In this document: positions 1 through 64,000 of the stretch, in pieces
Layout: every line of letters starts with the position of its first letter
Position numbering within the stretch: the first letter of the stretch is position 1
NCBI RefSeq assembly: GCF_029263665.1
Contig: NZ_JAJUFQ010000002.1
Span: 248,001-312,000 of the forward strand
DNA length: 64,000 nt
Source of the DNA: Halomonas sp.
GTDB lineage: Bacteria > Pseudomonadota > Gammaproteobacteria > Pseudomonadales > Halomonadaceae
Reading direction: 5' to 3'
Made by a program: the position numbers and the translations under genes
Notes under the pieces: model-generated
What the model was told of the DNA's origin: nothing
Database searches by the model: none
Seen by the model: only the letters and a program-made list of their open reading frames with translations

Positions 1-321
1 TTCCGCGATCAGTTACTCGAAGCCTGCCCGGCCATCAGCCGCAAGCTCAACAGCCCCGACTCGACCCTCACTGCTGAAGGCGGATCGCTGGAGACCATTC
101 GCCATATGGTCGCCTCGAAGCTCGGCATCACGGTACTCCCAAAGTCCGCTATCGGGACCAGCCACTACGAGGATGGCTTGCTGACCAGCCGGCCGTTCAT
201 CGACCCGCCAGGACGTACCGTTGCCATTGCCTGGCGTGCCAGCTTCCCGAGGCCCAAGGCCATTGACGCCGTGACCGAGGCCATTGCCCGCTGCCGTGCA
301 GCGGAGCCCAAGGCCGCCTGA
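1..321 (+). CDS. oxyR: LysR-family hydrogen peroxide regulator OxyR, C-terminal part (gene runs off left edge)
   Basis: Open frame from base 1 reads FRDQLLEACPAISRKLNSPDSTLTAEGGSLETIRHMVASKLGITVLP..., matching the OxyR effector domain; adjacent to recG as in Pseudomonas. Confidence 0.85.
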   Translation, partial: FRDQLLEACPAISRKLNSPDSTLTAEGGSLETIRHMVASKLGITVLPKSAIGTSHYEDGLLTSRPFIDPPGRTVAIAWRASFPRPKAIDAVTEAIARCRAAEPKAA

Positions 322-322
322 A

Positions 323-378
323 GTTTGAAACACGACGTTTGAAACGCGACGCTTGAGACGCAATACCTGATACGCCAT
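323..378. repeat. Degenerate 14-bp tandem repeat, 4 units (GTTTGAAACACGAC / GTTTGAAACGCGAC / GCTTGAGACGCAAT / ACCTGATACGCCAT)
   Basis: Read directly; lies between the oxyR stop and the recG start. Confidence 0.75.
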
Positions 379-409
379 ACAAGGCAAGAAGCATGCACAA
401 GGAGTCCAT

Positions 410-2491
410 GTGAGCAAACTGAGCAGCCCGGTCACGGCGCTGAAGGGGGTCGGAGAGGCCTTGGCCCTCAAACTTGCCCGGCTCAAGATAGCGAGCATTT
501 CTGACCTGCTGTTCCACTTGCCATTGCGCTATCAGGACCGCACTCGCATCACCCCCATTGCCACTTTGCGTAGTGGGCATGAAGCCGTCATCGAAGGAGA
601 TGTCGCCGCCGCCGAAGTGGTGCGCGGACGGCGGCGCAGCTTGCTGGTACGCCTGCGCGACGGTAGCGGCATACTCAGCTTGAGGTTCTTTCACTTCTCT
701 CCCGCCCAACAGCAGCAGTTCCGGCCTGGAGTACGAGTACGTGCCTTTGGTGAGGCTCGCGCCGGGGCGACAGGGCTTGAAATCTATCATCCCGAATATC
801 GCTTTCTGGGCCACGATGAGCCCCCGGTAGAAGACCACCTTACGCCCATCTACCCCACCACCGAAGGTCTCAACCAGGCTCGCTTGCGTGCCCTGATCGA
901 CCAGGCAGTGGAGATTCTGGAAGCGGCTCCCGATGCCTTGCCCGACCATATTCCTGAACATCTGCGTCAGCGCTTTTCTCTGCCACCGCTGCTGGAATGC
1001 CTCAAAACACTGCATCACCCTCCACCGGACAGCGATGCAGAAGCTCTCAGTCAGGGCTTGCACCCAGCCTCTCGCCGACTGGCCATGGAAGAACTCCTTG
1101 CCCACCAGTTGAGCTTGAGAGAAGTGCGCCTGCGCATTCAGCATGATGGAGCGCCAGCACTCCCCAGCGGACGCAGTCTCAAGACCCGCTTTCTCGCCCA
1201 GTTGCCATTCTCGTTGACTACCGCTCAGCGCCGGGTGCTTGATGAAATCGGCCAGGACCTGGCTCGCCCAGCGCCCATGCTGCGCCTGGTACAAGGCGAT
1301 GTCGGCTCGGGTAAGACAGTGGTGGCAGCAATGGCAGCCTTGACCGCCATTGCCGGAGACTGCCAAGCAGCCTTGATGGCTCCCACGGAGCTGCTGGCAG
1401 AGCAGCACTATCGCACTTTCTGCAGCTGGTTCGAGCCGCTGGATATCGATGTGGCCTGGCTCTCGGGCAAGCTCAAGGGCAAGGCCCGCCTTGATACCAA
1501 AGCCGCCATCAGCGATGGTCGGGCACGCATGATCATCGGAACCCACGCCATCTTTCAGGATGATGTCAGCTTCCAGCGCCTTGGATTGGCCATCATCGAT
1601 GAACAGCACCGATTTGGCGTGCATCAGCGGCTATCGCTACGAGAAAAGGGCGAAGCGGGCGGTCTTACTCCACACCAGCTGGTCATGACAGCCACCCCTA
1701 TCCCGCGTACGCTCGCCATGAGTGCCTACGCGGATCTGGATGTCTCCGTCATCGATGAACTGCCTCCAGGGCGTACACCTGTCACTACCGCCGTGATCAG
1801 CGACGAGCGTCGCCCAGAGGTCATCCGCCGAATTCGCGCAGCATGCGCCGAAGGTCGGCAAGCCTATTGGGTATGCACCCTGATCGAGGAATCCGAAGTA
1901 CTGACCTGTCAGGCTGCCGAAGTCACCAGGGAGGAATTGGCCGAAGCTCTCCCGGAGCTATCCATCGGTCTTGTTCATGGTCGTATGAAAGCCAGCGAGA
2001 AAGCCGAGGCCATGGCTGCCTTCAAGTCAGGGGAACTGGATCTTCTGGTCGCTACCACGGTGATCGAGGTCGGAGTGGACGTCCCCAATGCCAGCTTGAT
2101 GATCATCGAAAACCCTGAGCGCCTCGGTCTGTCGCAATTGCATCAGTTACGTGGCCGAGTAGGGCGAGGAAGTACCGAAAGTTTCTGCGTATTGCTCTAC
2201 CATCCTCCTCTGTCACAGACATCGAGACAACGCCTGGCCGTCATGCGTGAAACCACCGACGGCTTTCGTATTGCCGAGCGCGATCTGGAGATTCGCGGGC
2301 CTGGTGAAGTACTGGGAACTCGTCAGACGGGGCTTGCTCAGATGAAGATTGCCGATCTCGAGCGCGATGCCGATCTGCTACCACGTATCACACCACTGGC
2401 TGATGCCTTGCTGGCATGGGACGCAAATGCCGGACAGCCGTTGATTCGCCGCTGGCTGGGAGAAGAAGCGGGTCGTTACGGTCAGGTGTAG
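410..2491 (+). CDS. recG: ATP-dependent DNA helicase RecG
   Basis: 693 aa; Walker A GDVGSGKTVVA, DEQHRFGVHQR, TATPIPRTLAM, QLRGRVGRG. Confidence 0.98.
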   Translation: MSKLSSPVTALKGVGEALALKLARLKIASISDLLFHLPLRYQDRTRITPIATLRSGHEAVIEGDVAAAEVVRGRRRSLLVRLRDGSGILSLRFFHFSPAQQQQFRPGVRVRAFGEARAGATGLEIYHPEYRFLGHDEPPVEDHLTPIYPTTEGLNQARLRALIDQAVEILEAAPDALPDHIPEHLRQRFSLPPLLECLKTLHHPPPDSDAEALSQGLHPASRRLAMEELLAHQLSLREVRLRIQHDGAPALPSGRSLKTRFLAQLPFSLTTAQRRVLDEIGQDLARPAPMLRLVQGDVGSGKTVVAAMAALTAIAGDCQAALMAPTELLAEQHYRTFCSWFEPLDIDVAWLSGKLKGKARLDTKAAISDGRARMIIGTHAIFQDDVSFQRLGLAIIDEQHRFGVHQRLSLREKGEAGGLTPHQLVMTATPIPRTLAMSAYADLDVSVIDELPPGRTPVTTAVISDERRPEVIRRIRAACAEGRQAYWVCTLIEESEVLTCQAAEVTREELAEALPELSIGLVHGRMKASEKAEAMAAFKSGELDLLVATTVIEVGVDVPNASLMIIENPERLGLSQLHQLRGRVGRGSTESFCVLLYHPPLSQTSRQRLAVMRETTDGFRIAERDLEIRGPGEVLGTRQTGLAQMKIADLERDADLLPRITPLADALLAWDANAGQPLIRRWLGEEAGRYGQV

Positions 2492-2495
2492 AGGC

Positions 2496-2605
2496 AAGCG
2501 GTAAGCGGTAAGCGGTAAGCGGTAAGCGGTAAGCGGTAAGCGGTAAGCGGTAAGCGGTAAGCGGTAAGCGGTAAGCGGTAAGCGGTAAGCGGTAAGCGGT
2601 AAGCG
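2496..2605. repeat. Perfect heptamer tandem array AAGCGGT (= GTAAGCG), 15 full copies plus 5 bp
   Basis: Counted directly; begins 5 nt after the recG stop codon. Confidence 0.99.
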
Positions 2606-2696
2606 AGCGAACTATGAGCCCTGAATTTCGAGCTGTCCAGAGCATAGTCGGTAGTTCTGATCCCTTTGCCGAACTCTATATCTTCGGGTTTAGGGT

Positions 2697-2731
2697 TGCT
2701 TAGAGCTTGTAACTTCTAGCTTACAGCTGGT
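2697..2731. repeat. Degenerate heptad array TGCTTAG AGCTTGT AACTTCT AGCTTAC AGCTGGT (minus strand ~GTAAGCT)
   Basis: Period-7 alignment read by eye; abuts the stop codon of the minus-strand gene at 2733. Confidence 0.6.
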
Positions 2732-2732
2732 C

Positions 2733-3089
2733 CTAAAGATGCTTGAGCAAGCGCTGCAATCGATCCAGGTCCTTGGTATCCCCCACCACACGCAGACGAT
2801 CATCGACCAGAGCATCGAGAAAAGCACGCTGGGTGGGACGCTTGAGTAGTGCGACTGCGCTCTGGGCATCACGAAAACGCAGTTCCAGATCAAGATCCAC
2901 CGGAAGACCCGGCTTGCTGATCATCTCATCTTGACTCATTCGATAGTGGCGGGCGATGGAAAGGTCTTCGGTAGCAATCCCCCAATCCAGATCACCCATC
3001 TCTGCAAGCCGCTCACGGAAACGTGGCTTCTTTCGGTTAGCACGTTTCAGCATGACACCCAACAGCCACAGCATCAGTTTCAGCGTCAT
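2733..3089 (-). CDS. Conserved hypothetical protein (118 aa)
   Basis: Open frame with coding-like composition between recG and the HU gene; family not identified from sequence alone. Confidence 0.7.
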   Translation of the reverse strand: MTLKLMLWLLGVMLKRANRKKPRFRERLAEMGDLDWGIATEDLSIARHYRMSQDEMISKPGLPVDLDLELRFRDAQSAVALLKRPTQRAFLDALVDDRLRVVGDTKDLDRLQRLLKHL

Positions 3090-3112
3090 ATCGCCTCGAA
3101 ATTCCGCTCACT

Positions 3113-3156
3113 ATCCCAAGATCACAATCCCAGAGGACATCATCCCAGAGGACACA
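3113..3156. repeat. Tandem duplication, ~15-bp unit ATCCCAGAGGACAYM x2 plus one degenerate copy
   Basis: ATCCCAAGATCACA / ATCCCAGAGGACATC / ATCCCAGAGGACACA. Confidence 0.85.
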
Positions 3157-3159
3157 ATG

Positions 3160-3183
3160 CGCGGCCCGGTTTCCCGGGCCGCG
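3160..3183 (-). terminator. GC-rich hairpin downstream of the HU gene
   Basis: CGCGGCCCGG-tttc-CCGGGCCGCG, 10-bp perfect stem. Confidence 0.75.
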
Positions 3184-3226
3184 ATGTCACACGTCTCAGT
3201 AGCCGTGACTGTTACCAGCCGATAGC

Positions 3227-3502
3227 TTACTTCGCGACGGCGTCCTTAAGCCCTTTGCCAGGCTTGAAGGCAACAGTCTTGCTTGCAGGAATGGCCAGAG
3301 GCTGGCCGGTTTGCGGGTTCTTACCGGTGCGGGCGGCACGCTCGCGCACGGTGAAGGTGCCGAAGCCGATCAGCGCCACATCCTGGCCCTGTGCCACACT
3401 ACCTGTGATCTCATCGAGAATCACGTTCAGCACTTGACTGGCCTTGTCCTTGGAAAGATCAGCACGCTCGGCAATCGCCGCAGCGAGTTCTGGCTTGCGC
3501 AT
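3227..3502 (-). CDS. hupA: HU-family DNA-binding protein
   Basis: 91 aa; MRKPELAAAIAERADLSKDKASQVLN...VALIGFGTFTVRERAARTGKNPQTGQ. Confidence 0.95.
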   Translation of the reverse strand: MRKPELAAAIAERADLSKDKASQVLNVILDEITGSVAQGQDVALIGFGTFTVRERAARTGKNPQTGQPLAIPASKTVAFKPGKGLKDAVAK

Positions 3503-3701
3503 ACAGCCCTCCTGAGTTTGGCATCACCGGAAAAAATGTCACCGGTGTCATTCTTATACCTTCATATCCTTTATTAGATCCACCGTCCATTCATGCCACT
3601 GAGGCTTGATACGCAACTCAACGATAAAACATGACGGAAAAGTGGCACTTGCAACGACGCTACGTCCTGCGGTCCAGAGCCGAACGAAGGTGTTGACCCA
3701 T

Positions 3702-4862
3702 CTAGCCTAGCAACGGCGGGGCTGAACGCGCCAGTTCGACTTTTCGACGAACACACCTGCCAGTCAACGCAAAACCCTGAAGTTGGCCAGTTTCATCCTC
3801 TGCTAGCGCTGCCATATCCTCGCCGTCGGCTTCGATACGCCACGTCACTCGTTCATGGATCGGAGGCAACGATACCACTGGCAGCAACGGCGTCTTGACC
3901 AGCACAGGCCATGGGCCGTAGCGAACCTGGGTAGGGTTGCCAGTGAGCGTTGCCGCCAGGGCTTTTACCGAGGCCTGCAATGGCTGGACATACATGGCGT
4001 TGATCCCATCCACTAAAGCCACATCACCCAGTGCATGAATATTTTCGACATTGGTGGCCAGGTAACGATTCACCCGAATGCCATCTGGACCAGCATCGAT
4101 TCCTGCAGCTTCAGCCAGCTCAACCCGCGGTCGCAGCCCGGTGGCAATCAATACCAGATCAGCACCGATCCCTTCACCATCATCCAGGGTCAGATCGACA
4201 TCCTCGCCCGCCGGGTGAATTGCTGTTACCAGACGGCCGTAATGCAGATGCATGCCAGCGCGCAGGAATGCCCGCCCCAGGGCCAGTCCCAGGGGTTCCG
4301 GCAACAGACGCGGCAGCAGGGCTCGTTCGGGGCCTATGAGAGACACGCTGTGCCCACCAGCATGCAGGTCGTTGGCAAACTCACAGCCCACCAGGCCGAG
4401 TCCGATAATGGCAATCCGGGCGGGTCGACCAAGGGATTCAAGTGCCGCATGGAAGACACGATAATCATCCAGATCATTGATCGAGAAGACGCGTCCCACC
4501 AGTTGCTCCGACCACGAGAAGGGCGGTACCGGCACCGCTCCGGTGGCAATGACCAGATTTCCGTACGGCAGCCTCTCAGGCCCCAGCATCAGCTCATTGG
4601 CAGCACAATCAATGCTGTCCACTCGCGTACTGGAACGCACCACCACACTCAGTTGATCGGCAAGTTCCAGGGCAGAGCGCGCCGCCAGCTTGTGGGGAGG
4701 TAAACGCTTGGCAAACCCCGTCGACAATAGCGGCTTGGAGTAGTCATCGGCGGAATCTGCACTGATCAAGGTGATAGGACGGCGGCTGTCCAGTGCACGT
4801 ACCTGACGAGCAAGACCGATGCCAGCCATGCCGGTGCCGATGATGGTCAAGGGAGCTTGCAT
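3702..4862 (-). CDS. FAD/NAD(P)-dependent oxidoreductase, rubredoxin-NAD(+) reductase-like
   Basis: N-terminal FAD-binding IIGTGMAGIGLARQ; second nucleotide-binding IAIIGLGLVGCEFAND; HALGDVA motif. Confidence 0.88.
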   Translation of the reverse strand: MQAPLTIIGTGMAGIGLARQVRALDSRRPITLISADSADDYSKPLLSTGFAKRLPPHKLAARSALELADQLSVVVRSSTRVDSIDCAANELMLGPERLPYGNLVIATGAVPVPPFSWSEQLVGRVFSINDLDDYRVFHAALESLGRPARIAIIGLGLVGCEFANDLHAGGHSVSLIGPERALLPRLLPEPLGLALGRAFLRAGMHLHYGRLVTAIHPAGEDVDLTLDDGEGIGADLVLIATGLRPRVELAEAAGIDAGPDGIRVNRYLATNVENIHALGDVALVDGINAMYVQPLQASVKALAATLTGNPTQVRYGPWPVLVKTPLLPVVSLPPIHERVTWRIEADGEDMAALAEDETGQLQGFALTGRCVRRKVELARSAPPLLG

Positions 4863-5023
4863 TGTGGTTCCTTCCTGTCCTGATGGCGCTGAAGCCGAGA
4901 TGTTACACTATGCCAACGCTGGGACAGCTGACAAACTGCACTCAGTCTCACGCTGAATGGATCGTCCGCGGAGAGGACCGTCCTGTCGTATCGACCGCTT
5001 TTCACTGGAATCCCCGAAGCTCC

Positions 5024-5545
5024 ATGGCACAAGACCCGCACTGGCATCCCGTGTCCACCGCCCGTCCTAGAATGAGTGTGGCCTGGTGGCATTGGGTCGC
5101 CTCCCGTGATTCTCTGACCCACCGTCTAATCCAAGCCGCTGGCGAGCATCCCTTTCGTGTCCAGTTGCTCAATGAAGGCCGCGACCAGCCCTATCGGGAC
5201 GAGTCCATGGCGCTTCTGCTCCCTCCAGAGCGGCACACCTGGGTGCGCGAAGTAGCACTGTGCGTCGACGATACCCCTTGGGTCGTGGCACGCTCGATTG
5301 CACCGTTGGGTTCATGCCATGCAGCACCATTTCGGGGCCTGGGCGAGACTTCGCTAGGCAGTTGGCTGTTTCGCCAGCCAGACCTGGAGCGTGGCCCCAT
5401 CGAAATCAGCCATGCGCCACGTTCGATCCAGGGACATACTGGCCTGTGGCAACGCCGCTCGGTATTTCGTCATTCAGGTTGGTCGGTGCTGGTCCAGGAA
5501 GCTTTCCTGCCACAGATGGCCGAGGCCTTGGGACTACCCTGCTGA
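5024..5545 (+). CDS. ubiC: Chorismate lyase UbiC (start chosen at MAQDPHW)
   Basis: UbiC-like sequence (VREVALCVDDTPWVVARSIAP...LGSWLF...RRSVF) directly upstream of ubiA. Confidence 0.9.
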   Translation: MAQDPHWHPVSTARPRMSVAWWHWVASRDSLTHRLIQAAGEHPFRVQLLNEGRDQPYRDESMALLLPPERHTWVREVALCVDDTPWVVARSIAPLGSCHAAPFRGLGETSLGSWLFRQPDLERGPIEISHAPRSIQGHTGLWQRRSVFRHSGWSVLVQEAFLPQMAEALGLPC

Positions 5546-5729
5546 ATCATTGCCGAACTGGCAAAGCGTTGCCTGCCGCGCTAGTCTGGCCCAGCGCATT
5601 GTTATCAAACGTTCTTCTCAAGGAATCTCTCATCGAGTGTCCGCGCGGTCCCATCATGGCATCCTGGCCCGCTCGACGACTTACTTCAGAGATTCCCTAG
5701 CGCTCTTTTCAAACATTGTCATTCCATGC

Positions 5730-5774
5730 ATCGTTCTTCGATGTACCGTTCTCCGGTGTATCGTGCTTCGATGC
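5730..5774. repeat. Imperfect 15-bp tandem repeat x3 (ATCGTTCTTCGATGT / ACCGTTCTCCGGTGT / ATCGTGCTTCGATGC)
   Basis: Read directly; ubiC-ubiA spacer. Confidence 0.88.
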
Positions 5775-5810
5775 ACGGGATGACACTGAAACAATCTACG
5801 AGAAAGCCCG

Positions 5811-6701
5811 ATGGACCGATCCCTGCTGCGCCCGACTGGACTGCTGACCCGTTTACCCGACTTCCTCGCCCTGATGCGCCTGGATCGTCCTATCGGTACC
5901 TGGTTGCTGATGTGGCCCACCCTGTGGGCACTATGGATCGCTGCCGAGGGTGTTCCGCCGCGTGACATCCTGCTGATCTTCGTGGCAGGGGTATATTTGA
6001 TGCGCGCAGCAGGTTGCATCGTCAATGACTATGCGGACCGTAACTTCGATGGCCATGTCAAGCGCACCAGGAACCGCCCATTGGCCACCGGACGCATCAG
6101 TGAGCGTGAAGCCAAGGTGCTGTTCGTCACTCTGTTGCTGGCCGCATTTGTGCTGGTCTGGTTCACCAACGGTTTCACGGTCTGGCTATCATTGATCGGT
6201 GCCGCCCTGGCCGCTACCTATCCGTTCATGAAGCGCTACACCCATTTCCCCCAGGTCGTGTTGGGTGCGGCTTTTTCCTGGGGTATTCCCATGGCCTTCG
6301 GCGCGGTACAGGAAACGGTGCCTCCTGTGGCCTGGTGGCTGTTCTTTGCCTATGTGCTGTGGACCGTGGCCTATGACACTCAGTACGCCATGGTCGACCG
6401 CGACGATGATCTCAGAGTCGGCATCAAGTCCACTGCCGTATTGTTCGGCAAATATGACTGTCTGATCATTGGCCTGCTGCAGATTGCCACACTGGTGTTG
6501 TTGATCATCGCCGGGAGCCAGATTGGACTGGGAGGGTTCTACTGGCTTGGTCTGGCCGGTATGGCTGCCACCTTCATCCATCAGCAGCGCCTTATCCGTG
6601 ATCGTGATCGCGACCGTTGTTTTCAGGCATTCCTCAACAATCACTGGTCTGGCCTGATGGTCTTTGCAGGTGTCGCGCTCAGTCTCTATCCAGGGCTGTA
6701 A
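5811..6701 (+). CDS. ubiA: 4-hydroxybenzoate octaprenyltransferase
   Basis: 296 aa; [31 protein letters not shown] and [22 protein letters not shown]. Confidence 0.97.
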
Positions 6702-6760
6702 ACGGAAAATATGGCTTCAAAAGGCCCTTTTTCTGGGATTTCTGCGCGTTTCACGCCAGA

Positions 6761-6794
6761 CTGTAACGTGACTGTCATAAATACATGCTGTCAT
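6761..6794 (+). promoter_or_regulatory. Candidate Pho box upstream of phoB
   Basis: CTGTAAC-GTGA-CTGTCAT (11-bp spacing) at 6761-6778; further CTGTCAT at 6788-6794 and CTGTCAA at 6805-6811. Confidence 0.75.
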
Positions 6795-6837
6795 CTTCAC
6801 CGTCCTGTCAAAAGTTCCAGATCACGAGGCCCCCAGG

Positions 6838-7527
6838 ATGACTGCTAAAACCGTACTGATCGTCGACGATGAAGCGCCGATTCGCGAGATGATCGCGGTG
6901 GCCCTGGAAATGGCCGACTATCGCGTGATTGAGGCCAACAATGCCCAGTCCGCCCATGCCATGATCGTCGACCATCAACCTGACCTGGTGTTGCTGGACT
7001 GGATGATGCCCGGTACCAGTGGTGTCGAGCTGGCACGTCGACTCAAGCGTGAGGAAACCACGGCTGAGCTTCCCATCATCATGCTCACCGCCAAGGGCGA
7101 GGAAGATAACAAGATTCAGGGACTGGAGTCCGGCGCGGATGATTACATCACCAAACCGTTCTCCCCTCGTGAGCTGGTTGCGCGGCTGAAGGCCGTACTG
7201 CGCCGGGCAACGCCGCGTGGTGTCGAGGACCCGGTCGAAGTCGATGGTCTGATGCTGGACCCGGTCAGCCATCGGGTCAGCATCGATGGCAAGTCCCTGG
7301 AAATGGGTCCTACCGAATATCGCCTGCTACAGTTCTTCATGACACATCAGGAGCGTGCTTACACGCGCGGCCAGTTGCTCGACCAGGTATGGGGCGGCAA
7401 TGTCTATGTGGAGGAACGTACTGTGGACGTGCATATCCGTCGCCTGCGCAAGGCACTCGGTGAGCCGCATCAGCAATTGATCCAGACGGTGCGTGGCACC
7501 GGCTATCGCTTCTCGGCCAAGGTCTGA
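6838..7527 (+). CDS. phoB: Phosphate regulon response regulator PhoB
   Basis: Receiver plus winged-helix; [42 protein letters not shown]. Confidence 0.97.
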
Positions 7528-7562
7528 AGAGGCCCTGGCGTTGGCTAAGGTGCAGATCTGAA

Positions 7563-8885
7563 GTGGGACGCTTGTGGCGACGTGAGTTCTGGCGACTGGC
7601 TATTCTGGTCGTCGTCGGCGGCATTCTTGGCTGGCCGTTTTCTCTGTCGACCATTGGCATCATCCTGGGTCTGGCCATCGCCTTGATCTTCCATTTGCGT
7701 CAGCTGCATGCCATGTATGACTGGCTGACTCACCGCCCGCAGCAGGAACCACCAACGGCCAGCGGACTTTGGGGTGAACTGTTCGATCGTCTTTACCGTT
7801 ATCAGAAAGGCCAGCGCATCACTCAGCGACGCCTGCGTTCCACGCTTCAGCGTATTCAGGAGTCCTCAGAGGCCATGCGCGACAGCGTGGTCATGCTGGA
7901 CCGCCATGGCGACCTGGAATGGTGGAACAGTGCTGCTGAGCGCATGCTGGGGCTCAAGGCTGCCCTGGATCGTGGCCAGCACATCACCAACCTGTTACGG
8001 GACCCACGCTTCGTCAGCTACTTCAACGCCCGAGACTATCGTGAGCCTCTGTCGTTACCCTCCCCTATCGACGAGAACATGATGCTGCAGTTCCAGATCA
8101 CCCTTTACGGTGATGATGAACGCCTGCTCATGGCCCGGGACATCACTCGGCTGCATCGCCTTGAACAGATTCGCCGGGATTTCGTGGCCAATGTATCCCA
8201 TGAACTGCGTACTCCACTGACCGTGTTGACCGGTTACCTGGAAACCTACAGCGATATGGCCGACATGTTGCCGCCCCGCCTGGGCCGAGGTATCGAACAA
8301 ATGCAGGGCCAGACCCAGCGTATGCAGCACCTGGTCGAAGACCTGCTGCTGCTGTCCCGGCTGGAGAATGATCAAGGCGGTAGCGATCATGTGCACCTCG
8401 ATCCCGCCTCACTTCTGAGTGCGGTCCAGCGTGATGCCCAGGCCTTGTCCAATGGCCGTCAGACCATCGAGGTCAGTATCGAGGATTCACACGGCCTGTG
8501 GGGCAGCGAGAAGGAAATCCACAGTGCCTTGTCCAATCTGGCCTTCAATGCCGTGCGCTATGCCGGTGATGATGCCCATATTCAATTGCGCTGGCGTAGT
8601 TGCCAGGGGGGAGCCTGCCTTGAGGTCGAAGATGATGGAGAAGGTATCGACCCACGCCATATCCCACGCCTGACCGAACGCTTCTATCGCGTCGACAAGG
8701 GCCGCAGCACTGCCACGGGTGGTACCGGCCTGGGCCTGGCCATCGTCAAGCATGTCCTGCTGCGCCACGAGGCTCGCCTGGACATCAGCTCCCAGCTGGG
8801 TGCCGGCGCCACCTTCCGCTGTGTGTTCCCGGCCAAGCGGCTGGTCGATGAAGCCGCCAACGATGCCCACGTCAATCAAGCCTAA
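7563..8885 (+). CDS. phoR: Phosphate regulon sensor histidine kinase PhoR
   Basis: H-box FVANVSHELRTPLTVLTGYLE; G-box TGGTGLGLAIVKH; adjacent to phoB. Confidence 0.97.
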   Translation: MGRLWRREFWRLAILVVVGGILGWPFSLSTIGIILGLAIALIFHLRQLHAMYDWLTHRPQQEPPTASGLWGELFDRLYRYQKGQRITQRRLRSTLQRIQESSEAMRDSVVMLDRHGDLEWWNSAAERMLGLKAALDRGQHITNLLRDPRFVSYFNARDYREPLSLPSPIDENMMLQFQITLYGDDERLLMARDITRLHRLEQIRRDFVANVSHELRTPLTVLTGYLETYSDMADMLPPRLGRGIEQMQGQTQRMQHLVEDLLLLSRLENDQGGSDHVHLDPASLLSAVQRDAQALSNGRQTIEVSIEDSHGLWGSEKEIHSALSNLAFNAVRYAGDDAHIQLRWRSCQGGACLEVEDDGEGIDPRHIPRLTERFYRVDKGRSTATGGTGLGLAIVKHVLLRHEARLDISSQLGAGATFRCVFPAKRLVDEAANDAHVNQA

Positions 8886-8933
8886 TGCTATCCATCAGAC
8901 CGGCGAAAACACCTGACCATCGATGGCACAAAA

Positions 8934-8966
8934 ACAACCAAGGCTCCTGACAGGAGCCTTGGTTGT
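8934..8966. terminator. Bidirectional-type hairpin between convergent phoR and cysZ
   Basis: ACAACCAAGGCTCCT-gac-AGGAGCCTTGGTTGT, 15-bp perfect stem. Confidence 0.88.
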
Positions 8967-8983
8967 CTACTGCTCAATGTATA

Positions 8984-9718
8984 TCAGGAGGTCTTGGTAA
9001 GAGCAGGCAATTGCCGATAATGCTGATCCCACATCAGTACTGCTGCCACGACAGCACCCGGTATCAGGAACAGGTTGGCCAACGGAACCCAGGTAATCAG
9101 GGTCACCCAGCCACCAAAGGTCATGCTTGGCCACCAACGAGCTGATAAGCGTTTGCGCATATCAGCAAAGCTGACCTTGTTGTTATCCATGGGGTAATCA
9201 AGGTAGGTAATGGCCATCATCCAAGCGCTGAACATGGCCCATAGTATGGGAGCCGACAGGTTGATCAGCGGAATCCAGCTGATGATGAACAGCACCAGCA
9301 TGCGCGGCAGAATATATACCAGCTTGACCAGCTCGCGCCCCAGGGTATCAATTCCTGTCTTGAGCAGACCGCGGTCGTCACTCGGTTCACGCCCAGTCAG
9401 CTCGACCTCAGCCTTGGCTGCCAGAAAGCCATAGAAGGGGGCGGCGATCAGATGGGTGACCAAGGTGAAGGAAAACAGCACGATCACCACCAGGCTGACC
9501 AGGAACAATGGCCAGATCAGCCATTCCAGCCAACTGAGCCAACCAGGCACCATGGCCATCCAACCATCCAGCCAGCCTCCGAAATGAGTCAGCACATAGC
9601 TAAGAGTACCGATATAGACCAGTAGATTGATCAGTATCGGTAGAAACACGTAGCGGCGTAGACCACGGCTGTAGACCGCACGTGTACCACGTCTCAGCGC
9701 GTCAAGCGCATTCAGCAT
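8984..9718 (-). CDS. cysZ: Sulfate transporter CysZ / EI24-domain membrane protein (start chosen at MLNALDALRRG)
   Basis: Multi-TM protein with LITHLIAAPFYG/LAAKAEVELTG-type CysZ signature. Confidence 0.88.
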   Translation of the reverse strand: MLNALDALRRGTRAVYSRGLRRYVFLPILINLLVYIGTLSYVLTHFGGWLDGWMAMVPGWLSWLEWLIWPLFLVSLVVIVLFSFTLVTHLIAAPFYGFLAAKAEVELTGREPSDDRGLLKTGIDTLGRELVKLVYILPRMLVLFIISWIPLINLSAPILWAMFSAWMMAITYLDYPMDNNKVSFADMRKRLSARWWPSMTFGGWVTLITWVPLANLFLIPGAVVAAVLMWDQHYRQLPALTKTS

Positions 9719-9742
9719 GTCGCAATTCCTGTCATCGAGATT

Positions 9743-9778
9743 CCTGAATATGCCCCAATACCTGAATATGTCCCAATA
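9743..9778. repeat. 18-bp tandem duplication CCTGAATATGYCCCAATA x2
   Basis: One mismatch between copies; upstream of cysZ. Confidence 0.93.
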
Positions 9779-9780
9779 CA

Positions 9781-9805
9781 CAGGGCCACCGTAAAGGTGG
9801 CCCTG
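9781..9805 (-). terminator. Hairpin downstream of phoU
   Basis: CAGGGCCACC-gtaaa-GGTGGCCCTG. Confidence 0.7.
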
Positions 9806-9862
9806 AGGATCTTATCCAACCTCTTGCGGGCGGGATAATTGACGCCGCTGATGACGTTCAGG

Positions 9863-10594
9863 TCAAGTCTTCGGGCTGTTGATCATGTCCTGGTCCAGGT
9901 CATCAGGGTCGGTATGGCGAATATCCAGCCCCTTGACCAGGTAGATGACATATTCTGCCAGATTGTTGGCATGATCACCGATACGTTCCAATGCACGCAG
10001 CACCCACATGATCCCCAGAACAGGAGAAATCGAGCGCGCATCTTCCATCATGAACGTCATCAAGGAACGCATGGCGCTCTGGTATTCAGAGTCGACACGA
10101 TCGTCTTCCTGCATCACTTCCAGAGCAAGCTCAGTGTCAAAGCGAGCAAAAGATGTCAGGGAGTCGCGCACCATGCGGCGCACATGCTCACTGATGTTGC
10201 GTACTTCGACGAACCCCTTGCTACCACTGTTGGATTCCACCAGATCGATGGCATTGCGCGCGATCTTGCTGGCTTCGTCGCCGATCCGTTCGAGGTCCGA
10301 AGCTGCACGAATCACCGCCAATACCAAACGCAGGTCTGAAGCGGCCGGCTGGCGACGGGCCAGCACACGAGTGCATTCATCGTCGATCTTGATTTGCATG
10401 TCATTGACAGCACGATCATTGTCGACCACCCGCTCGGCCAGCTCGGAGTCACCATCCAGCAAGGCGCTGACGGCATCCTGCACCTGCTTCTCGACAAGGC
10501 CTCCCATGGCCATCAGATGGGTCTTGAGCTCTTCGAGTTCGTGGTTGAACTGACGTGAGATATGCTGGCTATGGGTATCGCTGGTGATCTCCAT
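9863..10594 (-). CDS. phoU: Phosphate signalling/transport accessory protein PhoU
   Basis: 243 aa with PhoU helical repeats (ASDLERIGDEASKIA, LERIGDHANNLAEYVIYLVKG). Confidence 0.97.
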   Translation of the reverse strand: MEITSDTHSQHISRQFNHELEELKTHLMAMGGLVEKQVQDAVSALLDGDSELAERVVDNDRAVNDMQIKIDDECTRVLARRQPAASDLRLVLAVIRAASDLERIGDEASKIARNAIDLVESNSGSKGFVEVRNISEHVRRMVRDSLTSFARFDTELALEVMQEDDRVDSEYQSAMRSLMTFMMEDARSISPVLGIMWVLRALERIGDHANNLAEYVIYLVKGLDIRHTDPDDLDQDMINSPKT

Positions 10595-10615
10595 GAGTCT
10601 CTCCTGACGGGGCGG

Positions 10616-11473
10616 TCAGCCGACCATGCGCCCGGTAATGTAGTTCTCTGTGCGCCTCAGGCGCGGATGCGTGAACAGCGTGTCAGTCGGGCCATACTCC
10701 ACCAGTTCACCGTTGTGCAGATAAGCTGTGTAGTCGGAGACTCGTGCAGCCTGCTGCATGTTGTGGGTGACCAGGACCAAGGTCAGATGCGGCTTCAGTG
10801 TGCGGATCAGCTCTTCGATCTTCAGTGTGGAAATCGGATCCAGAGCAGAAGCTGGTTCGTCCAGCAACAACACTTCCGGCTCTACTGCCAGGGTCCGGGC
10901 AATCACCAGGCGTTGCTGCTGACCACCGGACAACGACCAGGCCGAAGCCCGAAGACGCCCCTTGACCTCATCCCATAGCGCTGCAGATTTCAGTGCCCAT
11001 TCCACGACATCATCGATACGACGCTTGCTCATCCTTCCCTGCAGACGCAAGCCAAAAGCGACATTCTCGTAGATCGACATGGGAAAAGGGTTCGGTGCCT
11101 GGAACACCATTCCGACCCGACGACGCAACTCCGCCACCGAGACCCGGGGGTCATGAATATCGTGACCTTCCAGGTGAATACTGCCCTCGCGGGTAACATC
11201 CTCGTTAAGGTCATGGAGGCGGTTCAGCGAACGTAACAAGGTCGATTTGCCACAACCGGATGGGCCAATGAACGCCGTCACCTTGTTGCGAGGTATACGC
11301 AAGGTCAGGTCCTTCAAGGCTGGCTTTCCGGCATATGACAAGGTCAGCCCCTGGATATCCAGGCTGGCCTTCTCGCGGGCAAATTCCATGATTGCTCCAC
11401 GAACCGGATGCTCCGGCGCTTCTTCATGTGCAGACGCTTGATGGACGGATGTGCTGTTGACCAATACGGACAC
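10616..11473 (-). CDS. pstB: Phosphate ABC transporter ATP-binding protein PstB
   Basis: Walker [19 protein letters not shown] signature, DEPASALDP. Confidence 0.97.
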
Positions 11474-11483
11474 TCTCCCAGCC

Positions 11484-13049
11484 TCAACGACGCACAGGCA
11501 CGCCGTGACGCAAACGCAGATAATGACGCAAGAATATTGCAGTCAGGTTAAGGACAAGAATCACGAGTACCAACAATAGCGCTGTGGCATAGACCAGTGG
11601 TAATGCAGCCTGTACATCATTGGAATGAAAGGCAGCATCGTAGATGTGATATCCCAGATGCATGAACTTCCTTTCAAGATGGAGGAAAGGAAACTCTCCG
11701 TCCACCGGTACTTGAGGCGCCAGCTTGGCCACTCCGACCAGCATCAACGGTGCCACCTCACCCGCTGCTCGGGCCACGGCCAGAATCACCCCCGTCAGCA
11801 TAGCCGGTGTCGCCATAGGCAGCACCACCCGCGTCAATGTCTCGAAATGGGTCGCTCCCAGGGCTAGCGCTCCCTCACGCTGATGTAGCGGAATCCGCGC
11901 AAGTCCTTCCTCCGTTGCCACGATCACCACGGGAAGCGTGAGCAATGCCAGCGTCAATGAGGCCCACAACAGGCCTCCGGTACCAAAAGTCGGCGACGGT
12001 AAGGTATCGGCATAGAACAGTCGATCCAGGCTACCGCCGATACCATAGACAAAGACCCCTAGACCAAATACGCCATAGACGATGGACGGCACCCCTGCGA
12101 GGTTACGTACGCCGATACGTACCCAGCGAGTCAGTCTCCCCTGATGAGCGACCTCATTGAGATAGACGGCTGCCAACACGCCAAAGGGAGTGACCAGCAA
12201 TGACATCAGCATCACCATCAATACCGTACCAAAGATAGCCGGCCAGACGCCTCCCGCAGCGTTGGCATCACGCGGCCCTTCAGAAAGGAACTGCCAGACT
12301 CCCCTGGACCAGTGGGCCAGTTTCTCGACACTTCCCATGCTGTTGGGATGCCATGCATCCAGCACACTTTCCAGCGGTTGCTCAAAACGTTTGCCATCGG
12401 CGGTCTCAAGCACCAGTACCGTGCCCGTCATGGCCCGCTGCAATGTCAGTGCCTGCTGCTCCAACTCGGTGAGCTGTTCACTGAGACGTGAATGCTCCTT
12501 CATCCGCTCCATCTGCCGAATCAGCGGAAGGATATGGTCACGCCTCAGGGATTCACTCTGCTGGCGCAGCTCCTCAAGATGGTCGAGGCGTTGCCGCAAT
12601 GCCTGCCAGGCCCGATCGCCTCCGAAGCGTTCCGTTTCTGTCACCACGGCCACCAGGCGTCCAAAGAAAGCGCCCCAGCGCCCACGCTGCAGAACAATCA
12701 GATCATTCGGCGTACGATCCTGTTCAATGGCATCCTCTGCCACCCAGGTCCAGATTCCGCCTTGATGGTCACGATTGGCAGTGAAATAGCGCCGTTCATA
12801 CCCAGAATCATCTGGCAGCTGGCGTGTCTCTACAGGAACCCCTATCAGGCGCTGCCCATCGGCAAGCCTCAGTTGATGCAGATCCGCTGGCCAGAAGTGC
12901 CCCAACCCCCGAGTGGCCAGCAATACCAGCAATGCTCCCAGCATCAACAGTGAAAGCGCTACGGCTGCGGCAGACAACCAAGCCCAGGGCCCTTCACCCT
13001 GCCAGCGTCGAGACGCTCCCGTCGCTGCTGCATGGCCGGGAATCTTCAT
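11484..13049 (-). CDS. pstA: Phosphate ABC transporter permease PstA (long form with periplasmic insertion)
   Basis: 521 aa; PstA permease core with [24 protein letters not shown] overlap with pstC. Confidence 0.94.
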
Positions 13050-14254
13050 CGCATGCTCCGCTGGCGTACCAGACGCTGGCGCAGCCGAGAACGAACCACT
13101 TCAGCCAGGGTATTGACCACGAAAGTGAAGATGAACAGTGCCAGGGCCGCCAGCAGCAGTAACCGATAATGAGAGCTGCCCATTACTGCTTCAGGTAGCT
13201 CAATGGCAATGCTGGATGCCAGCGACCGTAGTCCGTCAAGCGGGTTGGCACTCATCAGGGCGGTATTGCCACTGGCCATCAGAACAATCATGGTCTCTCC
13301 GACGGCACGCCCAGCCCCGATCATGACAGCAGAAAAAATTCCGGGTAATGCCACTGGCAGCATCACCTTGGTCAGGGTTTGCCAGCGAGTCGCACCCATG
13401 GCCTGGGCTCCTTCGCAAAGCTCCTTGGGGACATCTGAAAGTGCATCTTCAGCCAAGGCATAGATCCCGGGCATCACGGCAAAGCCCATGGCCAATCCCA
13501 GAATCAACGCATTACGAGCCTGCACATCAAGCCCCAGATGTATTTCTATCCAGGCGCGCAAATCACCGTCAAACCATAGGTTTTCCCAGTATGATGCTCC
13601 CCACAGCGCAACGATGACGCTCCCTGCCAGGCATGGAATCAACCACAGCGCCGCCCAGCGCAACGAGAGCCAATGTCGAATTGCCCCCGGCAGGCAGCGT
13701 CGCAATCCTGCCACCAGCAATATTCCCAAGGGCAGAGCAGCAATGACCGTAAAGGTTTCGGCCAGGTGGCGTTCCACCCATGGGCCCAGAACAAGCCCGG
13801 CAATGAAGCCCAGGACCACACTGGGCATGGCTTCCATCAACTCCAGGGTCGGGCGAATGCGATGACGCAGCCTGGGCGACATGAAGAGACTGGAATGGGC
13901 GGCTGCCCCCAGGGCCAGTGGAATGGCCAAGACCAGAGCCCACAACGCGGCCTCCAGGGTCCCCCAGACGAGGGGTAGCAGATTCACCTGGGGAATCCCT
14001 CCCCCTTTCAGGCTTTCCGGTAACCAGCGATATTCGACCACACCATCGACATTGGCCTGTGGCTGCCATAATGCGGTCAGGCTTGGCCCGTTATCTGAGA
14101 GAAACAGCGGCAAGACTCCCGTCACTAGAAAGATGCCGATCGCCAGCACAGCTAACAGCACGCCGACACCTCCGGCGGTGATCAGGGCAGTAGCGAGTCG
14201 ATCACGCCGCTGGCGATGGCGATGAAGCGAGCTGAATGGCACGGGTTCTGGCAT
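13046..14254 (-). CDS. pstC: Phosphate ABC transporter permease PstC
   Basis: EGAQAMGATRWQTLTKVMLPVALPGI permease loop; upstream of pstA. Confidence 0.94.
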   Translation of the reverse strand: MPEPVPFSSLHRHRQRRDRLATALITAGGVGVLLAVLAIGIFLVTGVLPLFLSDNGPSLTALWQPQANVDGVVEYRWLPESLKGGGIPQVNLLPLVWGTLEAALWALVLAIPLALGAAAHSSLFMSPRLRHRIRPTLELMEAMPSVVLGFIAGLVLGPWVERHLAETFTVIAALPLGILLVAGLRRCLPGAIRHWLSLRWAALWLIPCLAGSVIVALWGASYWENLWFDGDLRAWIEIHLGLDVQARNALILGLAMGFAVMPGIYALAEDALSDVPKELCEGAQAMGATRWQTLTKVMLPVALPGIFSAVMIGAGRAVGETMIVLMASGNTALMSANPLDGLRSLASSIAIELPEAVMGSSHYRLLLLAALALFIFTFVVNTLAEVVRSRLRQRLVRQRSMR

Positions 14255-14407
14255 GTACGAGTGTCCAACAGGAACGGCTGCAAGGCCGCAAGCAATGTAC
14301 GACCCGGGATATGAGGAAATGTTGAATCAGCCTGCCACCGGGATAAACACCGCCACTTTCAGGCCACCTTTGTAGAAATTCTTGCTGTATTTCCCTAGCG
14401 TAAAGTT

Positions 14408-14436
14408 AAGACAAAATCATGACATTAAGATGACAG
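14408..14436 (-). promoter_or_regulatory. Three-unit Pho box upstream of pstC
   Basis: Minus strand CTGTCAT-CTTA-ATGTCAT-GATT-TTGTCTT; three 7-mers at exact 11-bp period. Confidence 0.85.
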
Positions 14437-14451
14437 CGATGCCTGGAGCTT

Positions 14452-14481
14452 TATCTAATGGAGTTCTACCAAATGAAGTTC
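14452..14481. repeat. Degenerate 15-bp tandem repeat (TATCTAATGGAGTTC / TACCAAATGAAGTTC)
   Basis: Read directly; 11/15 identity; pstC-pstS spacer. Confidence 0.65.
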
Positions 14482-14533
14482 TATCCAAGACCGGATGGCG
14501 ATGGAATCGCCTCATGTTCAACATGGCTCATCG

Positions 14534-15496
14534 TCAGCGTACATCATCCTTACTGCCCAGTTCAGGCAATCCTAATTGACGACGCTGCAGGTTCAACTGC
14601 GGTATGGACAAAGTGACAAAACCTAGCTCTTCCACGATTTCCTGCCCAGAAGGAGAAAGCACCAGGTCCAGGAAAGCCTGTTCCGTTGGCGGCAGGCTGC
14701 CACCGGGTGGCAGGTTGGCATAGATCAGCAGATGACGGGCCATCGGATACTGATTGTTGCGCAGTGTCTGACGACTAGGTACAACGGCCTGCCCTGGTTC
14801 TCCAATGGCCACCACATGCACATCCGCAGTGAGATGGTTCAGACCTGCATAACCGATTCCTAGAGGATCGCTGCCCACAGCGGAAACCACAGCGGCGGAC
14901 CCCGGAAAGACATTGACCTTGTTACGAAAATAACCACCGCAGAGCGCAATGCGCCTGAACATTGCATGGGTCCCCGAAACACGGTTGCGTCCATACAGAT
15001 GGATACGGCCCGGCGGCTCATCCTGACCGAGTTGCTGCCACTGTTCGATGGCTTCTTCGCCACCACACTGACGATTATCGGAAAAGATCGCGTCCAGTTG
15101 ACGCAAGCTCAGGGATTCAATCGGATTGTGGCGATTGACCACGACCAGCAGAGCGTCCTTTCCTGCCGTAATGGCCGTTGGCGGATAACCGTAGCGTTCG
15201 GTGAAGCTGGCACGCTCTCTGGGCAACATCTGGCGTGACATGGGCCCCAGCAGGGTTGTTCCTGCTATCAGTGCTGCCGGCGCACTGGCAGAACCACTGG
15301 CCTGCAATTGCAGGCGAACACCGGGATGACTTTGCTCCAGGCGTTCGCCCCAACGCAGCATGAGTTCCGCCATGGTGTCGGACCCTACGGCATTGAGGTT
15401 ACCCAACACATCATGGGCATGCGATACCGGCGGCAAGAAACCCAGAAGCCCCAGCACCAGGCCTTGCATCAGCCTGGAGAAACGACGGACAAACAT
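14534..15496 (-). CDS. PstS-like phosphate-binding protein (start chosen at MFVRRFSR)
   Basis: NAVGSDTMAELMLRWGERLEQSHPGV; YGRNRVSGTHAMFRR; SDPLGIGYAGLN. Confidence 0.9.
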   Translation of the reverse strand: MFVRRFSRLMQGLVLGLLGFLPPVSHAHDVLGNLNAVGSDTMAELMLRWGERLEQSHPGVRLQLQASGSASAPAALIAGTTLLGPMSRQMLPRERASFTERYGYPPTAITAGKDALLVVVNRHNPIESLSLRQLDAIFSDNRQCGGEEAIEQWQQLGQDEPPGRIHLYGRNRVSGTHAMFRRIALCGGYFRNKVNVFPGSAAVVSAVGSDPLGIGYAGLNHLTADVHVVAIGEPGQAVVPSRQTLRNNQYPMARHLLIYANLPPGGSLPPTEQAFLDLVLSPSGQEIVEELGFVTLSIPQLNLQRRQLGLPELGSKDDVR

Positions 15497-15579
15497 GCCA
15501 TGAAAAGCCACACGGCATTGCAGCAGAAGACACCGCCCCCAGCCGCGAACGACTGCCGCTCCCTCCTGCTGCATAGGCA

Positions 15580-16677
15580 TCAGTCCGTTACCACCTTATC
15601 GCGGGCCTTCAGATAAGCGAACTCACTCACATCCGTGAACGGGCGCAACTTGGCCTGGAAGTTCTTGTAGGATTCATAGACCTTGGCAGAATCGGGGTCG
15701 TTATCGACCTGGGCCTGAATGACTTTCCTGGAAGCGGCATACAATGCTTCCATGACATCATCGGGGAAGGCACGCACTTCGACACCATGCTCGTCCACCA
15801 GCGTCTTCAGCGCTTCTGCATTGCGCATGGCAAACTCACTGATCATGGACAGGTTGGCAGCCTTGGTAGCCTCGCTCACCACTGCCTTGAGATCATCCGG
15901 CAGCGCATTCCAGGCATCCAGATTCACTGTCCCTTCAAGGATTGCACTCGGCTCATTCCAGGCCAGCGTGTAGTAATACTTGGCCACCTGGTGCAGTCCA
16001 AAAGCCAGATCGTTATATGGGCCGACCCAGTCAGCAGCGTCCAGCACTCCCGTTTCCAGAGAGGTGAATATCTCTGATCCTGGGGTGGTCATGGTCGTAA
16101 CGCCAATCTCATTCATGGCTTCGCCAGCCAAGCCAGGCAGGCGTAACTTGAGACCCTGCATGTCCTGCAGCGACTTGATTTCCTTCTTGAACCACCCCGC
16201 CGCCTGAGCCCCGGTATTGCCTACCGCGAAGGGCTTGAGGTTGTGCTTGGCATACAGCTCATCCCACAATTCCATGCCGCCGCCGTTATACAGCCAGGCA
16301 TTGGTCTCCGTGGTCGTCATGCCAAAAGGCACGGCAGTGAAGAACTGGGAAGCGGCAACCTTACCGCGCCAATAATAAGACGCAGAATGCCCCATTTCAG
16401 CCGTCCCTTGCGAGACGGCATCGAATACTTCCATTGCGGGTACCATCTCGCCAGCGCCATGTACCTTGATCTTCAGGCGGCCACCGGACATCGCTTCGAT
16501 CCGTTCGGCCAGTTGGCTGGCCCCTGTCCCTAGAGCAGGAAAGTTCTTGGGCCAGGATGTCACCATGTTCCAGGTAATCGTGTCCTGGGCATTGGCAGTT
16601 CTGGTATTGACGAAGGGGGCTGCAACGGCACCGGCCGCACCGAGACTTGCGGTCTTGAGGAAAGAACGACGCTGCAT
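15580..16677 (-). CDS. TRAP transporter substrate-binding protein (DctP/TakP-like)
   Basis: Tat-like leader MQRRSFLKTASLGAAGAVAAPF; WNMVTSWPKNFPALGTGA; GMELWDELYAKHNLKPFAVGNTGAQ. Confidence 0.94.
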   Translation of the reverse strand: MQRRSFLKTASLGAAGAVAAPFVNTRTANAQDTITWNMVTSWPKNFPALGTGASQLAERIEAMSGGRLKIKVHGAGEMVPAMEVFDAVSQGTAEMGHSASYYWRGKVAASQFFTAVPFGMTTTETNAWLYNGGGMELWDELYAKHNLKPFAVGNTGAQAAGWFKKEIKSLQDMQGLKLRLPGLAGEAMNEIGVTTMTTPGSEIFTSLETGVLDAADWVGPYNDLAFGLHQVAKYYYTLAWNEPSAILEGTVNLDAWNALPDDLKAVVSEATKAANLSMISEFAMRNAEALKTLVDEHGVEVRAFPDDVMEALYAASRKVIQAQVDNDPDSAKVYESYKNFQAKLRPFTDVSEFAYLKARDKVVTD

Positions 16678-16858
16678 GAAAGCATGCTCCTGAGTTTATT
16701 ATTTCCGCCCCGGGGTAAGGTCATGGCCTGCACCCGGTGCAATATCCGTCAGGCAGTATGCGGTATAGGTAAATTGCCGGGCAAGAAAACGGCCACAAGG
16801 CTACAGACAAACGACATTCGTGACCTTTGTCAGCAGTCTCGGGACTTCTCCCTGGTAT

Positions 16859-19060
16859 TCATAGCGGTGTCAGTTTGGCAAACCCCAGTACCAGCCATTT
16901 ATCTCCTACACCTTCGAAGCTGACATGAACTCTGGCACGCTCACCTTCTCCTTCAGCATTGAGAATGACGCCTTCACCAAAGACGGGGTGCATCACACGT
17001 TGCCCCAAGGACAGTGCTGGATGATTGTCACTGGCAGCCACTTCGGTCTGACGCCAGCGCGCAGGTTGAGGACGTGAACTGACAGGCCGCGAAATCTGGC
17101 CACGCAAGCGCACTTCCTCAAGCAGGGAGTCAGGAATTTCCCGCAGGAAACGCGAGGGACGCTGAAAGGTTTCCTTGCCATGCATGCGACGAATTTCTGC
17201 ATGGGTAAGATAGAGCTTGCGCATGGCCCGAGTCACACCGACATAACACAGGCGGCGCTCTTCTTCGAGGCGCCCGTCCTCTTCGATGGACATCCGGTGT
17301 GGGAAGAGCCCTTCCTCGACACCAGCAATGAAGACCACTGGAAACTCCAGCCCCTTGGCAGAATGCAGCGTCATCAGCTGCACACAGTCCTCGAACTCGT
17401 CCGCCTCATGCTCGCCCGCATTGAGCGCTGCCTCGGCCAGGAAAGCTTCCAGGGCTGCCATGCCCTCACCCGCTTCAATGGTCTCCAGGCTCTCCCCTTG
17501 GGTGAAAGCACGAGCAGCGTTGATCAATTCTTCCAGGTTCTCTACCCGAGCCTGACCTTTTTCACCCTTTTCACTGCGATGGTGCTCGATAAGTCCCGAG
17601 TGTTCGTTGACGTGCTCGATAATTTCGTGAAGCGGCAGGCCAGACGTCTCGTTGTCCAGACTCTCGATCAGATCGGCAAAGGCCTTGACCGCATTGCCCG
17701 CCCGCCCCTTCAGCATTCCATCTGACAAGGCATCATGAAGCGCCTGCCATAACGACACCTCACTATGCCGGGCACGCTCACGCAAGACTTCCACGGTACG
17801 AGTGCCAATCCCGCGTGCCGGCACATTGATCACTCGTTCCAGAGAAGCATCGTCATCACGGTTGAGCAGCAGGCGCAGGTACGCGAGGGCATTCTTGATT
17901 TCCAGGCGTTCGTAAAAGCGTTGACCACCATAGATACGATAGGGCATGCCCTGCCGGATCAAGGTTTCTTCGATGACACGAGACTGGGCATTGGAACGGT
18001 AGAGAATGGCAATATCACGACGCAGGAAGCCTTCATCCACCTTCTCCTTGATGGTATCAACGATGAAACGCGCTTCCTCCATGTCGTTGAAGCCAGCGTA
18101 TACGGAGATGGGCTCGCCATGCTCACCCTCGGTCCACAGCTCCTTGCCTAGTCGATCCGTATTCTGGCGGATCAATGCATTGGCGGCATCGAGGATGGCA
18201 CTGGTGGAACGATAATTCTGTTCCAGGCGCACCACCTTGGTATTGGGAAACTCGTCTTCGAAGCGCCGGATATTCTCCACCCTGGCACCACGCCAGCCAT
18301 AGATCGACTGGTCGTCGTCACCGACCACCGTCATCGGTGTCTTCTGCCCAGTCAAAAGCTTCAACCAGGCATATTGCAGCGTATTGGTATCCTGGAACTC
18401 GTCGACCAGTACATGGGCAAAGCGTTCCTGGTAATGCGCCAACAACGCAGGATTATCACGTAACAGCTCCAGACTACGCAGCAATAGTTCACCGAAATCC
18501 ACCAAACCACCACGTTCACAGGTCAGTTGATAGATGTCGTACAGTGACACCATGGTTTCTACATAGGCATCGCCATGGGTGCGCACCTGATGTGGACGCA
18601 GGCCTTCTTCCTTGCACCCGGAGATGAACGATTGCACCTGGCGCGGTGGATAGCGTTCGTCATCGATGCTGTTGTCCTTGAGCAGACGCTTGACCAGCCT
18701 GAGCTGATCATCACTGTCGATGATTTGAAAGTGCTGGGGCAGGCGGGCATCTTGCCAGTGGGTACGCAGTAGACGGTGGGCAATGGAGTGAAAAGTGCCT
18801 ACCCAGACGTGTCGCAGGGAAATATTGAGCAACGCCTCCAGGCGTGTACGCATTTCCCGGGCCGCCTTGTTGGTAAAGGTCACTGCCAATACGGCGTAAG
18901 GAGAAAGACCCTCGACCTGCATCAACCAGGCGATACGATGCACCAGCACCCGAGTCTTGCCAGAGCCGGCACCAGCCAACACCAGCATATTGCCCTGGGG
19001 GGCTCTGACCGCTTCGCACTGAGCTGGGTTGAGCGCATCTAGAATCGCCAAATCATCCAT
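16859..19060 (-). CDS. uvrD: DNA helicase II UvrD
   Basis: 733 aa; LAGAGSGKTRVLVHRI, VDEFQDTN, GDDDQSIYGWRGA, LMTLHSAKGLEFPVVFIAG. Confidence 0.98.
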   Translation of the reverse strand: MDDLAILDALNPAQCEAVRAPQGNMLVLAGAGSGKTRVLVHRIAWLMQVEGLSPYAVLAVTFTNKAAREMRTRLEALLNISLRHVWVGTFHSIAHRLLRTHWQDARLPQHFQIIDSDDQLRLVKRLLKDNSIDDERYPPRQVQSFISGCKEEGLRPHQVRTHGDAYVETMVSLYDIYQLTCERGGLVDFGELLLRSLELLRDNPALLAHYQERFAHVLVDEFQDTNTLQYAWLKLLTGQKTPMTVVGDDDQSIYGWRGARVENIRRFEDEFPNTKVVRLEQNYRSTSAILDAANALIRQNTDRLGKELWTEGEHGEPISVYAGFNDMEEARFIVDTIKEKVDEGFLRRDIAILYRSNAQSRVIEETLIRQGMPYRIYGGQRFYERLEIKNALAYLRLLLNRDDDASLERVINVPARGIGTRTVEVLRERARHSEVSLWQALHDALSDGMLKGRAGNAVKAFADLIESLDNETSGLPLHEIIEHVNEHSGLIEHHRSEKGEKGQARVENLEELINAARAFTQGESLETIEAGEGMAALEAFLAEAALNAGEHEADEFEDCVQLMTLHSAKGLEFPVVFIAGVEEGLFPHRMSIEEDGRLEEERRLCYVGVTRAMRKLYLTHAEIRRMHGKETFQRPSRFLREIPDSLLEEVRLRGQISRPVSSRPQPARWRQTEVAASDNHPALSLGQRVMHPVFGEGVILNAEGEGERARVHVSFEGVGDKWLVLGFAKLTPL

Positions 19061-19135
19061 GGGCTGGCACCGCCATGATCACAAATGGAGGGCTAGTCTA
19101 TCATAGCAATGCTGGATGAATGGACAGGGGAAAAG

Positions 19136-19231
<96 letters not shown>

Positions 19232-19273
19232 AGTGATTCAAAACGCTTCACAGAACCGTGTAAAGATTCCTTC

Positions 19274-19294
19274 GCTTATAGCTCTACAGCTTAC
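19274..19294. repeat. Degenerate heptad run GCTTATA GCTCTAC AGCTTAC (minus strand GTAAGCT-like)
   Basis: Near-period-7 GCT motifs between the perfect array and the hexR stop codon. Confidence 0.45.
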
Positions 19295-19307
19295 CGCATG
19301 GTCTTTT

Positions 19308-20168
19308 TCAGCTTTCGTCTGGCTCGGGATAACGCAAGGGATTGAGGCTGCGCTTTACCGACTTCAACTGCTCGGCGAGTTTGGGGCCTCGTGTCTTGGC
19401 TACACCGACGGCAAGCACATCGATCAGCACCAGATGAGCGATGCGCGAACTCATGGGTGTGTAGATCTCTGTGTCTTCATGTACATCTATATACAGCGGT
19501 AAATTGACTTCTTCTGCCAATGGAGAGCCACTGGGACACAGGCCAATGACAGTGGCGCCTGCTTCCCGCGCCAGCTTGACACTGGCTACCAGCGCTCGGG
19601 TGCGCCCGGTCTGGGAAATCGCCACAACCACATCACCGTCGTTGAGGGTCACTGCTGACATATTCTGCATATGCGGATCAGCATAGGCCGCGGTAGAAAT
19701 CTGCAGACGGAAGAACTTGTGCTGTGCATCGAAGGCTACGGCTCCGGAAGCACCAAAGCCATAGAACTCCACTCGATTGGCCATGGCCAGGGCGTTGATG
19801 GCCTTGCTCAATGCTTCATTGTCGAGGCGGTCGCGCACCGACAACAGAGTCCCTACCGTAGAATCGAAGATGCTCTGGGAAAATTCAGCGACAGAGTCAC
19901 TATCGTTCATCGAGAACTGAGCAAACTGACTGCCCGAAGCCAGCATTTGAGCCAGCTTCAGCTTGAAATCCTGAAAACCACCGCAGCCCAGTGCACGACA
20001 GAAACGCACCACCGTAGGTTCGCTGACCTTGGCTTCTGTAGCGAGGTCAACGATACGCATATGGATCACTTCATCGGGGTTACGCAGCACGAAACGCGCT
20101 ACCTTCTGCTCGGACCGCCGGAAGTGTTCCATGCGACGTCGCATTTCATCGAACAGCGCACGACTCAC
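19308..20168 (-). CDS. hexR: RpiR-family transcriptional regulator HexR
   Basis: N-terminal RpiR HTH (LATEAKVSEPTVVRFCRALGCGGFQDFKLKLAQ) plus SIS domain. Confidence 0.93.
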   Translation of the reverse strand: MSRALFDEMRRRMEHFRRSEQKVARFVLRNPDEVIHMRIVDLATEAKVSEPTVVRFCRALGCGGFQDFKLKLAQMLASGSQFAQFSMNDSDSVAEFSQSIFDSTVGTLLSVRDRLDNEALSKAINALAMANRVEFYGFGASGAVAFDAQHKFFRLQISTAAYADPHMQNMSAVTLNDGDVVVAISQTGRTRALVASVKLAREAGATVIGLCPSGSPLAEEVNLPLYIDVHEDTEIYTPMSSRIAHLVLIDVLAVGVAKTRGPKLAEQLKSVKRSLNPLRYPEPDES

Positions 20169-20181
20169 CCTAGACTCCTTT

Positions 20182-20215
20182 CTCTAGCTAATGGGGGGCT
20201 CTAGCTAATGGGGGC
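20182..20215. repeat. 17-bp tandem duplication CTCTAGCTAATGGGGGS x2
   Basis: One mismatch; directly upstream of hexR. Confidence 0.93.
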
Positions 20216-20537
20216 AGCTCCAGACCCGGCACTCGCCTGACCTTTGCCATTGCCTCTTTTCAGTATGCCCCAAGCCTGAGGGGAATGCGCGTTATCCCGC
20301 TTGTACGTCTACCTCATTTGGCTTTAGGCCACCAATGAAATCTTTGCAAAACCCAGAGCACATGGCACTTTTCGCGGTTTTACGGGTCACAGGGAACGAT
20401 TCGTCATCTTTCTGTCAACTGGGGTATAGTAAAAAGTGCAGTGTCGAGCAGCGTCCTGGATGCCGGCACCCTGGAAACGTCGGAGATGCCGACAATATCG
20501 GCCCCGTTTCCCACTTCACTGCAAAGGAGAGTCGATC

Positions 20538-20744
20538 ATGCGCAATGTCGAACGGTTAACCTCCGTCAAGAGTGAACTCCTCGACATTTTCATGAGTATG
20601 GAAGTCGTTGAACACGAGCAGCGCTCTCGTACCGCCGCCCAGCGCAACCTGCGCGCCCGTCGCGGTATCGAGCTTCACGAAGAATTCAAGCGCCTGTCCG
20701 AAGATATCGCAGAATTACCGGAAGATGACGAAGGCATGCACTGA
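20538..20744 (+). CDS. Small conserved hypothetical protein (68 aa), resembles the PA3496 family
   Basis: ATG preceded by AAAGGAGAG; MRNVERLTSVKSELLDIFMSMEVVEHEQRSRTAAQRNLRARRGIELHEEFKRL. Confidence 0.75.
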   Translation: MRNVERLTSVKSELLDIFMSMEVVEHEQRSRTAAQRNLRARRGIELHEEFKRLSEDIAELPEDDEGMH

Positions 20745-20857
20745 TGCTGGAATGACCAAAGTGCACTAACGCCAGCTCATCTCTACAAGCGGCGTAGACT
20801 TGGCGAGGAGCCCCACGAACACTCCCCGTCATATACAACGACACGCTACTGACTTAT

Positions 20858-20905
20858 GCGGTCATCTACTTGCGCGGCCATCTACTTGCGCGGCCATCTA
20901 CTGAG
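20858..20905. repeat. 16-bp tandem repeat x3 GCGGYCATCTACTTGC (third copy degenerate)
   Basis: Read directly; intergenic. Confidence 0.93.
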
Positions 20906-20978
20906 CGCTCGCCTGCAGGTGCTCCAACTCTTCGTCGCCGCATGATTTACTGTAGGAACAATGCCTCAGCAACAGCAA

Positions 20979-21004
20979 AAGGGCCCGGCCAATGCCGAGC
21001 CCTT
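20979..21004 (-). terminator. Hairpin downstream of NSS transporter
   Basis: AAGGGCccGGC-caat-GCCgaGCCCTT followed by T-tract on the minus strand. Confidence 0.7.
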
Positions 21005-21029
21005 CTGATTTTTCAGTGGCTTGTTGTTC

Positions 21030-22370
21030 CTAGAGGCTGGCGAAGAACACTACCAGCACACCAATCGGTGCAACGAAGCGGGTTACCAGGTTCCACACCT
21101 TGAAACCATTGGCACTCAGGCCCAGCTCTTCACGCACCACATCCTTGTCAAGCACCCAGGCAGCGAAGATGATCGCTCCCAGGCCTGTCAAAGGCAGCAT
21201 GAACTTGCTGGTCAGCTTATCGAGAAGATCAAAGATACCCAGACCAAACAGCGTCAGACTGCTCCAGTCATTGAACGACAGCAGGGCAGCAATACCCAAT
21301 GCCCAAGCGCCAATGCCAGCTACTATGGCAGAAGCAGCACGACTGAGCGGCGTACGTTCTTCCAGGAACTCGGTCACAGGTTCAAGCAAGGAAATAGCCG
21401 AGGTCAAGGCTGCGAAGGTCAACAACAGGAAGAACATCAAGCCAAGAATCGTGCCCCCTCCCATGTTGCCGAAGGCCAAGGGCAGAGTCACGAAGATCAG
21501 GCTTGGGCCTGATGCCAGATCCAGATCGTTGGCGAATACGATAGGGAAGATCGCCAGACCGGCACCAAGTGCAATGACAGTATCCATGATCACGACCGTC
21601 CGCGCAGTCTTGATCAGATTGACTTCCTTGCCAAGGTAGGACCCATAGGCCAGCATGATGCCCATGCCCAGTGACAGGGTGAAGAAAGCATGCCCCAGCG
21701 CTGCAAGCACGGTTCCGCCATTGAGCTTGCTCCAATCCGGCGAGAACAGGAATTCCACTGCCTGGCCGAAGTGGCCAGTGGTCATGCCATAGCCGATCAG
21801 AATCACCAGCAACAGTGCCAAGGCAGGCATCAATACATTGACAGCCCCTTCAAGGCCCTTGGTCACACCGCGAGCCACAATGCCGATGACCAGCAGCATG
21901 AAGATCGAATGCCACAGCAGCAACAAGCCTGGATTGGCCAGCATGCCGTTGAACAAAGCCCCGATGCCATCGGCATCCTGGCCGGAGAAATCACCAGTGA
22001 CACTACCGAGCGTGTAATACAGCGACCAGCCGCCGATGACACTGTAGAAAGATAGAATAAGGAAGGCACCCAATACGCCTGCCACACCGACCAGCAGCCA
22101 GGCGCGGGATTTGCCCGCCTGCTCTGCCACTGTCGCCATGGTGTTGACCGGGTTACTCTGTCCACGCCGACCGAGCATCCACTCAGTCACCAGAATCGGC
22201 AAACCAATCAGCGCGATACATAACAGATAAACAAGAACGAATGCTGCGCCACCGCTCTCCCCCGTCATATAGGGGAACTTCCAGATGTTGCCTAGGCCTA
22301 CCGCTGAGCCTGTCGCGGCAAGAATGAACGAAAAGCGCGAGGACCACTGCGCATGGTTGGTTTTCGACAT
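21030..22370 (-). CDS. Sodium-dependent transporter, neurotransmitter:sodium symporter (NSS/SNF) family
   Basis: WSSRFSFILAATGSAVGLGNIWKFPYMTGESGGAAFVLVYL hallmark NSS N-terminus. Confidence 0.96.
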   Translation of the reverse strand: MSKTNHAQWSSRFSFILAATGSAVGLGNIWKFPYMTGESGGAAFVLVYLLCIALIGLPILVTEWMLGRRGQSNPVNTMATVAEQAGKSRAWLLVGVAGVLGAFLILSFYSVIGGWSLYYTLGSVTGDFSGQDADGIGALFNGMLANPGLLLLWHSIFMLLVIGIVARGVTKGLEGAVNVLMPALALLLVILIGYGMTTGHFGQAVEFLFSPDWSKLNGGTVLAALGHAFFTLSLGMGIMLAYGSYLGKEVNLIKTARTVVIMDTVIALGAGLAIFPIVFANDLDLASGPSLIFVTLPLAFGNMGGGTILGLMFFLLLTFAALTSAISLLEPVTEFLEERTPLSRAASAIVAGIGAWALGIAALLSFNDWSSLTLFGLGIFDLLDKLTSKFMLPLTGLGAIIFAAWVLDKDVVREELGLSANGFKVWNLVTRFVAPIGVLVVFFASL

Positions 22371-22678
22371 ATTTCACCCTTATGAGTACGTGTCGTCATC
22401 GATCGATCGGATGCGATAACGGCATTTGTGTTTATAGTCGCCACGTCCTCGACAGTCTGGTTCGCAGTGCTGTCGTCTAACAAGGGGTCTGACGGATGTC
22501 AGCAGGATCACTGCCGGTACACCTCTCGTTCCGATACGCAATGGCGAATCGGTCAAGACCGGTGAGTTCAGGCATCTGATCGGTTCAGATAGGAACAGAA
22601 AAGCGCCCATACCCATGGCAAGTGACGAACAACCGGACAAATTATCTGAAGAGGCATAAAAACGCCAGGGTTCTTTAG

Positions 22679-23593
22679 TTATAACAGACGATTCTGACGT
22701 TCACCTGAAAATGCTCCCAAAGCAGGAAGGCCAGCATGTTCTGTCAGCAGGGTATAGAGTCTACGAGCCAGCTCAGGAGCCGTTCGGTTATCCGCAGTAT
22801 GAACAAATAGGAAAGGGGTTTTCCCCTGTTTTATCCACAGGCTGAGACGTTCACGCCAAGGAGCGAAGTAGCGCTCATTGATGCTGCTGTCAAGGTGGCC
22901 GATGAACCTGACAATAGGAAATTTTCCCGTGGAGATCACGTGTAGCGGGAGTTTTGGCTTTTCTCCCTGTGCTTTGATCATCCCAGGGTGGTTCCCAGCA
23001 GGTGTTGAAAACAAAGGGCGAACATCCAGCATCACTCGATCAGCCCCATGACTTATCAACAACCTGTTGAAAGCTTTCTCTGCTTCCCCCTTGTGGAAAA
23101 AATCACTATGTCTCACCTCAACCGCACATGGCATTTGCTTCGGCCAATGCTTTAGTAGTACTTCCAGCTTAGACAGCTCAGCATGGCCAAAATCTCTAGG
23201 CAGCTGAACCATCATCGGGCCAAGTCGTCCAACCAACGGTTCCAGGGCTTCCCAGAATGCTTCCAGTTCGGCTTCGATCCCCTTCAGGCGCTGAACATGG
23301 GTCAACTGTCGGGGCAGCTTGAAACAGAAGCGAAAGTCATCTGGAGCCTGACGCGCCCAGGTCTGTATGGTCTGTGCTTTAGGTGTTCCGCTATAGAAGG
23401 TGGTATTGCCCTCGACGCTATTGAACACCTGAGCATAATCCGCCAACCAATCTTCACGACCACCATGAGGAGGATAAAGGCCACCACGCCAATCAGGGTT
23501 GGCCCACATGGCAAGACCAAGACGCAACCGCGGCGTTACACGCGTAATACTGTTCATCATTCCCTTAAGTACTACATTCCTTATAAGTGCCAT
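22679..23593 (-). CDS. DUF72 (YecE-like) protein; true start may be at an internal Met
   Basis: MWANPDWRGGLYPP...YAQVFNSVEGNTTFYSGTP...FRFCFKLPRQLTH; VEVRHSDFF; RFIGH. Confidence 0.9.
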   Translation of the reverse strand: MALIRNVVLKGMMNSITRVTPRLRLGLAMWANPDWRGGLYPPHGGREDWLADYAQVFNSVEGNTTFYSGTPKAQTIQTWARQAPDDFRFCFKLPRQLTHVQRLKGIEAELEAFWEALEPLVGRLGPMMVQLPRDFGHAELSKLEVLLKHWPKQMPCAVEVRHSDFFHKGEAEKAFNRLLISHGADRVMLDVRPLFSTPAGNHPGMIKAQGEKPKLPLHVISTGKFPIVRFIGHLDSSINERYFAPWRERLSLWIKQGKTPFLFVHTADNRTAPELARRLYTLLTEHAGLPALGAFSGERQNRLL

Positions 23594-23623
23594 GGCTTAA
23601 ATGCTATAGCTCAAGTGCTACGG
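23564..23623. repeat. Degenerate 14-16-bp repeats CTTAAGTACTACATTC / CTTATAAGTGCCATGG / CTTAAATGCTATAG / CTCAAGTGCTACGG
   Basis: Aligned by eye in the divergent DUF72-MATE region; overlaps the DUF72 annotated start. Confidence 0.5.
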
Positions 23624-23633
23624 AGAGCCTGCA

Positions 23634-25061
23634 ATGCCCCCAACCCGGCCTAGTCTGACAGATGGATCGACTCTCTCCACTCTCATTCGCCTGGCCTTGC
23701 CTATCGTCCTGGCCAATGTTCTGCAGACTGCCTACCAGTTGATTGATGCTTTCTGGGTCGGACGCCTCGGTGCCGAAGCAGTGGCCGCGGTATCACTGAG
23801 TTTTCCCTTGATCTTCCTGCTGCTTTCGGTCGGCATCGGCCTGGCCGTAGCGGGAACAGTGCTGGCAGCCCAATATCATGGCAGTGGTAATAGAGACGCG
23901 GTTAATCGTGTATCCGCCCAGGCCATGCTCGGCATGATCGTGCTGTCGCTCATTCTGGGAAGTACCGGATATGTACTCAGCCCAATCGCAGTCGACTTTC
24001 TTGGCGCTGCCGATGATGTCCAACCATTGGCTGCTTTATACCTGAAAATCTCCTTCATTGGTCTGCCATTCATGTTCATCTACGCCATCTTCCAGTCACT
24101 GATGCGTGGTGTAGGCGATGCTAAAACGCCTCTAGTTATCGTCTTTGTCACGGTGGTGCTGAATTTCATCCTCGACCCGTTGCTGATTCTAGGCTGGGGT
24201 CCTGTTCCAGCTATGGGGGTCAGTGGCGCGGCAATAGCCACCGTCATCACCCAAGGACTATCTACCATCGCCGGTTTGTACATTCTGTTCTCGGGACGCT
24301 GGGGCATTCAGTTGAAATTGAACCAGCTAAAACCTGATCACCACCTGTTATGGCGCTTGTTTGCTCTAGGCGGCCCTACAGCGGTAGAGCAGAGCACCCG
24401 AGCCTTGGGCATGATGCTGATGACCACCTTAGTGGCAGGTTTCGGTACCGTAACCCTGGCAGCCTACGGTATTGGCACTCGCATATTCAGCTTCGTGATC
24501 ATTCCCGCTCTTGGTCTATCCCAGGCAGCTTCGGCTCTGGTCGGCCAGAACATCGGGGCAGGCAAGACCGAGCGTGCCGAGAAAACCGCCTATGCCAGCG
24601 CTGCCATCGCCTTCGTCTCACTGACCGCTGTCGGCATCCTGTGCTTCTTTTTTGCTGATCCGCTGGTGACCATCTTCGTGCCAGATGCCCACAAAGTCAT
24701 TGAAGAAGGTGCTCTCTTCGTGCGCATTACTGCCCTTACCTTTGGCCTGATGGGGGCCCAGATCGTCATCGCGGGAGCCTTTCGCGGTGCCGGTGATACC
24801 GTGATGGCCATGGCCATTGCCCTGGTTTCACTATGGGTGCTGCAATTTCCCTTGGCCTGGATTCTGGCAGAACGCACATCCCTGCAGGAAATCGGTATCT
24901 ACTGGGCTTACCCGATCCAGAACATCATCACTGCCGTGGTGGCCTGGATGTGGTTTCGTAGTGGCCGCTGGAAGCACCATCGCCTGATAGATAGCGAGGC
25001 TTCATTGAAAACAGCGACCACACCCGTTCCTCCAATCGACAGTGCGAACAACCGTCCTTGA
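23634..25061 (+). CDS. MATE-family efflux transporter
   Basis: 475 aa; LALPIVLANVLQTAYQLIDAFWVGRLGAEAVAAVSLSFPL; second half LGLSQAASALVGQNIGAGK. Confidence 0.96.
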   Translation: MPPTRPSLTDGSTLSTLIRLALPIVLANVLQTAYQLIDAFWVGRLGAEAVAAVSLSFPLIFLLLSVGIGLAVAGTVLAAQYHGSGNRDAVNRVSAQAMLGMIVLSLILGSTGYVLSPIAVDFLGAADDVQPLAALYLKISFIGLPFMFIYAIFQSLMRGVGDAKTPLVIVFVTVVLNFILDPLLILGWGPVPAMGVSGAAIATVITQGLSTIAGLYILFSGRWGIQLKLNQLKPDHHLLWRLFALGGPTAVEQSTRALGMMLMTTLVAGFGTVTLAAYGIGTRIFSFVIIPALGLSQAASALVGQNIGAGKTERAEKTAYASAAIAFVSLTAVGILCFFFADPLVTIFVPDAHKVIEEGALFVRITALTFGLMGAQIVIAGAFRGAGDTVMAMAIALVSLWVLQFPLAWILAERTSLQEIGIYWAYPIQNIITAVVAWMWFRSGRWKHHRLIDSEASLKTATTPVPPIDSANNRP

Positions 25062-25079
25062 ACTCCTGAAGAGAAAAAA

Positions 25080-25117
25080 GGCCAGCATATACACTTCAGA
25101 GAGAGCGTATGCTGGCC
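25080..25117 (-). terminator. Hairpin with T-tract on minus strand, downstream of the fimbrial operon
   Basis: GGCCAGCATA...TATGCTGGCC, flanked by AAAAAA on the plus-strand left side. Confidence 0.7.
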
Positions 25118-25212
25118 AGTCATGTTTCATAGTAGTTGCGTGTCAACCTGGAGGGGGTGTCTCGAGAGAATTACCCCCGCCAACCTGCAATGTTGCCTGG
25201 TCGACACGCATT

Positions 25213-26277
25213 TCAGTCATAGGCAATGGTGACCATGGCCTGGGCTTCCAGTTTTCCCGCCGTCACGCTGTTGCCGCTCTGGATGTATTCGGCTTCAAGT
25301 GGAATCAAGACATGCTCGCTGCCATCAACGGCATTTACATTGATGAAAGTCCCACTTGAGTTCGCCGCACCACCAGGCACCAGCATGACCGGCTCTCCTG
25401 CATGGCGCATCTGAAAGGAGATCCCACCGGCAGTGGTATTCACCCCCGGAGCAAGAATGGAACTGCCATTGGGCAGATCGTTGACATCGGAGAAAAACAC
25501 CTTCGCCCTTGCATCCTCCATGCAGTTCAACTTCAAGGCAAAGAGAGTGCTGCCCCCAGTATCCCCCACGGAACTGAACTGCCCGCTGCTGATGGTCGGC
25601 AAGGTGACCTGGATATCCGAGTTTTCCAGCTCACAAGTCTGGGTCACGGTGGTCAAGTGTGCATTGACGTAGATCTTGCTCTGGTCAATATCGATATTGG
25701 CATATTCATTTCCCTCACAAGCCACCCTGAACTGAAACCGAAAGTCGCTGGTTAGAGGCGTTGAACCATCCAGTTTGACCAGACGAAAGGCCAGTGGAAC
25801 CTGCTGATACCCCTGCTGAATATGCACCCTGGTATCGTGCCGATCATGATTATCCCCCACCAGTGGCATGGGGTTACCGTTGAGATCCAACGCTTGATAG
25901 CCCACACCTGGCGGAAAGGTCGAGAAACGATAGGTATTGGGTATCGAGGTATTGCTCGGAAGGCCACCCTCAGGGATAAACGCCCACCCTTGAGTGGTGG
26001 TGCAGTAATTACGGTCATCGTCATAATGCCCATTGCAACTGATGCCTAGAGTGGCCGACTGACGGGAACCTGGTATTTCCAGCCCGACACCTGCACTGCC
26101 AGTGATATTGGCCTGAAGGTTGAGCGTTGCCGGCAGCTGAGATGATGTGCAGTTGTCGGTTCTTCCCTGATACGCCATACAGACTGAGGACATAACCAGC
26201 TGGACACAGACCAATATCAGCAGCATTCCCATCGCACCCCACCCGCCTCGCGTTTTCGTATGAATTACCCGGCTCAT
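25213..26277 (-). CDS. Fimbrial tip adhesin-like protein (start chosen at MSRVIHTK)
   Basis: Signal peptide, C-terminal pilin-like domain (CELENSDIQVTLPTIS...YIQSGNSVTAGKLEAQAMVTIAYD); last gene of fimbrial operon. Confidence 0.85.
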   Translation of the reverse strand: MSRVIHTKTRGGWGAMGMLLILVCVQLVMSSVCMAYQGRTDNCTSSQLPATLNLQANITGSAGVGLEIPGSRQSATLGISCNGHYDDDRNYCTTTQGWAFIPEGGLPSNTSIPNTYRFSTFPPGVGYQALDLNGNPMPLVGDNHDRHDTRVHIQQGYQQVPLAFRLVKLDGSTPLTSDFRFQFRVACEGNEYANIDIDQSKIYVNAHLTTVTQTCELENSDIQVTLPTISSGQFSSVGDTGGSTLFALKLNCMEDARAKVFFSDVNDLPNGSSILAPGVNTTAGGISFQMRHAGEPVMLVPGGAANSSGTFINVNAVDGSEHVLIPLEAEYIQSGNSVTAGKLEAQAMVTIAYD

Positions 26278-26355
26278 ATCATTTCGTCCTCGTGGTCTTC
26301 CCGCACTAACGCTGAACATGGTGGCACTGAATGGCTTCGATGCCGGCCAGATCCA

Positions 26356-28917
26356 CTACAGAGGGGTACATAACGCCTCAACCTGTTGATAACCTGCTGT
26401 GCTGACATCATCATTCTTCTGGGGTGTCGGGAACTGCAGTCGGCAGAACTGATCGGAGCCTTCACCCCACACCACCCTCAAGTCATCATAGTCACCGCGC
26501 AGGAAGATCATCCGCCCCTGCCCGACCAGTGAGACATGTTGACCACCACCATCAACGACTTCGGCACCGAAAGGCACGGCATCGTTGTCCACATGCACCA
26601 ACACCGGGTGTCCGAGGCGAGTCTCATAGTCGATACGTACCACGGCACCACGACGCGGCGTCACTGTCTGCGAAGTGGACTTCAGTTCCACATCCAGCGG
26701 TAGCCCTTTGGGACTGATGGCAACAGTGTTGTGGCGATAGGGCGTCAGCCCTGCATCCAATGCATCTCCATCGCGATCCAGATGATTACCCATGCCGTTG
26801 CTCAATGAAGCTCCAGCAGCCCCATCGGCGTGTATCAACGCCATGGTCTCCGCCCGGTCGGGACTGAACACCACGCCACCTGGATAAGCAACAATGACGC
26901 CGGTCGCTGACGCCGAATACTGCTCGAAACCTTCGCTATGACTGTAAGTCGTACCCAGTTGAGTGCCCGAGGTACGATAGTTGAGATCACCACCAAAGGT
27001 GGTGCTGGTATCGATGTTATTGTCGGCACGCGATACATAGGCGTTGTAATTCAATTGACTCTCATCCCCCGCCGTACCCGACAGGTTGGTGCGCACGGTA
27101 CTGCTGTGATCATCGTCGAAGGTCGCCGTCGCACTCAGCGTTGGATGATTAGTACCATCACCCAATGGAATGCTGGCAGTCAGCATGTAGGTATTGGTCT
27201 CGTCGTCATCCTCGATATCTCGAGTCGCCGACAGGCTCAGGCTCCCCCAATGGAAGCCCTTGCTGTAATCCAGTTGATAGGTGGTCTGATCCGGTCGACC
27301 GTTCCAGTAGTCATGGGTCAGCCCTGTGAGATTGAGATTGCCGAGTTCTCCCAGTGATTGACTGATGCTAAGTTGGAAACGATTGCGCTCACTCAGGCTG
27401 CTTGATGAGGCATCCCCATTCTTCAAGTACGCAAAGTCGGCGAAGGTAATGTATTCCTCACTGGAAAACCGGTAGGCGGCCAACGAGAAGTTGGTGCTGG
27501 TGGCATTGAGCATCTTGCTGTAACTCAACCGATAACTCTGCCCTTCCAGTTCACTATATGCGTAGGGGATTCCTTCGGTGCGGGTCAAAGTGGCATCAAT
27601 GGCGACTGCTCCCAATGGCGTGCCGACGGCGGATCCCATCAGCAGAGAGTAGTAGTCCTCGGCAATCAGTCCTCCGCCATAGACGGTCAGGATATTGTTG
27701 ATACCACGTCGCCAGGTGGCCTGAGCGAAACTAGGCTCATCGTGCAACTCGTCATCGCGGTAACGGCCGGCGACGACATTGAAACGAGATGAACCGGGCC
27801 GCAGCATCTGCACCACCGAGGCATAGGGGACAGTGAAAGATCTTTCACTGCCATCTGCTTCGGTGACCGTGACTTCCAGATCTCCGGCATATCCCGTTGC
27901 ATATAGGTCATCAATGACAAAGGCTCCGGCAGAGACGCTTGTCTCGTAAACCACATTACCGCCCTGACGTACCGTAACTTTGGCATTGGTGTTGGCGGAA
28001 CCACGGATCACCGGTGCATAACCACGCTCGCTTTCAGGCAACATGCTGTCATCGCTACCTAGCTGCACCCCCGTGAAAGGAAGACTTTCGAATTCACTGC
28101 CCGGAGTGAAATACTCACCAAAGGTGAGTTGTCCCCGCACAGCATCCACATCCGTCTGCACATAGGTGTTTTGTGCCTCATACTTCGGCCCGTCGATATC
28201 ATCGCTGTAGTGATAGTTACCATTGTGCCTAAACCGCCAGCCAGCCAAGTTGACGCCGGCATTGAGGTTGGCGTTGTAGTCGGTGGAGCTATCGCCACTG
28301 TCCTGTTTGCTGTGGAAGGCATTAGCGTGGTACCCGAAAATCAATGCATTGATACCATCATCCCATTCCTCAGGATCAACATATCCGCGCTTGACGGTAC
28401 CGGCATAGGCCTGAGGTATGCTCAGGTCAGCACGCAGATTGGCAGCGTCCATGCTGAACGATGCCTCGGGGATCAACGCATCGGCTTCAATACAGCCGCT
28501 TTCCAGCATACGTTGAGTATTCTGCTGATCGGGTAGTCGATCAATCATCACCCCCCATCGCTGTACGTCCGCCCTGGAGAAACAGAAATGTTGCTCTCCA
28601 GATGATTCGTCATCTTTGACATGCACTGTCTGACGCAGCATGTCCTTGCCGTTGATCAGTACATCCAGTTCATAATCACCGGCGATCACCATACCGGGCT
28701 GAGAATAATGAGACAGATCGACATCCTGACCCAGACCACGCAGAAACTGATTATCGAATTCGCTGGAAACGGCATCATGGCTCGTCGCTGCCATGCTAGA
28801 ACTACTAGCTAACAGAGCCATTACCATGCATTGGACTCTGGAACTGAATGCCAAGGGCCATCTTCGCTGGAGCGAAAGCCACCCTTCCATTATCTGGATG
28901 GAACCTGAAAGACACAT
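26356..28917 (-). CDS. Outer-membrane fimbrial usher protein (FimD/PapC family)
   Basis: 853 aa; GVQLGSDDSMLPESERGYAPVIRGSANTNAKVTVRQGGNVVYETSVSAGAFVIDDLYATGYAGDLEVTVTEADGS. Confidence 0.97.
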   Translation of the reverse strand: MCLSGSIQIMEGWLSLQRRWPLAFSSRVQCMVMALLASSSSMAATSHDAVSSEFDNQFLRGLGQDVDLSHYSQPGMVIAGDYELDVLINGKDMLRQTVHVKDDESSGEQHFCFSRADVQRWGVMIDRLPDQQNTQRMLESGCIEADALIPEASFSMDAANLRADLSIPQAYAGTVKRGYVDPEEWDDGINALIFGYHANAFHSKQDSGDSSTDYNANLNAGVNLAGWRFRHNGNYHYSDDIDGPKYEAQNTYVQTDVDAVRGQLTFGEYFTPGSEFESLPFTGVQLGSDDSMLPESERGYAPVIRGSANTNAKVTVRQGGNVVYETSVSAGAFVIDDLYATGYAGDLEVTVTEADGSERSFTVPYASVVQMLRPGSSRFNVVAGRYRDDELHDEPSFAQATWRRGINNILTVYGGGLIAEDYYSLLMGSAVGTPLGAVAIDATLTRTEGIPYAYSELEGQSYRLSYSKMLNATSTNFSLAAYRFSSEEYITFADFAYLKNGDASSSSLSERNRFQLSISQSLGELGNLNLTGLTHDYWNGRPDQTTYQLDYSKGFHWGSLSLSATRDIEDDDETNTYMLTASIPLGDGTNHPTLSATATFDDDHSSTVRTNLSGTAGDESQLNYNAYVSRADNNIDTSTTFGGDLNYRTSGTQLGTTYSHSEGFEQYSASATGVIVAYPGGVVFSPDRAETMALIHADGAAGASLSNGMGNHLDRDGDALDAGLTPYRHNTVAISPKGLPLDVELKSTSQTVTPRRGAVVRIDYETRLGHPVLVHVDNDAVPFGAEVVDGGGQHVSLVGQGRMIFLRGDYDDLRVVWGEGSDQFCRLQFPTPQKNDDVSTAGYQQVEALCTPL

Positions 28918-29092
28918 AAATAAGGAAGCCTGAATGCTCTACAAGGGCATCTACTTGCAAGGAACCAACCTCGAGACCCTTGCCCTTATTGGTCAGCCGA
29001 TCCAACAGGTTAGGTTGGTGCCATGACAACCAGCCCAGCGGCTGATCATCTCTACGATATACCGCCGGTATTGGCTCACCTGTCGACATGGT

Positions 29093-29128
29093 ATCTATCG
29101 CATCAATGACATCTATCGCATCAATGAA
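29093..29128. repeat. 18-bp tandem duplication ATCTATCGCATCAATGAM x2 that includes the chaperone stop codon
   Basis: Copies 29093-29110 and 29111-29128; second copy overlaps the 3' end of the chaperone CDS. Confidence 0.95.
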
Positions 29129-29859
29129 TAGTTTTGTTCGACACTGGCACCAAAATCATTGAGCCAATGCCCGACAATATCTCCAGAAACTACCGCAGAT
29201 GTCAGACCTTTCAGCGGAAAGTCTGCTGTCGCATAGGGATCGACCATGCCACTGTCAATACTTGGGTAGGTGTGCCCACCAGATGTCAGTGCCAGGTCTC
29301 GAAAGCTGACGTGATAGGGAGAGTCATTGGTTGCACGCAGTGCGTAGCCATTACCAACGGGCTGTAGGCTCCAGCTCATATGTTCTACTGCTTCTTCAAG
29401 GGATCCCTGAAGCCCACCAGGGCGGAAGAACATCTTGACACGAGTACGGAAGGCTAGACGCATGACGTTCTGTTCCTCACCGTCATTTGCCTGCGGTTTG
29501 GGAGGAACATCCAGCACATTGAGCCAAAATACCGATTCCCGATCTTCGGGCAGACTCTGGCCGGTATAGGCAATACGCAGAGTTTGCCCGACCTGAGGCT
29601 CCACCCGGACAAGCGGCGGTAGAACCACAAATGGTAATTGCTCGGCCCCTGGTTCCGAGGATGGATTACCACTGTCCAGCCAGGATTGCACCAAGGCAGC
29701 CCGATCTGCTTCATTGTGCAGATCCACCGTGATCTCACGAACATTACCAGGGTAGATAAAACGGGTTCCCTGCACCTGAATACTTGCTGACGCCAGCAGC
29801 GGTACCAGCAGAGCAACAAGCAGTGCACCACTTGCCAGTTTCTTCATCACCGTCATCAC
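29113..29859 (-). CDS. Periplasmic fimbrial chaperone (PapD-like)
   Basis: Signal peptide; IQVQGTRFIYPGNVREITVDLHNEADRAALVQSWLD; FWLNVLDVPP; RVKMFFRP. Confidence 0.95.
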   Translation of the reverse strand: MMTVMKKLASGALLVALLVPLLASASIQVQGTRFIYPGNVREITVDLHNEADRAALVQSWLDSGNPSSEPGAEQLPFVVLPPLVRVEPQVGQTLRIAYTGQSLPEDRESVFWLNVLDVPPKPQANDGEEQNVMRLAFRTRVKMFFRPGGLQGSLEEAVEHMSWSLQPVGNGYALRATNDSPYHVSFRDLALTSGGHTYPSIDSGMVDPYATADFPLKGLTSAVVSGDIVGHWLNDFGASVEQNYSLMR

Positions 29860-29920
29860 CTTGACTCTCTAGCCTACTGCGATTTGCAGAGGGAGGGCCC
29901 CTCTGCAACAGAGTGATGCC

Positions 29921-30469
29921 TTACAGGTAGTCCAGGGTGTAGACCAGAGCTGTTTCGACGCCACCAGAAGATGCTGCACCGTTCACGGCGATGTATTGCG
30001 CTGCATAGTTCAGTGTCGCAGAGCCTGTCGTACCGCTTCCATCATCCACGAAATCGACAGAATTGTTGCCTTCGTTGTTGGCCAGGTTGATAGGCTTCCC
30101 ATCAAAGCCATTGATGATCTGAACCTGAACGTTATCAGCACCGGACTTGGCGTTGTTGACCAGGAAGCCAGTGGAGACATCCACATTCTGAGGTTCGAAG
30201 TAGGCACGTACGTGTCCGGTGGAAGGGCAACCAGTCAAAGACATGACGATCGGCGTGGCACCTGCGACATCACCATCGGCAGCCAGTGAGCTGGTGGAGA
30301 CAGTGGGTAGAATTACAGTGGTATCAGCATCACCGCCATTGACGGCAATCTGGCAAGCAGAATCCGTGACTAGGCCTTGGATGGTGATAGTGCCATCAGC
30401 AGCCAAAGCGCTTGAAGCGGTAAAAAGACTTGCGGCCAGAAGGACAGGCATCGTCAATACTTTCTTCAT
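29921..30469 (-). CDS. Major fimbrial subunit (type 1 pilin-like; start at MKKVLTM)
   Basis: Signal peptide; GTITIQGLVTDSACQIAVNG...TVILPTVSTSSL...YAAQYIAVNG...ALVYTLDYL. Confidence 0.94.
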   Translation of the reverse strand: MKKVLTMPVLLAASLFTASSALAADGTITIQGLVTDSACQIAVNGGDADTTVILPTVSTSSLAADGDVAGATPIVMSLTGCPSTGHVRAYFEPQNVDVSTGFLVNNAKSGADNVQVQIINGFDGKPINLANNEGNNSVDFVDDGSGTTGSATLNYAAQYIAVNGAASSGGVETALVYTLDYL

Positions 30470-30552
30470 GATGTTATCCATATATCAATGCATAAATAAA
30501 AAGCATCTAGTCCTCTCCAACATTATTAGAGAGTTAGTCTGCTAACAAATAT

Positions 30553-30590
30553 TATATGACATCTTGCCCCCTTCATATCAATGTCATATA
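30553..30590. promoter_or_regulatory. Perfect 10-bp inverted repeat TATATGACAT-N18-ATGTCATATA upstream of fimbrial operon
   Basis: Arms at 30553-30562 and 30581-30590. Confidence 0.7.
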
Positions 30591-30805
30591 GAACATATAC
30601 ATTGCTACTTAACATCACGATATTGAAAAATAACCCTTTATTTATATATCCTTTACCACCATTGGATATTTCATTTCCCTGTAAAATCATATCCATAAGA
30701 AATTATAAAACATAAGACATTGTTATTTAACAATAAAAAATCTCAAAAAAGTCATAAAAAGCCGACTTAGAAAATATTGAAATCATTCGATGATAAATAC
30801 AAACA

Positions 30806-30821
30806 TATGATCAAGATCACA
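30806..30821. promoter_or_regulatory. CRP/Vfr-like site upstream of fimbrial operon
   Basis: TATGATCAAGATCACA matches TGTGATCTAGATCACA at 14/16 positions. Confidence 0.5.
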
Positions 30822-30870
30822 AATATCGATAGAAAAAATCAGGAGAACTATCCAGCCAGACCATAACAAC

Positions 30871-30892
30871 AGCGCCCGCATTTGCGGGCGCT
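30871..30892 (-). terminator. Hairpin downstream of glmS
   Basis: AGCGCCCGCA-tt-TGCGGGCGCT. Confidence 0.75.
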
Positions 30893-30919
30893 CCACAGTC
30901 CAGCCGAGATGAATTCTGA

Positions 30920-32758
30920 CTACTCTACAGTGACTGATTTGGCAAGATTACGAGGCTGATCCACATCAGTGCCCTTGAGCACGGCAACATGGTAGGACAG
31001 TAGCTGTAACGGCAAGGTATAAAGAATTGGTGCCAAGGCTTCATGAATATGTGGCAAATGTAACACCTGAATACCTTCTGCTGGCACCAGCCCCACATTC
31101 TCATCAGCAAACACGAATAGCTCGCCACCTCGTGCACGCACTTCCTGCAGGTTGGATTTGAGCTTATCCAGCAACTCATCGTTAGGTGCAACCGAAATGA
31201 CCGGCATCTCGGCATCCACCAGCGCCAGAGGGCCATGCTTGAGCTCTCCAGCCGGATAGGCCTCGGCATGGATATAGGAAATTTCCTTGAGCTTGAGAGC
31301 GCCTTCCTGAGCGATAGGGAAGTGCGCGCCGCGGCCCAGGAACAAGGCATGCTGCTTCTCGGCAAAAGCCGTAGACAACACCTCGATGGCATCATCCAGC
31401 TTCAGCACTTCAGCACATTGCCCAGGCAATATTCGCAATGCCTCGACCAGTTCGGACTGCTCAGACTCAGGCATCCCTTTGACCCGCCCCAATGCCAGAG
31501 TAAACAGCATCAGTGCCGTCAACTGAGTAGTGAAGGCCTTGGTCGAGGCCACTCCAATCTCCGGACCGGCCTGGGTCATCAAGGTCAAATCAGCTTCACG
31601 TACCAGAGAACTGCCGGGAACATTGCAGATACCCAGGCTACCAAGGTAATTACCTTGTTCCATGGCAAAGCGCAGTGCTGCCAGGGTGTCAGCAGTTTCA
31701 CCGGATTGTGAGAGCGTGACGAACAGGGTGTCCTCAGGAACCACCACCTGGCGATAACGATATTCCGAGGCCACTTCAACCTGCACTGGCACACCGGTAT
31801 AACGCTCGAGCCAGTAACGGGCCACCATACCAGCGTGATAGCTGGTACCACAGGCCACGATATGGATATTGCGCACCCGCTGGAACAGCCCTTCCGCCGA
31901 CGGTCCGAAGCTTTCCACCAGTACTGCATACTCTGCCAAGCGGCCTTCCAGGGCAGCGGCAATTACCGCAGGCTGCTCGTGGATCTCCTTGAGCATGTAG
32001 TGACGATACTGGCCCTTGCTGGAAGCCCCGTCGCCATGCTCGAACGTCTGCATCGGACGCTCAGCAACAGTACCACTTGAGTCGAAGATTTCGATTCGGC
32101 CACCCTCGGAAAGGCGCACCACATCGCCTTCCAGCAGATAGATGAAACGATCGGTAACTTGCAGCAGCGCCAGTGGGTCCGATGCCAGGAAAGCTTCATC
32201 AATGCCGACACCCACGACCAGAGGACTCCCTTTGCGTGCGCCGACCACCACATTGGGTTCATCTACCGCCATTGCCGCAAGTGCATAGGCGCCATCCAGC
32301 CCAGCCACCACCTGCTTGAAGGCAGTCAACAAATCGCCTGTCTTACGAGATTCACGCTCCAGAAGATGAGCAATGACTTCCGTATCCGTTTCGGACTCGA
32401 AATCATACCCTTCAGCTGACAGTTCCTGACGCAACGCCTCGTAGTTCTCGATGATGCCGTTATGTACCACCGCCAGGCGATTACGAGATTGGTGAGGGTG
32501 CGCATTAGGCTCGCTAGGACGTCCATGTGTGGCCCAACGGGTATGAGCAATGCCACTGGCACCGACCAGTGATTCGCCTTGCAGCCGCTCGGCCAATGCA
32601 GCTACCTTGCCCACGGCACGCTGTCGCTTGAGCTGCCCCTTGCCATCACGGACAGCCATGCCAGCAGAGTCATAGCCGCGATACTCGAGACGCCTCAGGC
32701 CCTCAAGCAGGATATTCTGAACATTACGCTGGGCCACAGCGGCAACAATGCCACACAT
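30920..32758 (-). CDS. glmS: Glutamine-fructose-6-phosphate aminotransferase (isomerizing)
   Basis: 612 aa; MCGIVAAVAQRNV; two SIS domains; C-terminus RNLAKSVTVE. Confidence 0.98.
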   Translation of the reverse strand: MCGIVAAVAQRNVQNILLEGLRRLEYRGYDSAGMAVRDGKGQLKRQRAVGKVAALAERLQGESLVGASGIAHTRWATHGRPSEPNAHPHQSRNRLAVVHNGIIENYEALRQELSAEGYDFESETDTEVIAHLLERESRKTGDLLTAFKQVVAGLDGAYALAAMAVDEPNVVVGARKGSPLVVGVGIDEAFLASDPLALLQVTDRFIYLLEGDVVRLSEGGRIEIFDSSGTVAERPMQTFEHGDGASSKGQYRHYMLKEIHEQPAVIAAALEGRLAEYAVLVESFGPSAEGLFQRVRNIHIVACGTSYHAGMVARYWLERYTGVPVQVEVASEYRYRQVVVPEDTLFVTLSQSGETADTLAALRFAMEQGNYLGSLGICNVPGSSLVREADLTLMTQAGPEIGVASTKAFTTQLTALMLFTLALGRVKGMPESEQSELVEALRILPGQCAEVLKLDDAIEVLSTAFAEKQHALFLGRGAHFPIAQEGALKLKEISYIHAEAYPAGELKHGPLALVDAEMPVISVAPNDELLDKLKSNLQEVRARGGELFVFADENVGLVPAEGIQVLHLPHIHEALAPILYTLPLQLLSYHVAVLKGTDVDQPRNLAKSVTVE

Positions 32759-32783
32759 ACACTAGCTCCTGAAAAATACATTG

Positions 32784-32839
32784 GCTCGTAGCTCGTAGCT
32801 CGTAGCTCGTAGCTCGTAGCTCGTAGCTCGTAGCTCGTA
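32784..32839. repeat. Perfect heptamer tandem array GCTCGTA (= GTAGCTC), 8 copies
   Basis: Counted directly; fills most of the glmU-glmS spacer. Confidence 0.99.
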
Positions 32840-32845
32840 GCGAGC

Positions 32846-34213
32846 CTAATTGTCCTTGGTAGGACGTGGCCAATTATCCTTGCCAATCTGGCGTGAGCGA
32901 CTTACCGCCAGGCTGTGATCGGCAACATCACGACTGATGGTGGAGCCAGCGCCTACCGTTGCTCCCTTGCCCACACTGACAGGGGCAACAAGAGCACTGT
33001 TGGAGCCAATGAAGGCCTCATCTCCGATTTCTGTGCGGTGCTTGTTGGCACCGTCGTAGTTACAGGTGATGGTACCTGCACCGATATTCACATCGCGGCC
33101 CAGACGCGCATCACCGATATAACTCAAGTGATTGATCTTGGTACCTTCACCCACCTCGGCATTCTTGGTCTCGACGAAGTTTCCAACCCTGACACGTACT
33201 GCCAGCCGAGAGCCAGGACGCAGACGAGCGAAGGGGCCAATATGGTTGAGCCCGGCAAGCACAGCACCATCGACCACACTATGGGCATCAATGACACTTT
33301 CGGCACCAATACGGCTGTTGCGCACAATACAATAGGGGCCAATACGCACCCCTTCTCCCAGTTCAACATCGCCTTCGAACACACAACCCACATCGATATG
33401 GACATCGTGTCCGCAGATCAGGCTGCCACGTACATCGATCCTCGTCGGATCCGCCAGTGCCACCCCCTGAGTCATCAGATGTTCGGCGATATCCCGCTGA
33501 TAGGTGCGTTCCAGCCAGGCCATCTGCTGTCGGTTGTTGACCCCCTCGACTTCCATGGCCCGAGCCGGTTGAGCTGTCGAGATGGTGATACCTTCGGCAG
33601 CAGCCATGGCGATGATATCCGTCAAGTAGTACTCGCCCTGGGCATTGTCGGCAGACAATTGTGGTAGCCAGCGCCTCAGTTGGTTGGCTGTCATGGCCAT
33701 GATGCCGGTATTGCATTCCTTGATCAGCAATTGTTCAGGGCTGGCATCCTTCTGCTCAATGATCGCGACCGCCTGGCCTCCTTCGTCCCGCACAATACGC
33801 CCATAGCCACCTGGATCGTCCAGCGTCACGGTTAACAACCCCATGTGCTTTTCGTCGACCTGGGCCAGCAGCGCCTCCAGGGTAGCCCGGCGGATTAATG
33901 GAACATCACCATACAACACCAGCACCTTTCCCTGCCCCAAGCCATCAAGTGCCTGTGCCACGGCATGGCCAGTCCCCATCTGTTCAGCCTGAACAGCAAA
34001 GTGCAAAGGGCGGTTACAATCAGCCAACGCCTCGCGAACCATGTCACCACCATGGCCGATGACGACATGAATACGATCCGCATCAAGACCACTGGCAGTA
34101 TCGATGACGTGGCGTACCATAGATTTACCGGCCAGCTCGTGCAGCACCTTGGGCAGACGCGAGCGCATACGAGTACCTTGTCCGGCAGCGAGTATCACCA
34201 CATCCAGGCTCAT
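32846..34213 (-). CDS. glmU: Bifunctional GlcNAc-1-P uridyltransferase / GlcN-1-P acetyltransferase (start at MSLDVVILAAGQGTRM)
   Basis: LAAGQGTRMRSRLPKVLH; left-handed beta-helix hexapeptides; ITCNYDGANKHRTEIGDEAFIGSNS. Confidence 0.98.
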   Translation of the reverse strand: MSLDVVILAAGQGTRMRSRLPKVLHELAGKSMVRHVIDTASGLDADRIHVVIGHGGDMVREALADCNRPLHFAVQAEQMGTGHAVAQALDGLGQGKVLVLYGDVPLIRRATLEALLAQVDEKHMGLLTVTLDDPGGYGRIVRDEGGQAVAIIEQKDASPEQLLIKECNTGIMAMTANQLRRWLPQLSADNAQGEYYLTDIIAMAAAEGITISTAQPARAMEVEGVNNRQQMAWLERTYQRDIAEHLMTQGVALADPTRIDVRGSLICGHDVHIDVGCVFEGDVELGEGVRIGPYCIVRNSRIGAESVIDAHSVVDGAVLAGLNHIGPFARLRPGSRLAVRVRVGNFVETKNAEVGEGTKINHLSYIGDARLGRDVNIGAGTITCNYDGANKHRTEIGDEAFIGSNSALVAPVSVGKGATVGAGSTISRDVADHSLAVSRSRQIGKDNWPRPTKDN

Positions 34214-34270
34214 CGTAATTCCTTGTCGTTCAAAAAATTCATGGGCTCTATTGTAGGCCATTCAGGTAAA

Positions 34271-34290
34271 CACCTACTCGCGCCTACTCG
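34271..34290. repeat. 10-bp tandem duplication CRCCTACTCG x2 including the apbE stop codon
   Basis: CACCTACTCG CGCCTACTCG; plus-strand CTA (minus TAG) in each copy. Confidence 0.85.
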
Positions 34291-35369
34291 GTAACGACTT
34301 TCAGCCCCAAAGCATCGACCATTTCTTCACCAAAACGTTCGACGAAGGCCGGGCTCACCCAACTCTCCCAGCCATCACCATTCCGTACCAACAACATCAC
34401 AGCCAGGTTTTCCTCAATGGCCAGGGTCATGCCTTCCTTTTCCCCCAGTACATTGATAGCCGTCGCCCATGCATCCGCCCACCCATTCGACGAGTGGAAA
34501 ACCGTCACGGAAGCCAGGCGATGCGTGATCGGGCGGCCAGTGCGAGGATCGATAGTGTGGGAATAACGCTTGCCGTCCTGCTCGAAGTAATGGCGATAGT
34601 CACCCGAGGTGGCAACTGTCACATCACTCAATCCAACAATATGCTGAGCCTTGGGAGTGTTATCTTGCGGTACTTCGATGCCTATGCGCCAAAGGCCAGA
34701 CTCTCCGTTACGATGCCCCTTGGCCTTGATCTCTCCCCCCAGATTGACCATGTAGTCGCTGATGCCCTGGCTCTCCAAGTATTCGGCCACTTTATCAGTG
34801 GCATATCCCTTGGCGACACCAGACAGGTCCACATAGACATCACGCAAGCGGCGTGCCTCAAGCTTATCCATATCCAGCTCCACAGCATCCATGCCGACCT
34901 CGGAAAGACGCTGCTCCAACGTTGCCTCATCGGGGATTTCCTTGGGCCGCGCTTCCGGGCCAAAGCTCCACAGGTTGACCAGGTCGCCAACCGTGACATC
35001 GAAGGCACCACCACTTTTTTGATACACCGAACGGCTGATGTCCAGAACCTCCATCAGTTCAGCGGAAAGCGGCTGCCATTCTCCTATAGGGGAGCGATTG
35101 AAGGCCGACAGCTCCGAGTCTTCTTTCCAGGTGGACATGGACATGTCGATGCCATGCAGCACATCGAGCATGCCCTGCTCGATTTCTTCAACCTTTCCGG
35201 CATCGACAGGATCCGCAATGGTGACCTGATAGAAAGTACCAAATATGTCACCTTCCAGCGTCACATTCTTGTGGGTTTCCTCATCACTGCAACCAGCAAG
35301 CGACACAACCAGCAAAAATAGTAATAAATATAGGGGAAACAATAGATTGCGATGATATGCCACAGGCAT
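34284..35369 (-). CDS. apbE: FAD:protein FMN transferase (ApbE), lipoprotein (start at MPVAYHRN)
   Basis: Lipobox LLVVSLAGCS; GTFYQVTIADP; VDLSGVAKGYATDKVAEYL; YSHTIDPRTGRPI. Confidence 0.93.
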   Translation of the reverse strand: MPVAYHRNLLFPLYLLLFLLVVSLAGCSDEETHKNVTLEGDIFGTFYQVTIADPVDAGKVEEIEQGMLDVLHGIDMSMSTWKEDSELSAFNRSPIGEWQPLSAELMEVLDISRSVYQKSGGAFDVTVGDLVNLWSFGPEARPKEIPDEATLEQRLSEVGMDAVELDMDKLEARRLRDVYVDLSGVAKGYATDKVAEYLESQGISDYMVNLGGEIKAKGHRNGESGLWRIGIEVPQDNTPKAQHIVGLSDVTVATSGDYRHYFEQDGKRYSHTIDPRTGRPITHRLASVTVFHSSNGWADAWATAINVLGEKEGMTLAIEENLAVMLLVRNGDGWESWVSPAFVERFGEEMVDALGLKVVTE

Positions 35370-35395
35370 GAAACGTCTCCTCAAGAAAGTTTCAG

Positions 35396-36193
35396 TCAAG
35401 CGAACAGCCATAGCAGGGCAATGCCGAGCAGGATGCGATAGATCACGAAAGGCTGCATGCCAATGCGCTTGATGAATGACAGGAAGAAATGAATACAGAG
35501 AAAGGCGCTGACGCCAGACAGTACGGTGCCCAGTGCCAGGTCGCTCCAGTTCACATCAATGCCGGATTCCACCAGGTCCAGGGTTTCCAGCCCACCGGCA
35601 AGAACAATGACCGGAATCGACAGCAGAAAGGAAAAGCGCGCTGAAGCTTCACGGCTCAATCCCAGCATCAACGCCATGGTCATGGTGATACCTGAGCGAG
35701 ACGTGCCAGGAATCAGCGCCAAGGCCTGAGACAGCCCAATCAGCAAGGCATCGCGCCAGCTCATCTGATACTCGCTGCGCGAACCACGAAAGCGCCAATC
35801 AACCACGCCAAGCACAATTCCGAACACAATCAGGCCAAAAGCCAGTAATACAGGAGAGCGGGCATATTGTTCGATCAAATCCTTGCATGCCAGCCCCACC
35901 ACTCCCACAGGAATAGTGGCCAGGATCACCCACCAGGCCAGCCGCGCATCCTCATCGGTACCTTTGCCGGTTGCACTCTTGAACCAACTGCCGATCATGC
36001 GTAGCAGCTCTTCACGGAAATAGATGATCACGGCAGCAAGACTGCCGACGTGCAAGGCGACATCGAAAGCCAGCCCTTGATCAGGCCAGTCACTGAATAC
36101 GGGAACCAGAATCAAGTGTGCTGAACTGGAAACTGGAAGGAACTCAGTCACTCCTTGAATCAATGAGAGAACAACAATCTGAAGCCAATCCAT
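35396..36193 (-). CDS. uppP: Undecaprenyl-diphosphatase UppP/BacA
   Basis: LIQGVTEFLPVSSSAHLIL; PGTSRSGITMTMALMLGLSREASARFSFLLSIPVI. Confidence 0.98.
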   Translation of the reverse strand: MDWLQIVVLSLIQGVTEFLPVSSSAHLILVPVFSDWPDQGLAFDVALHVGSLAAVIIYFREELLRMIGSWFKSATGKGTDEDARLAWWVILATIPVGVVGLACKDLIEQYARSPVLLAFGLIVFGIVLGVVDWRFRGSRSEYQMSWRDALLIGLSQALALIPGTSRSGITMTMALMLGLSREASARFSFLLSIPVIVLAGGLETLDLVESGIDVNWSDLALGTVLSGVSAFLCIHFFLSFIKRIGMQPFVIYRILLGIALLWLFA

Positions 36194-36314
36194 GGTGTAA
36201 CCCGTAGTAGAAGCAGAAAATAAGCGTCCGTTGAACTAAACAAAGCGCCCCCGTGGCGTGCAAAATCATACATGCCACAGGAAAAATTGTCCGCTGCCGA
36301 CAGTTAGAGGAAGC

Positions 36315-37691
36315 TTAAATCCCGGCAAGAATGGCAGTCGCGATGGAGAAATAGATGATGACCCCGGAAGCATCGATCAACGTCGTTACCAAGGGTGCCG
36401 ATGCAGTGGCCGGATCCCATCCCAGCCGATTGAGGACAAAAGGCAAGCACATCCCCAACAGACTGCCAAACAGCACGATACTGACCATGCTGATGGCAAC
36501 CACAATCGCGATAGCATCGCCGCCCCGCATGACACCAATGGGCGCCACTGCCAGCGCCATGGTCAGACCAAGCGAACCAGCGACCAGAAGTTCACGCCCA
36601 AGCAACTTGCCCCAGTCCTTTACTCCGACATCACCAGTGGCCATACCGCGGACCATCAAAGTAGCCGCCTGGGCACCTGCATTCCCACCACTGCCGATCA
36701 GCAAAGGCAGAAAGAACACCAGACTCACCTGGGCAGCAATGGTGTCTTCGAAATAGGCGATTCCTGCCCCCGAAAACAGGTTGCCGAACACCAGCAGAAC
36801 CAGCCAGGTCACTCTCTTGCGGTACAGGCTCCATAACGGTACCCGGGAAACCCCATCTTCCAACTGACCAATCGACATCCCCTTGTGGATATCTTCAGTT
36901 GCCTCGGTCTCCACGACGTCCATGGCATCGTCGTGTGTCACGATGCCAATCAGTCTTTGTTCAGCATCAATCACCGGCAAGGCCAGGAGATCATAACGGG
37001 CTACGACCCTGGCGACTTCCTCCTGTTCGGCTTCCACGCCAATCTTGATGACATCATGGATCATCAGATCGTCAATCAACGCTTGAGGACGTGCCACCAT
37101 CAGCTGTCGCAAAGACATGGTGCCAATCAGACAACCTTGGTTGTCGATGACATAGATCTGGTAGACAGTTTCTGCATCCGGTGCTGTCTGGCGAACTCTC
37201 ATGATCGCCTGAGCCACAGTGAGTCCAGAGGGAATCGCAACATAATCCGAGGTCATCAAGGCCCCAGCCGTCCCTTCCTCATAGCTGGCCAGGCGCTTCA
37301 ATGCCTCGCGTTCACGGTGTGCCATACGCCGCAACAGAGCTTCCTTGCGATCATCATCGAACAGCTTGAAGACATCGGCACGCTCATCCGAGCCCATGCG
37401 ATCCAGGATACGAACCAGGTCGCCATCGCCAATGGAAGCACTGAGCCTTTCCTGACCATCACTGGGGATATGGCCAAACACGCTGGCCTTCCGCTCAATC
37501 GGCAAGCACGCAAACAATGCCAGGGCGGTGTCCAGATCATCATCCTCGATCAGTTGATCGAGAATTTCCGCCAGGTCCGCTGAACGTATTTCAGGCAAGC
37601 GTTCATCCAGCAATGCCTGGTCCTTCACGGCCAGCGCTCGAATCAACACGTGCTTATGGGTTTCCAGTGTCGGTGAAAGGTTCATCGACAT
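36315..37691 (-). CDS. mgtE: Magnesium transporter MgtE
   Basis: N-domain, tandem CBS, C-terminal TM domain with GSGGNAGAQAATLMVRGMATGDV. Confidence 0.97.
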   Translation of the reverse strand: MSMNLSPTLETHKHVLIRALAVKDQALLDERLPEIRSADLAEILDQLIEDDDLDTALALFACLPIERKASVFGHIPSDGQERLSASIGDGDLVRILDRMGSDERADVFKLFDDDRKEALLRRMAHREREALKRLASYEEGTAGALMTSDYVAIPSGLTVAQAIMRVRQTAPDAETVYQIYVIDNQGCLIGTMSLRQLMVARPQALIDDLMIHDVIKIGVEAEQEEVARVVARYDLLALPVIDAEQRLIGIVTHDDAMDVVETEATEDIHKGMSIGQLEDGVSRVPLWSLYRKRVTWLVLLVFGNLFSGAGIAYFEDTIAAQVSLVFFLPLLIGSGGNAGAQAATLMVRGMATGDVGVKDWGKLLGRELLVAGSLGLTMALAVAPIGVMRGGDAIAIVVAISMVSIVLFGSLLGMCLPFVLNRLGWDPATASAPLVTTLIDASGVIIYFSIATAILAGI

Positions 37692-37829
37692 CTCCTGATT
37701 CTGCCGCGGTTCCTACGGCATGGAAGGGCTGTCAGAGAAGATTTGCCCAGGATTGGGCACATCAATGGTAAGCAATGATGCCATGCTGGCAACAGGCAAC
37801 GAAATTACCCATGAAAAGCCAGATAAAAA

Positions 37830-37860
37830 AACGCCCCCGAATAGCGTATTCGGGGGCGTT
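37830..37860 (-). terminator. Strong Rho-independent terminator of the atp operon
   Basis: 14-bp perfect stem AACGCCCCCGAATA-gcg-TATTCGGGGGCGTT followed by T-tract on the minus strand. Confidence 0.95.
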
Positions 37861-37896
37861 TGTCCTCATGGAGGATCTGCTCTTGGTAATACAAGA

Positions 37897-38325
37897 TCAG
37901 CTCTTGCTACGAGCCTTGCGACGCAGTTGATTGATGGTACGCAACTGAGCCGTGGCTTCGGCAAGCTCGGCAGTAGCACGGGAATAATCCAGCTCCGCCG
38001 ATTTTTCTTCCATATTCTTGAGGGCATGCTGACGAGCTTCCTCGGCAGCGGCTTCATCCAGATCTGCTGCACGTACCGCAGCATCGGCGAGCACAATCAC
38101 TTTGTCGGGCTGCACTTCAATGAAGCCGCCAGAGACATAGAAATGTTCTTCACCTTGCTCGGTAAGCACCCGGACAGGGCCAGGAGCCAGCTCGGTAAGC
38201 AGCGGCGTATGGCCAGCCAGGATGCCGAGATCCCCCATGATGCCAGCCGCCACTACCTGCTCAGCGCTACCGGAGTAGACGGAGCTTTCAGCACTGACGA
38301 TCTCGCATTGAATGGTCTTCGTCAT
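37897..38325 (-). CDS. atpC: F-type ATP synthase epsilon subunit
   Basis: IQCEIVSAESSVYSG...GDLGILAGHTPLLTELAPG. Confidence 0.96.
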   Translation of the reverse strand: MTKTIQCEIVSAESSVYSGSAEQVVAAGIMGDLGILAGHTPLLTELAPGPVRVLTEQGEEHFYVSGGFIEVQPDKVIVLADAAVRAADLDEAAAEEARQHALKNMEEKSAELDYSRATAELAEATAQLRTINQLRRKARSKS

Positions 38326-38391
38326 TGAGACGTCTCCCAGTAAGAAGGAAACACCGATGTGACTCGATCACATCCGGCATTTCCTAAGGGA

Positions 38392-39843
<1,452 letters not shown>

Positions 39844-39859
39844 TCAGAACCAACCGACG

Positions 39860-40735
39860 CTATACCGCTGCAGCACCACCAACGATCTCGGAGATTTCCT
39901 GGGTAATGGCCGCCTGACGGGCCTTGTTGTACACCAGCTCCAATTCATCGATGAGGTTGCCAGCATTGTCGGTGGCGCTCTTCATCGCGATCATGCGTGC
40001 CGCCTGCTCGCAGGCCGCATTCTCGACCACAGCCTGATACACCTGCGCTTCCACATAGCGCACGAGCAGGCTATCGAGCAGCGCCTTGGCATCCGGTTCA
40101 TACAGGTAGTCCCAACTGCTGGGACGCTTGTTCTCGTCATCATCCGCAGCGGAGTCCATGGTCAGCGGTAACAGCTGACGGACGACCGGCGTCTGCGTCA
40201 TGGTATTGACGAATTCGTTGTACACCACGTAGAGACGATCGATGGAGCCTGAGTCATAGGCATCCAGCATCACCTTCACGTTACCGATCAGATCATCAAG
40301 TCTAGGCGCTTCACCCAGGCCACTCTTGGAGGCGACCAGGTTTCCACCGTACTTACGGAAAAAACCGCCGGCCTTGCTGCCAAGGGCACAGAAATCGAGC
40401 TCAGCGCCCTTGTTGTGCCATGCCTGGGCGTCGTTGACCACAGCCTTGAACAGGTTGACGTTCAGGCCGCCGCACAGACCACGGTCAGTGGAAACGACGA
40501 TGTAGCCAACACGCTTGACCTCACGCTCTTCCAGCCACGGATGCTTGTACTCCGGGGTAGCCTGGGAGAGGTGACCAACGACGGCACGGATCTGCTGGGC
40601 GTAAGGCTGGGTAGCCTTCATCCGATCCTGGGTCTTGCGCATCTTCGACGCCGCCACCATCTGCATCGCATTGGTGATCTTCTGCGTGTTCTTGATGCTC
40701 CCGATCTGGGTGCGAATCTCTTTTCCGACTGCCAT
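39860..40735 (-). CDS. atpG: F-type ATP synthase gamma subunit
   Basis: [45 protein letters not shown]. Confidence 0.98.
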
Positions 40736-40806
40736 GGCGATCTACCTTTGTTCGTGACCCTCAGAATGTTGTCCACACGGCCCGCCCGAAGGCGGGCCCG
40801 AGGGGA

Positions 40807-42351
40807 TTACCAGCTCTGAGTGGCCTTGAACTTGTCGAGACCCTGCTTCAGACCGTCCTGGATCTCGCTGCTGTAGTCGCCGGACTCGTTGATCTTGTCG
40901 ATCAGCGCGCCATACTCGGACTTCATGAACTCATGCAGAGCATGTTCGAAGTCGAGTACCTTCTTGACTTCGACATCGTCCAGGTAGCCTTCGTTAGCGG
41001 CGTACAGGGAGATAGCCATTTCGGCCACGGACATGGGCGCATACTGAGCTTGTTTCATCAGCTCGGTGACACGCTGACCATGCTCCAGCTGCTTGCGGGT
41101 AGCTTCATCCAGATCGGAAGCAAACTGGGAGAAAGCTGCCAGTTCGCGGTACTGGGCCAGGGCCAGACGCACGCTACCACCAAGCTTCTTGATGATCTTG
41201 GTCTGAGCAGCACCACCCACACGAGATACCGACAGACCAGCATTGATGGCCGGGCGGATACCTGCGTTGAACAGGTCGGTCTCGAGGAAGATCTGACCAT
41301 CGGTGATGGAGATCACGTTGGTCGGAACGAAAGCGGAAACGTCCCCAGCCTGAGTCTCGATGATCGGCAGAGCAGTCAGAGAGCCGGTCTTGCCTTTCAC
41401 TTCACCGTTGGTGAACTTCTCGACATAGTCAGCATTGACGCGGGCTGCACGCTCGAGCAGACGAGAGTGGAGATAGAAGACGTCACCCGGATAGGCTTCG
41501 CGGCCCGGCGGACGACGCAGCAGCAAGGACACCTGACGATACGCCACAGCCTGCTTGGACAGGTCATCGTAAACGATCAGGGCATCTTCACCACGGTCAC
41601 GGAAGTACTCGCCCATGGTGCAGCCGGAATAGGCAGCAAGGAACTGCATCGGAGCCGGATCAGCGGCACCAGCAGCAACCACGATAGTGTGATCCATGGC
41701 GCCATGCTCTTCGAGCTTGCGCACCACGTTGGCAATGGTCGACTGCTTCTGGCCGATGGCCACATAGACGCAGGTGACGTCCTTGCCTTTCTGGTTGATG
41801 ATGGTGTCGATGGCGATGGCCGACTTACCAATCTGACGGTCACCGATGATCAGCTCACGCTGACCACGGCCGATCGGCACCATGGCATCGATGGACTTGA
41901 AGCCTGTCTGGATCGGCTCGTCGACCGACTGACGGGTGATAACGCCCGGAGCAACCTTCTCGACTGCATCAGTCAGGGAAGTGCCCAGATCGCCCTTGCC
42001 ATCGATCGGGTTACCGAGGGCATCAACTACGCGGCCGCGCAGCTCAGGACCCACCGGCACTTCAAGGATACGGCCAGTACACTGGGCAGTCATGCCCTCT
42101 TCCAGCTGCAGGTAGTCTCCCAGGACCACGGCGCCGACACTGTCGCGCTCGAGGTTCAGGGCCATACCAAAGACGCCGCCGGGAAATTCAATCATCTCAC
42201 CGAACATTGCGTCGGCGAGGCCGTGAATCTGCACGATACCGTCAGACACGCTGACGACCGTGCCCTGATTACGGGCTTCAGAAGCGACATCCAGCTTTTC
42301 GATACGCTGCTTGATGATGTCGCTAATCTCGGAAGGATTCAGTTGCTGCAT
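40807..42351 (-). CDS. atpA: F-type ATP synthase alpha subunit
   Basis: [48 protein letters not shown]. Confidence 0.98.
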
Positions 42352-42367
42352 GCCATGTCCCTCAGAC

Positions 42368-42907
42368 TCAGGCGGAAAGGACGTCCTGGAGACGGCTCAA
42401 TCGACCACGCACCGAACCGTCAATGACGGTATCACCGGCACGCAGGATCACGCCGCCCAGAAGCGATGGGTCCACCTGAGTGGTAATGGAGATTTCGCGG
42501 TCCAGACGCTTGGCCAGTGCACTCGCGAGCGATTGTTCCTGTGCCTCGGAAAGCGCGAAGGCGGACAGGATCTCCACCTCCATGCGCTTCTCCTGCTGAG
42601 CCTTCAACGCCTCGAACTGCTCGGCGATGACGTCGAGCGCTGTCAGGCGACCTTTCTGGCCTACCAGACGGATGAAGTTCTTGAGATCGTCATTGACGGC
42701 TTCACCACAAACGTCGACGACAACATCAGCCTTCTGTGCGCTGGACAGCTTGGGATTATCGAGCACTCGGGAACGCAGTTCGTCATCACTGACGACCTGC
42801 GCCACAAGGGCCAACATGCCGGACCAGTCGTCGAGCGCGCCTTTCGCCAGGGCGTACTCGAAAGCAGCCTTGGCGTAGGGGCGAGCGATAGTTGACGCTT
42901 CCGCCAT
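42368..42907 (-). CDS. atpH: F-type ATP synthase delta subunit (start at [16 protein letters not shown])
   Basis: Delta-subunit N-terminus and position in operon. Confidence 0.97.
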
Positions 42908-42917
42908 GGTCACCTCC

Positions 42918-43388
42918 TCAGAGCTCTTTGGCGAGTTTGTCGACGATGGAAGCATGCTGCTTCTCGTCGATGGAGGACTCCAGGATTCGCTCAGCACCGA
43001 GGACCGCAAGGCGTGACACTTGTCCGCGCAGGTCTTCCTTCGCACGGGTCACTTCCTGCTCGATCTCGGCCTTGGCCTTGGCGATCATGCGCTCGCCTTC
43101 AAGGCGGGCATCCTCGCGAGCCTGCTCAAGCTTCTGGTTAGCTTGCTTCTGGGCCTGCTCCAGAATCGCAGCCGCCTCTTCCTTGCACTTGCGCAGTGTC
43201 TCGCTGGCCTCTTGCTCGGCCACTTCAAGATCACGCGCCGCACGGCTGGCAGCATCCAGACCATCGGCGATCTTCTTCTGACGTTCCTGCAGAGCTTGCA
43301 TGACCGGCGGCCAAATAAACTTCATGCAGAACCAGACGAAGAACGCAAAGGCGATAGCCTGGCCGACTAGGGTAAGGTTCAGGTTCAC
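42918..43388 (-). CDS. atpF: F-type ATP synthase b subunit
   Basis: [44 protein letters not shown]. Confidence 0.98.
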
Positions 43389-43451
43389 GCCAGCACCTCT
43401 CGCGTTACGGGTTTGGGGTTAACGGGTCGATGGCTCTCTCGAGCCAGCGCA

Positions 43452-44661
<1,210 letters not shown>

Positions 44662-44665
44662 TTAT

Positions 44666-45178
44666 TTATGTGTGCGACGGACGTTTCACCAGCCAGGGAC
44701 CCAGCCAATGAACGAACAACGTCACCACGTAAGCGCCAAAGAAAAAAGTTGGGTTTGAAGGAGGCACTGCGATGAACACCAGGGTGAACAGCGCCGCCGT
44801 CAAACCGAACTTGCCGGCTTCCGCACGATAGAAACTATTGACGATGGCTCGGGAGTATCGCGCTCCCTGATAGCGAAATACGCGCCAGGCAAAGAAAGCA
44901 TTGGGCAAAAAGGCAACCAGCCCTCCCGTTGCAGCCGAAGCGGCACCGGATACGCCAAAACCAATCCCTGCAAGTGCACTCAGCAGTGCCACCACGGCCA
45001 ATTGCACTTGCAGCAGTCGTTTTACCTGGGGTCGTTGAATACTGGCCGCCAAGGGTCTCTCCTGCTGCGCCGCGTGGTCTGTGCAACTTCGTATCACCAG
45101 TAACTCACTGATCAACCTACCGGTGATGCCTTTTCGTGCAAGCGTGTTTTCCATCGTCTTGCTGCCAGTGGATGCCAA
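44666..45178 (-). CDS. atpI: ATP synthase I-like protein (start uncertain)
   Basis: Small membrane protein; ATGGLVAFLPNAFFAWRVFRYQGARYSRAIVNSFYRAEAGKFGLTAALF; first in atp operon. Confidence 0.9.
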   Translation of the reverse strand: MASTGSKTMENTLARKGITGRLISELLVIRSCTDHAAQQERPLAASIQRPQVKRLLQVQLAVVALLSALAGIGFGVSGAASAATGGLVAFLPNAFFAWRVFRYQGARYSRAIVNSFYRAEAGKFGLTAALFTLVFIAVPPSNPTFFFGAYVVTLFVHWLGPWLVKRPSHT

Positions 45179-45388
45179 ACCACTGACAGACTTCGGCGCG
45201 ATTATAGGGAAGGGAACTTACTGCTTCAACCGAAGTAGCATGTATTTGCGCGTACTTGTCGCAAGTTTTCGACTAAATGCGCAGAACTTGCCGTTATATT
45301 AATTAGCAAGCAAATAGAATAATACGCCGATTTACTACTTCATCTTTTCATCATAAAAACGGTAGAACACTCCACATTCCCGCTCTTT

Positions 45389-46300
45389 TCAGCGAATATG
45401 CGCGAGGATTCCATCAAGTTCGTCAAGACTGGAGTACTGAATCATCACTTTTCCCTTGCCAGCCTTTCCATGCTGAATTTTCACCGGCGCCCCCAACACT
45501 TCGGCCAGGCGTGTTTCCAAGCGCGCGACATCCTGGCTTGGCGGAGAAAGTTTAGTGGCCTTGGGTTTATCGCTGGTCAGTTGCTTGACCAAGGCTTCAG
45601 TGGCCCTCACGGTAAGATCCTTGTTGACCACTTCATGGGCTGCCTTGCGTTGCTTGAGTGCAGGCAAGGTAAGCAGCGCACGAGCATGTCCCATGTCCAG
45701 ATCACCTCGCTCAAGCAAGGTCTGAACTTCAGGATCCAGAGATAACAGACGTAACAGGTTGGCCACCTGGGCCCGGGAGCGTCCGACAGCATCGGCAACC
45801 TGCTGCTGAGTCAACTCGAACTCATCGATCAGACGCTTGAGCGCCAGTGCCTCTTCAACTGGATTGAGATTTTCACGCTGAATGTTTTCGATCAGGGCCA
45901 GAGCCAGGGCAACTTCATCGGTAACGTCACGCACCACTGCTGGAATAACATCCAGCTCGGCGAGTTGGGATGCGCGCCAGCGTCGCTCACCTGCGATGAT
46001 TTCATAACGATCGGGCCCGATGGGACGGACCACAATCGGCTGCATGACCCCCTGAGCACGGATGGAGTCCGCAAGCTCTTCCAGAGCTTCAGGACGGATG
46101 TCACGACGCGGCTGGTACTTTCCCCGACTCAACTGGCCAAGAGGCAGGCGTTCAAGACGATCCTGAACGCCAAGTGCGGCATCGACTGCGCCTTCGTTGC
46201 CATCAAGTCCGCTTTCGGGCAAGTCCAGGCTTTCGCGACGGCGAGCTCCAGCACCGATCAGAGCATCCAGGCCACGTCCCAAGGCGCGTTTACGGGTCAT
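45389..46300 (-). CDS. parB: Chromosome-partitioning protein ParB
   Basis: RALGRGLDALIG; GQLSRGKYQPRRDI; IIAGERRWRASQLA; LIENIQRENLNPVEEA. Confidence 0.98.
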   Translation of the reverse strand: MTRKRALGRGLDALIGAGARRRESLDLPESGLDGNEGAVDAALGVQDRLERLPLGQLSRGKYQPRRDIRPEALEELADSIRAQGVMQPIVVRPIGPDRYEIIAGERRWRASQLAELDVIPAVVRDVTDEVALALALIENIQRENLNPVEEALALKRLIDEFELTQQQVADAVGRSRAQVANLLRLLSLDPEVQTLLERGDLDMGHARALLTLPALKQRKAAHEVVNKDLTVRATEALVKQLTSDKPKATKLSPPSQDVARLETRLAEVLGAPVKIQHGKAGKGKVMIQYSSLDELDGILAHIR

Positions 46301-46349
46301 CGACTTCCCCTCATCTCACAAAGCAGACACTGCATCAAAAAAACGCTTA

Positions 46350-47120
46350 CTACAGAGACAGCCGGCGAATCAGTTCCTTGGCCAGCACTCGATGAGCCTG
46401 ACTGCCCCGCGAGAAACGTGCGTACTTGGTCACTGGAAGACCATGGCTGGGCGCTTCAGCGACTCGCACATTGCGTGGAATCGTGGTCTTGAGCAGTGCG
46501 TCACCGAAATAATCTCGCAGCTGCTTGCTGACATCGCGCGTAAGGCTGTTACGAGAATCGAACATGGTGCGCAGGATACCGTAGATCTCCAGAGAAGGGT
46601 TCACGCTATCCTTGATCTGTTCGACGGTATCAAGCAACGCGGACAGGCCCTCGAGGGCATAGAACTCACACTGCAGGGGAATCAGTACGCCATTGGCGGC
46701 AGTCAGGGCATTGACGGTCAACATATTGAGTGACGGCGGGCAATCGATCAATACGACGTCATACTCATTGGAGACCTCACCAAGCGCCTGAGCCAGACTG
46801 CGTTCTCGGCCATCTTCGCGCTCGAGCAGTTCGACTTCGGCTGCAGTAAGGTCACCATTGCCAGGCATCAAGGCATAACCGGCCTCAGGACAGTCGAGAA
46901 TCACCTCGACAGGACGTTTCTCACCGAGAATCACGTCAAGCACGCTACCATCCAGGCTATGCTTGTCGACCCCACTCCCCATGGTGGCATGGCCTTGAGG
47001 GTCAAGATCGACCATCAGCACTCGACGATCCAATGCCGCGAGACTCGCAGCCAAGTTGACGGCAGAAGTGGTCTTTCCGACTCCGCCCTTCTGGTTGGTC
47101 ACGGCGATGATTTTGGTCAC
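46350..47120 (-). CDS. parA: Chromosome-partitioning ATPase ParA (probable GTG start)
   Basis: KIIAVTNQKGGVGKTTSAVNLAASLA; upstream of parB. Confidence 0.97.
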   Translation of the reverse strand: MTKIIAVTNQKGGVGKTTSAVNLAASLAALDRRVLMVDLDPQGHATMGSGVDKHSLDGSVLDVILGEKRPVEVILDCPEAGYALMPGNGDLTAAEVELLEREDGRERSLAQALGEVSNEYDVVLIDCPPSLNMLTVNALTAANGVLIPLQCEFYALEGLSALLDTVEQIKDSVNPSLEIYGILRTMFDSRNSLTRDVSKQLRDYFGDALLKTTIPRNVRVAEAPSHGLPVTKYARFSRGSQAHRVLAKELIRRLSL

Positions 47121-47300
47121 GTCGTCATCCTTGTTCGGTGTTCTCGGGCGACAGATGGCCGAACAGCTCGGCCTCTGGCCAGGCATTGTACGAAAATTGT
47201 CTGCTCTCGCTGAGACCTTTCATGCCAAACCTGGAACTTGGGGATAGAGACTAGCGGCCTGAGGCGTCAGGTTCCAGCGCTAGATGTTTCTTCCCTGTTT

Positions 47301-47960
47301 CTAAACTGATGGTTCCAAAATGACCAATTCACGATTGCCGGGCTCGAAAGGGACTTTCAGCGAATGACGCGATACCTGATGAACATTGGTGGCCAGCCCC
47401 GCCAGTTCATCATCCACGGCCGGCCCTTTCATCGCCAGCCATTGACCATCGTCAGCCACAAGATTCCGGGTCAGTTCAATAAAATCTGACAGGTTGGCAA
47501 AAGCCCGGGAGACAATCTGATCGAAACCACCAGGAGGCGCCTCGAAGGATTCGACCCGGGCTTGAACAGGCGAGGCATTGGTCAATCCCAGTTCCATGAC
47601 TGCCTGACGCTGGAAGCGTACTTTCTTGCCATTGCTGTCAAGCAGGGTGACCTGCAGAGACGGCTCCAGAATGGCCAGTACCAATCCCGGAAGGCCAGGC
47701 CCCGCACCAACATCGAGAACTCCCGGCCCCTTGACCCAGGGCAGGATGGAAGCACTATCGAGCAAATGCCGCGACACCATGTCCAACGGATCTCGAACAG
47801 CAGTGAGGTTATAAGCGCGATTCCACTTGTGTAACAACCCCACCAACGCCACCAGCTTGTCCTGTTGGCCGGCATCACAGGCAACCTCCAGCTCCCCGAG
47901 CCCCTGAGCGAGGCGATCAGCGATCTGTTGTTCCAGTGCAGAAGTCAAAGCTGGCGTCAT
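47301..47960 (-). CDS. rsmG: 16S rRNA (guanine-527-N7)-methyltransferase
   Basis: [48 protein letters not shown] overlap with mnmG. Confidence 0.97.
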
Positions 47961-49870
47961 CCGGTCACCTGCTCATTGTTCGGTGTTGTTGCCACTTCCT
48001 TGATCAGATGACGTTTCTTCAAATAAATCAAAAGAATGGAAACAGCAGCAGGTGTCACACCAGAAATGCGTCCAGCCTGAGCCAACGTTGCAGGACGGGC
48101 ATCGTTGAGCTTCTGGCGAATTTCATGTGACAACCCTTCGATCGCGTTGTAATCCAGATCCCCGGGCAAGGCCATTGATTCATGGCGCTTGAGTTTGTCG
48201 ATTTCGTCCTGCTGACGATCGATATAGCCCTGATACTTGGCCTGGATCTGCACTTGCTCGGCAACTTGCTCGTCAGCGACAGCTTCTCCTACCAGACCAG
48301 CTACATCGTAGTAGGCCAGTTCCGGTCGCTTGAGCAGGTCCATCAGGTTGTATTCCCGAGACAAAGGCTTTCCTGTACTTGCTTCAACCTTGGCTGCCGC
48401 TGCCGTTCCCGGTTGAACCCAGGAAGCCTTGAGACGTGCGCTCTCGCTTTCAACCGCTTCGCGTTTGGCAGAAAAACTGGCCCACCGTTCATCATCGATC
48501 AAGCCCAGTTTGCGACCCTGTTCCGTCAGTCGCATGTCGGCATTGTCCTCACGCAGCAACAAGCGGTATTCCGCACGTGACGTGAACATGCGGTAAGGCT
48601 CTTTGGTGCCGAGAGTGATCAGGTCATCCACCAGCACGCCGAGATAAGCTTCGTCACGACGTGGACACCAGGCATCCTGCTCCTTGGCACGCAAGGCGGC
48701 ATTGAGACCAGCAAGCAGGCCTTGAGCTCCTGCTTCCTCGTATCCTGTAGTGCCATTGATCTGCCCTGCGAAAAACAGGTTGTGGATAAATCTGGTTTCC
48801 AGTGAATGCTTCAGATCACGGGGATCGAAGAAGTCGTACTCGATGGCATAACCCGGTCGGGTAATGTGCGCATTTTCCAGCCCCACCATAGAACGTACCA
48901 CCTTGAGCTGCACATCAAATGGCAATGACGTAGAGATACCATTTGGGTATAGCTCATGTGTATCAAGGCCTTCAGGTTCGATGAACACCTGATGGCTGGC
49001 CTTGTCGGCAAAACGATGCACCTTGTCCTCGATGGATGGGCAATAGCGCGGACCGACACCTTCGATGACACCGGAAAACATCGGTGAACGATCGAGGTTA
49101 TCGAAGATGATCTGGTGAGTCTGCTCATTGGTGTGAGCAATATGGCAACTGACCTGACGTGGATGCATCTCCCGCGAGCCGATATAGGACATCACCGGAG
49201 TCGGAGTATCCCCTGGCTGCTCCTCGAGCCTGGAGAAATCCACGCTCTTGGCATCAATACGAGGAGGAGTCCCTGTCTTCAGACGATCGACCCGGAACGG
49301 CAGTGCGCGCAGACGCTCAGCCAAGGCATTGGAAGGCGGGTCACCAGCACGGCCTCCCCGACTCTGCTGCAGGCCGATGTGGATAATCCCGCCGAGAAAG
49401 GTCCCTGTGCATAACACGACGGTTTCACTCATGAAACGGATGCCGGTTTCAGTGACTACGCCCCGCACAGTGTCATTTTCAACGACCAGGTCTCCAGCCG
49501 CCTGCTGGAACAGCGTCAGGTTGGGCTGGTTTTCCAGGATGTGGCGAATGGCTGCCTTGTAGCGAATGCGATCGGCTTGAGCCCGAGTAGCACGTACAGC
49601 AGGTCCTTTGCGCGCATTGAGCACACGAAACTGAATGCCCCCGAGGTCCGTTGCCAGACCCATGGCACCACCAAGCGCATCGATCTCCTTGACCAGGTGA
49701 CTCTTGCCAATCCCGCCAATGGCAGGATTACAGGACATTTGGCCCAGGGTTTCGATGTTGTGTGTCAGCAGCAGGGTCTGGCAACCCATGCGGGCAGAGG
49801 CCAGGGCAGCTTCCGTTCCAGCATGGCCACCGCCGATGACGATGACGTCAAAGCGGTCGGGATACTCCAA
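47957..49870 (-). CDS. mnmG: tRNA uridine-5-carboxymethylaminomethyl modification enzyme MnmG (GidA)
   Basis: [46 protein letters not shown]. Confidence 0.98.
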
Positions 49871-49960
49871 GGTTCACCTCGTTTGGCGCTCAGGCGCCAG
49901 CGCAAAAATTAATAGTACATCAGGGATGTTCTGAAGATCAGCCGGCCAGTATACGCCCCT

Positions 49961-50339
49961 TGTGGGTAAACGTCAGGGTTTTCCACACCCAGGTTAGCCA
50001 GTTCCTCTCCTCTCTAATTAAACAATACGTATAAAAAGAAAGAAGTTCTGTTATGGTAGTTACTACTGTTGTGGGTAATTTCTGTGGAAAATCTAGTTTT
50101 TCCATTTAAAAACATAAAGATGAATTGTTTACAAAATTCTGGAGAAGAGGCCTATGAGCTGCGGACTCCCTGTCTTGATGCTGTGGATGAAACCCTTGGT
50201 TACCCACATCCGATAGGGTCCACCAGTTATCCACCGACCTCATGAGGACTTGTCACCGCAGAGGTGAACAAGAGACGAATTTGCCTGAAACCCGCATGAT
50301 AACTGGGATGGAGGAATAATCCCGGTTTTCTTATCCACA
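49961..50339. other. Predicted chromosomal replication origin (oriC): DnaA-box cluster and AT-rich region
   Basis: DnaA-box-like 9-mers at 49961-49969, 49979-49987, 50070-50078, 50083-50091, 50182-50190, 50200-50208, 50227-50235, 50331-50339 (last is perfect TTATCCACA); AT-rich stretch ~50016-50140; next to mnmG-rsmG-parAB. Confidence 0.85.
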
Positions 50340-50348
50340 GGCAAAAAA

Positions 50349-50377
50349 ATCCCCTGTCGATAATCTCGCCAGGGGAT
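50349..50377 (-). terminator. Terminator of the amino-acid ABC transporter operon
   Basis: ATCCCCTG...CAGGGGAT followed by T7 on the minus strand. Confidence 0.82.
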
Positions 50378-50432
50378 CGAGGGGCTGCAGAGGTGGGTTT
50401 CACGTTCAATCCAGAGTGGGCCGACACTTCAT

Positions 50433-51221
50433 CTAATGTTTCAATACCCGGGAAAGAAAGGATTGTGTTCTTTCATTCTGGGGGTTGTCGAAGACTTCAT
50501 CAGGGCGCCCCTGCTCGACAATTTCACCCTGGTGGATATAGATCACTCTGTCGGCGACTTCCCGGGCAAACCCCATCTCATGGGTAACGATTATCATGGT
50601 CATGCCATCCCGAGCCAGCTCGCGCATGGCATCAAGCACTTCCCCTATCATCTCTGGATCCAGCGCCGAGGTTGGTTCATCAAACAACATCAGCCGCGGT
50701 TCCATGGCCAAGGCCCGGGCCAGGGCGACGCGTTGCTGCTGGCCTCCTGAAAGCTGAGAGGGGTACTTGTCCGCCTGGTCGCGAATGCCAACCCTATCCA
50801 GAAGCCGTTCGGCAATTTCCATTGCCTGCGGCATAGCCATGCCTTTCACCTTGGTAGGAGCCAGGGTGATGTTGTCGCGCACGTTAAGGTGAGGAAAAAG
50901 GTTGAACTGCTGGAACACCATGCCAACTTCCGTGCGAATGGTCTGCAGAGCACGGCTGGCCTTGCCATAGGGCCGCAGGTCGTGGCCATCGACACGCAAC
51001 TGGCCTTGCTGGAACTCTTCCAGGCCATTGATGCAGCGGATCAGAGTGGATTTACCGGAGCCACTGGCGCCGATGATGACGACAACTTCACCGTGGCTGA
51101 CGTCGAGATCGATATTCTTCAATACATGGTGGGCACCATAGTACTTGTTCAATTTGCGCAGTCTGACGATGGATTCACCGTCTCTGTGAGCTGTTGCGCT
51201 AGTGCTGAGTGCATGACTCAT
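50433..51221 (-). CDS. Polar amino acid ABC transporter ATP-binding protein (GlnQ-like)
   Basis: [65 protein letters not shown]. Confidence 0.96.
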
Positions 51222-51270
51222 GTCGTGTTGTCCTGTCGTTGAGACCGTTGAAGTAGTGAGGTCCAGTGGG

Positions 51271-51939
51271 TTATTGGCCGACTAATCCCCTGCGTTCCAG
51301 CAAACGCAGGAGCAAGGACAGGGTTAAGGTGATGGCCAGGTACATCAGAGCCACCATCAGGTATACCTCCAGAGCAGTGAAGGTGGTGGCAATATAGATC
51401 TGGCCTTGGCGAACCAGCTCCCCTACGCCTATGACGGCGAACAGAGAGGTGTCCTTGATGCTGATGATGCCTTGGTTTCCCAATGCGGGAATCATGCGTC
51501 GGAAAGCCTGGGGCCAGATGATGTAACGGAAGGTATTCAAGCGCGACAGGCCCAGAGACAGGCCCGCCTCACGTTGACCTCGTTCGATGGATTGGATGCC
51601 TCCACGCACGACTTCAGAGATATAGGCTCCGGAATTGACGGCAATGGCAGCAATACCGGCTGTAAGCGGGCCAATGTGACCGATCACGTCGGAAAGGCCG
51701 TAGAAGATGAACAGGACCTGGACCAGCACCGGAGTGCCACGGAATATTTCGATATAGACGATGGCGGGAACACGTAGCCAGCGACTGGGAGATATTCGCA
51801 ACAGGCCAAAGAAGATGCCGATGAAGAAGCCGATGGCCAGACCGACGATGGAGATCAGCAGTGTATAGGGAATGCCTGTCAGCAGATGGGGAATGGAGGA
51901 CAATGCTGCCGACCAGTCGAATGTAAAGTTGGAGTTCAC
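51271..51939 (-). CDS. Polar amino acid ABC transporter permease (GlnP-like)
   Basis: [64 protein letters not shown]. Confidence 0.96.
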
Positions 51940-51981
51940 TCAGGATCTCCCTCGAGCAGTAGAGTCAGGGAAAATGCAAAG

Positions 51982-52005
51982 AGGGCCGGATGATGATCCG
52001 GCCCT
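51982..52005 (-). terminator. Intercistronic stem-loop between binding-protein and permease genes (possible attenuator or mRNA-stabilising hairpin)
   Basis: AGGGCCGGAT-gatg-ATCCGGCCCT, perfect 10-bp stem. Confidence 0.8.
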
Positions 52006-52057
52006 TTCGCTTCTTTCACAGGTATCACGTTAGAACCTCGATGTGACGAGAGTGGAA

Positions 52058-52813
52058 TCACTCGTCGCCAGAGGAACCAAACCACTTGGCGTGTATGCTG
52101 TCGTAGGTACCGTCTTCCTTCATGGACGCCAGGGCCTCGTTGACAGGCTTGACCCATTCGCTGTCCTTGGTGAAGACGATGCCGTATTGCTGCCCCTCGT
52201 AGAGAGGGCCTACGACCTTGACCTTGTCCTTGCCTCGTGTCTGGGAGAAGTAGCCGACATTGGGAGCATCATAGAAGACGGCATCGACACTGCCGCCAAG
52301 CAAGGCCATGTACATGTCAGCAGAGCCTGGGTAAGGCGTGATGGTCGATGTTTCTCCGAGCGTTTCCTGCAGGTAGTCGAAGCTGGTGGAGCCAATCTTG
52401 GTGCCCACGCGCATGCCTGACAGGTCATCTATGCTGGTGACATCCTCCTGGTCGGCCTTGACCAGGATTTGTAGACCACTGTCGTAATAAGGATCGGAGA
52501 AGTCGACGATCTTGGCTCGTTCATCGGTGATCGTGATACCGGCAATGGCAATGTCCACGTTACCGGTTTGAACTGCGGGAATGATGCCATTGAAATCCAT
52601 GGTGCGGACTTCGTAGTCGAAACCGGCCCGTTCGCTCAATTCCGCAATGATATCCATGTCAAATCCAACCATTTCGCCGGATTCCTGGTCCATCATCTCG
52701 AAGGGGACGAAGCTGGGATCAGTGGCGACGGTCAGGGTTTCGGAATGTGCAAGGCCAGCGCCCGCGATCATCATCACTGCTGCGAGAGCCGTGGAAGTCA
52801 GTGCGGTTTTCAT
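52058..52813 (-). CDS. Polar amino acid ABC transporter substrate-binding protein (GlnH-like; start at MKTALTST)
   Basis: Signal peptide; LTVATDPSFVPFEMMDQESGEMVGFDMDIIAEL; DIAIAGITITDERAKIVDFSDPYYDSGL. Confidence 0.96.
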   Translation of the reverse strand: MKTALTSTALAAVMMIAGAGLAHSETLTVATDPSFVPFEMMDQESGEMVGFDMDIIAELSERAGFDYEVRTMDFNGIIPAVQTGNVDIAIAGITITDERAKIVDFSDPYYDSGLQILVKADQEDVTSIDDLSGMRVGTKIGSTSFDYLQETLGETSTITPYPGSADMYMALLGGSVDAVFYDAPNVGYFSQTRGKDKVKVVGPLYEGQQYGIVFTKDSEWVKPVNEALASMKEDGTYDSIHAKWFGSSGDE

Positions 52814-52955
52814 GGGGGGTCCCCTGTTGGAGTTATTGTCGAATACCCCAACTACCATGGCTGACTTGAGATAAAAGGGTCAAGTTACATAAATTTTCAA
52901 TAGGGCGAAAATCGTGGCCATTTCAAGGCCAGAAAGCCAGCAAGTAAGTACTCGC

Positions 52956-53309
52956 TTACACCATGAAAGAGGCGCCGCAGCCACAAGTGCTGGTGGCATT
53001 GGGGTTCTGAACCAGGAAGCGTGCGCCTGCGAGGCCTTCTTCATAGTCTATGGTGGAGCCGACAAGATACTGGTAGGAAAGGGGATCGATCACCAGTGAC
53101 ACATCGCCAAAAGGGATTTCGGTATCATCGTCATTGATGGCATCGGCTACGTCGAAGCCATACTGAAAACCAGAACACCCCCCTCCTGTGACGTAGACAC
53201 GCAGGGAAAGACGGTCGTTGCCTTCATCGGCCTTGAGGGCCTGCAGGCGGCGACGTGCGTTGTCTGACAGCATCAGAGGCGTGGGAATGAAGGATTCGGC
53301 ACCGCTCAT
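52956..53309 (-). CDS. erpA: Iron-sulfur cluster insertion protein ErpA
   Basis: [17 protein letters not shown] and C-terminal STCGCGASF. Confidence 0.97.
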
Positions 53310-53444
53310 GGTCGAGCTCCGGAAATCGGTGAATGGCGATCAACACCGTATTATCCGGAATTCCCACTAATTTGGTCAACTTTATCCTGCTGATCGCCTC
53401 CTATCAGACGACAGGAGGCGGCCAGGCCCGGCGTGATCGCTTGA

Positions 53445-54479
53445 TCAGGGCATGATGGCCGGAGCATCGAGACCTGCAGTCTCATCGAAGCCAAACATCA
53501 AGTTCAAGTTATGCACAGCCTGACCTGAAGCTCCCTTGACCAGATTGTCGATCACTGAAAGCACGATCACGGTATCGCCGTCGCCAGGGCGGTGAATGGC
53601 CAGGCGGCACATGTTGGCACCCTTGACGCTACGCGTTTCCGGGTGACTGCCGGGAGGCATCACGTCGACAAAGGGTTCATTGGCATAGCGTTCTTCGAAG
53701 TGTTTCTGCAAGTCTTCGGGTTCACTGGTCAGACGCCCATACAGCGTCGCGTGAATACCGCGGATCATCGGCGTCAGGTGAGGCACAAAGGTCAGACCGA
53801 CTTCATTGCCAGCCGCATCTCCCAGGCCTTGACGAATTTCCGGTAGATGCCGGTGCCCCGATGCACCATAGGCCTTGAGGGACTCACTGGCTTCAGCCAA
53901 CAGAGATGGTACCTTGGCACCTCGCCCGGCACCTGTGACGCCGGACTTGCAGTCGGCGATCAGGTGTTGTGGGTCGATCAAGCCGGCCTCGAGCAATGGC
54001 AGGAAGCCGAGCTGCACGGCAGTGGGATAACAGCCGGGAACCGCGATCAGGCGTGAAGAGCGGATACGTTCACGATTGACTTCAGGCAGGCCATAGACAG
54101 CTTCCCCAAGCAACTCAGGAGCGCCATGAGGCTGGCCGTACCACTCAGCCCAAAGCTTCGCATCGCGTATACGGAAGTCGGCTGACAAGTCGATGATACG
54201 AGTGCCCTGCTCCAGCAGTTCTCCAGCCAGAGCATGAGCAACGCCATGAGGCGTGGCAAAGAACACGGCATCGCACTTGCCCAGGCGTACCGGGTCGGGC
54301 TCAGAGAAGCGCAGTTCATCGTAGTGACCACGCAGGTTGGGATACAGATCGCAGACCCCCAGGCCCGACTCGCTTCGGGAGGTGATGGCCTCGACTTCGA
54401 CATGGGGGTGACGTGCCAGAAGCCTGAGCAGTTCGACGCCGGTATAGCCAGTACCGCCGACAATTCCAACCTTGATCAC
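53445..54479 (-). CDS. argC: N-acetyl-gamma-glutamyl-phosphate reductase (probable GTG start)
   Basis: [55 protein letters not shown]. Confidence 0.97.
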
Positions 54480-54575
54480 TTGGGTGCTCCTGTATATGGG
54501 GACATCATTCGCTCTATGATACACAAGGGTAACACCGCTTAAGGAAACTCTTGTTCTTAGATCAAGGAAAGTTCT

Positions 54576-56519
54576 GTGCCACGTATCCGTCTGTCGGGCT
54601 TCAGTCTTGATACCTTCCGTCGACAATTGGCAAATGTCGACGCGCTTCCGCAGCTATGCGTTCTAGGCGTATTGAGTGGATTGATCACTGGTAGCTTCAT
54701 GGTGTTGTTTCGTTCCTTGCTGATGCTGGGAGCTGTCGTTTTCATGCCCCATGGCGATCCGGAAGCCTTCGAGCAACTGTCAAGAACGGTACGTGTGCTG
54801 CTGCCGATCCTGGCGGTCTTCGTGATCGGTATACTGCTCTGGCGGCAACCTGCTGCTGCTCGCAAGGTGGGAGTAGGCCATGTCATCGAGCGATTGACCG
54901 ACCATCAGGGACGCTTTCCCATGCGTAACTGGATCAACCAATGGTGGATCGGTGCCTTGTCAGTGATGGGGGGACTTTCCGCGGGGCGAGAGGGACCGGC
55001 GATTCATCTTGGTGCAGCGGCTTCCAGCGGCATGGGGGAACTGCTCAGGCTACCGCATAACAGTCTTCGGGTCTTGGTGGCCTGTGGCACTGCGGCAGGC
55101 ATTTCGGCCTCCTTCAATACCCCGATTGCCGGGGTCATCTTCGCCATGGAAGTGGTGATGATGGAATACACCATCGTCGGTTTCATGCCTGTCATTCTGG
55201 CCGCTTGCATGGCCGCAGTGATATCTCAGCTGGTCTATGGTTCTGAGCCAGCCTTCGCTGTACCCGAATTGGCGATGGGGTCGCTGTTCAATTTCTACTG
55301 GATCGTCATCATGGCCTTTGGCATAGGCCTCCTGGCAGGATTGTTCCTGCATGTCGCGCGCAGTGCGCGCGTTGCCAGCTTGCCCATGTGGTTGCGCTTT
55401 GCCCTGGTGGCAGCGATGGCTGCTGCATTGGCCTGGAGTTATCCCCAGGTACAGGGGATTGGCTATGACAGCCTTTCTGATGCCTTGTTTGGCAAATTGA
55501 CCGTGGATGTATTGGTAGCCTTGGCGTTAGGCAAGCTGTTGCTCACGGCCTTCTCTGTGGCTTGTGGTGTACCGGTGAGCATCATAGGGCCAGTACTAGT
55601 GATAGGCGCTGCTGCCGGGGCACTGATGGGGCTGTTTGGCGTCTGGCTATGGCCGGGTAAAGCTGCCGATCCCGGGCTCTTCGCCATGATCGGCATGGCG
55701 GCGATGATGGGAGCCGTATTGCAGGCACCTTTGGCAGCACTGATGGCGTTGCTTGAATTGACACACCATCCGCATATTCTCTTGCCTGGCATGTTGGCTG
55801 TGGTGGTTTCTGGGCTTACGACACGTCAACTGTGTCGTTGTGATGGGATATTTATCAACATCAAGCGCAAGGGCATGCATCCGTTGCAACACCCTTTGAT
55901 GCAGGCTTTGTCTCGAGTATCGGTGCCTGCGGTCATGGAACGCAGCATTGTGCGCACCCGGCGTCGGATCGACAGGGGGCAGGCCAAGTCTTTGCTTGAA
56001 AGCAATCCCATGTGGATCCTGATCGAGCGTTCCACTGATGACAAGCCTACCTTGGCACTGAAAGCGGCAGATCTGGCGCTATGGTTGATGGAGCTGGAAA
56101 ACAAGCATGCCATCCCTTCTTCTGAGCAGGGACATGGGCAGAAGAAGGATTCCAGAGAAAAGGCCAGGCCGCCCCTGACATCTGCGGAGGATGAGGAGAT
56201 CATGGACATTGTCTCTCACGATGAGAGCGAAGATAGGAGTGGGAATCAGGAGCGTGCCGAAGATGGGGAAGGCGACGAGAGCAAGGACAGCGAGGCCGAG
56301 ACGTTGGATCTGCTGGAAATCCCTGGGCACCGTATGGACCTGGCAGCCATCTCTCTGCAGGCAACACTGTCGGAGGCTTTGATTGTACTCAATGAACGCA
56401 AGGTAGATGGGCTATACGTAGAGCACGGTTATCATGCTAGGCAGAAGAGAATTTCCGGTATCATCACTCGAGAGGCAATCGAGGCGTACTATCGCATTTC
56501 TGATTCATCCACAGCCTGA
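54576..56519 (+). CDS. CLC-family chloride channel/transporter with acidic C-terminal extension
   Basis: [26 protein letters not shown] (CLC GxxxGREGP); [23 protein letters not shown]. Confidence 0.95.
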
Positions 56520-56528
56520 GGAGCCAGT

Positions 56529-56960
56529 ATGTACCTGTGGATAAAAGCTTTTCACCTGATGGCCGTGGTAGCTTGGTTTGCTGCCCTGTTCTATCTGCCC
56601 CGTCTGTTCGTGTATCACGCCATGGCTCGGGACAAAGGCGAATACACCAGCATGGACACTTTCAAGGTCATGGAGCGCAAGCTCTATCGCGGCATCATGA
56701 CGCCCTCCATGGTGGTGTCTCTGCTCCTTGGGATCGCTCTACTATGGCTCAATCCGGCATGGCTACATATGGGCTGGTTGCATGCCAAGCTTTTCGCTGT
56801 CCTGCTGCTGATTGCCTATCATCACGTCTGCTTGATCTACATGAAGCAACTAGCGGAAGATCGCTGCCAGCGAAGCCACAAGTTTTTTCGTATATTCAAT
56901 GAGTTACCGGTTTTAATGCTGGTGGCTATTGTCATCCTTGTTGTGGTGAAGCCGTTTTGA
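56529..56960 (+). CDS. hemJ: Protoporphyrinogen oxidase HemJ-like membrane protein
   Basis: WIKAFHLMAVVAWFAALFYLPRLFVYHA; HAKLFAVLLLIAYHHVC. Confidence 0.93.
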   Translation: MYLWIKAFHLMAVVAWFAALFYLPRLFVYHAMARDKGEYTSMDTFKVMERKLYRGIMTPSMVVSLLLGIALLWLNPAWLHMGWLHAKLFAVLLLIAYHHVCLIYMKQLAEDRCQRSHKFFRIFNELPVLMLVAIVILVVVKPF

Positions 56961-56971
56961 CTGCTCTTAAC

Positions 56972-57808
56972 ATGAACTGGCAACCCAACCTACCCGGGGT
57001 CCTGGTATTGGCCGGACATGATCCCACGGGAGGAGCAGGGATTATTGCAGACTCCGAAAGCGTCTCTGCTTGCGGTGGTTGGGCCTTGACGATTCCGACC
57101 GCTCTGACCGTACAGGACTGCGATAATGTATTGGCGGTTTCGCCGGTACCCGCAGAAGGTATTCTGCAGGCTGCTGCGGCACTGGAGGCCATTCCGGTGT
57201 CTGCCATCAAGATAGGATTGATTGCTGATATTGACGTGCTGGATGCGGTGGTCGATGTCGTACGTACTCGCCCGGGCATTCCTGTCGTGGCAGACCCGGT
57301 ATTGCGCGCTGGAGGTGGCTGCGATCTGGCAACTCAGGAACTGATCGATGCTTATTGCGAGCGCTTGTTGCCTTGGGTCGACATCCTGACACCCAATCGG
57401 CACGAATTGGCGCGTCTGGCTGGAAAGGATTATCACGACGATACCGAGCGTGCGGTGAGCTTGATGCGCCAAGGCTGTCAGGCCCTGTTGGTGACGGGGA
57501 CCGATGAGCCTCTGGAGCAGGTGGCGAAGGACAAGGTAGCCCACACGCTGCATGCACCTGATGTGGATCGTCAATGGACCTGGCCGCGTCTCGATGGCCG
57601 CTACCATGGCTCTGGTTGTACCCTGGCGTCTGCGCTGGCTACACGCTTGGCCGCGGGTGAATCCCTGATTCGGGCCTGTGAACAGGCCCAGGTGTTTACC
57701 TGGCAAGCGTTGGCCCACGGCTGGCAGGCTGGCAGCGGGCAATACCTGCCTCGTCGTTTGTGGCAGATGCCTGCTCCATGCTTTTCCATGGACGAGGTCG
57801 GGTTATGA
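56972..57808 (+). CDS. thiD: Hydroxymethylpyrimidine/phosphomethylpyrimidine kinase ThiD (start chosen at MNWQPN)
   Basis: [45 protein letters not shown]. Confidence 0.94.
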
Positions 57809-57863
57809 TGAGGCCAAAGAATTATCCCGTGCTTTTCACAGAGTTATCCACAAAGAGGTTTTC

Positions 57864-59150
57864 ATGACCACATCTGCTGAGCTCTTCGAACAGGCTTGTC
57901 GGCATATTCCAGGGGGGGTCAATTCACCGGTACGAGCCTTCAAGGGGATGCACCGCCCTCCCGTGTTCATGGAGCATGCCAAGGGAGCCTACCTGTATGA
58001 TGTGGAGGGCAAGCGCTATGTCGACTATGTCGGCTCCTGGGGGCCGATGATTACCGGTCATGCTGATCCCGAAGTACTTGCCGCCGTGCGTGAAAGCCTC
58101 GACAAGGGGCTATCCTTCGGTACTCCGACGGCCGTGGAAACCACCATGGCGGACCTCATCTGCGAGATCATGCCCAACATCGAAATGGTACGCATGGTCA
58201 ACTCCGGTACTGAAGCCACCATGTCAGCGATTCGACTGGCCAGGGGGTATACCGGTCGCGACAAGATCGTGAAGTTCGAAGGTTGCTACCATGGCCATAG
58301 TGACTCGCTGCTGGTGAAAGCCGGCTCTGGAGCGCTTACCCATGGTGAGCCAAGCTCGCCTGGGGTGCCTGCTTCTCTGGCAGACCACACCATCACACTC
58401 TCTTTCAATGATATCGATGCTGTCGAGCAGTGTTTCGAGGAAGTTGGCAGCCAGATCGCATGCATTATCGTTGAGCCTGTGGCGGGCAACATGAATTGTA
58501 TTCCCCCTCAGCCAGGATTCCTGCAAACCCTGCGCAAGGTCTGTGATCGCTATGAAAGCATACTGATCTTTGATGAGGTAATGACGGGCTTTCGGGTAGC
58601 TCTCGGGGGAGCTCAGACCTATTTCGGCGTCGATCCTGACCTGACTTGCCTGGGCAAGATCGTTGGCGGTGGTATGCCGGTCGGCGCCTTCGGCGGCCGT
58701 CGCGAGATCATGTCTGAACTGTCGCCGCTGGGGCCGGTATACCAAGCGGGTACCCTGTCCGGTAATCCCCTGGCCATGGCCGCTGGTGTCGCGTTATTGA
58801 ACAAGGTGAGACAGCCTGGTTTCCATGATGCGCTGGCACAGCGGGTCGATACCTTGTGTAATGGTCTAGAGGCGCGAGCTCAGGCAGCCGGTATCGATAT
58901 GATCACTCAGCGTGCCGGAGGCATGTTTGGTGTGTTCTTCACTGCCCAGAGTCGGGTCGACAATTTTGCTCAGGCCATTGCCTGTGATGATGAAGCGTTC
59001 CGCCGCTTCTTCACTGCCATGCTTGATCGTGGAGTATATCTGGCGCCGTCTGCCTATGAGGCAGGCTTCATGTCCAGCGCCCATACTCCAGAAGACATTC
59101 AGGTGACGCTGGATGCTGCTGAGCATGCCTTTGCTCAAATGACGTCTTAG
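57864..59150 (+). CDS. hemL: Glutamate-1-semialdehyde 2,1-aminomutase (start at MTTSAELF)
   Basis: [66 protein letters not shown]. Confidence 0.98.
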
Positions 59151-59168
59151 GTCTGACAGGAGCCCACC

Positions 59169-60410
59169 ATGACTGGCAATGACGCCTCAGTGAAGGAAAC
59201 CATTCTGGACCCCTTCACCCTTGATGAACTGCTGGATGCGGTGGCCGGGTTCCATGCCGAACCCATGGAGCCAGATGCAGAACTGCCCGATCCCATGGAG
59301 GTTCTGCAGCAGCGTATCGAGTCCGAATATGCTGTGTGCAGTGCCCTGCTCACGACTGAGGATGATGTGCAGCGCTTGGCTGCCTTGAAACAATGGCTCG
59401 ACCAGGACCTTCAGCGCTTGGCGCCGATTATCGAGGCCCGTCGCGATCGTTTGCGTCCCAGCCGTTGGTACATGGAATATGCCGATGTGAGGTTGACCGA
59501 CAATGGTCGCCTGGTCATCACTCAGAGTGCCGCTCAGGATCCTGAGCCTTTTGACTATCCTGTCCTGGCCGATCCAGGACATGATTTGGCCAGCCTGCGT
59601 GTCGAGCTGGAATTGAGAAATGAGATGAGCTTGTCTCATCAGGCGCTGGATGGCTATCTGCGGCGCAGTGGCGATTATGAACTGGCACGAGTGCTGACAG
59701 TTCTTCAAGTGGTGGAAGCCATGGCCGGAATGCGTCGTGCGCTGCAACGGCGTCAGGCTGGCGGCAATGAGCGCCCGTCCCTGGCGGCAGAAACCATGAA
59801 GACGTTTCGCCGTTACCTTGGGTTGGCCGAGCGACACGCAGAATTCCGTTTTCCTCCCTTGATCATCGGTGTGGGAGTATCCGGTAGCGGTAAGAGTCGG
59901 TTCACGAAAGCCATTGTCGGGCGTCTTGGGGCTGTGCGCTTGAGTTCCGACTCGCAGCGTCTTGCCTTGCATGGACTGAATCCACTGGAGCGTGATTCGC
60001 ATACGTCTGTGGATATCTATAGTCGTGAAGCTACCGAAAAGACATACCAGCGCCTGGCCGCCTGTGCCGGTATCCTGCTGGATGCAGGGTTCATGGTGTG
60101 TGTCGATGGGACTTTCCTTGAACGCAAGCAGCGTGATCTGCTGCGCTGGCAGGCGGAAGCCAGGGGCCTGCCAGTATTGATTGTCAGTTTCGAGGCTGAT
60201 GAAGAGACGCTACGTCAGCGTATCAGCAAGCGTGCCCGCCGCAATCAGAAGAATGAATCGTTGAGTCTTGCAGTACTTGCTGCTCAGCAGGATTCCTTCG
60301 AAGCTTTCACTGAAGAAGAGCGTCTGCATCTGGTGCATCTCGACAGTACGGCCAATAATGCGGCCGAAACACTGGCCAGTCTGATCGAAGAGCACATTCG
60401 TATGCTGTGA
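59169..60410 (+). CDS. Predicted AAA/P-loop kinase (COG0645-like C-terminal domain)
   Basis: Walker A IIGVGVSGSGKSRFTKAI; VRLSSDSQR; CVDGTFLERKQRDLL; N-terminal ~220 aa not confidently assigned. Confidence 0.8.
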   Translation: MTGNDASVKETILDPFTLDELLDAVAGFHAEPMEPDAELPDPMEVLQQRIESEYAVCSALLTTEDDVQRLAALKQWLDQDLQRLAPIIEARRDRLRPSRWYMEYADVRLTDNGRLVITQSAAQDPEPFDYPVLADPGHDLASLRVELELRNEMSLSHQALDGYLRRSGDYELARVLTVLQVVEAMAGMRRALQRRQAGGNERPSLAAETMKTFRRYLGLAERHAEFRFPPLIIGVGVSGSGKSRFTKAIVGRLGAVRLSSDSQRLALHGLNPLERDSHTSVDIYSREATEKTYQRLAACAGILLDAGFMVCVDGTFLERKQRDLLRWQAEARGLPVLIVSFEADEETLRQRISKRARRNQKNESLSLAVLAAQQDSFEAFTEEERLHLVHLDSTANNAAETLASLIEEHIRML

Positions 60411-60436
60411 TCGCATGACGTTGACGTGCACACAAG

Positions 60437-60461
60437 AAACCGGGATCTGGGATCCCGGTTT
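60437..60461 (+). terminator. Terminator of the hemJ-thiD-hemL-kinase side
   Basis: AAACCGGGATC-tgg-GATCCCGGTTT then TCTT. Confidence 0.88.
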
Positions 60462-60470
60462 TCTTATGCC

Positions 60471-60479
60471 TGTGGATAA
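60471..60479 (-). other. Isolated perfect DnaA box
   Basis: TGTGGATAA (reverse of TTATCCACA). Confidence 0.6.
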
Positions 60480-60554
60480 GTCATTGTTCCAAGAACACTG
60501 TCGTCATCCATACTCGAACCATCGATGAGATGGAGATGGTTCAAGCCCTATCCG

Positions 60555-61229
60555 TCAACTGCCAGTGCTGGTGTGGTGGCGCGGAGGTGGTGTTCCCAGG
60601 TTTTGGCGGGCCCAGTTGACGGCTTGAAGCCGGTTGCTGACACGGATTTTCTTGAACACATTGTAAAGATGAGACTTCACGGTGTGTTCGCTGACACACA
60701 GGCGTTCGGCGATTTCCATGTTGGAGGCTCCCGAGCCAAGCAGCCCGATGATCTCCATCTCCCGCTGCGTCAGGCCACAGGCAGGACGATAGGCATTCAA
60801 CTGCTGGCGCCGGGAGAACTCGATCAGACGGGTCATCAGTGGCCGGGACATCCACAGCTCATCGCTTTCGAACAGTCGGGAAATTCCCTTGCAGATACGC
60901 TCCAGGCTGTCCTGACGATAGAAAACACCGCGCAGATGCATGAAGGAGAGAACCTCCAGAGCATGTTCCTCATCACGCAGGTTGAAGGCCGTGAGAATCA
61001 ATTCAATGCTCTGGGCCACCTGGTCCTGCCAATGCTGCATGGCATTGTCATCAACATGATCAGCATCCATCAGTACCAGTGTCCTGGTGGCCGCATTGGC
61101 ATCAAGAACATCTATAGGTGCTGCGATGGATACAGGGCAGTGGAACTGCTCCTGAATGTAGTTGATGAACAGCAGTGACTGGGGATTGTGGTCCGTTACC
61201 AGTACGATCTGCGCAGTAGTGTCATTCAT
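60555..61229 (-). CDS. LuxR-family response regulator, CsgD/VpsT-like
   Basis: C-terminal HTH LTQREMEIIGLLGSGASNMEIAERLCVSEHTVKSHLYNVFKKIRVSNRLQAVNWA; WMSR motif at aa 126-129. Confidence 0.92.
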   Translation of the reverse strand: MNDTTAQIVLVTDHNPQSLLFINYIQEQFHCPVSIAAPIDVLDANAATRTLVLMDADHVDDNAMQHWQDQVAQSIELILTAFNLRDEEHALEVLSFMHLRGVFYRQDSLERICKGISRLFESDELWMSRPLMTRLIEFSRRQQLNAYRPACGLTQREMEIIGLLGSGASNMEIAERLCVSEHTVKSHLYNVFKKIRVSNRLQAVNWARQNLGTPPPRHHTSTGS

Positions 61230-61569
61230 CTCAGCCGCCTCCTTACCATCCTACGATCTCCGCCTGTCAGGGATGGTCTGACACAGGGGGAAGAGAGGAT
61301 CATTCTGGACCTTCCTTGGTCATTGTGTAAGATTATGTAACCAATTCACAGTGCCATTAGGAAAAATCTATCCTTAATGATGAATATTCTAGTTCTTATG
61401 CTTTGATTCTAAAGAATTAGCATGCTGATGAATCTCTCCTCTATTCAAGTCATGAGGGAATGTCAATATCGAGACTTGCGCGGGACAACGGAGAGGCATG
61501 CTAAAGTATCGCCAGCCGAGGCGTTCTGCCGTCGGCATCATCCACCGGTCATTCCAAGAAAGCGCTCTC

Positions 61570-62193
61570 ATGTCCCAATCCTTTCCCTCTTCCACAGAAC
61601 TTGTCCTGGCCAGCGGCAATGCGGGCAAGCTGAAAGAACTCTCGGCCCTGCTCCGCCCTCTGGGTATAGATGTTCGAGCTCAGTCTGAATTCAATGTTCC
61701 CGAAGTCGATGAAACCGGGGCCACTTTCGTCGAGAATGCCTTGCTCAAGGCTCGTGAAGCCTGCCGTATCAGTGGGCGCCCCGCATTGGCAGATGACTCT
61801 GGTCTGGCGGTAGACGCATTGGGGGGCCAGCCAGGTATCTATTCCGCGCGTTATGCCGGCGAACCGAAGAGCGATGAGCGCAACAATGCCAAGTTGCTCG
61901 ATGCACTGCGTGATGTGCCGGAGGGGCAACGTGGTGCCAGTTACTGGTGTGTGCTGGTATTGCTGCGCCACGCCGAGGATCCTGTTCCGCTGATTGTTCA
62001 GGAACATTGGCATGGCGAAATTCTTGCTCACCCGCGTGGTGATGGTGGTTTTGGCTATGATCCCTTGTTCTGGATACCGGAGAGTGGCATGACAGCGGCT
62101 GAGCTCAGCGGTGAAGAAAAAAATCGTCTCAGTCATCGAGGGCGTGCAATGGCGACACTACTGTCGCGCCTCGAAGGTATCTCCGCTCTGTGA
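61570..62193 (+). CDS. rdgB: XTP/dITP diphosphatase RdgB (HAM1)
   Basis: [53 protein letters not shown]. Confidence 0.97.
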
Positions 62194-62221
62194 TGGCCGG
62201 ATAATGTGCGATGATCAGGCA

Positions 62222-63409
62222 ATGAACGCTACCCTCCCCCCTCTGGCTTTGTATGTTCACGTACCTTGGTGCGTGCGCAAGTGCCCTTATTGTGATTTCA
62301 ATTCCCATGGTATCGGGCGTTCTGACGGCAAGGGCCGGGAGGCGTTACCGGAGCAGGACTATCTGGCCGCACTGATTGCTGATCTCGAGGCCGACATGGC
62401 GTTGGCAGGCAATCGCCACTTGCGCAGCATCTTTATCGGTGGAGGGACGCCGAGCCTGATGTCGGGGGATTTCTATCGTCGATTATTGGCGGCAGTCGCG
62501 CAGCGGATCCCCTTTAGCGACGATATCGAGATTACCCTGGAAGCCAACCCCGGGACTTTGGAGCGCGGACGCTTTGCGGCCTATCGCGAGGCGGGTATCA
62601 ATCGTCTGTCGTTGGGAGTGCAGAGCTTTCAGGATGCTCAACTGAAAGCGCTTGGACGCATTCATGATGGGGATGATGCATTGCTGGCAGTGGCCGAGGC
62701 GCGCGAGGCCGGTTTCGATAATATCAACCTGGACCTGATGCATGGTTTGCCAGGGCAGACGCCAGAGTCTGCCCTGGCCGATCTTGACCAGGCTCTGGAA
62801 CTGGCACCAGAGCACCTGTCCTGGTATCAACTGACGGTGGAGCCCAACACCGAGTTCCATTCCCATCCGCCAGTATTACCCGATGATGAGATTTTGTGGG
62901 ATATACAGGACCTGGGACATGCCCGCCTGGAGCAGGCAGGTCTGCGTCGTTATGAGATTTCCGCTTATACCCGGCCCGGGCGGCATGCCCGGCATAATCT
63001 CAATTACTGGAATTTTGGCGACTACCTAGGCATCGGCGCTGGAGCCCATGCCAAGCTGAGCCGATGGGATGCCGACAGACTGTACATCGAGCGGCGCTGG
63101 AAGACCCGCCAGCCTGATGCCTACCTGCGCCGTCTGCAGGACCCTCGTGGTTTCGTTGCCGGGGCTCGAACCATCGGTGACGATGACATCTTGATCGAGT
63201 TCGCCATGAATGCCTTGCGTCTGGTCGATGGAGTGGCACTGTCCACTTGGCAGGCACATACCGGCCGGCCGCAGGGTGAGCTGGAAAAGTGTCTCCATGT
63301 AGCGAGAGAAAAAGGACTTCTTGTGCAAGACCGCGAGAGACTGCAAGCTACGCCTCAAGGTCTATTATTCTTGAACGACCTTCTTGCGCTGCTCTCTGAG
63401 GATGAATAA
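62222..63409 (+). CDS. hemW: Radical SAM heme chaperone HemW
   Basis: LALYVHVPWCVRKCPYCDFNSHG; IFIGGGTPSLM; GIGAGAHAKLS. Confidence 0.96.
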   Translation: MNATLPPLALYVHVPWCVRKCPYCDFNSHGIGRSDGKGREALPEQDYLAALIADLEADMALAGNRHLRSIFIGGGTPSLMSGDFYRRLLAAVAQRIPFSDDIEITLEANPGTLERGRFAAYREAGINRLSLGVQSFQDAQLKALGRIHDGDDALLAVAEAREAGFDNINLDLMHGLPGQTPESALADLDQALELAPEHLSWYQLTVEPNTEFHSHPPVLPDDEILWDIQDLGHARLEQAGLRRYEISAYTRPGRHARHNLNYWNFGDYLGIGAGAHAKLSRWDADRLYIERRWKTRQPDAYLRRLQDPRGFVAGARTIGDDDILIEFAMNALRLVDGVALSTWQAHTGRPQGELEKCLHVAREKGLLVQDRERLQATPQGLLFLNDLLALLSEDE

Positions 63410-63437
63410 TCGAGCAGCTTCACTATCGAGCTAACAT

Positions 63438-63467
63438 CATCGCGTTTAATACCATCGCGTTTAATAA
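63438..63467. repeat. 15-bp tandem duplication CATCGCGTTTAATAM x2
   Basis: One mismatch between copies; upstream of the lipoprotein gene. Confidence 0.93.
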
Positions 63468-63486
63468 AGTCAGGAGACGTTGACGC

Positions 63487-64000
63487 ATGAGCCGTACCAC
63501 CCGACTGATTGCCCCCCTGGCCGCCGCTGCCCTTCTTGCTGGTTGTGCTTCATCATCCCCCTATTCTGGACAGCAGACTGATCGCAACAATACCGGTATT
63601 GGCGCTGCTGTAGGTGCTGTTGTAGGTGCTGCCGCTGGAGCCATCAGTGGTGATGGCAGCACCAGCAAGCGTGACCGTGCCCTGATCGGTGCTGCTGCCG
63701 GCGCTGCCGTAGGCGGTGGTATCGGCGCTTACATGGACAAGCAGGAACGCGAGTTGCGCCAAAGCATGCAAGGCACCGGTATCGAGGTTGATCGTCAGGG
63801 CGATAATATCGTGCTCAACATGCCGAGCAGCGTCACCTTCGGCTTCGACTCATCCGATCTTACCGGTAATGCCACCACGGCATTGAATGATGTGGCCAAC
63901 GTTCTGACCCAGTATCCGGAAACCACCATCAACATTGCAGGTCATACCGATTCCACAGGGGATGCCGGCTACAATCAGAAATTGTCCGAGCGTCGTGCCC
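63487..64000 (+). CDS. OmpA-family lipoprotein, 3'-truncated by window edge
   Basis: Lipobox LAAAALLAGCASS; glycine-zipper AVGAVVGAAAGA; OmpA-like VTFGFDSSDLTGNATTALNDVA...INIAGHTDSTGDAGYNQKLSERRA. Confidence 0.93.
   Translation, partial: MSRTTRLIAPLAAAALLAGCASSSPYSGQQTDRNNTGIGAAVGAVVGAAAGAISGDGSTSKRDRALIGAAAGAAVGGGIGAYMDKQERELRQSMQGTGIEVDRQGDNIVLNMPSSVTFGFDSSDLTGNATTALNDVANVLTQYPETTINIAGHTDSTGDAGYNQKLSERRA

Follow-up and report, generated by a model that had tools for sequence, protein, structure and literature searches.

The arrays described here are intergenic heptanucleotide long simple sequence repeats (LSSRs). Repeats of this type have been described before; the word rule (RRGC-Y-NN) and the orientation rule followed here are unusual. 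The array located in the 3′ flank of recG is such a heptanucleotide LSSR and is non-coding. It occupies positions 2496–2605 of the window (the whole 64,000 nt stretch of DNA that was analysed) and consists of 15.7 copies of AAGCGGT (in another reading frame, GTAAGCG) on the plus strand. Based on TRF and direct reading, the period is 7, with 100% matches and no indels. The first array base is the fifth base past the recG stop codon (TAG, 2489–2491), in agreement with the earlier note, which had reported 15 perfect GTAAGCG units and a partial one just past this stop.

The recG gene (410–2491, plus strand) encodes ATP-dependent DNA helicase RecG of 693 aa with the Pfam domains RecG_wedge, DEAD, Helicase_C and RecG_dom3_C, and it has 80 named Halomonadaceae orthologues. 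Based on these, the closest named relative is H. cupida (90% protein identity), and the window belongs to Halomonas. The array reads AAGC (RRGC) on the recG coding strand. Further downstream, sequence reading indicated degenerate inverted heptads on the minus strand (2698–2727; GCTTAGAGCTTGTAACTTCTAGCTTACAGC on the plus strand) containing the motif GCTTN3GCTT, so that RRGC here lies on the coding strand of a convergent gene. This gene (2733–3089, minus strand) encodes 118 aa, has no Pfam match and is kept beside recG in many Halomonas. Upstream of recG, the stop codon of the preceding gene is directly followed by a degenerate 14-bp period (GTTTGAAACACGAC ..., 323–380) made of two alternating heptads, which may represent a degraded relative of the arrays.

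Two more arrays are present in the window. The second one, AAGCCGT (GTAAGCC) ×13.7, is also perfect (19136–19231, plus strand) and lies between an UvrD/Rep-type helicase gene (16859–19060, minus strand), whose start faces it, and an RpiR-type regulator gene with HTH_6 and SIS domains (19308–20168, minus strand), both assigned by Pfam. It is followed by a core (19232–19273) and an inverted heptad arm (GCTTATAGCTCTACAGCTTACCGC, 19274–19297). The segment 19232–19297 is dispersed in the genome, where five more copies were found (88–95% identity, E 3.5e-23 to 1.8e-13), and every one of the six core copies has both a GTAAGCC array and an inverted heptad arm beside it. The third array, GCTCGTA ×8.3 (32784–32841, minus strand), reads GAGCTAC on the glmU coding strand and lies in the glmU–glmS spacer. 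It starts 4 nt past the stop of glmU (32846–34213, minus strand; nucleotidyl transferase and hexapeptide repeats by Pfam) and lies 25 nt upstream of the start of glmS (30920–32758, minus strand; two SIS and glutamine amidotransferase domains by Pfam). The proposal that all three arrays lie just outside a coding sequence thus holds for those at 2496 and 32784 but fails for that at 19136, which is 76 nt from the nearest stop, that of the RpiR-type gene. The related statement that a simple repeat product in a single frame is impossible with a 7-bp unit was imprecise: one frame gives a seven-residue repeat unless a stop falls inside it, and GTAAGCG does have a stop on the plus strand.

With a matched-run threshold of 14, a search for arrays with periods of 4–11 bp in 332 kb of the same contig yielded only the three heptamer arrays of the window, and a shuffled copy of the 332 kb yielded none at the same periods and threshold. 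The recG-site array is therefore far beyond chance. Short perfect or near-perfect tandem duplications with units of 15–18 bp were also seen in the window, at 20182–20214, 20858–20902, 29093–29127 and 63438–63466.

Counts were based on the strict pattern GTARSYN ×4 only, because the reversed control of a looser AGC pattern was not clean (some array words match it). In the own genome, a 4.69 Mb draft of 50 contigs, the strict pattern gave 199 overlapping matches and its reversed control 0. The first 100 of these 199 matches listed correspond to about 16 arrays, from which we estimate by extrapolation that the genome holds 25–35 heptamer arrays. Among relatives, strict matches occurred in 48 of the 89 that belong to the same genus and in 4 of the 56 genomes that represent other families of the order. 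The family suspected in the earlier note thus recurs both in this genome and in its relatives, but its definition by GTAAGCN proved too narrow: a looser rule applies (sense RRGC, mostly followed by Y, with two free positions), and the words include GCAAGCT, GGAAGCT, GAGCTAC and GGGCTGC. A perfect array of 33.3 units was found in a complete genome (L133). Heptamer arrays contain at least five of the contig ends in the draft (G000 contigs C7, C11, C16, C17 and C23; loci L017, L164, L128, L125 and L126), which makes the copy numbers of certain arrays minimum values.

The orientation of the words relative to genes was strict. All 43 arrays located within 40 nt of a stop codon carry RRGC on the coding strand of that gene, and only 5 of the 43 carry it on the opposite strand; a random heptamer would show it by chance in 16% of cases. 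The RRGC form was settled on once the words had been seen; a stricter version, fixed at an earlier point (AAGC or GAGC, present on just one strand, the RAGC rule), gave 32 of 32 in sense. Aligned in sense, the 19 distinct words give R R G C (T>G,C) N N, with GC invariant and purines at both 5′ positions. It should be kept in mind that the search pattern biases the word content at most loci; the search covered both strands, however, so that the orientation relative to genes is free of this bias. According to a simple gene caller, 29 of 51 arrays lie between convergent genes, 21 between tandem genes and 1 between divergent genes. Many loci share a common layout, in which a stop codon is followed by heptads, a GC-rich hairpin or other core, inverted heptads and the stop of the convergent gene. 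In 225 + 253 array-free 3′ flanks, AAGC/GAGC showed neither excess nor strand bias. Ordinary 3′ flanks and terminators are therefore not the source of the rule, and seeding from these was rejected.

The recG site was followed in the 80 named loci by scanning 420 bp past recG without a motif filter. This revealed 13 period-7 arrays against one of period 8. Periods 9 and 11 were seen as two short runs, and periods 4–6 were not found in these flanks. Eight distinct words occur at this site across species. AGC is present on one strand in 12 of the 13 period-7 arrays (22% expected, p ~1e-7) and in 7 of the 8 distinct words (p ~1.5e-4), both p-values being optimistic because the loci are related. 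In Halomonas urmiana, the site (L084, ~6088–6155) holds an octameric array, GCCAAGCG ×8.5, with AAGC still in sense.

The comparison with a sister genome, a complete single-contig relative (mean identity 92.2% over 273 kb; 96% for recG), showed how such sites change. The sister has arrays at exactly the three sites of the window and none elsewhere in ~300 kb. At the 19136 site, the word is the same and only the length differs (17.7 copies in the sister against 13.7 here); another orthologous pair with a common word has 5.4 units in one genome (L127) and 10.4 in its sister (L132). At the glmU–glmS site, (GAGCTAC)8.3 corresponds to (GAGCTAC)9(GAGCTAA)5 in the sister, where the new variant forms one solid block; no array was found at this site in 28 further species inspected. 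At the recG site, the sister carries (AGCTTCG)4.4, (AGCTTCT)5.4 and (GCTCGCG)(GCTCGTG)3(GCTCGTA)5 and no GTAAGCG at all. The recG intergenic DNA of the two genomes is essentially unalignable, whereas the genes on either side are 94–96% identical. The recG-site array is thus intergenic and variable between relatives, and the view that its perfect identity reflects recent expansion or homogenisation is supported by this comparison. Besides the blocks at the sister's glmU–glmS and recG sites, variant units form solid blocks in (GTAAGCC)4(GTAAGAC)14(GTAAGCC), found at locus L167, where it faces an AGCTTAT-type inverted array. Such solid blocks are what the local multiplication of a single mutant unit would leave behind. 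The 3′ region of recG in the sister (L204, G075:C1:4755743-4755889) also shows a local duplication of a ~100 bp module, with different heptamer words beside each copy.

Based on the above results, we consider it moderately probable that replication slippage renews tolerated arrays that were seeded in heptad elements past stop codons, and we rank this explanation above that of a selected 3′-end element. The array would originate from a short RRGC-Y-N-N heptad element directly past a stop codon, in the coding-strand reading and often with an inverted partner by the convergent gene. Slipped-strand mispairing in replication would then lengthen and shorten the array. The copies of one mutated unit would periodically replace the whole array, so that word and length change at a site that itself endures. 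Slippage, and not unequal recombination, probably drives this turnover, and the partial self-complementarity of the unit (GC with flanking R/Y) may help it. Since they are located just outside coding sequences, the arrays are presumably tolerated rather than needed. Slippage explains the perfect identity, the changes in copy number, the block variants and the replacement of words at fixed sites. On its own, however, it leaves the RRGC rule and the sense orientation unexplained. Random seeds predict random words and random orientation, and array-free flanks show no RRGC excess or strand bias; a constraint or a shared ancestral element is therefore needed. The source of the rule may be either a common class of post-stop heptad elements, or unit chemistry together with the direction of transcription choosing the seeds, or a selected function at the 3′ end.

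The last of these leads to the main alternative, in which the sense (RRGC-Y-NN)n tract, together with its inverted partner, would function in the 3′ untranslated region of the transcript. The two could belong to a bidirectional terminator, stabilise the RNA by their structure or insulate convergent genes from one another; slippage would renew the tract and selection would keep the grammar and the site. We regard it as possible but doubtful. The sense orientation in all 43 arrays near stop codons speaks for it, as do the sites retained in the sister while their sequence was replaced and the many arrays that adjoin GC-rich hairpins between convergent genes. Pairing points the same way in part: the inverted partner pairs better than a direct one in 24 of 33 loci, and the minus-strand fold of the 19136-array element (19210–19307) beats shuffles (z = −3.8). 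However, the arms of a locus pair with each other barely better than with the arms of other loci (−35.3 against −33.5), and arm co-evolution was rejected, as own arms pair on average no better than foreign ones. Self-structure is also not unusual for every word, 10 sense GTAAGCC units giving only −7 kcal/mol. The recG locus itself argues against the alternative. No intrinsic terminator (GC-rich stem and T tract) was found in 2300–3000, the fold of 2606–2733 was no better than shuffles (z −0.2, or +2.0 with the array included), and neither was the pairing of the array with the inverted heptads at 2698–2727 (z −0.5). An intrinsic terminator at recG was rejected on these scans and folds. In addition, an array is missing from most recG loci of Halomonas (present in 13 of 80), and arrays also occur inside an operon (glmU–glmS). 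A wider form of the same idea, that post-stop heptad elements are a functional class in Halomonas with fixed grammar (sense RRGC-Y-NN) and position, where period, orientation and core dinucleotide are selected and the exact word is free to be rewritten by slippage, seems unlikely to us. Among other structures and RNAs, a G-quadruplex was rejected, as GTAAGCG, GTAAGCC and GAGCTAC do not contain GGG, and Rfam covariance models gave no match at E ≤ 1 in 2300–3300.

It is quite unlikely that the array is the expanded arm of a mobile or exchangeable dispersed element, whose heptad arms and core move together by transposition or by ectopic recombination between arrays. The six copies of the 19136-array core with their arrays and arms would fit such an element, and so would one hairpin core that recurs at several loci and the replacement of the entire recG intergenic region between the sister species. 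At recG, on the other hand, the core is single-copy in its own genome (best other match E 0.09), its counterpart in the sister is duplicated only locally, and the three sites are common to both sisters rather than scattered. A dispersed mobile core (MITE/REP-like) was accordingly rejected for recG, while the 19136 array does have one. The idea of a contingency locus, where copy number would switch the expression of a neighbour by phase variation, is very improbable despite the long perfect repeat, the unit length of 7 that is not a multiple of 3 and the array 25 nt upstream of glmS. The arrays lie past stop codons and not in frames or promoters, with 1 of 51 between divergent genes, and the neighbours are housekeeping genes (recG, glmU, uvrD-type); at recG, a phase-variable repeat was rejected, the array being past the recG stop between convergent genes. 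An assembly artefact, suggested by the 50-contig draft with its contig ends in such arrays, has a next to negligible chance and concerns only the exact copy number here. As to the existence of the arrays it is refuted, because the complete sister genome carries arrays at the same sites, and other complete genomes have arrays too. The idea of a recurring family thus withstood both refuting conditions named in the earlier note, an assembly artefact and a lack of further arrays in the genome.

Returning to slippage in known systems, heptanucleotide LSSRs are over-represented in bacterial intergenic regions, and slippage was proposed for them (Mrazek et al. 2007, as cited in PMC4692102 and PMC4679880). 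They resemble the Halomonas arrays as intergenic heptamer repeats with proposed slippage. The closest parallel described is found in the GGGAATC / GGGGA(C/T)T heptamers of Xanthomonas and Nostoc (Rehm et al. 2015, PMC4692102). They are intergenic, lie downstream on the coding strand at a mean of 28 nt from the stop of the 5′ gene, form inverted pairs and vary in length and sequence between related species, and their function is unknown. The Halomonas arrays are alike in their intergenic post-stop location, coding-strand orientation (32/32 RAGC, 43/43 RRGC), inverted pairs and variation between relatives. In contrast, the Xanthomonas and Nostoc heptamers are G-rich and G-quadruplex-capable, with one main word per genome and a preference for four units (PMC4692102), whereas the words of the window lack tracts of three or more G, vary by array and species with two or more free positions, and mostly occur in 5–33 units. 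The TAACTGA heptamers of marine Beggiatoaceae, cyanobacteria and Bacteroidetes are likewise tandem, intergenic and phylogenetically patchy (MacGregor 2015, PMC4679880). Unlike the Halomonas arrays, they have a single fixed word, mostly in 2–6 copies, and lie upstream of start codons, where a translational role was suggested (PMC4679880).

In the open-licence literature searched, no description of Halomonas heptamer repeats or of their word rule or orientation rule was found. The STRR heptamers of heterocystous cyanobacteria comprise several related heptamer words in tandem per genome. They are similar to the Halomonas arrays in having several related words per genome but differ in words and taxon; a case in Calothrix is cited in PMC4692102.

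The arrays represent a natural experiment on the bacterial preference for 7-bp repeats, since orthologous sites can be traced through many species as word and length turn over. Their strict orientation relative to the ends of genes, and a GC that never varies and is preceded by purines, raise the question of whether transcription direction, a 3′-end function or slippage chemistry lies behind the rule. In practical terms, short-read assemblies of Halomonas break at these arrays, which would be useful as markers for typing strains.
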